A stretch of DNA of 28,557 bases, from contig JADHWK010000032.1 in NCBI GenBank assembly GCA_016783505.1, forward strand, positions 1 through 28,557. The letters are read 5' to 3'. Every line of letters starts with the position of its first letter. Within the stretch, counting starts at the first letter, position 1. Positions 1 to 28,557 of the stretch are shown piece after piece. Source of the DNA: Candidatus Zhuqueibacterota bacterium (GTDB taxonomy: Bacteria > BS750m-G25). The position numbers and the translations under genes are program-made. The notes under the pieces were generated by a model. The model was given only the letters and a program-made list of their open reading frames with translations. It was not told the DNA's origin and did no database searches.

Positions 1-111
1 TTCCATCTCTATCTGAAAGAAATCGAGTGGAGATTCAATCACAGAGATGAAAACTTGCTAAAAATCTTAAGAAAATACTTGAATCAGCCAGTTATCAAAG
101 AACAATTTTAG
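1..111 (+). CDS. IS1595-family transposase, C-terminal end (5' part outside window)
   Basis: Frame 1 is open from the first base to a TAG at 109-111 and gives 36 residues. They contain YLKEIEWRFNHR followed by a short basic tail, which resembles the conserved C-terminus of IS1595/ISXO2-like DDE transposases (HxYLxExxWRFNxR). Only this end is in the window, so an active element cannot be judged. About 30 bases further a PIN-domain gene begins. The sequence TTAGTGGTCAATTACC just after the stop could be the right inverted repeat of the element, but the left end is not available to test it. The family call rests on pattern recognition of a short piece. Confidence 0.6.
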   Translation, partial: FHLYLKEIEWRFNHRDENLLKILRKYLNQPVIKEQF

Positions 112-144
112 TGCAACTTTAGTGGTCAATTACCAAAAATAATA

Positions 145-789
145 ATGCCTAAAGTCAGAAAGATTAAAAAAACTTTGCCAAATAAGCAGAAGAATTATTA
201 TGTAGTTGATGCGTCTTTTCTTGTCAATAAGTATATCCCGACGAAAATAATCAACGATATAAAACATAAAAGAAGAATTGAAGATTGTCAACAATGGTGG
301 AAAGAAATTGATAAACAATTAAGAAGAGGGCGTGCGAGGGTTTACATCCCTTCAGCATGCATTGCGGAATCTTTCAAAGTACTTGCCCAGCTTGCCTTTC
401 ATCCTCAACTTAAACGTTTTAAAAGTACACAGCAGTACAATTATTATAGAAATAAACTTCACAACCAAATATCTCTTCAACCCTTAAAGCTGCGCTCATT
501 TTCGCGCAATATTACATATCATGATATTCCAATGGATAGAGATATAATTCTTTCAATTGATCGCTTTTATGAACTATTTGCAAAATATAAAAAAAGAGTC
601 GGGGTTATAGATTTATCTATCGCTACAACTGCAAAATATTTAATGGATTTTTTTGATATTCCTAAGGATAACTTACATATAGTTACTTTAGATAAATCAT
701 TGAGAGGAGGTATACAAAAATCACAAGATTTACCAAATGCATATGATCCTACATTTGTTAGCCATAGTATTGAAAGGATATTTGAATAA
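145..789 (+). CDS. PIN-domain protein (putative ribonuclease)
   Basis: The 214-residue protein has the acidic layout of a PIN nuclease: D22 in YVVDASFLVN at the end of the first strand, E75 in CIAESFK, D156 in VGVIDLSIA and D183 in IVTLDKSL. PIN domains are Mg2+-dependent RNases, often toxins of VapBC type, but no antitoxin-like small gene is adjacent and at 214 residues it is longer than a typical VapC. A basic N-terminal tail (residues 1-17) may bind nucleic acid. The gene is strongly AT-rich compared with the rest of the window and lacks a clear ribosome binding site. It is directly followed by an attC-like site, so it may be an integron cassette gene. A stand-alone RNase or an orphan toxin are both possible. 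Confidence 0.6.
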   Translation: MPKVRKIKKTLPNKQKNYYVVDASFLVNKYIPTKIINDIKHKRRIEDCQQWWKEIDKQLRRGRARVYIPSACIAESFKVLAQLAFHPQLKRFKSTQQYNYYRNKLHNQISLQPLKLRSFSRNITYHDIPMDRDIILSIDRFYELFAKYKKRVGVIDLSIATTAKYLMDFFDIPKDNLHIVTLDKSLRGGIQKSQDLPNAYDPTFVSHSIERIFE

Positions 790-794
790 AAAAT

Positions 795-862
795 ACCTAA
801 CAACGCACCACAGCGGACTTAAAAAGAGCAGCTTTTTAAGCGACTGAGTTTGAATGTTAGCC
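795..862 (+). other. Putative integron attC recombination site
   Basis: Six bases after the PIN gene stop, ACCTAAC (795-801) resembles an attC R'' core and GTTAGCC (856-862) an R' core. CTAAC and GTTAG are complementary. CAGCGGAC next to the left core resembles an L'' box, and a perfect 9-bp stem (CTTAAAAAG / CTTTTTAAG, 818-826 and 832-840) forms the tip. Length (68 bp) and position immediately 3' of a coding region fit a cassette attC. The R' core deviates from the GTTRRRY consensus at one base, and L''/L' pairing is imperfect. No integrase gene is in the window. Confidence 0.45.
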
Positions 863-891
863 AGTTTCCAGATGGGATAGAATAGAGTCGA

Positions 892-1521
892 ATGTGGGAG
901 CAGATTCCTGAGATCTGGCAGGGGGTACTAGCAAGCATCACGGGCGCTGTCATCATTGCGATAGTAGTGAAGCTATGGAGCCTGAGCTCCGGCCGTGCCC
1001 GGGTGTCACGCGAGCGCCGGCAGTTCGAAATGGAACAACTGCGGGCTCGGCTCTCGTCACCGGACTCGGTTGCACGAGTCGAGGGGTACTTCATTGCTCT
1101 CTTCACGCTCCTCAAGTATCTTTTTTTCGGAAGTATCCTATGGGTCGTAGCTTGGACTCTCAGTGTACTCCCCTGGATTTGGTGCCTCCCCGTAGCAGCA
1201 GTTAGTATGGGTGCCTCCCTCGTAGCTTACTACCTCGGAGTGCGGTGGTTGTACTCCACTCTCCGGTCACCGAGTCCCTCTCATGCCGGCGGGGAGCTTG
1301 AGATACACAGCGCACAATACGGAGTCCCGGGCCACTATGTTGACGTGCTTGAGCAGGTGCTTGCTCAAGTACAGGGCGCACAAGTCGAGGTTTACGCCGG
1401 AAACCATCTCGCGGGAGATCCCTGTCCTAACACAGTGAAGGAGTTAGTCGTCGAATACACATACAGGGATGAGAGGCGAACGCGAAGAGTCACCGAAGGG
1501 CATATCTTGTCTCTGCCATGA
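892..1521 (+). CDS. Membrane protein with DUF3395-like C-terminal domain
   Basis: A 209-residue protein with a hydrophobic N-terminal segment (about 12-28), a basic stretch with heptad-like charge (35-57), and two further membrane spans (about 68-88 and 92-120). The soluble tail (136-209) has AQYGVPGHYVDV, then GNHLAGDPCPN, then KELVVEYTY and a final EGHILSLP. This resembles the DUF3395 domain found at the end of DNAJC11-like proteins and in bacterial proteins, a beta-rich module of unknown function. The gene starts 30 bases after the preceding attC-like site and is followed by a second, weaker one. It is much richer in G+C than the genes on either side, which suggests separate origins. No ribosome binding site is evident. 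Function unknown. Confidence 0.55.
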   Translation: MWEQIPEIWQGVLASITGAVIIAIVVKLWSLSSGRARVSRERRQFEMEQLRARLSSPDSVARVEGYFIALFTLLKYLFFGSILWVVAWTLSVLPWIWCLPVAAVSMGASLVAYYLGVRWLYSTLRSPSPSHAGGELEIHSAQYGVPGHYVDVLEQVLAQVQGAQVEVYAGNHLAGDPCPNTVKELVVEYTYRDERRTRRVTEGHILSLP

Positions 1522-1584
1522 GAATCCGGAACCGGGTAACACAATCATGTAGCCGACGGCGATTTCAAGGAAAGTCGACAGCGT

Positions 1585-1629
1585 GCCAACGCTAGCTCAG
1601 CGCCGCGGCTCAGGCTCTGGCCGTTAGCC
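1585..1629 (+). other. Possible second attC-like site (weak)
   Basis: Downstream of the DUF3395-like gene, GCCAAC (1585-1590) and GTTAGC (1623-1628) pair at five of six positions. Between them lie an imperfect CTCAGC / GCTCAG stem and a GCCGCGGC palindrome. The right core GTTAGCC is identical to that of the site at 856-862, which is the main support. At about 45 bp it is short for an attC, so this is tentative. Confidence 0.25.
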
Positions 1630-1891
1630 CGTTAATAAAGAGGGTGAGGAAGATGATATTGTTGAAATGAGATTTTATCCCTTTCGTTTTAATGGCCCAT
1701 TCATTCATCTTGAGTAGGCCTTTTGTTTTTTTATTATCTTAATTTCCCCAAAAATTGGGATTATACAAATTCATGAATTACGATAATAAAGACTTGATTT
1801 TCTCAAATATAGTTGTTATTTTATATATAAATTACCAAAACATGCTGGAGTGCTGTCTGATAATATGTTAGCTGAAACAGGAGGAAAATAA
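1630..1891 (+). other. AT-rich region without a recognisable gene
   Basis: Very AT-rich sequence with stops in all frames and no RNA gene that I recognise. It contains a possible promoter for the next gene: TTGATT (1794-1799), 17 bases, TATTTT (1817-1822). A GTTAGCT at 1867-1873 lies directly before the next ribosome binding site and repeats the core seen at the attC-like sites, but no partner core was found for it. Confidence 0.35.
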
Positions 1892-2245
1892 ATGGCGACA
1901 ATAGACAAAGAAATTACTGGCTATGCTGGTGGTAAAGAAGGGCGTATGTCTGGTTTAGCCACCTTCTTTATCATCATTGGCATCATCGGCCTTATTGCTT
2001 GTTTTATTCTTGCTGGATTCGTTACAAAGACTTCAAAATCTTCGAGTTGGGGAGAAAATGGACTATCACCAATTTGGATCGCCCTTGGTATAGTTTGTCT
2101 TATTCAAGGAATAGCGCTTTCCATAGTTCTGAGCGCAGGAGCTGAAGTAATTAGACTCCTTAAAAAACAAAACGGTTTAGAATATGGAGGCAAAATTTCT
2201 AAACCATATCCCAAATTTGGACATAAACGTTACGAAGTGCGGTAA
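1892..2245 (+). CDS. Small two-TM membrane protein of unknown function
   Basis: A 117-residue protein preceded by a strong ribosome binding site (AGGAGG, 1880-1885) seven bases before the ATG. It has a short polar N-terminus, a first membrane span at about residues 21-44 (Ile/Leu rich), a Ser/Gly-rich linker with TKTSKSSSWGENG, a second span at about 60-83, and a basic tail containing LLKKQNG and KPYPKFGHKRYEVR. No family was recognised. It lies between the mosaic left end and the tRNA, is AT-rich, and has its own likely promoter. It may be a cassette or island gene. Confidence 0.6.
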   Translation: MATIDKEITGYAGGKEGRMSGLATFFIIIGIIGLIACFILAGFVTKTSKSSSWGENGLSPIWIALGIVCLIQGIALSIVLSAGAEVIRLLKKQNGLEYGGKISKPYPKFGHKRYEVR

Positions 2246-2401
2246 TATAGTATACGACAGGGGAATAGCATTTTTCCCTTGACATTTGAGAAAAAACTTA
2301 TTAACTTAAATGGGTAAAATTCTTGCTATAAAGAAAACTTCTCATAAAGCCAGCAATTCAATTAACCAAACACTATTTCAAGACTTGGCGGATTATTTAG
2401 A

Positions 2402-2474
<73 letters not shown>

Positions 2475-2479
2475 CCCAG

Positions 2480-2506
2480 AAAGCCCCAAAACGGGGCTTT
2501 TCTTTT
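2480..2506 (+). terminator. Rho-independent terminator of the tRNA gene
   Basis: Seven-base stem AAGCCCC (2481-2487) and GGGGCTT (2493-2499) with loop AAAAC, followed by TTCTTTT. It starts six bases after the tRNA end. Confidence 0.8.
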
Positions 2507-2533
2507 AGGGACGGTCCTATGGACAGAAAATCC

Positions 2534-2561
2534 TTGACTTATAAAATAAAATTTGTATATT
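2534..2561 (+). promoter_or_regulatory. Promoter for the glycosyltransferase gene
   Basis: TTGACT (2534-2539), a 16-base spacer and TATATT (2556-2561). The predicted transcript would start near 2568, leaving a leader of about 20 bases before the ATG at 2588 with no ribosome binding site. Confidence 0.5.
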
Positions 2562-2587
2562 AAAGATAGTCCCAAAATGCTTGAATA

Positions 2588-3436
2588 ATGCCCTTAGTCA
2601 GCGTCATCATTCCTACCTATAATCGTGCCCCCCTTCTTTCCCAGGCGATGGAGTCGGTTCTCGAACAGAGCATCAAGGATTTTGAACTGATCGTTATTGA
2701 CGATGGTTCCACCGATGACACCCGGGAAATCCTGCGTCCCTTTCTGCCCCGGATTCAATATTTTTTTCAACAAAATCAGGGCATCAGTGTCTCCCGGAAT
2801 AAGGGCATCCAAATTTCCCGGGGGGAATATATTTGCTTTCTGGATTCCGATGATAGCTGGCATAGGCATAAACTCCGCCGGCAGCTTGGGTTCTTCCCCC
2901 GAAATCCCGATGCATGGGTCTGTTATACCGATGAGGTCTGGATTCGGGGGGGGAGGAGGGTCAATCCCAAGAGAAGACATCAAAAATATTCCGGGTGGAT
3001 TTTTGATAAGGTTTTACCCCTGTGCATAGTCAGCCTCTCATCGGCCATGATGAAACGGGAGCTGTTGGCCAGGGTGGGGCCCTTCGATGAAAGCCTCCCC
3101 GTCTGTGAGGACTACGATTTTTGGATCCGGGTAGCATCCTGCTATCCCATTCACTTCATCCCGGAGCCCCTCATCACTAAATGGGGGGGTCATGGGGATC
3201 AACTGTCTAAGAAATATCCAGCCATGGACAGATTTCGGGTGAGGGCTCTAGAAAAGGCACTGGCGGCCAACACCCTGTCCTCGGAACAGAAGAGACTGGT
3301 TCTAAAAGAACTGGTGAAGAAATGCTGCATCCTCCAGAAGGGTTATGCTAAGCGGGAAAAGACCCCCGAAAGCCAAATGTATTTGGAGAGAATCGGTCGC
3401 TATGAAGAAGAACTGGAAAACCCCGCAGGGGGTTAA
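2588..3436 (+). CDS. Family 2 glycosyltransferase (GT-A fold)
   Basis: A 282-residue protein with the canonical GT2 start VSVIIPTYNR. VIDDGSTDDT (36-45) is the nucleotide-sugar binding Asp pair, FLDSDD (84-89) the metal-binding DxD, and CEDYDFWIRV the acidic catalytic-base region at E174/D175. It would transfer a sugar from a nucleotide-sugar donor on the inner membrane face to an envelope or exopolysaccharide acceptor; there is no membrane segment. No other polysaccharide gene is nearby. Its last 35 bases overlap the start of the ParB-fold gene, so the two are probably translated together, an unusual pairing. The start codon follows a good promoter but has no ribosome binding site. Confidence 0.9.
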   Translation: MPLVSVIIPTYNRAPLLSQAMESVLEQSIKDFELIVIDDGSTDDTREILRPFLPRIQYFFQQNQGISVSRNKGIQISRGEYICFLDSDDSWHRHKLRRQLGFFPRNPDAWVCYTDEVWIRGGRRVNPKRRHQKYSGWIFDKVLPLCIVSLSSAMMKRELLARVGPFDESLPVCEDYDFWIRVASCYPIHFIPEPLITKWGGHGDQLSKKYPAMDRFRVRALEKALAANTLSSEQKRLVLKELVKKCCILQKGYAKREKTPESQMYLERIGRYEEELENPAGG

Positions 3437-4391
3437 AATCCGGCCTAATCAGATTGATCTGGAAGATGATTTCTATCGGATGACCTTCCTGCCTGATCTG
3501 GGTCCCCTGAACCAATCGGTGCAAAAGGTGGGAATTCTTCATCCCGTTTTTCTTGAGGAAACGGGAAGGGTAAAACCCTATCGGGTTATCAGCGGGTTTA
3601 GGCGGGTTTGGGTGTGCAGAAAACTGGGGCTTAAGGAAATCCCCGCGGTCGTTTATGGGAAGGAAGAAAGAACTGCCCTGGAGAGGTTTGAATTGAATCT
3701 GCTGGAAAATACTACGGTTCGTTCCTTCAACCTGATAGAGAAAGCCCTCGTGCTGGGTAAGCTGGTGGATACTTTTGGGGTGGAGCGAAAGGAAGTAGTT
3801 CAGTCTTACATGCCCTTGGTTGGTTTACAACCCAGTCCAAAATTGCTGGGGGATCATCTAAGCCTCCGACATATTACCTCCGGGATGAAAGAATACGTGG
3901 TGAAGAAAGGTGTGGTTCTGGCCAACGCCATTCTGCTTTCGGGGTTTTCCCCTGGGGACCAGGGGGTCCTGCTGCCTTTATTGTCTTCCCTTTATCTTTC
4001 CACGGGAATGCTCAGGGAACTGATTGAATGGATTGATGAAATCGCCCTGAGGGAAGATGTGGAAGTTGCCGGGGTGGTGAACGATCCAGGGATCACCCAG
4101 ATATTATTCCATCCCCAATGGTCTGTCCCCACCAAGACAGAGAAGATCAGGCAAGCCCTAAGGGCGCGGAAATATCCCCAGCTCACCGGGATGACAGAGG
4201 CCTTCGACCGCCGGAGAAAGAGGTTGAAGCTGCCCCCCCGGGTGGCTCTTAGTCCCCCACCCTTTTTTGAAGGGGACCACCTAAAATTGTCCTTCCAATT
4301 TAAAGGGGCGGATGAATTAAAAGAAATTTGTCGGGAATTGGTGAGGGTTTCTGAACAAAGGGAACTGGGGGAATTGTTGGAAATGCTGTAA
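3402..4391 (+). CDS. ParB-fold protein (ParB N-domain plus ParB-like HTH region)
   Basis: A 329-residue protein. Residues about 10-110 match the ParB/Srx N-domain: IRPNQIDL, LNQSVQKVGILHPVFL, ISGFRRVWVCRKLG (the GxRR CTP-binding motif) and ENTTVRSFNLIEKA (the ENxxR motif with the helix that follows). Residues about 110-220 resemble the ParB HTH core: LGDHLSLRHIT, VVKKGVVLANAILLSG, LSTGMLRELIEWI. The C-terminal 100 residues are basic and unlike ParB dimerisation domains. I chose ATG 3402 (GGAGAG at 3384) because translation from an in-frame ATG at 3345 would add 19 residues overlapping the glycosyltransferase. No ParA is adjacent. It could be a CTP-switch DNA clamp recruited to another role; a chromosome-partitioning ParB is less likely in this context. 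Confidence 0.7.
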   Translation: MKKNWKTPQGVKIRPNQIDLEDDFYRMTFLPDLGPLNQSVQKVGILHPVFLEETGRVKPYRVISGFRRVWVCRKLGLKEIPAVVYGKEERTALERFELNLLENTTVRSFNLIEKALVLGKLVDTFGVERKEVVQSYMPLVGLQPSPKLLGDHLSLRHITSGMKEYVVKKGVVLANAILLSGFSPGDQGVLLPLLSSLYLSTGMLRELIEWIDEIALREDVEVAGVVNDPGITQILFHPQWSVPTKTEKIRQALRARKYPQLTGMTEAFDRRRKRLKLPPRVALSPPPFFEGDHLKLSFQFKGADELKEICRELVRVSEQRELGELLEML

Positions 4392-4466
4392 TGTCCTGGT
4401 TTGAAATGGTGTAACAATTCAGCCACTAAGATATAACTAACGAATTGAAATAGGACGCGGATGACA

Positions 4467-4482
4467 TCCCGAAACTTCGGGA
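4467..4482. repeat. Dispersed palindrome TCCCGAA-N2-TTCGGGA, copy 1
   Basis: TCCCGAAACTTCGGGA sits in the 267-base gap between the ParB-like and radical SAM genes. The same core recurs at 10369, 16014, 19254 and 28448, always between genes. Confidence 0.7.
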
Positions 4483-4572
4483 CGGATTCATAAGAATTGA
4501 TAATAAAACTAAAGTTTAAATTATCAGTGGGAAATAATGTTAAATTCAAACATAACCGATGCATTTAACTTA

Positions 4573-4628
4573 ATCTTCACAAATAAAAAAATCTGTGAAA
4601 ATCTGTGTTATCGGTGTCATCTGTGTGT
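4573..4628 (+). repeat. Interspersed repeat of the AATCTGTG...ATCTGTG type
   Basis: Tandem-like ATCTGTGAAAATCTGTG followed by a degenerate GTGTCATCTGTG lies in a non-coding gap. Sequences of this kind are familiar to me as dispersed intergenic repeats in several uncultivated-phylum genomes. Only one copy is in this window, so the repeat status rests on that recollection. Confidence 0.4.
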
Positions 4629-4658
4629 TATTTTTCCTAGAAGATTAGAAAGGAATAG

Positions 4659-5747
4659 GTGAACTGTTACGAAATTGTTTATGTTGACAAGGCCGTACTG
4701 AATTGTGAAGTTACTTCTTCTGTTCTGGAAAGATTAGCCCAGGTCCCCATAGAATTTATTGATGATCCCCGTCAACTCCAGGATGAAGTTGCCTGGATGT
4801 CCAATCCCATTGGAGCCGGTAAGCGGGGATTGGTGATTACTAAGAGCAAGGGAAAGGCTCTGAAAACATGCCCGGGGGCGAGGGGAACGCTGTGCTGCAA
4901 CTATACCATTCTGGACATCGTCCAGAACTGCCCGCTGGATTGCAGCTACTGCATCCTTCAGGGCTACTTTACCAATCCGTTCATTGTCCTCTACGCCAAT
5001 GTGGATGAGGTTCTTGCCGAAGTGGATGGGATCTTAAACCGAAATCCTAGACGACTTTTCCGGATCGGCACCGGGGAATTTACGGACTCTTTAGCCCTTG
5101 AAGGCCCTATTCCATTGGCCGCCAAACTGGTCTCATTTTTCGCCGACAAGGAGAATGCCCTCTTTGAGCTTAAGACCAAGGCGGTTTATGTTGACTCCCT
5201 CTTGGGTCTGAATCACCGGGGGCGGATACTGGTGTCCTGGTCGTTAAACCCGCAGGCCGTGATTGACCGGGAAGAGGTGGGGGTGGCCCCGTTGGATGCA
5301 AGGCTGGAAGCGGCGCGAAGGTGTCAGGAGGCGGGTTACAAAATCGGGTTTCATTTCGATCCCATAATCTATTATCCCGACTGGGAGCGGGATTATCGGG
5401 GGGTAGTAGACCGGATATTTGAACTGATCGATCCCCGAAACATACCTTGGATCAGCCTGGGGACGCTCCGTCTTCCCCCGGGGCTCAAACCTGTTATTAA
5501 AAAAAGGTTTCCCTACAGTAAGATTATCTACGAGGAGATGATCCCCGGCGCTGGGGGAAAGCTCCGCTACCCCAAGCCGGTGCGGGTCCAGATGTATCGG
5601 AAGATGGTGGAGTGGATCCACGGTTACGATCCGGACGTCTTCGTCTACCTGTGCATGGAAGGCCAGGAGCTCTGGCCGAAGGTGTTTGATGAAAGACCCA
5701 AAGAAGGGAGTATGTATTTTAAGGTGTTTGATAGAAATTGGTGGTAA
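4659..5747 (+). CDS. SPL-family radical SAM protein lacking the SPL catalytic Cys
   Basis: A 362-residue protein starting at GTG 4659 with AAAGGA five bases upstream. C91-x3-C95-x2-C98 (NCPLDCSYC) binds the [4Fe-4S] cluster that cleaves S-adenosylmethionine. The whole chain aligns in order with spore photoproduct lyase: TCPGARGTLCCNY, then LQGYF..NPFIVLYANVDEVL, then APLDARLEAARRCQEAGYKIGF, then DPIIYYPDWERDY. However, the SPL hydrogen donor Cys (EAACTSD in Bacillus) is replaced by IGTGEFTDS (136-144), and the Tyr right after the last cluster Cys is Ile99. It is therefore an SPL-like enzyme of unknown reaction rather than a thymine-dimer repair enzyme by the known mechanism. No spore genes are present. 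Its stop is 14 bases before the next ATG. Confidence 0.8.
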   Translation: MNCYEIVYVDKAVLNCEVTSSVLERLAQVPIEFIDDPRQLQDEVAWMSNPIGAGKRGLVITKSKGKALKTCPGARGTLCCNYTILDIVQNCPLDCSYCILQGYFTNPFIVLYANVDEVLAEVDGILNRNPRRLFRIGTGEFTDSLALEGPIPLAAKLVSFFADKENALFELKTKAVYVDSLLGLNHRGRILVSWSLNPQAVIDREEVGVAPLDARLEAARRCQEAGYKIGFHFDPIIYYPDWERDYRGVVDRIFELIDPRNIPWISLGTLRLPPGLKPVIKKRFPYSKIIYEEMIPGAGGKLRYPKPVRVQMYRKMVEWIHGYDPDVFVYLCMEGQELWPKVFDERPKEGSMYFKVFDRNWW

Positions 5748-5761
5748 GGGAGGAGCACATC

Positions 5762-7720
5762 ATGCGGAACAATGATTCGAAACGGAAAGACAGTTTTCAC
5801 TTTCCGAAAAGGATCTTGTTGCTTATCCCAGTTGTTCTCTTTTTCCAGGTGAAAGCCGGGGATGATCCCCCCGCTGCTATTTCCTATTTCAAAGGGGAAG
5901 GGGTGGGGATGTCGGTTAAGGGGGCGGTGGTTTTGAATCGCTTCGGTTCCTTCGGTAATCCCTCGGATTCTGAAGCTGATTCCATCATCCGGATCATTTT
6001 GCCCGAAGGGACGGAAACATCGAGATTCAATTTTACGATTTACACCCCTATCGGTCAGGCGGTCTATCGTCAAAAGGTCGTTTTGGATGGGGGTTCATCC
6101 TATTTGGAATGGCGGGGGACGACAACCGCCGGTGAAAAACTGGCCAGTGGGGTCTACCTTTTTTCTTTTACTCCGGAAGGGCTTTTCCAAGATTCTCCGG
6201 AAGCTGTCCTTGAAGAGTTTTATTTTCTGGACATTACAGAAGGTCATTTTCCGCTTGATTCCACCTATGCCGGTGATGTTGAATTCGGGGATATGGATAA
6301 TGATGGGGATTTGGATATAGTTATTGGCTATAATGAAACTTCCTATAGTGCAGGCCCTCGTATTTTAATTAATGATGGAACTGGGATCTTTGTGGATGAA
6401 ACCAATGATAGATTTCCTCTTTTAAGTACATTTACCAATGATATTGATTTGGTGGATGTTGATGGTGATGACGATCTGGATATTTATATGGCAAATACGG
6501 GGGTTGTCTTGGAAGAATGTGCGGATATCCTTTTAATTAATGACAGTGGTGGTTATTTTCAGGACGAATCGGATATGAGGCTCCCCCAAATAATGGAAGC
6601 TACTCTGAATGTAGATTTTGCTGATATTGATGGTGATCTGGACCTGGATATAATGTGTGTATTTTTACCATATCCATATGGTAGGGTTCGTGTTTTTATC
6701 AACGAGGGCAATGGAACTTTTGTGGATAGCACCACTGGAAGAGTACCCCTTCTTGAATATTTTCTTTTTAACGTGAATTTCTGTGACATAGATGGAGATG
6801 AGGATTATGATGCGATATTGTCAAGCCTAGGAAATCTTATTTATTTTGATGGACTCGGTAATCCCATTGATACCTTAAGTGGGCAAAATGTTGCCTTAAT
6901 GAATAATAGATTTGGGTATTTTACGGATGAAACTTCGGAGCGCATGCCCTTTGCTGAAGATTGGACTCGGGATATAATTGTGACTGATGTTGATTCTGAT
7001 GGCGATCCGGACTTATATGAATTAAATATTAGTTTCCCTGGGGATTCAGTAGGCATAAATAAGATATTAATAAACGATGGCTCGGGCTATTTTTTTGATG
7101 AGACTGATGGTAGACTTCCCCAGGAATTATTCCTGTGGAACAACGATGCCGATTTTGCTGATTTTGACTTAGACGGGGACCCGGACATTTATATGGTAAA
7201 TGTTCTTCCAGGACAAGAGGCCTACGATGCTCTTTATCTGAACGACAGCAGTGGGTTTTTTGTTGACTCGTCCTCGCTTCTGCCCGGTATTCTGGACTTC
7301 AGTGTCTCGTGTGCGGTGGGGGATATTGACTCCGATACGGATATGGACATTGTCATTTGTAATTCGGGTGGGGTAGTGGGGATCGGCGGGCAGGACAGAC
7401 TATATGGGAATATGCTGTTTTCGTCAGTGATAAGGAACGCTGAAGCAACATATTCTAACAAATTCGAGCTGTTTCAGAACTATCCCAATCCTTTCAACCC
7501 ATCTACAACGATTAAATACTCCTTGCCTGAACCGGGGTGGGTAAGCTTGAAAGTTCATAATATCCTGGGGGAAGAAATAGCCGTTTTGGTTGACAAAAGG
7601 GTGGAAGCAGGGTTTCATAAGGTTGAGTGGGAGGCAACGCACCTCGCTTCCGGGATGTATTTTTACCGTATTCAGGCTGGTGATTTTGTCCAGACCCGGA
7701 AGATGCTTTATCTGAAGTAA
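5762..7720 (+). CDS. Secreted VCBS/FG-GAP repeat protein with T9SS sorting domain
   Basis: A 652-residue protein with an N-terminal signal peptide (hydrophobic ILLLIPVVLFFQVKAG). A FlgD-like Ig domain follows at about 50-135 (WRGTTTAGEKLASGVYLF), then seven FG-GAP/VCBS blades. Each blade carries a DxDxDGD-type calcium loop, for example GDMDNDGDLDI, VDVDGDDDLDIY, ADIDGDLDLDI, TDVDSDGDPDLY and ADFDLDGDPDIY. The last 80 residues are a Por/T9SS C-terminal sorting domain (YPNPFNPSTTIKYSLPEPG, then LASGMYFYRI and a RKMLYLK end). The likely product is a beta-propeller exported across the outer membrane and anchored or released. The ATG at 5762 has GGAGG at 5750-5754; the TTG at 5738 would run into the upstream gene. 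Adhesion, ligand binding or structural roles are all possible. Confidence 0.9.
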   Translation: MRNNDSKRKDSFHFPKRILLLIPVVLFFQVKAGDDPPAAISYFKGEGVGMSVKGAVVLNRFGSFGNPSDSEADSIIRIILPEGTETSRFNFTIYTPIGQAVYRQKVVLDGGSSYLEWRGTTTAGEKLASGVYLFSFTPEGLFQDSPEAVLEEFYFLDITEGHFPLDSTYAGDVEFGDMDNDGDLDIVIGYNETSYSAGPRILINDGTGIFVDETNDRFPLLSTFTNDIDLVDVDGDDDLDIYMANTGVVLEECADILLINDSGGYFQDESDMRLPQIMEATLNVDFADIDGDLDLDIMCVFLPYPYGRVRVFINEGNGTFVDSTTGRVPLLEYFLFNVNFCDIDGDEDYDAILSSLGNLIYFDGLGNPIDTLSGQNVALMNNRFGYFTDETSERMPFAEDWTRDIIVTDVDSDGDPDLYELNISFPGDSVGINKILINDGSGYFFDETDGRLPQELFLWNNDADFADFDLDGDPDIYMVNVLPGQEAYDALYLNDSSGFFVDSSSLLPGILDFSVSCAVGDIDSDTDMDIVICNSGGVVGIGGQDRLYGNMLFSSVIRNAEATYSNKFELFQNYPNPFNPSTTIKYSLPEPGWVSLKVHNILGEEIAVLVDKRVEAGFHKVEWEATHLASGMYFYRIQAGDFVQTRKMLYLK

Positions 7721-7777
7721 ACACTGCGCCCATTTTTGTGTTAAAAATTATGCAGTGCAATGGATCTGCCATTACCA

Positions 7778-7800
7778 GTGCAAAAGAAGAGCTTTTGCAC
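7778..7800 (+). other. Perfect 9-bp hairpin after the VCBS gene
   Basis: GTGCAAAAG (7778-7786) and CTTTTGCAC (7792-7800) with a five-base loop. No T-run follows, so it is not a typical intrinsic terminator; it may stabilise the transcript end. Confidence 0.4.
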
Positions 7801-7868
7801 TCCGGAACAAACAAACCCTTATGACAAGTTGTTACCAAATTAAAATATATTATGGGTGGGGATAAAAG

Positions 7869-8390
7869 ATGAAGATTGGTTTAAAGATATTTGCCCTGAT
7901 CTTCCTTTCTGTTACCCTTACCTCCGGCCAGGAGCTGACTGTCCGGCAAACGACCGTCCTCTTGGAAAATCCCGGGGGCAGAAAGGTGGGGTTGGTTTTG
8001 AAGGGGGCCAAATGTAAGACGAAGGCCTCCCCGGAAGGGGATTGGGTAAAAGTCCAACTGGAAGGCTGGGTCCAACGGTCGGCGCAGGAGGGAGCCGATG
8101 CGAGATATCTGAAAGTTACTGAGGACCAACTGGAGACCGCGGCGATAAACTATCTGGGCAGGAACATTAAAATTGAAAGAATTCTATTGAAGACCCTGGA
8201 GAAGCGGGGCCACCGCCTTCGAATGAAGCTCTCCGATTGCGGGTTCGGGTACCTCCACGAGAGCCGCATTAATGAGGTGCGGGACATCCCCAGGCCCAGT
8301 TCGGTTACCGTCTGGGGGGAGCTGACAGAGGTCACCGCTTATGGATTTTTCTACCTTGACATTGATAGAATTGAGGGGACATCATGGTGA
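7869..8390 (+). CDS. Exported SH3b-like protein of unknown function
   Basis: A 173-residue protein with a signal peptide (MKIGLKIFALIFLSVTLTSGQ, probable cleavage after SG). A bacterial SH3-like region follows at about 22-75 (LTVRQTTVLLENPGGRKVG, then KTKASPEGDWVKVQLEGWVQRS), the pattern of small beta-barrels in periplasmic or wall-binding proteins. The remaining 90 residues, ending in GFFYLDIDRIEGTSW, are not recognised. The last seven bases overlap the start of the next gene, so this protein and the trypsin-like lipoprotein are likely co-translated and act together at the envelope. Confidence 0.65.
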   Translation: MKIGLKIFALIFLSVTLTSGQELTVRQTTVLLENPGGRKVGLVLKGAKCKTKASPEGDWVKVQLEGWVQRSAQEGADARYLKVTEDQLETAAINYLGRNIKIERILLKTLEKRGHRLRMKLSDCGFGYLHESRINEVRDIPRPSSVTVWGELTEVTAYGFFYLDIDRIEGTSW

Positions 8391-9499
8391 GAAAAACGTA
8401 TTCGTTTTGCTTCGTATGGTTATCCTGCTACCAAAAATTCCTATTGGTGGCATTGCTGCTCATTCTGATGGGATGCGCCGCAAGGAAACCCTTGTTGACC
8501 GAAGGATCCCTCACCCTGGCCGACGGCTTTTATGATAACCAACCCCCTGTTACCGAGGGGAAGAGGGATGCCTTGGGGAAGATCGCCCGCTCGGTGGTTA
8601 AGGTTCGGGTGGAGACCCGATATCGGGTAGAAATACCCCAATATGTCCTGAAGGATGATACCTTTATCAAAGACCCCTCCAGTCCCTACGGCTATCGGGT
8701 GAAGATGGAGAAAGGGAAACCCATGGTGGACCGGATACAGGAAACAGTCCAGGTGATCGGCTCTGCCCTGGTAATTACCGAAGAAGGGAACCTAATCGGC
8801 CTGGTTACCTGTAATCACCTGGTTAACCCCGAAGAGAAGATCGAGAACTACTTTCTTGACGAATACGGCAATCCTACCGATATTTTGGCCAGTGTAGCTA
8901 TCAAGCTGAGTTCCTCGGTGGCGGTGGAGATCGAAGGGGTGCCGGGGTTCCAGGGCGAAGTGCTGGCAACCGACAGGGGGCGGGATGTGGCGGTGTTGAA
9001 ATGTCGGCCCCGGTTCACACCGGTATTGATGAACCTTCTTCCGTTCAACTTTCGCTGGGGGAATTCGTCGGAATTGACCTACGGGGATTTTGTGTACGTT
9101 TTCGGCTATCCTAAAGAAGAGAAAAGGCTGGCCCATGGGCTGGTCAGTTCCCATGCCAGCGCTTATGTCTTCGGCGTTGATGCTGCTATCCGCTACGGGT
9201 TTAGCGGAGGGCCGGTGATCGCCATCCGGGATGGGGAACCAAACTACGAGCTGGTGGGCCTGTGCAAGGGGGTGGCGGCCAGCACCGTCAGGGTGATCGC
9301 CCCCCACGAGGGAAAGGCGACCCTGGTTCCCAAAACGCTCAGTTTAGAAGATATTTATATCAAGGAATTAAAAACTATTGACTATGGTCTGACCTACTGC
9401 GTAGGGGTGAACGGTATAAAAAAATTTCTGCTGCGCAATAAGGATTTACTGAGACAAAACGGCCTGGGTCTGCCGGACTTTGGGACTTCGACGGACTGA
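8384..9499 (+). CDS. Trypsin-like serine protease lipoprotein
   Basis: A 371-residue protein with a long signal sequence ending in the lipobox LILMGC (lipidated Cys31). A chymotrypsin-fold (S1/HtrA-like) domain follows with the triad visible in order: H145 in VTCNHLV, D201 in DRGRDVAVLKC and S274 in GFSGGPV. HtrA/DegP proteins usually carry PDZ domains after the protease; here the C-terminal 95 residues show none that I recognise. An insertion of about 40 residues between H145 and D201 is longer than usual. It would be anchored in a membrane and cleave periplasmic or extracellular proteins. The start has GAGGGGA upstream and overlaps the SH3b-like gene by seven bases. Confidence 0.8.
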   Translation: MVRKTYSFCFVWLSCYQKFLLVALLLILMGCAARKPLLTEGSLTLADGFYDNQPPVTEGKRDALGKIARSVVKVRVETRYRVEIPQYVLKDDTFIKDPSSPYGYRVKMEKGKPMVDRIQETVQVIGSALVITEEGNLIGLVTCNHLVNPEEKIENYFLDEYGNPTDILASVAIKLSSSVAVEIEGVPGFQGEVLATDRGRDVAVLKCRPRFTPVLMNLLPFNFRWGNSSELTYGDFVYVFGYPKEEKRLAHGLVSSHASAYVFGVDAAIRYGFSGGPVIAIRDGEPNYELVGLCKGVAASTVRVIAPHEGKATLVPKTLSLEDIYIKELKTIDYGLTYCVGVNGIKKFLLRNKDLLRQNGLGLPDFGTSTD

Positions 9500-9617
9500 G
9501 CCATCTTTGGATGATGGCTACAACTTGGTATTGGGCTGCGATCTGAACTTCCGGAAACCGGTTCTTGACCTGGTCATCTAACTTTAACAGATCCACCCAT
9601 TCACGTCTTTGTTTTAG

Positions 9618-9651
9618 AAAAGGCCGAATTTTTTGAAGTTCGGCCTTTTTA
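9618..9651 (+). terminator. Intrinsic terminator after the protease gene
   Basis: Stem AAGGCCGAA (9620-9628) and TTCGGCCTT (9639-9647) with a ten-base loop, followed by TTTATT. The A-rich left flank makes it usable in both directions. Confidence 0.75.
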
Positions 9652-9655
9652 TTGC

Positions 9656-9683
9656 TTGCACAATTCAATTTTATTTTTATATT
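9656..9683 (+). promoter_or_regulatory. Promoter giving a likely leaderless transcript
   Basis: TTGCAC (9656-9661), 16 bases, TATATT (9678-9683), then ATAGGCT and the ATG at 9691. The expected start of transcription falls on or next to the start codon, and no ribosome binding site could fit. Confidence 0.5.
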
Positions 9684-9690
9684 ATAGGCT

Positions 9691-10356
9691 ATGAAAACTT
9701 TCCTTATCGTCTTAGCGGTCATCGTCGTCGTCACTTCCGCCATCTTTCTCTATTTCTGGCACCGGGCCGGGCTTTTACCGGAATGGTATGACCGGGAAGG
9801 ATGGGAAGAAGCATGGCAACAGGCGGAAACCACTGCTGAACGGCTTCACCAACGGGTGGGCGCCGCACCGCCAGGGGAACTTACCCTGACCCTGACGGAT
9901 GAGGAAGTGGGAGCCATCCTGTGGCAGAACATTGCCTCGAGGATAAAAGGGGATGTACCAGGGGCCATCAAGGGGCTGCGGGTCCAGATACAAAGGGGGG
10001 TGCTGAAGGCTGAGGTGGTGATCAACCTGTCCCGACTTCCTGCGGGGGCCCTGCCCAAACGGGCCCGCCGGGTTCAAGCCAAGCTGCTTCAGACCTTTGA
10101 TTTTTTGGGGAGAGGAGAGGTCTATTTCCGTATAACGGGACATCATAAAATCGAGGATGGTCATCTTGCCTTAGATAGAAAAGCAACCGTCAGCATCGGG
10201 GACCTGGACTTTACTCTGGAAAGATTGGCCCACATCTTAGGTGTTGAAGACCTTTTGGATAAGAAAATAAAGGTGGGGTTTGACGACAGGCTGAGCATCG
10301 AGAAAATAATTTTGGAAGATGACGAAGCCGTTCTAATCGGCAAAATTCAATCTTAA
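9691..10356 (+). CDS. N-terminally anchored protein of unknown function
   Basis: A 221-residue protein with one N-terminal membrane span (about 3-22) and a predicted extracytoplasmic domain. Residues 62-70 (GELTLTLTDEEVGAIL) start a pattern of alternating strands that continues as VQIQRGVLKAEVVINLSRLP and RGEVYFRITGHHKIEDGHLAL. This beta pattern with a leading 'LTxxEV' helix is reminiscent of DUF2140/YpmS-like anchored proteins and LMeA-type lipid-binding folds, but I cannot confirm a family. It follows a terminator and has its own promoter, so it is probably transcribed alone. Confidence 0.55.
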   Translation: MKTFLIVLAVIVVVTSAIFLYFWHRAGLLPEWYDREGWEEAWQQAETTAERLHQRVGAAPPGELTLTLTDEEVGAILWQNIASRIKGDVPGAIKGLRVQIQRGVLKAEVVINLSRLPAGALPKRARRVQAKLLQTFDFLGRGEVYFRITGHHKIEDGHLALDRKATVSIGDLDFTLERLAHILGVEDLLDKKIKVGFDDRLSIEKIILEDDEAVLIGKIQS

Positions 10357-10363
10357 CAATACA

Positions 10364-10505
10364 GCCACTCCCGAAATATCGGGATCACTTCGTGACAAGG
10401 CACTAAGGCACAAAGAAAAAATTTAAAAAACTTTAAATTAGCATAATAAATTGTTTTTTATGTTTCTTAGTGACTTCGCCTGCCCGGCCAGGGTGTCTTC
10501 GTGGC
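10364..10505. repeat. Interspersed inverted-repeat element (CACTAAG/CTTAGTG) with nested palindrome
   Basis: The gap between two genes opens with GCCAC (10364) and closes with GTGGC (10501-10505). Inside are CACTAAG (10401-10407) against CTTAGTG (10466-10472) and A-rich against T-rich arms, giving an imperfect long hairpin. A TCCCGAAATATCGGGA palindrome (10369-10384) is nested in the left arm. ACTAAGGCACAAAGAAA-type sequences are dispersed repeats in many environmental genomes. No coding capacity is seen. Confidence 0.5.
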
Positions 10506-10552
10506 AAATGATTTAGTCCTGAACTGTAACATTAAATCTTAAGGAGAGAAAT

Positions 10553-10840
10553 ATGCCTAAAAAATGGAGCCGTGAAGAGGAGCTTTTCCTGTTTAAGAAT
10601 TATGAAAAGATGCCCAAGGAGGAGCTTTTGAAGAAGTTTGGGGTAACCCGCAAGTCCCTATCCCACAAAATAAAACGGTTGCGGGATAAAAACGAGAGGC
10701 AGCAATTGTTTCCTTTTCTCGAAAAGAAAGGGGAATCAAAAGCGAAACAGACCGAACTTGCCCCGTCAGGGTTCGAAATCATGACAGAAGAGGGATGGAA
10801 ACCGGTGATGTTCAGGAAGAAAAGGATTGAGGCTGAATGA
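10553..10840 (+). CDS. Small helix-turn-helix (Myb/SANT-like) protein
   Basis: A 95-residue basic protein with AAGGAGAG seven bases before the ATG. Residues 3-46 (KKWSREEELFLFKNYEKM, then EELLKKFGVTRKSLSHKIKRLR) form the three-helix pattern of a SANT/Myb-like or homeodomain-like HTH that would bind DNA. The C-terminal part ends with GFEIMTEEGWKPVMFRKKR, a possible partner-binding tail. It lies 39 bases ahead of the ABC exporter genes and may regulate them. That role is inferred from position only. Confidence 0.65.
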   Translation: MPKKWSREEELFLFKNYEKMPKEELLKKFGVTRKSLSHKIKRLRDKNERQQLFPFLEKKGESKAKQTELAPSGFEIMTEEGWKPVMFRKKRIEAE

Positions 10841-10879
10841 TCGGTTTTGCCCTAAAGCGGAAATAAAATTCCAGCATTG

Positions 10880-11869
10880 ATGGAAGCCATAATCACAAAA
10901 AATCTGACCAAGAGGTTCAAGGACCTGGTTGCGGTTGACAACGTCTGTCTGGGGGTTGGGGAGGGGAAGATCTTCGGGCTTTTGGGGCCCAACGGGGCCG
11001 GGAAAACCACCCTTATCTCAATGCTAAGCACCCTGCTCAAGCCTACTTCCGGCGACGGCTGGGTGTGGGGCCAAAATATCCGTAAGGACCAGGACCGGGT
11101 CCGCCGGGCCATCGGCATTGTGTTTCAAGACCCTTCCTTAGACGATGAACTAACCACCTACGAGAATCTGGAGTTCCACGGCCGGCTGTATGGGGTTGCC
11201 AGGGAAGTTCGCCGGAAACGAATAAAAGATCTTTTGACGCTGATGGAGCTTGCCGACAGAGAGAGGGCCATGGTTAAGACCTTTTCCGGGGGGATGAAGC
11301 GGCGGCTTGAGATCGCCCGCGGGCTGTTGCATTACCCAAAGGTTTTATTCTTAGATGAGCCCACCCTGGGCCTGGACCCCCAGACCAGGCGCCGCATCTG
11401 GGAGTACATCAGGAACTTAAACGAAGTTGAAAAGGTTACCATCGTGTTGACTACCCATTACATGGAGGAGGCGGACTACCTCTGCGGTCGCATCGCCATT
11501 ATTGACCATGGCCGCATCATTGCCCTGGACCTCAGTCAGAATCTGAAGAATATCGTGGGGGGGGATGTGATCTCGCTACTGGTGCTCCATCCCCAGGAGG
11601 TGGCCAAACTCCTTTCTCCCTTCCCCTGGATTAAACAGGTCAAAATTCACGACGGAGTATTGGATTTGAGCGTAGAAAAGGGTGAGGAAAAAATTCCGAA
11701 GATCATGAAGATTATAGGGGGGAATGGGCTGGAAGTCAGATCAATCAGCTTACATAAGCCAACTCTGGAGGACGTGTTTCTCCATTTTACCGGTAAGACA
11801 ATCCGGGAAGAAGAGGGATCGTTTACCGAAACCATGAGGATGAGGATGCGGGCATGGAGAAAACGCTAG
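10880..11869 (+). CDS. ABC exporter ATP-binding protein (DrrA type)
   Basis: A 329-residue nucleotide-binding protein with a complete motif set: Walker A GPNGAGKTT (36-44), Q-loop Q83, signature FSGGMKRRLEIARGL starting at 135, Walker B VLFLDEPTLGLDP (155-167) and H-loop H193. The C-terminal extension (about 230-305) matches the DUF4162-type tail of DrrA/CcmA-like exporters. It would power export of a lipid, drug or polysaccharide through the permease encoded downstream. The ATG at 10880 is one codon after a TTG; neither has a clear ribosome binding site, so coupling to the preceding HTH gene is likely. Confidence 0.92.
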   Translation: MEAIITKNLTKRFKDLVAVDNVCLGVGEGKIFGLLGPNGAGKTTLISMLSTLLKPTSGDGWVWGQNIRKDQDRVRRAIGIVFQDPSLDDELTTYENLEFHGRLYGVAREVRRKRIKDLLTLMELADRERAMVKTFSGGMKRRLEIARGLLHYPKVLFLDEPTLGLDPQTRRRIWEYIRNLNEVEKVTIVLTTHYMEEADYLCGRIAIIDHGRIIALDLSQNLKNIVGGDVISLLVLHPQEVAKLLSPFPWIKQVKIHDGVLDLSVEKGEEKIPKIMKIIGGNGLEVRSISLHKPTLEDVFLHFTGKTIREEEGSFTETMRMRMRAWRKR

Positions 11870-11926
11870 CCACCCGAACGGATTAGCCTCTTTTATTGGA
11901 CATACAGCTTTGGCAAAATGATCAAA

Positions 11927-11968
11927 ATTTACAGATTACAAGCTCCAAATCCCAAATACAAACAAATC
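11927..11968 (+). repeat. Interspersed CAAATCCCAAATnCAAACAAAT-type repeat
   Basis: Within the 184-base gap that separates the ABC ATPase from its permease lies a degenerate run of AAATCCCAAATACAAACAAAT character. I recognise this type as a dispersed non-coding repeat in other genomes. One copy only is in the window. Confidence 0.4.
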
Positions 11969-12053
11969 GGTCAGGCGCCGGACTGATGGTTATTTGAATT
12001 TGCTAAATTAAGTAATCAGCGTTTATTCTTAACAAAGTTTAGTTAGGCATAAA

Positions 12054-12803
12054 ATGGGAGCAGTGTATGTAATCTGGTTGCGGGAGTTAAAGCGCTTTCT
12101 CCGGGCAAAGAGCCGGGTAATCGGCAGCCTGGGGATGCCCTTTTTCTTTTTGGCCATCCTGGGTATCGGCCTGGACCGGAGCTTTCGCATCCCGGGGCTT
12201 CAGGATAACTACATTGCCTTTGTGGCCCCGGGAATCATTGGGATGGTGCTCCTTTTCTCATCGGTTATCTCCGGGATATCGGTGATCTGGGACCGGAAGT
12301 TCGGGTTTCTGAAGGAGATGTTAGTCGCCCCTATTTCCCGAACCTCCATAGTGGCCGGAAAAACCTTGGGGGGAACGACCACCGCTGTCATCCAGGCCCT
12401 GCTCATGCTGGGGGTAGCCCTGATCGTGGGGGCTAAAGTGCATTCCATCATTGGCCTATTTATCTCTGTGCTTTTCATGATCATCATCGCTGCCTCCTTC
12501 GTCGGGGTGGGGTTGGCCTTTGCCTCCCGGATGGAGGACCCCCACGGGTTTCAGCTCATCATAAACTTCATCATCATGCCCATCTTTTTTCTCTCCGGGG
12601 CCTTCTTTCCTCTGGATAACCTGCCCCAATGGCTAAAGGTCATCTCCCTTTTGAACCCCTTAACCTACGGAGTGGACGGCCTCCGGGGTTCGCTCATTGG
12701 CCTCTCCGCTTTCCCCCTGATCATGGATTTTGTCCTCCTTTTAGGGTTCTTCGCCCTGATGACCGGGGTGAGTACCTACCTGTTCGCCAGAAGTGAGGCG
12801 TAA
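12054..12803 (+). CDS. ABC-2 type transporter permease (DrrB type)
   Basis: A 249-residue protein with six membrane spans (about 22-40, 55-80, 98-120, 130-155, 162-182, 222-242), the standard layout of ABC2_membrane permeases. It has the expected N-terminal amphipathic VIWLRELKRFLRAKSR coupling region, and the PLTYGVDGLRG motif that precedes the last span is well conserved in DrrB-like proteins. It would pair with the ATPase encoded upstream to form a homodimeric or heterodimeric exporter. A 184-base gap with a repeat separates the two. The substrate cannot be told from sequence. Confidence 0.88.
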   Translation: MGAVYVIWLRELKRFLRAKSRVIGSLGMPFFFLAILGIGLDRSFRIPGLQDNYIAFVAPGIIGMVLLFSSVISGISVIWDRKFGFLKEMLVAPISRTSIVAGKTLGGTTTAVIQALLMLGVALIVGAKVHSIIGLFISVLFMIIIAASFVGVGLAFASRMEDPHGFQLIINFIIMPIFFLSGAFFPLDNLPQWLKVISLLNPLTYGVDGLRGSLIGLSAFPLIMDFVLLLGFFALMTGVSTYLFARSEA

Positions 12804-12885
12804 ACTATTCTCCCCTGATGGACCAAAGAACTATCTTCCTTAAAAATCCAGCCCTCAAATTTCGGATATTAGACAAATATTTTCG

Positions 12886-12914
12886 TTGCTTTTAAAATGA
12901 TTACTTCTTATATT
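12886..12914 (+). promoter_or_regulatory. Promoter of the PP2C operon, likely leaderless
   Basis: TTGCTT (12886-12891), exactly 17 bases, TATATT (12909-12914), five bases, then ATG at 12920. The start codon coincides with the expected transcription start. Confidence 0.5.
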
Positions 12915-12919
12915 TCTAT

Positions 12920-13444
12920 ATGTCTTCCGAAAACTTTTTCTGGTACATCCTTTCCATCGCCATCGTCTTAGGGGGGCTGTTGGGGTGCAGCTGGCTGTTC
13001 TACGCGATGCGCTCCCGGCTGTTGGACTCCTGGAAGAAATACTACACCGCCCTCTTCTATCGGCTGCAGGAGGAAGCGGATATAGATATTCCGCTGGCGG
13101 AAAAACAGACTGAATGCGAAATTGATCAATTTTTGGCTCAACTTCAAGAACAGGTAAGACCTATCCTTTACGATCGGTTTGTCAAAGTAGCCGGGGGGCT
13201 AAAGCGGATCATCCGGATGAAACACGTTCTGGGACGCTACCTTTTCCTACCCCTCAAGGTGGCCGGACCGGTGATCGCCCTGGTTATGATTCTCTTGATC
13301 GTAATGCGTGCCCGCCTCACCAGTTCGTGGCCTATGAAAGCCGTTCTCTACTTTGGCGTAAGCGCCATTATTATTCAGTTTATCCTTCTGCTGTATGTGA
13401 CCATCCGGGACCAGATCAACTTCTCCCAACAGGCTAAGGTATAG
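12920..13444 (+). CDS. Three-TM membrane protein, first gene of the PP2C operon
   Basis: A 174-residue protein with an N-terminal membrane span (about 7-29), then a charged helical region (about 30-100) rich in Glu, Gln and Arg, and two more spans (about 112-130 and 140-162). No family was recognised. It ends six bases before the GAF-PP2C phosphatase gene, so the two are co-transcribed. The likely cytosolic helical segment would be available to interact with that phosphatase. No ribosome binding site is present, and the start is placed by the promoter. Confidence 0.6.
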   Translation: MSSENFFWYILSIAIVLGGLLGCSWLFYAMRSRLLDSWKKYYTALFYRLQEEADIDIPLAEKQTECEIDQFLAQLQEQVRPILYDRFVKVAGGLKRIIRMKHVLGRYLFLPLKVAGPVIALVMILLIVMRARLTSSWPMKAVLYFGVSAIIIQFILLLYVTIRDQINFSQQAKV

Positions 13445-13450
13445 GATAAA

Positions 13451-14782
13451 ATGAGCCCACGTAAACGTACTGATTTCCTGTCAATTAACGACATAGACCG
13501 GCTGAAAGAGGAGAACCGTAAGCTCCACGCCCTGATTGAGGCCACCCAGGCCATTAACTCTACCCTGGACTTGGATCGTCTGTTGGGGATAATCTTAGAA
13601 TCGGCCCGTAAGAACATCGGCGCCGAGCGGGGAACCCTTTATCTGGTGGATCAGGACAAAAAAGAGATCTGGTCCAAAATTCTGCAGGGGGAGGAGAAGA
13701 TCGAAGTAAGGCTTCCCTTTGGCGAGGGGATCGCCGGGGCGGTGGCCCAGACTGGAAAAACCGTCAACATTAAAGATGCCTACCTGGATGCCCGCTTCAA
13801 CCGGCGGGTTGACGAGGAAACGGGCTACCGCACCAAGACCGTCCTCTGCAGCCCCATTCGGAACAAGGACGGTTTGATCGTTGGGGTTTTCCAAATTCTG
13901 AACAAGGAATCCGGGATATTCAGCCCCTCCGATGAGGAGTTTTTAGACGCCCTGTCCGTGCACGCCGCCCTGGCCCTGGAAAACGCCCAGCTTTATCAGG
14001 AGGCGCTGGAGAAGAAACGGATTGAGGATGAGATCACCCTGGCCCGGGAGATCCAGCAGCGGCTGTTGCCGGGTTCGGTGCCTCGGGTTGACAGCTATCA
14101 GATCAGCGGGGTCAACCGCTCTTCCCGCCAGATCGGGGGGGATTATTACGACCTCATCCAACTGGATGAGGGAAAGCTCGGATTTGCCATCGGGGACGTG
14201 TCGGGCAAGGGGATTCCGGCGGCCCTCCTTATGGCCGCTGTTCAGGCCAGCCTCCACTCCCAGATCAGAACCGGATGTCCCATAGAAGAAGTAGTAAGCC
14301 GGATCAACGACCTTATCTACCAAAGCACCGATCCCTCCAAATTCATCACCTTTTTTTACGGTATTCTCCATCCCCAGACGGGGGAGGTGGAATATGTCAA
14401 CGCCGGCCATAACCCACCCCTGCTGGTCAGGCAGACAGGGGAGCCGGAATTTTTAGAAAAAGGGGGGGTCATACTGGGGGTAGCCCCCGGGTTGCCCTAT
14501 TATAAAGGAACCCTTAGCCTCAGTGAAGGGGACCTCCTCGTCCTGTTCACCGACGGGGTAACCGAAGCCAAGGACCCTGAAGACCGGGAATTTTCAGAAG
14601 AGAGGTTTTATGAACTGATCGGTAAGTGCAGGGATAGTTCTACCGAGGAAATTGTCTCCAGGACATTAAGCGAGATTGACGCTTTTACATCCGGGATGCC
14701 CCAGAGCGATGATATTACGTTGGTGGTTATAAAGAAAATTGGTAATAGTTCATCAAGTCGTAAGGAAAGGAGAGTCCTATGA
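13451..14782 (+). CDS. GAF-domain PP2C (SpoIIE/RsbU-type) serine phosphatase
   Basis: A 443-residue cytosolic protein. A coiled-coil-like lead (about 13-36) precedes a GAF sensor domain (about 38-185; ESARKNIGAERGTLYLVD, FGEGIAGAVAQTGK, CSPIRNKDGLIVGVFQILNK). A linker helix with EIQQRLLP follows, then a PP2C/SpoIIE domain (about 205-430). Metal-binding motifs are intact: IGGDYYD, GDVSGKG, LFTDGVTEA and QSDDITLVV. Such enzymes dephosphorylate anti-sigma-factor antagonists or STAS proteins, turning a small-molecule or redox signal sensed by GAF into a stress response. No anti-sigma kinase or STAS gene is in the window. Its last four bases overlap the next start (ATGA). Confidence 0.92.
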   Translation: MSPRKRTDFLSINDIDRLKEENRKLHALIEATQAINSTLDLDRLLGIILESARKNIGAERGTLYLVDQDKKEIWSKILQGEEKIEVRLPFGEGIAGAVAQTGKTVNIKDAYLDARFNRRVDEETGYRTKTVLCSPIRNKDGLIVGVFQILNKESGIFSPSDEEFLDALSVHAALALENAQLYQEALEKKRIEDEITLAREIQQRLLPGSVPRVDSYQISGVNRSSRQIGGDYYDLIQLDEGKLGFAIGDVSGKGIPAALLMAAVQASLHSQIRTGCPIEEVVSRINDLIYQSTDPSKFITFFYGILHPQTGEVEYVNAGHNPPLLVRQTGEPEFLEKGGVILGVAPGLPYYKGTLSLSEGDLLVLFTDGVTEAKDPEDREFSEERFYELIGKCRDSSTEEIVSRTLSEIDAFTSGMPQSDDITLVVIKKIGNSSSSRKERRVL

Positions 14783-15849
14783 AGGTGGTTGGTTTGCTGT
14801 TGATCCTGATCGTGGTGGTGGGGGCGTTGGTATTCGCAGTAAGGGACGATACCTTGGTTATTGATTGGCGGGGGTTTTTGATCCTGGTGGGGGGGCTGAT
14901 TATGATTACACCTTTCACTTTTCCCATCTCGGAGATCGGAAAGGCCATCGGTGAGGGCATCCCCGCCTCGGCCGTTATTTCCCGCCGTCGGCAACTGCTG
15001 GCCCAGACTATCGTGGGCATGGTGGGGGATACGGCCCTGCTGTTCGGCGTTTCTTTGACCGCGCTGGCGGGGTTGGGATTGCTCACCAGCGTTTATACCA
15101 AACAGGCCATTGGTGCGGCCCAGTTTGCCGAGGTGCTTTCCATCCTGGTAATGGCCTTCCTGCTGAAACTTTTAGCACACTGGATCAAGGGCCGGCTGGC
15201 GATGAAAAAGACCAAAGAGGATGAGATCCCGGAGTGGCCGGAGCCCCTGGAGGTCTTTATCGCCTATGACAAGATCTCCTACATATTTTTGGCCTTCTTC
15301 ATCGGGGTGGTGGCGATCGCCTTCAGTAGGTTTCTGCCTGGTTCCATCTCGTGGAAGTCATCCCTGATCGCCCCGATCGTTGTGCTGGGCGGAGGGGTGC
15401 TGGCTACCTCAATCGAACATAGCTTCGGGGACATCACCCGGCTGGTGGGAAGCATTTTTAAAAAGGCTAAAGCCCTACCCAAGGAGGATTACCTCTCCCT
15501 AGCCCGGGTCCATCAATCCCTGCACCGGAATGTCCTCTACATAGGTCTTTTGGGATCGCTGGGGGCGGCGGTTTCCGTTTTTCTGTTTACCAAAGAATAC
15601 ATTATGGTGGGTCGGCCCTCTATGGAATTAGCCCTGGGATTTATCTTATGGGGAGGCCTGTTGGCCATCCCGATGAAGGCCTGGGAGGCCCGGGATGTGA
15701 GCAAACTGAACGTGTTAGGGGAGGCCTTTGCCCCCCAACCCCGCTCTCTGGATACAACGGTGGCTGTTATCTTCACCGGGCTTTTGCTCTATCTCTTCAA
15801 CGTACTGGTCACCATGAAGCTTCTGCAAAAGGTGTTCTTCGGGGGCTAA
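14779..15849 (+). CDS. Polytopic membrane protein with MotA-like segment
   Basis: A 356-residue protein with about nine membrane spans. Residues 28-55 (VIDWRGFLILVGGLIMITPF, then FPISEIGKAI) resemble the 'D-x-x-S-L-L-I-V-x-G-G' opening of MotA/ExbB-type proton-channel proteins. The rest is not clearly MotA; a cytosolic-looking loop with KKTKEDEIPEWPEPLEVFIAYD (about 138-163) separates two groups of spans. AAGGAAAGGAGAG precedes the start, which overlaps the phosphatase stop by four bases. Tight coupling to the phosphatase suggests it is the effector or receptor of that signalling unit. Identity is uncertain. Confidence 0.6.
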   Translation: MKVVGLLLILIVVVGALVFAVRDDTLVIDWRGFLILVGGLIMITPFTFPISEIGKAIGEGIPASAVISRRRQLLAQTIVGMVGDTALLFGVSLTALAGLGLLTSVYTKQAIGAAQFAEVLSILVMAFLLKLLAHWIKGRLAMKKTKEDEIPEWPEPLEVFIAYDKISYIFLAFFIGVVAIAFSRFLPGSISWKSSLIAPIVVLGGGVLATSIEHSFGDITRLVGSIFKKAKALPKEDYLSLARVHQSLHRNVLYIGLLGSLGAAVSVFLFTKEYIMVGRPSMELALGFILWGGLLAIPMKAWEARDVSKLNVLGEAFAPQPRSLDTTVAVIFTGLLLYLFNVLVTMKLLQKVFFGG

Positions 15850-15918
15850 CAATCTGGTGTTCTATTAACTAAACGTCTCGGAATTTCTGATAGTTAACTT
15901 TAGGAAAATAGGTAGGTT

Positions 15919-16050
15919 GCGTAGAACGGCTTTCGGTTACGCAGCTCGTTACGGCAAACGGTTGCGTGCCAGCAGCCGAAGACCGATTGACGATAGGCGA
16001 AATCCCGAAACTTTCCCGAAATTTCGGGACAACCATTTGACGTAACCGAA
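15919..16050. repeat. Structured intergenic element bounded by TTCGGTTACG / CGTAACCGAA
   Basis: A perfect 10-bp inverted pair, TTCGGTTACG (15932-15941) and CGTAACCGAA (16041-16050), encloses further structure. GCGTA/TACGC (15919-15943) forms a small hairpin, and TCCCGAAATTTCGGGA (16014-16029) is a perfect 16-bp palindrome. The element occupies most of the 266-base gap before pepT, and related CGTAACCG ends recur at 19411 and 19485. It looks like a dispersed non-coding element. Confidence 0.55.
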
Positions 16051-16069
16051 CGTTTCAGAAATTGGCCAG

Positions 16070-16097
16070 TTGCCAGAAGGGGCTGAGTTCTTATATT
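16070..16097 (+). promoter_or_regulatory. Promoter of pepT
   Basis: TTGCCA (16070-16075), 16 bases, TATATT (16092-16097), followed by a ribosome binding site (AAAGGAG, 16104-16110) and the ATG at 16116. Confidence 0.5.
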
Positions 16098-16115
16098 TGA
16101 CAGAAAGGAGTAATC

Positions 16116-17375
16116 ATGGGATCGAAGACGGAAACGGTTCTGGATCGGTTTCTAAGGTATGTGAAGATTGATACCCAATCTCAAGAGGATAGCAAGGATT
16201 ACCCCAGCACCAAAAAGCAGTTTGATCTGGCCCGGCTTTTGAAGGCGGAATTAGAAGGGCTGAGTCTGAAGGACGTCCGGTTGGACAAATGGGGTTATGT
16301 CACCGCCACCCTACCCGCCAATCTTCCCCCGGATTGGGGGTCAAAAAAGGGGGTGCCGGTGGTGGGGCTTCTGGCCCATATGGACACCTCACCTGAAGTT
16401 TCGGGGACGGACATCAAACCCAGGATTCATAAAAATTATCAGGGGGGGGATATTCCCCTAAAGGATGGTCAAGTCATCAAGGTAGATGAAAACCCCGAGC
16501 TGAAGAACAATATCGGCAACGACGTCGTTACCTCGGATGGCACCACCCTTTTGGGGGCCGATGATAAGGCGGGGATCGCCGGGATCATGACGGCCCTGGA
16601 AGGGATGGTTAACGATCCTAAGATTTACCACGGGGAGATTCGGATAGGGTTTACCCCCGATGAGGAGGTGGGCCAGGGCACAGACCACTTCGACGTTCAC
16701 TCCTTCGGAGCCGAGGTGGCCTACACGGTGGACGGGAGCACGGTGGGCGAGGTTGAAAATGAGACCTTCAACGCCGCCACCGCCACCTTCAAGATTATGG
16801 GTATAAACGTCCACCCCGGCTATGCCAAAGGGAAGATGGTAAACGCCCTCCGAGCCGCCTCCGAGATCGTGTCCCGGCTGCCCCGGGACACCGCCCCGGA
16901 GACGACAGAGAAGAGGGAAGGGTACCTGCATCCCCATATGATGGAGGGACGGGTGGAGGAAGCCACCGTGAAGGTTCTGGTCCGGGATTTTGAGATGAAA
17001 GGGATGGAAGAGAAGGGGAAATTGCTGGAAAAGATCAGGGATGAAGTCACAGCATTATTCCCAAGGATAAAGATTGATCTTAATATTAAGGAATCCTACC
17101 GCAACATGCGGTTCAAACTGGATGAGGATCCCCGGGCGATGGAGTATGCCTTAGAGGCCGTCCGCATGGCGGGAATTGAGCCCAAGCCCGAGATCATCCG
17201 AGGGGGGACGGATGGCGCCCGGCTCTGCTACATGGGCCTTTTGACCCCTAACATCTTCACCGGCGGTCAGAACTTCCATTCCAAGCTGGAATGGATTCCG
17301 GTGCAGGGGATGGAAAAGGCGGTGGAGACGATCCTGAATCTGGTGCAGATTTGGGTGGAGAAGAGTAGGGTTTAG
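16116..17375 (+). CDS. pepT: Peptidase T (tripeptide aminopeptidase)
   Basis: A 419-residue M20-family zinc aminopeptidase that removes N-terminal residues from tripeptides in the cytosol. Metal and catalytic residues are recognisable: H88 and D90 in LLAHMDTS, the bridging Asp at 149 in LLGADDKAG, E183/E184 in PDEEVGQGTDHFD, D206 in TVDGSTVGE, and the last His in GGQNFHSKLEW. Length and order match PepT of enteric bacteria (about 410 residues). AAAGGAG lies six bases before the ATG and a good promoter precedes it. It neighbours cstA, whose products import peptides, so the pair fits peptide catabolism. Confidence 0.95.
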   Translation: MGSKTETVLDRFLRYVKIDTQSQEDSKDYPSTKKQFDLARLLKAELEGLSLKDVRLDKWGYVTATLPANLPPDWGSKKGVPVVGLLAHMDTSPEVSGTDIKPRIHKNYQGGDIPLKDGQVIKVDENPELKNNIGNDVVTSDGTTLLGADDKAGIAGIMTALEGMVNDPKIYHGEIRIGFTPDEEVGQGTDHFDVHSFGAEVAYTVDGSTVGEVENETFNAATATFKIMGINVHPGYAKGKMVNALRAASEIVSRLPRDTAPETTEKREGYLHPHMMEGRVEEATVKVLVRDFEMKGMEEKGKLLEKIRDEVTALFPRIKIDLNIKESYRNMRFKLDEDPRAMEYALEAVRMAGIEPKPEIIRGGTDGARLCYMGLLTPNIFTGGQNFHSKLEWIPVQGMEKAVETILNLVQIWVEKSRV

Positions 17376-17466
17376 ATTGAGCCCTCTTATTGGAATGTAG
17401 TTGCAGGCTGTCGGTCAAGCGCCCGATTGATTTGTTATATTCTGTTCTTTAAAATTGAGGTGCTTC

Positions 17467-17532
17467 GGAGTTACCCATTCACGGGTTTATTGTTTATGTT
17501 TATGATAAACCCCGAAGCTTCGGGGTAACTCC
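17467..17532. repeat. Cruciform element GGAGTTACC...GGTTTAT/ATAAACC...GGTAACTCC between pepT and cstA
   Basis: GGAGTTACCC (17467-17476) pairs with GGGTAACTCC (17523-17532), and GGGTTTAT (17483-17490) with ATAAACCC (17505-17512). The right arm carries a perfect 18-bp palindrome, ACCCCGAAGCTTCGGGGT (17509-17526). The same architecture recurs at 24261-24306. It lies between a TGTTATATT extended -10-like sequence (17434-17441) and the cstA start, so it would be in the 5' leader of cstA if that promoter is used. Confidence 0.65.
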
Positions 17533-17559
17533 TTTTGTTTAAACTTAGCATTACTCGAT

Positions 17560-19176
17560 ATGTCTGCTACTTTATTGTTACTAATAGGGGTAGTTTTACT
17601 TCTGGGTGGTTACCTGTTATATGGGTCCTTTATCGCCCGAAGACTGGGGGTTGACCCGGCCCGGAAGACCCCAGCTCATTCATTGAACGATGGTGTGGAT
17701 TACGTCCCCGCCAGGGCTCCGGTGCTGTTAGGACATCACTTCGCTTCCATTGCCGGAGCCGCTCCCATCATAGGGCCGATCATTGCCGTAATGTTCGGCT
17801 GGCTGCCCGTCTTTCTGTGGATCGTGATCGGGGGGATCTTCATCGGCGCCGCGCACGATTTTTCCTCCCTGATCGCCTCGGTGCGCCATCAGGGCCGGTC
17901 CATCGGGGTGGTGATCGAGGAGCAGATCGGCCGGTCGGGGAAGCTTTTGTTTCTCATCTTTTCCTGGTCTACCCTCATTTTGATCATCGCCGTGTTCACT
18001 ATCATCGTGGCCGGTACCTTCGAGCGGGTGCCCTCGGCGGCCACCTCCTCAATGCTGTTTATCCTGCTGGCCCTGATCTTCGGCCAATCGGTCTACCGCT
18101 GGAGGTGGGGACTGGGCCTGAGCACCATCATTGGAGTTATTCTTCTGGGCGGTTGCGTGGTTTTGGGCCTTCGCTTTCCCATTCAATTCTCGGCAACTGG
18201 TTGGAAATTTGTCCTTTTTGTCTACATCTTTTGCGCTTCAGTGATCCCGGTGTGGGTTCTTCTCCAGCCCCGTGACTACCTGAATGCCTTTCTTCTGTAT
18301 GCATTAATGCTGGGGGGACTGATCGGGGTAGTCGCCTTCAATCCCACCATCCAGATGGCGGCGGTGACGGCATTTAAGGTGGAAAAATTGGGGTTCCTGT
18401 TTCCGGTGTTGTTTATAACGGTGGCCTGTGGGGCGGTGTCTGGGTTTCATTCTCTGGTGTCCTCGGGAACGACAGCCAAGCAGTTGAGCTCCGAGGCCGA
18501 CGCCCGCCCCATCGGATACGGGGCCATGCTGATCGAATCGGGGTTGGCCATCCTCGCCCTGATTACGGCGGCCATGTTGATTAAGGGGGATTATATTCAG
18601 ATTTTTCAGGAGAAGGGATCGGAGGCGCCGGTGGCCATCTTTTCCCAGGGCATGGGGACCCTACTCTCTAAATTGGGTGTTCCTACCCAAGCGGGAACCA
18701 GCTTCGCTGCCTTGGCCGTGTCTGCTTTTGCCCTAACCTCCTTGGACACGGGCACCCGGCTGGCTCGGTTCGCCTTTCAGGAATTTTTTAGCCGGGGTTC
18801 CGAGGAAGGTCCCAGTATATGGACCAACCGTTATTTTGGCAGCGGGGTTACGGTGGGGGCGGCCGGGGTGCTGGTGTTCAGCGGGGTGGGGTTGAAAATA
18901 TGGCCCCTGTTCGGGACCGCCAACCAACTGCTTGCTGCTCTAGCCCTTTTGGCGATCACCGTATGGATGACCCGACGGAAACGAAGCAATGGGTTTGCCC
19001 GTTATCCTATGTATTTTATGTTCATGGTGACCCTGTCAGCGCTGGGTGTCCTCGTCTGGCACAACTTCACCAAGGGGTCTTTACTAATAGGCTTCATAGC
19101 TGTGTTGCTCTTTGGGATGGCGGTCGTGCTGGTGGTGCAGGCGTTGAAGACTATTAGGGAGGCAAAAACGGCGTAG
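17560..19176 (+). CDS. cstA: Carbon starvation protein CstA (peptide transporter)
   Basis: A 538-residue polytopic protein with roughly 14-16 membrane spans. It has the CstA hallmarks: YGSFIARRLGVDP near the start, DGVDYVPARAPVLLGHHFASIAGA at about 45-66, PIIGPIIAVMFGWLP, GGIFIGAAHDFSSL, and the C-terminal LTSLDTGTRLARFAFQEFF and FGTANQLLAALAL. CstA proteins import peptides, and pyruvate in some homologues, during carbon limitation. It is shorter than E. coli CstA (701 residues), like the compact forms in many anaerobes. No ribosome binding site precedes the ATG. The gap to pepT is 184 bases and holds a cruciform element. Confidence 0.95.
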   Translation: MSATLLLLIGVVLLLGGYLLYGSFIARRLGVDPARKTPAHSLNDGVDYVPARAPVLLGHHFASIAGAAPIIGPIIAVMFGWLPVFLWIVIGGIFIGAAHDFSSLIASVRHQGRSIGVVIEEQIGRSGKLLFLIFSWSTLILIIAVFTIIVAGTFERVPSAATSSMLFILLALIFGQSVYRWRWGLGLSTIIGVILLGGCVVLGLRFPIQFSATGWKFVLFVYIFCASVIPVWVLLQPRDYLNAFLLYALMLGGLIGVVAFNPTIQMAAVTAFKVEKLGFLFPVLFITVACGAVSGFHSLVSSGTTAKQLSSEADARPIGYGAMLIESGLAILALITAAMLIKGDYIQIFQEKGSEAPVAIFSQGMGTLLSKLGVPTQAGTSFAALAVSAFALTSLDTGTRLARFAFQEFFSRGSEEGPSIWTNRYFGSGVTVGAAGVLVFSGVGLKIWPLFGTANQLLAALALLAITVWMTRRKRSNGFARYPMYFMFMVTLSALGVLVWHNFTKGSLLIGFIAVLLFGMAVVLVVQALKTIREAKTA

Positions 19177-19254
19177 AGAACTAAACTTTTGTATTTTTCA
19201 ATATGTGGGTGTTTTTAAGTACCCTGTTAGTCTTATGATTGAATATCTTTTGTC

Positions 19255-19492
19255 CCGAAGCTTCGGTAGGCCCATATCGAAGTCCGGTATTAATCATTCG
19301 TATCAGTCGGGAGCATGACTAATGATCGTATATCGTTTAACGTTAACGAGGCCCGTATCGAAGCCCGGCATTGGGCTTTCGTAGCCCGTTTTTACCGAAT
19401 AACGAAGGATGTAACCGAAAACCGATACGGGCCCCGTGGAGTAAGTTTTACTACTCAACGGGGCGGGCATCCTCACCGATAAACCGGTTACG
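19255..19492. repeat. Complex palindromic region between cstA and the DUF2283 gene
   Basis: Fills most of a 371-base gap without a gene. It starts with CCGAAGCTTCGG (19255-19266). A 23-base direct repeat with three differences occupies 19269-19291 and 19350-19372. GGCCCGTATCG (19350-19360) pairs perfectly with CGATACGGGCC (19423-19433), and CGAAGCCC/GGGCTTTCG is an inner hairpin (19359-19381). GCCCCGT/ACGGGGC with AGTA/TACT forms another (19431-19464). GTAACCG (19411) and CGGTTAC (19485) close the right part. No reading frame is supported. Confidence 0.6.
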
Positions 19493-19547
19493 ATTATTTT
19501 CTAATTGATTTTTACAATAGTTAAAGCGCAAAAAATGAGATAAGACC

Positions 19548-19763
19548 ATGAAAATCACATATGATCCTGAGGTAGACGTTCTATACATACGTTTCCGTGA
19601 GACGATAGTCACAACCCAACATCTTGCCGAGGGGTTGGCGGCGGATTACGATGCCGATGGGCATCTGGCAGGCATTGAGATATTAGATGCGATTAAGCGT
19701 TTTGGTAACAAAGATGTTTTCAAGCAGGTGATATTGGAAGATGTTGCCTTGGGTCATCCCTGA
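19548..19763 (+). CDS. DUF2283 family protein
   Basis: A complete 71-residue DUF2283 protein: MKITYDPEVDVLYIRF opens the family, then the central AADYDADGHLAGIEILDA motif, and a variable tail. The biochemical role is unknown; family members are small beta-rich proteins often encoded next to a DUF4258 toxin-like gene. Here no DUF4258 partner exists on either side, so it is an orphan. A decayed second copy lies at 22253-22419. It ends 51 bases before ade. Confidence 0.85.
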   Translation: MKITYDPEVDVLYIRFRETIVTTQHLAEGLAADYDADGHLAGIEILDAIKRFGNKDVFKQVILEDVALGHP

Positions 19764-19814
19764 CCATTCCAATTATCCCGTGGAGGAACTGTCGAATTAG
19801 AGGAGAAAATACAG

Positions 19815-21500
19815 GTGGCCCGGGGGGAGATCGAGGCGGATCTGGTGTTGAAGAACGGGCAGATCGTCAACGTCTTTTCCGGAGAGGTCTATACCGGGGA
19901 CGTGGCCATCTACCACACCCGGATCGTGGGAATAGGGGGCTATCGGGCCAAGAAGGTGATTGACGTAGAGGGAGAGTTCATCGCCCCGGGTTTCATTGAC
20001 GGCCACGTCCACATCGAATCGGCTATGGTGCGGCTGTCCGAATTCGCCCGGGCGGTGGTTCCCCTGGGAACGACCACGGTGGTTATTGACCCCCATGAGA
20101 TCGCCAACGTGCTGGGAATGGACGGCATCCGCTACATGCTGGAATCGGCCAAATACCTGCCCCTCTCCGTCTACATCATGCTCTCCTCTTGCGTTCCCAC
20201 TACCCACATGGAGACCACCGGTGCTCATCTCTCCGGGGAGGACCTCTCCCCCTTCCTTAATCTAAAGTGGGTACTGGGGTTGGGGGAGGTGATGAACTTC
20301 CCCGGGGTCATCGGTAGGGATCAAGGGGTTCTGGATAAGATCAGGATGGCCGGGGAGAGGCGGATTGACGGCCACGCCCCTGGCCTGTCAGGGAAGGACC
20401 TGGTGGCCTACGTGGCCGCCGGTGTGCGGTCAGACCATGAATCTACCACCGCCCAAGAGGCCAGGGAAAAGCTGAGGGCCGGGATGTATGTGATGCTCCG
20501 GGAAGGAACCACCGCCCGCAATTTAGACGCCCTTTTGCCCTTGGTGAACTCCGATAACGTCTCCCGCCTTATCTTCTGCACCGACGACCGCCATCCCCTG
20601 GACCTGTTGACCGAAGGCCACATCAACTCGATGATTAAGCGGGCTATCGAGAAGGGGATTGACCCCATCACCGCCATCAAGATGGCCACCATTAATCCGA
20701 CCGAATACTTTGGTATTAACGACATTGGGGCCATCATTCCCGGCTACCGGGCCGATCTGGTGACCTTCGATAATTTTGAGAATCTCCGCATCAACCGGGT
20801 GATAAAGGGGGGGAAAGTGGTGGCTGAGGGAGGACAACTCCTGCCCCTTGAAAAATCCCCCCCCCAGGTTCACATCCGCAGTTCCATTAACGTACACTGG
20901 ATGGAGCTTAAGGACTTTTCCATCCTCGCCGAAGATGAAAGGGTTAAGATCATCAACATTATACCCAATCAATTAACCTCACAGAAGTTAATAGAGAGGC
21001 CTAAAGTGGTAGCCGGTCAGGTGGTCTCGGATACCGACCGGGATATTTTAAAGGCGGCGGTGGTCGAGAGGCATCTAGCTTCGGGGAACGTGGGCAAGGG
21101 GTTTGTGAAGGGATTCGGTCTGAAGAGGGGGGCGATCGCCTCATCGGTGGCCCACGATTCCCATAACATCGTGGTCGTCGGAGTGACCGATGACGATATG
21201 CTGAGGGCCGTTATCGAGATCATTAAGCTGCGGGGGGGAATGGTGACGGTGGTTGATGGAAAGGTTAAAGCCTCGTTGGCCTTGCCCATTGCCGGGCTGA
21301 TGTCCGAGGAGCCCCTCGAGGAAGTCAGTAGTAAGCTGGAGGAGCTGAGAAAGGCGGCGGGGGAGTTGGGTTGCACCCTGAAAGACCCCTTCATGCAGCT
21401 CAGTTTCTTGGCCCTCACCGTCATTCCCGAACTGCGGCTGACGGATAAGGGACTGGTAGATGTGAAGCAATTCAAGCTCGTCCCCCTGTTTGGGGAGTAA
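19815..21500 (+). CDS. ade: Adenine deaminase
   Basis: A 561-residue amidohydrolase that converts adenine to hypoxanthine and ammonia. APGFIDGHVHIESAMV (58-73) gives the N-terminal metal-binding His pair. The typical Ade signatures follow: PLGTTTVVIDPHEIANVLG, LSSCVPTTHMETTGA, GLGEVMNFPGVI, DGHAPGLSGKDL, SDHESTT and CTDDRHP. The C-terminal domain with VAHDSHNIVVVGVTD and KLRGGMVTVVDG is complete. The start is GTG 19815, with GAGGAG ten bases upstream (19799-19804). This is the classic bacterial ade product, a purine salvage or catabolism enzyme. A hairpin terminator follows. Confidence 0.95.
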   Translation: MARGEIEADLVLKNGQIVNVFSGEVYTGDVAIYHTRIVGIGGYRAKKVIDVEGEFIAPGFIDGHVHIESAMVRLSEFARAVVPLGTTTVVIDPHEIANVLGMDGIRYMLESAKYLPLSVYIMLSSCVPTTHMETTGAHLSGEDLSPFLNLKWVLGLGEVMNFPGVIGRDQGVLDKIRMAGERRIDGHAPGLSGKDLVAYVAAGVRSDHESTTAQEAREKLRAGMYVMLREGTTARNLDALLPLVNSDNVSRLIFCTDDRHPLDLLTEGHINSMIKRAIEKGIDPITAIKMATINPTEYFGINDIGAIIPGYRADLVTFDNFENLRINRVIKGGKVVAEGGQLLPLEKSPPQVHIRSSINVHWMELKDFSILAEDERVKIINIIPNQLTSQKLIERPKVVAGQVVSDTDRDILKAAVVERHLASGNVGKGFVKGFGLKRGAIASSVAHDSHNIVVVGVTDDDMLRAVIEIIKLRGGMVTVVDGKVKASLALPIAGLMSEEPLEEVSSKLEELRKAAGELGCTLKDPFMQLSFLALTVIPELRLTDKGLVDVKQFKLVPLFGE

Positions 21501-21552
21501 ATAATTGGTAAACAAAAACTTCTAAATGAAAGAAATTTTCGATTATATGTGG

Positions 21553-21569
21553 CGCCCGTAGGGCGTTTT
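21553..21569 (+). terminator. Short terminator-like hairpin after ade
   Basis: CGCCC (21553-21557), loop GTA, GGGCG (21561-21565), then TTTT. It lies nine bases before the cupin ATG, so it could also act as a control point for that gene. Confidence 0.45.
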
Positions 21570-21577
21570 CCGAACAG

Positions 21578-21937
21578 ATGGAGATTGTGAATCGTGGTAA
21601 GGTGGGGGTTTTTAAAACTAAAGATACGGCGGAGATCCGGGAGATACTGGCCCCACGGAATTCAGCTATCAAAAACCAGAGCTTAGCAGAGGCTACCCTC
21701 ATCCCTGGTCAGTGTACCGTAGAACACCTTCATCTGGGGACCGAAGAGATCTATTACATCCTCAAGGGCAGGGGTAGGATTTTTATTGACGGGGAAGAGG
21801 CCTTGGTGGGGAAGGGGGATGGGATCGCCATTCCGTCAAGGAAAAAGCACCTGATTGCCAATATTGGCAAGGGGAATCTGGTCTTCCTGTGCTGTTGTAG
21901 CCCGGCCTATACCCACGAAGATACAGTACTTATATAA
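21578..21937 (+). CDS. Single-domain cupin protein
   Basis: A 119-residue cupin. Motif 1 is seen as H50-x-H52 with E57 and G64 (VEHLHLGTEEIYYILKG); motif 2 as G80-x5-P86 with H91 and N95 (GDGIAIPSRKKHLIAN). The three His and the Glu would bind one metal ion in a small beta-barrel. Sugar-isomerase-like, dioxygenase or binding functions are all found in this fold. A Cys-rich CCC before the end is unusual. No ribosome binding site is seen. It follows ade but is separated by a hairpin. Confidence 0.85.
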   Translation: MEIVNRGKVGVFKTKDTAEIREILAPRNSAIKNQSLAEATLIPGQCTVEHLHLGTEEIYYILKGRGRIFIDGEEALVGKGDGIAIPSRKKHLIANIGKGNLVFLCCCSPAYTHEDTVLI

Positions 21938-21939
21938 AA

Positions 21940-22188
21940 ATGGTGGTGAAAAAAGTATATGCGTTGTTTTTGTCCAGGGAAATGATACTTATCGCGTTTG
22001 ATTCTTCCCGGATTTTTAGGGGGGTAATCAAATATTCGATAGCTGTACTTAAAGGTCTTAAAAGTTGTTTCTTCATTAATGAAACAAGGTTTTATGATTC
22101 TGATATAAAAAACAATATGGAAGGTGTGGTAGCAGTTATTAGGGAATGGATTGAGGGGGAGGAAAAAGAAAGAGGTATAATGCCTTAA
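21940..22188 (+). CDS. Doubtful small ORF after the cupin gene
   Basis: An 82-residue frame starting three bases after the cupin stop, with no ribosome binding site. It has a hydrophobic stretch (YALFLSREMILIAF) and an acidic end (EWIEGEEKERGIMP). It is AT-rich unlike the neighbouring genes, has no family resemblance, and the opposite strand is also open. It could be a small translationally coupled protein or chance. Confidence 0.25.
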   Translation: MVVKKVYALFLSREMILIAFDSSRIFRGVIKYSIAVLKGLKSCFFINETRFYDSDIKNNMEGVVAVIREWIEGEEKERGIMP

Positions 22189-22206
22189 TAGCATCCAGTA
22201 TGTTTT

Positions 22207-22244
22207 AAAACCCCCCTAAATCCCCCCTTAATATGGGGGACTTG
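22207..22244. repeat. CCCCCCTAAATCCCCC...GGGGGACTT interspersed repeat
   Basis: A run of C-rich blocks (22211-22227) and GGGGGACTT (22235-22243) that pairs with it. Sequences of the form AACCCCCCTAAATCCCCC are common dispersed intergenic repeats in many bacteria. It sits just before the decayed DUF2283 copy. Confidence 0.5.
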
Positions 22245-22252
22245 TAAAGAGG

Positions 22253-22419
22253 ATGAAGTATAAACTTTGTGGTAATCATCCCTTCATAGGGGAAAAGGAA
22301 TTATTTTAGATTTAGACAAGCGAAAAAAAATGATCGGCATAGAAGTTCTTTATGTTGGGGAGAGAATCTCGCCAAAGGAGCTATCCCAGATCAGCCTGAA
22401 AAACTTAGCGTTTGGGTAA
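22253..22419 (+). pseudogene. Decayed DUF2283 gene
   Basis: From 22276 one frame reads GKGIILDLDKRKKMIGIEVL and continues through GERISPKELSQIS to a TAA at 22417-22419. This is the DUF2283 core (GiiLDyD...GIEIL) plus its usual tail, and parallels AADYDADGHLAGIEILDA in the intact gene at 19548. The N-terminal MKxxYDPExDxLYI part is missing. A likely original start, ATG AAG TAT at 22253 with AAGAGG before it, lies in another frame. The gene therefore appears to have lost an internal piece and shifted frame. A 29-residue frame from ATG 22330 could still be made; it stops three bases before the M48 gene start. Confidence 0.55.
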
Positions 22420-22422
22420 AGC

Positions 22423-23559
22423 ATGTCTTGCAACAGACTTTTTCTACTGAAAATCATTTTCTTGTATTTTGTATTTGCCTGTCTTAGCTTTGCCGGTGTG
22501 CCGGAGGGAAGCACCCCCGAGGAGATCGAACTGGGTCGGCAGGCCCAGGCGGAGATCGAGCGGATGGTTAGGCTGGTGGATGATCCCCAGACCCTGGCCA
22601 AGTTAAGTAAGATGTGCGCCGATATTGCGGCGGTTACCGAGCGCCCTAAAGTTCAATATACCCCTAAGATCATCGGCAGCGCCGAGATGAACGCCTTCAT
22701 CATTCCCGGGGGGACCATTTATGTGACTACCAGATTTCTCCAGGAATTGCAGTCAGACGATGAGCTGGCCGGGGTGCTATGCCATGAGATCGCCCACAAT
22801 ACCTGCCAGCATGCCATCAAGCGGATGAAAAAGGGATCGGGGCTGGTGACGGCGGTTAACTTACTTTCCCTGGCGGCCATTATTCTTGGTAAGGGAAGCG
22901 AAGTCAGTCAATTTGCTACCCTTACCGCCAGTGCTATCACCACCGCCGTTATCAACGGCTACACCATTGAGGATGAAAAGGAGGCCGATGAGGTGGGATT
23001 GGGCTATATGTTGAAAACCCAGTACAATCCAGCCGGTTTTATGACATTTATGGAAAGGCTGGCCAGTGGTTCTTCCAAATACATCGAGGAGGAAATAGGC
23101 TATTACCGGACTCATCCCTTCAGCAAGGACCGGGTGAGGGCGACCCTGAAGCGACTGGAATCTGCGGGGGTTCCCATCCATCGCCGGCTGGTGACCAAAG
23201 CCCCTGAGCCCCAAGTGAAGAGAAAGCTCATCTCTGGTAACTGGTATTCAGCCGTCGTCTACGAAAAGAGGGAGATCGTCGTTCTCGCCGATGATCATAA
23301 TAAACGGGCCCAACAGATCGCCGATGCCCTCGACTGGATATTGGATTACGACATCCCCGAGGACAGCATCAGGGTAGAATCAGGGAGGGACAGGGTAAAA
23401 CTCTATGTGAAAGATGGTGCTGAGTTCTGGTTGACCGCAATGGATGCCCAGATTAATGGATTGTCCCTGAACGATTTAGCCAAGCAGGTGAAAGCCAGGA
23501 TTGGCGAGACCGTTAGGGCGGAGCAACTGCGGATTAAATTGATATATCTCCTTTTTTAG
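22423..23559 (+). CDS. M48-family metallopeptidase with C-terminal extension
   Basis: A 378-residue exported protein. The signal sequence (about 5-24) ends near ACLSFAG, so it is either cleaved or, less likely, lipidated at C20. The peptidase domain has the zinc motif HEIAH (121-125) in LAGVLCHEIAHNTCQHA, preceded by NAFIIPGGTIYVTTRFL, with the third ligand in EKEAD (E185). It resembles the periplasmic BepA/LoiP-type M48C group, which degrade misfolded outer-membrane proteins, but has no TPR domain. Residues about 270-378 form a separate alpha/beta region (VVLADDHNKRAQQIADALDW and KLYVKDGAEFWLTAMDAQIN) that I do not recognise. No ribosome binding site; the start follows the DUF2283 remnant. 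Confidence 0.85.
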   Translation: MSCNRLFLLKIIFLYFVFACLSFAGVPEGSTPEEIELGRQAQAEIERMVRLVDDPQTLAKLSKMCADIAAVTERPKVQYTPKIIGSAEMNAFIIPGGTIYVTTRFLQELQSDDELAGVLCHEIAHNTCQHAIKRMKKGSGLVTAVNLLSLAAIILGKGSEVSQFATLTASAITTAVINGYTIEDEKEADEVGLGYMLKTQYNPAGFMTFMERLASGSSKYIEEEIGYYRTHPFSKDRVRATLKRLESAGVPIHRRLVTKAPEPQVKRKLISGNWYSAVVYEKREIVVLADDHNKRAQQIADALDWILDYDIPEDSIRVESGRDRVKLYVKDGAEFWLTAMDAQINGLSLNDLAKQVKARIGETVRAEQLRIKLIYLLF

Positions 23560-23655
23560 TAGAAGGAGTGAACCCATATCTTAATAATCAGGTAGCAGAA
23601 ATTAAATTCGTAATTTGGTGCTTTTAGTAAGTTAGTTTAACCAAAGGGAGGGAAC

Positions 23656-24078
23656 ATGAACGTGAAGAAATTCTGGCTGGTTTGTCTGGTGGTATACCTA
23701 TGGAATGTAGTAGCTAATATTATCGTGCACATAGGTATTCTGGGAAAGGCCTACGATAACATCCCCGATTTGGTGAGGGCATCCGGGGGTCCTATATGGC
23801 TCAACTTCATTGCCCCCATCTTCTTCGCGATTTTGTTCTGCTACATCTTCACCAAAGGCTATGAGAACCGGGGCGTGGGCGAAGGATTCCGGTACGGGCT
23901 GTTGATGGGGCTCATCCTGTGTCTGCCCAAGCTGTGCTATGATATGGCCAATCATTTCTATCCAGCTGGTGTGGTATGGTCCTGGTTCTTCTTCAATCTG
24001 GTGATTGCTATCATCGCCGGGATTTTGGTGGCAGCTTTGTATAAACCAGCAACTGCCGAAGCTCCTACGACGGAGTAG
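23656..24078 (+). CDS. Four-TM membrane protein of unknown function
   Basis: A 140-residue protein with a strong ribosome binding site (GGGAGG, 23646-23651). Four membrane spans are predicted at about 6-28, 47-66, 77-97 and 106-126, with polar turns such as TKGYENRGVGEGFRYG between spans two and three. The C-terminal tail is short and rich in Ala, Thr and Glu. No enzyme motif is visible. It ends at an intrinsic terminator and has no close partner. Confidence 0.65.
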   Translation: MNVKKFWLVCLVVYLWNVVANIIVHIGILGKAYDNIPDLVRASGGPIWLNFIAPIFFAILFCYIFTKGYENRGVGEGFRYGLLMGLILCLPKLCYDMANHFYPAGVVWSWFFFNLVIAIIAGILVAALYKPATAEAPTTE

Positions 24079-24119
24079 GATTTAAGTTAATAGCACTGAT
24101 CTGAAAACGCTTTGTTATA

Positions 24120-24149
24120 GACCCCTCATCCCCAGGGGTGAGGGGTTTT
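24120..24149 (+). terminator. Strong intrinsic terminator after the four-TM gene
   Basis: ACCCCTCATCCCC pairs with GGGGTGAGGGGT (24121-24146) to give a near-perfect stem, followed by TTTT. Confidence 0.75.
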
Positions 24150-24198
24150 GCGTCTCTCATTTAAACAAAATTAGTAAAAGTGTAATATTAACCTTAGG

Positions 24199-24306
24199 GG
24201 TTTATAAACCCGTCCATACGGATCCGTCTGGATAAACGGGTAACTCCGCTTCAATAAAACGGAGTTACCGCTTCAGCGGTTTATAAACCTGTAAACAGGT
24301 AACTCT
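24199..24306. repeat. Tandem copies of the GGTTTATAAACC / GGTAACTCC cruciform family
   Basis: One full unit (24261-24306) reads GGAGTTACC, 8 bases, the perfect palindrome GGTTTATAAACC (24278-24289), 8 bases, GGTAACTC. Before it is a right half-unit: GGTTTATAAACC (24199-24210), a variable hairpin with CGGATCCG, and GGTAACTCC (24239-24247). The unit architecture matches that at 17467-17532 although the 8-base arms differ. The 341-base gap between the 24078 stop and 24420 holds only this, the terminator and unremarkable sequence. Confidence 0.65.
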
Positions 24307-24419
24307 GGTAGGAATCTATTCTGGGTTAACCCTTCAAAAGAGAATGTAATTAGGAAAGAGATTCGGGTGGGAAGAATTATTGGGGGGGGATCTATTAATC
24401 TACAATTCCACTGCAAATA

Positions 24420-25670
24420 TCAGAGTGCTGGTATCTCTTCTAAGAATTCAGAAATGTCCAGGGTTTTTGATTCTGACTCCAATGTCTCCAGAACTTCGTT
24501 TAAATTGAAATGTGAAAGTCTTTCTCTAATATCTTCTCCAACTGTCTTGGATAACAAACTAATGTAATCCTCATTGGTGGCGTTTTCAATTTTCACCGCC
24601 TCTGTGAAAAACTCTGCAATCTTTTTCTTCCCGTATTTATTTGATAAATCTATCCAGAAATATTGGGATAAAGGATATCCAAATAAATCAGCATCTGAAT
24701 ACACCTTTCTCAAAGAGGGAAGCCCCCATTGGGTTAAATCGAAGACTATTTCCTCGTCTCCTTTCTTTAATTTCTTTCGGATGTATTGGGAATATCCTGA
24801 AAAATTGTTTTTGAGCCGGCTTCGTATGGAAAGGCTGTCTCTTTGGGCGGGGGAAAGACTTTTGGCAAACTCCAGTTTACTTAGTTCGGAGAGACCATCT
24901 TGAAACCATCGAATATTTTTGTCTTTGGTGCTCAGGGATAGAAAGATGAGATGCTCTGTCCATTCATGGATGTTGACTAATAAAATGTCTGAGAGTTCTG
25001 TATCTGAAACGGAGAAGGCCCACAAATGATATTCGTCTCCATTCTCAAAAAAAACGGGTTCGTAAAAGTGTATTGGTTCATTAAGATTGCTGAGAACAAC
25101 GCCCCACAACGGGGGGTCTGATCCGGTCAATTCCCTGATGACGGTGTGCTGTCTTAATAGACAATCCAAAACTAAGGATGCAAGTTCTGCATATTCTTCA
25201 TCGTAAAAAACCAGTGCTTCTTTATTCCGCAGGAGCTTTTTGAACTGTAGCTCAACGATGTTGGGCGGCTTTTTGCTGCTTCTATCACCGCTGCCTGTAA
25301 ACCAGAAATATATTTTATTGTCTGGATTAACCGACTTAAAAAAAGATTTTTTGTTGAGAATGTTCCGATTCAGGACTATTCTAACCTTTCCTTGTTCATT
25401 GGAATTTAAAGAAGTAATCTTTGATGGGGTGAAGAGCATTACCTCAGCGTCAGGAACAGGCGATTTTGTGGAATCTAAAACATAGAAAACGAAGGGTGAG
25501 TTTTCTAATTGCTTAACATTTCTAAAGAATCCGAATTTTGTAAGCCCTTGGGCGATTTCATGCCCATATAATCTGTCTCTCTTTACTTTTTCATGCCTTA
25601 AATGAAACGGAACACAGTGTAGGATGAGAAGCAGAATGATGATGGGAGGAAATAAATTTCTGATTTTCAT
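24420..25670 (-). CDS. Exported protein with degenerate gluzincin-like domain
   Basis: A 416-residue minus-strand protein. It has a hydrophobic signal segment (about 7-19) ending LILHC, a poor lipobox because His precedes the Cys. A carboxypeptidase-regulatory-like beta domain follows (about 60-101; SPVPDAEVMLF, NEQGKVRIVL). The C-terminal half matches peptidase-MA/M1-like gluzincins in layout: IHEWTEHLIF (234-243) where HExxH is expected, RWFQDGLSEL (254-263) where WxxEGxAE is expected, and YPLSQYFWIDLSNKYG later. The spacing HExxxH and Asp for the third Glu suggest a lost or altered zinc site. The gene is AT-rich compared with the plus-strand genes and probably acquired. Confidence 0.6.
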   Translation of the reverse strand: MKIRNLFPPIIILLLILHCVPFHLRHEKVKRDRLYGHEIAQGLTKFGFFRNVKQLENSPFVFYVLDSTKSPVPDAEVMLFTPSKITSLNSNEQGKVRIVLNRNILNKKSFFKSVNPDNKIYFWFTGSGDRSSKKPPNIVELQFKKLLRNKEALVFYDEEYAELASLVLDCLLRQHTVIRELTGSDPPLWGVVLSNLNEPIHFYEPVFFENGDEYHLWAFSVSDTELSDILLVNIHEWTEHLIFLSLSTKDKNIRWFQDGLSELSKLEFAKSLSPAQRDSLSIRSRLKNNFSGYSQYIRKKLKKGDEEIVFDLTQWGLPSLRKVYSDADLFGYPLSQYFWIDLSNKYGKKKIAEFFTEAVKIENATNEDYISLLSKTVGEDIRERLSHFNLNEVLETLESESKTLDISEFLEEIPAL

Positions 25671-25703
25671 TTTAAATTTTTTTTCACATAGACAGAGGAT
25701 AAT

Positions 25704-25749
25704 AAGCCGCTAAGCCCCGCAGGCTGATGCCCCAGAGACTTAGCGGCTT
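25704..25749. repeat. AAGCCGCTAAG / CTTAGCGGCTT inverted repeat
   Basis: A perfect 11-bp inverted repeat (25704-25714, 25739-25749) lies between the two minus-strand genes. It could end the transcript of the 122-residue gene, though no clear T-run follows on that strand. Confidence 0.55.
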
Positions 25750-25770
25750 GACATGAATCCCCGATACTCC

Positions 25771-26139
25771 TTACCCCGCTGGAAAAGTAATGGTTACCGT
25801 TTTCTTAGTGTAATAACCAGTTTGTTCGGTCCATCCAGTTTCAAATTGTTGACTGGTCCAACAACTTTTTTCAACACCTCCATCCTCAATATAGGAAATT
25901 TTCAATTCCCAATCGTTCTCAAGCGCTAAGTAAATACCCGTACCCAGTTCTTTCAACACTGCATCTTTCATCTCATCCAGACCCTTCTCTTGATCGGATG
26001 TAAAAGAAAAATGATTTTTTACATAATTTCTAAGATCTGATTTACATCCATCAATTGCTTCTTGCTTTTTCTGCGGGTCGGCTTTGATTTCGGAAAGATG
26101 TTGTTGGATATTTTCATTGTTTAATTTTGGTAAAGCCAT
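25771..26139 (-). CDS. Small hypothetical protein, AT-rich
   Basis: A 122-residue minus-strand protein with a strong ribosome binding site (AAAGGAG on the minus strand, about seven bases before the ATG). Residues 1-75 are helical and charged (LNNENIQQHLSEIKADPQKK, then NHFSFTSDQEKGLDEM and AVLKELGTG). Residues 78-122 are beta-like with Trp/Thr/Tyr content (ETGWTEQTGYYTKKTVTITF). No signal peptide or known domain. The helical leader followed by a short distinct tail invites comparison with peptide-precursor leaders, but no modifying enzyme is nearby, so this is only a shape similarity. Confidence 0.55.
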   Translation of the reverse strand: MALPKLNNENIQQHLSEIKADPQKKQEAIDGCKSDLRNYVKNHFSFTSDQEKGLDEMKDAVLKELGTGIYLALENDWELKISYIEDGGVEKSCWTSQQFETGWTEQTGYYTKKTVTITFPAG

Positions 26140-26407
26140 TTTTGCTCCTTTCTATTCTATTTATTGTTATATTTTGTAGTTATTTTACAGATACATCTTT
26201 ATTTTATTGATACAATAGTTTATGTAAAACCGGAGAACAAATCATTAAGCTCATAGGCTGATAATCGACTATTTTTTTCAATTATAAGGTGTTTTAGCAC
26301 TTTTTTCCTATTATTCCTTTATTAATTAATATACAAAACAAAAATGGAAATATCAAGTATTTTTCTGAATAATTTCCATTTTCATAATTTTTTAATAGGG
26401 AGATATC

Positions 26408-28429
26408 ATGAAACGCCTAATTTTTATTCTAACATTGTTTTCAACCTTTCTTGCGTTCTCCGCCGAAAAACACGCTATTACCTTTGATGACCTGTTTGGG
26501 ATGAAGCGGGTTTCTGACCCACAGCTTTCCCCGGATGGCAAATGGGCGGCCTTTGTGGTGACTGAGTATGACATCGAGGAGAACAAGGGGAACTCAGACA
26601 TCTGGCTGGTTTCCCTCCGGGGCAGGACCCCGAGGAAGCTCACTAATTCTGCCGAGGCAGATAAAGGCCCGGTCTGGTCGCCGGATTCTAAAAAGATAGC
26701 CTTCACCTCCTCCCGGTCCGGAGAATCCCAGATATGGGTCATCCCGGTGGACGGGGGGGAGGCCAAACCCCTGACTGCACTGTCAACCGGCGCCCGGGAC
26801 CCGATCTGGTCCCCGGACGGGAAATGGATCGCCTTTACCTCCGATGTTTATCCCGATCTAAAGAACGATGAGGAGAATAAAATACGGGACGAGGAGAAAG
26901 AAAACTCCAAGGTCAAGGCCAAGGTCATTGACCGGCTGCTTTTCCGCCACTGGAACCGGTGGACAGATGAGAAGCGGAGCCATCTATTCATCATCCCAGC
27001 GAAAGGTGGAGGGGCCCGGGATTTAACCCCCGGTGACTACGACACCCCGCCTCTCTCGTTGGGCTCGGGACATGATTACGTTTTCTCACCTGATAGTAAA
27101 GAGATATGCTATGTCAAGAACACCGACCCCATGGTGGCCATTTCTACCAATAATGATCTGTTCATTCAATCGGTTGAAGTAGGGGAATCTAAACGGATTA
27201 CCATATCTCAGGCGAATGACAATTACCCCCGGTATTCTCCCGATAGTCGCTATATCGCCTACCGGGGGATGAAGAGGCCGGGGTTTGAGGCTGACCGCTA
27301 CCGGCTGATACTGTACGATCGGAAAACGGGGAAGCAGAAATCCTTAACTGAAGATTTTGACTACACCATTCGGGATTTCGTCTGGTCGCCCAATTCACGG
27401 TGGCTGTACTTCACTGTGCCCGACCGGGGCTTTTATTCTGTCTGCAGGATAGCGGTGAAGGGCGGAAAGGTGTCCAAATTGATCACCAGAAGTTACAACC
27501 GCGATCTCCAGGTAACACCGGACGGGAAGACATTTCTCTTCCTTCATCAGGCCGTCAATCACCCCTTTGATCTTTATACCTCTCGGTCGGACGGGAAAAA
27601 AGTTAAACAATTGACCGATATGAACGGGGAAATGCTGACCCAGTTAGAAATGAATCCTCTGGATGAATTCTGGTTCATCGGTGCCGGTAGGGATTCCGTC
27701 CACGGATTGATGTTGAAACCCCCCTTCTTTGACCCGAAGGAAAAATATCCGCTGGTCTATTTAATCCACGGGGGTCCCCAGGGGGCGTGGGAGGACGAGT
27801 TCCACTATCGCTGGAACGCCCAGATGTTTGCCTCCCCGGGATACGTGGTGGCTATGGTGAACTTCCACGCCAGTCCGGGCTACGGCCAGGCCTTCACCGA
27901 CGCCGTCTCCGGTGACTGGGGTGGGTCGCCCTACATAGACCTGATGAAGGGTTTGGATTACATTACTACTCATTACGATTTTATTGATACAACCCGGCTG
28001 GCGGCCGCCGGGGCCTCCTACGGGGGGTATATGATCAACTGGATCGCCGGGCACAGCTATAGGTTCCGCTGCCTCATCAGTCACGACGGGGTCTACGATC
28101 TGACCAGCAAGTACGGGGCCACCGAGGAGCTGTGGTTTCCCGAATGGGAGTTTCGGGGCACCCCGTGGACTAACCCGGAGATGTACCGGAAATGGTCGCC
28201 ATCTACTTATGCAGCCAACTTCAAAACCCCTATGTTGGTGATCCATGGACAGAACGACTTTCGGGTTCCGGTGACCCAGGGGTTTCAATGTTTCACCGCC
28301 TTGCAGCGTCAAGGAGTGCAGGCCAAATTGCTTTATTTTCCCGATGAGGACCACTTCGTCAGTAAGCCCCAGAACGCCCGGCTGTGGTGGCAGACGGTAC
28401 ACGGGTGGCTGGCTGAATGGTTGAAATGA
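26408..28429 (+). CDS. S9-family prolyl-oligopeptidase-type exopeptidase
   Basis: A 673-residue exported protein with a signal peptide (about 1-19). An N-terminal beta-propeller of about seven blades carries PD40/TolB-like repeats (LSPDGKWAAF, WSPDSKKIAF, WSPDGKWIAF, FSPDSKEICY, YSPDSRYIAY, WSPNSRWLYF). The C-terminal alpha/beta-hydrolase domain (about 420-673) has the triad S537 in GASYGGY, D617 in HGQNDFRVP and H649 in PDEDHF. These enzymes remove dipeptides or acyl-amino acids from peptides (DPP/AAP type) in the periplasm. AGGGAGA precedes the ATG. It complements PepT and CstA in peptide use. Confidence 0.92.
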   Translation: MKRLIFILTLFSTFLAFSAEKHAITFDDLFGMKRVSDPQLSPDGKWAAFVVTEYDIEENKGNSDIWLVSLRGRTPRKLTNSAEADKGPVWSPDSKKIAFTSSRSGESQIWVIPVDGGEAKPLTALSTGARDPIWSPDGKWIAFTSDVYPDLKNDEENKIRDEEKENSKVKAKVIDRLLFRHWNRWTDEKRSHLFIIPAKGGGARDLTPGDYDTPPLSLGSGHDYVFSPDSKEICYVKNTDPMVAISTNNDLFIQSVEVGESKRITISQANDNYPRYSPDSRYIAYRGMKRPGFEADRYRLILYDRKTGKQKSLTEDFDYTIRDFVWSPNSRWLYFTVPDRGFYSVCRIAVKGGKVSKLITRSYNRDLQVTPDGKTFLFLHQAVNHPFDLYTSRSDGKKVKQLTDMNGEMLTQLEMNPLDEFWFIGAGRDSVHGLMLKPPFFDPKEKYPLVYLIHGGPQGAWEDEFHYRWNAQMFASPGYVVAMVNFHASPGYGQAFTDAVSGDWGGSPYIDLMKGLDYITTHYDFIDTTRLAAAGASYGGYMINWIAGHSYRFRCLISHDGVYDLTSKYGATEELWFPEWEFRGTPWTNPEMYRKWSPSTYAANFKTPMLVIHGQNDFRVPVTQGFQCFTALQRQGVQAKLLYFPDEDHFVSKPQNARLWWQTVHGWLAEWLK

Positions 28430-28438
28430 AATTGTAGG

Positions 28439-28472
28439 TCCGAAATGTCCCGAACCTTCGGAACTTACGGAC
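28439..28472. repeat. Hairpin with TCCCGAA/TTCGGA core after the S9 peptidase gene
   Basis: GTCCG (28439-28443) pairs with CGGAC (28468-28472) around a CCCGAACCTTCGG core (28449-28461), another member of the dispersed TCCCGAA family. It lies ten bases after the stop codon and may also terminate transcription. Confidence 0.5.
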
Positions 28473-28489
28473 AATTCGAAGTGTTGTCT

Positions 28490-28557
28490 ATGAAAAAAAA
28501 AGTTGGCAAATCGGTCCTTGAGCTGGTGAAGGGTGACATCACCGAGATGGATACGGA
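28490..28557 (+). CDS. Macro-domain protein, N-terminal start (cut by window end)
   Basis: 22 codons are visible, beginning MKKKVGKSVLELVKGDITEM. The LELVKGDITEMDT phrase is the characteristic first strand and helix of macro domains (ADP-ribose binding, O-acetyl-ADP-ribose deacetylases). The NAAN and glycine-rich loops lie outside the window. No clear ribosome binding site. Confidence 0.6.
   Translation, partial: MKKKVGKSVLELVKGDITEMDT

Follow-up and report, generated by a model that had tools for sequence, protein, structure and literature searches.

A CALIN with two attC sites in a genome of Candidatus Zhuqueibacterota, very probably the remaining end of an integron cassette array

The window, i.e. 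the whole analysed stretch of 28,557 bases, is contig C31 of a metagenome-assembled genome (MAG) of 2.51 Mb in 89 contigs. Near its start two genes of the same strand are each followed by an attC site, and we regard this locus with high confidence as a CALIN with two attC sites, namely what is left of an integron cassette array at its downstream end. The term CALIN denotes a cluster of attC sites lacking an integron-integrase (IntegronFinder, PMC9024848), for which published work requires two or more attC sites within less than 4 kb of each other (PMC9024848, PMC9668308). Here the sites at 795–862 and 1534–1629 lie 0.7 kb apart on the forward strand. The type of element is known, its host lineage is little known, and a family search within the host phylum returned no second genome but only this one.

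Cassettes and attC sites of the window

The contig starts at window position 1 inside an IS1595-type element. Positions 1–133 (forward strand) represent the right end of an insertion sequence (IS) of this family, with the last 36 transposase codons plus stop (codons at 1–108), a terminal repeat at 111–133 and the contig break. The encoded peptide fragment (P0001) shows a 60% match to a transposase annotated as IS1595 family. Since the window begins inside the IS, the upstream part of the array is out of view. The same 23-bp IS end is located also at the tips of contigs C1, C81, C82 and C84. At least five contigs are broken at this IS1595-family end and two of them carry cassette arrays.

Only 11 bp separate the IS end from the ATG of the first cassette gene (145–789, forward strand), whereas the start of this cassette is lost upstream of the IS. 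The gene encodes a PIN-like protein of 214 amino acids with the acidic residues D22, E75, D156 and D183, spaced in a PIN-like manner. Its relatives are a protein from an Aminicenantes MAG (81% identical over the first 96 residues) and one from bacterium PL23a_bin.76 (49%); D22 and E75 are conserved in three relatives, D156 and D183 in two. The protein gave no match to the Pfam PIN models and nothing notable in the PDB, and among defence candidates of PADLOC it matched PDC-M07B weakly (E 9e-6). With both cassette proteins nothing notable was found in NCBIfam and no match among plasmids and viral contigs. The gene of the 49% relative is followed by GCCTAACAACC...GTTATC, a stretch that reads like an attC site with the hairpin deleted, and the genome of PL23a_bin.76 contains 11 attC matches elsewhere. 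That this genome shares the PIN-like protein with two further MAGs, of which one likewise contains many attC sites, speaks for cassette exchange among distant bacteria.

Crossover in integrons follows the established cleavage rule G^TT. Accordingly, the second cassette comprises 767 bp (857–1623, forward strand) between two G^TTAGCC crossover points. Its gene (892–1521, forward strand) encodes a protein of 209 amino acids with two to three hydrophobic segments and a tail that weakly resembles DnaJ-C11/DUF3395. The initial annotation had called this gene DUF3395-like; the resemblance is present but faint, with 22.2 bits against PF11875, below the cut-off of 27.1. No relatives of this protein were found in the collections searched, including plasmids and viral contigs. 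The very different composition ascribed to the two genes is correct, with 31% GC in the first and 56.5% in the second reading frame compared to 49.5% in the remaining window. Between the second attC site and the tRNA-Phe gene (2402–2476) the region 1630–2400 is AT-rich (34% GC) and encodes a two-helix membrane protein of 117 amino acids. As no attC follows this gene, the region may be a final cassette that lacks a site, or simply chromosome. In the Rfam scan tRNA-Phe was the sole match and no attC family was matched.

The site of the first cassette, attC1 (795–862, forward strand), shows R'' ACCTAAC, an L''/L' stem with an unpaired A and R' GTTAGCC. It reads ACCTAAC ... CAGCGG(A)CTTAAAAAG / CTTTTTAAGCGACTG ... 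GTTAGCC with an apical stem of 9 bp, and this 68-bp site had been delineated exactly in the initial annotation. In attC2 (1534–1629, forward strand), the site of the second cassette, R'' GGGTAAC is followed by L'' GTAGCCG(A)CGGCG, which pairs with CGCCGCGGCTC, and by R' GTTAGCC. If the halves are written with the 3' half reverse-complemented, plasmid attC sites and both candidates of the window share one register: GTCTAACAATTCGTTCAAGCCGACCGC / ATCTAACGCCGGAGTTAAGCCGCCGC in the class 1 aadA2 site, ACCTAACAACGCACCACAGCGGACTTAAAAAG / GGCTAACATTCAAACTCAGTCGCTTAAAAAG in attC1 and GGGTAACACAATCATGTAGCCGACGGCG / GGCTAACGGCCAGAGCCTGAGCCGCGGCG in attC2. In the 5' half of all three, the A of xGAC is unpaired and corresponds to the extrahelical base of attC sites, and the distance between R'' and xGAC is 13. 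The corresponding distance from R' is 13 in aadA2 and attC1 and 15 in attC2, the 3' spacer of which is two bases above the usual length.

Compared with the core consensus (R'' RYYYAAC, R' GTTRRRY), ACCTAAC fits, and GGGTAAC as well as GTTAGCC are off by one or two positions, a degree of variation that known sites show as well. The departure of the R' cores from GTTRRRY, raised as a doubt before, is thus real; it is not disqualifying because an OXA-10-type cassette of the training set has the same terminal GTTAGCC. Both sites possess an imperfect L''/L' stem with an extrahelical base and show structural conservation. As single-stranded DNA attC1 folds better than its shuffles (z −3.3 on one strand and −3.6 on the other), and attC2 reaches z −2.4 on the forward strand. 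The motif GTTAGCC alone is uninformative, with 207 copies in the genome, fewer than those of the reversed control; one copy (757–763) falls within the first gene. attC1 and attC2 are genuine attC sites that frame cassettes.

Statistical support and distribution of attC sites in the genome

Three models were used for detection. Covariance model R1 is based on 13 plasmid attC sites only, and for R2 these were supplemented by 11 sites located on other contigs of the genome under study. The same 24 sites, none of them from the window, served for training a log-odds model with explicit freedom of spacers and loops. A MAFFT alignment of full sites was dropped; since it misplaced short sites, the two halves of each site were aligned in register with N in place of the loops. 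A simple stem scanner was also abandoned as too noisy: it ranked attC2 first yet level with noise.

In the log-odds model attC1 obtains 31.0 bits and attC2 31.9 bits, and they are the two best places of the window on either strand, each directly behind a gene of the same strand. The next best place reaches 19.0 bits, and the maximum of shuffled sequences, part of them retaining the local GC mosaic, is 19.7 bits over 10.4 Mb. Left-out true sites score between 27 and 58 bits with one exception at 6.9. R1 gave 17.0 bits for attC2 and 12.2 bits for attC1; with R2 the best place of the window is attC1 (14.8 bits), followed by the inner stem of attC2, at E-values of 0.2 to 1.6. These covariance scores (12 to 17 bits) are modest and inconspicuous in a scan of the whole genome, probably because variable loops are modelled as one stretch of fixed length. 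The initial annotation had seen only the 3' core of the second site, which it called weak and did not place. A model scan of the contig had been proposed there as a check, together with a search for further sites, and both were positive: attC models match 795–862, and besides attC2 there are sites on nine other contigs.

Altogether the three models reveal no fewer than 26 attC sites, distributed over ten contigs including the window, with a single orientation per contig. Together with the two gene-then-attC units on one strand this supports the earlier interpretation as cassette array. The plasmid-trained model R1 found sites on C39 (three), C17, C44, C72, C53, C73 (two) and C2, those on all these contigs except C2 scoring 20 to 48 bits, and R2 added C77, C37 and more. 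Over 24 aligned sites the covariation is 0.437 vs. 0.159 in shuffled ones and collapses when the partner is slid by one base, i.e. the sites keep their helices through compensatory change. The 6-kb contig C39 (1–6085) is nearly completely a cassette array, with four clear attC sites and remnants at both ends, and several of its cassettes encode small lipoprotein-like proteins. Several sites on C72, C77 and C17 are 126 to 137 bases long with long, partly similar loops (usual attC sites have 55 to 96 bases).

In a cassette inserted as a circle, pairing of R'' with the cassette's own 5' end, i.e. the R' of the preceding site, is expected to be better than pairing with the R' next in the array. 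In ten neighbouring pairs the outer four positions agree with the previous R' in 33 of 40 cases and with the in-array R' in 20 of 40; random pairing reaches 33 with P 5e-5. Genome-wide, the R'' of each site thus matches the start of its own cassette, which is the signature of circular insertion. The sites of C77 obey the same rule (GTTAGGT then ACCTAAC, GTTATGC then GCATAAC). Inside the window this test is silent because both R' cores are GTTAGCC. For the first cassette, whose own start is lost, the rule predicts the start TTAGGT, and this word is found shortly before the ATG of the 81% identical Aminicenantes relative, at a locus where it occurs in 0.4% of the 30-base windows. This agreement is suggestive only since the preceding base is A and the attC model found no attC site in that MAG.

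In a survey of 59 genomes across bacteria the attC model matched at E 0.02 or better in 13, and the genome under study was the richest with 11 matches. The remark of the initial annotation that integrons are rare outside a few phyla is therefore too strong; published surveys likewise list numerous phyla with integrons or CALINs (PMC9024848, PMC9668308).

Integrase remnant and a second type of array

Neither attI nor promoter nor integrase was found on the contig of the window. That no integrase is visible here had been stated correctly, but this reflects the start of the contig plus decay of the gene elsewhere. Because the contig breaks at the IS, the missing integrase is no evidence against a former neighbouring one. 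A scan of the genome, which is 59.9% complete at an estimated contamination of 1.8%, with TIGR02249 gave no match above the cut-off and no intact intI. The only intI recovered is a fragment on C44 (2860–5560), where an integron-integrase gene with its middle deleted, a partial second copy and two attI-like sites are found, intI and cassettes having the same direction. Of the TIGR02249 profile, the first 55 matched positions lie directly next to the last 43, in a different frame, and the N-terminal piece is best matched by integron integrase models (TIGR02249), far ahead of XerA. One other tyrosine recombinase of the genome that was examined is XerC/D-like by sequence. Both attI-like copies lie downstream of the remnant and are identical up to ...CTTAGGTT / ATGGATATACTTAGGTT (GGTT), whereupon one copy continues with GGGC and the other with ATGC, as would be expected for different cassettes inserted at one crossover point. 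Among the cargo of C44 an SfiI-type restriction enzyme and its DNA methyltransferase form one cassette with its own attC (7127–8916); other cassettes encode a deaminase/RecG-like protein and a DUF2130 protein. The cassettes are followed by an apparent chromosomal adenylosuccinate lyase gene, named by reading its sequence.

A further cassette-like array is located on the reverse strand of C82 (12320–6500), where a truncated IntI/XerA-like recombinase (139 amino acids) precedes the sites. Here cores of 10 bp match exactly from site to site (GTTGTGTGCC/GGCACACAAC, GTTATCTGCC/GGCAGATAAC, GTTAGGCGAC/GTCGCCTAAC), close to a perfect or near-perfect 10-bp stem without extrahelical base. These sites were not detected by R1 and R2, and the array terminates near a tRNA-Ala-like gene. 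A search for this type of site in 98 genomes yielded chance matches only (e.g., within a coding gene in L070) and no clear relatives in the 97 genomes other than this one, and the exact pattern matched a coding region in viral contigs. It is conceivable but rather doubtful that this genome harbours two cassette-capture systems side by side, one with canonical attC sites (window, C39, C44 and others) and one of the C82 type. The sites of the latter would need a different mode of recognition, given their exact 10-bp cores and perfect stem without extrahelical base.

Origin of the array and its significance

Beyond the attC architecture and the cassette signature described above, known integron biology suggests how the locus may have arisen. 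An integron integrase would have taken up each gene in the form of a circular cassette and integrated the circles in one orientation, acting at the R' core (G^TT) on the folded single attC strand. We infer capture by the integrase of the C44 type or a related one and subsequent cut-off by the IS. The IS1595-type element probably arrived later in front of the PIN-like gene; as far as the assembly shows, it cuts this gene off from the rest of the array as well as from a possible attI, promoter or intI. The cassettes could still be mobile with the help of an integrase supplied in trans.

In a variant of this explanation, the array would have become detached from a complete and functional integron with its intI and attI in that 40% of the genome which is missing or was left unassembled. 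This variant has a substantial probability, short of an even chance. The incompleteness of the genome, the contig break at a repeated IS and the spread of attC sites over ten contigs, which suggests a large array split by assembly as described before (PMC9024848), all speak for it. Since the sole integron-integrase found in this genome is broken, with its middle deleted, a relic is somewhat more likely. An error of assembly or binning, with the first 1.7 kb from another organism or the attC contigs as contaminants, is improbable. It would agree with the nature of the genome as MAG, with the sharp change in composition and with the difficulty of assembling and binning integron contigs, but contamination is low, the IS end is common to four more contigs of the bin and C44 unites attC sites, intI remnant and housekeeping-type genes on one contig.

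Chance resemblance, i.e. two inverted repeats that happen to end with AAC...GTT, is hardly credible and, at the level of sequence statistics, already refuted. GTTAGCC is a common 7-mer here and the covariance E-values in the window are poor, but chance is no serious explanation because both sites exceed 30 bits whereas no shuffle reaches 20 bits, and both sit directly behind same-strand genes. Equally far-fetched is the assumption that the hairpins are transcription terminators or IS-derived repeats. They do sit behind stop codons; however, the conserved R boxes, spacer lengths and unpaired base are in register with known attC sites including those of plasmids, which already contradicts this reading, no T run follows the stem and Rfam finds the tRNA alone.

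CALINs are a common outcome in fragmented genomes. The window resembles them in its two attC sites of the same orientation, in the order gene then attC and in a contig without intI. It differs since the upstream end of its array is lost at the IS, which hides the true size, and since no other genome of the host lineage was among those searched. With class 1 plasmid cassettes (aadA2, dfrA12, blaOXA-10 type) it shares the R''/L''/L'/R' layout, the 13-base spacing from R'' to xGAC and the position of the unpaired A, but instead of resistance genes it carries those for a PIN-like protein and for a membrane protein of uncharacterised function. As in the chromosomal integrons of Treponema (PMC3607928), the intI remnant of C44 points towards the cassettes. 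T. phagedenis retains attC sites after loss of intI (PMC3607928), whereas here intI persists as a fragment with deleted middle and the attI-like site is present in two copies. Integrons and CALINs of archaeal MAGs (PMC9668308) show a similar distribution of many attC sites over many contigs, mostly without intI; in contrast, the present genome is bacterial and its sites are identified from the sequence.

The finding adds a lineage without relatives among the genomes searched to the bearers of integron cassettes, with a rich set of attC sites even in a genome that is 60% complete. It presents an integrase caught in decay while cassettes persist, and the cargo, a PIN-like protein and an SfiI-type restriction-modification system, fits the role of cassettes as carriers of defence genes.
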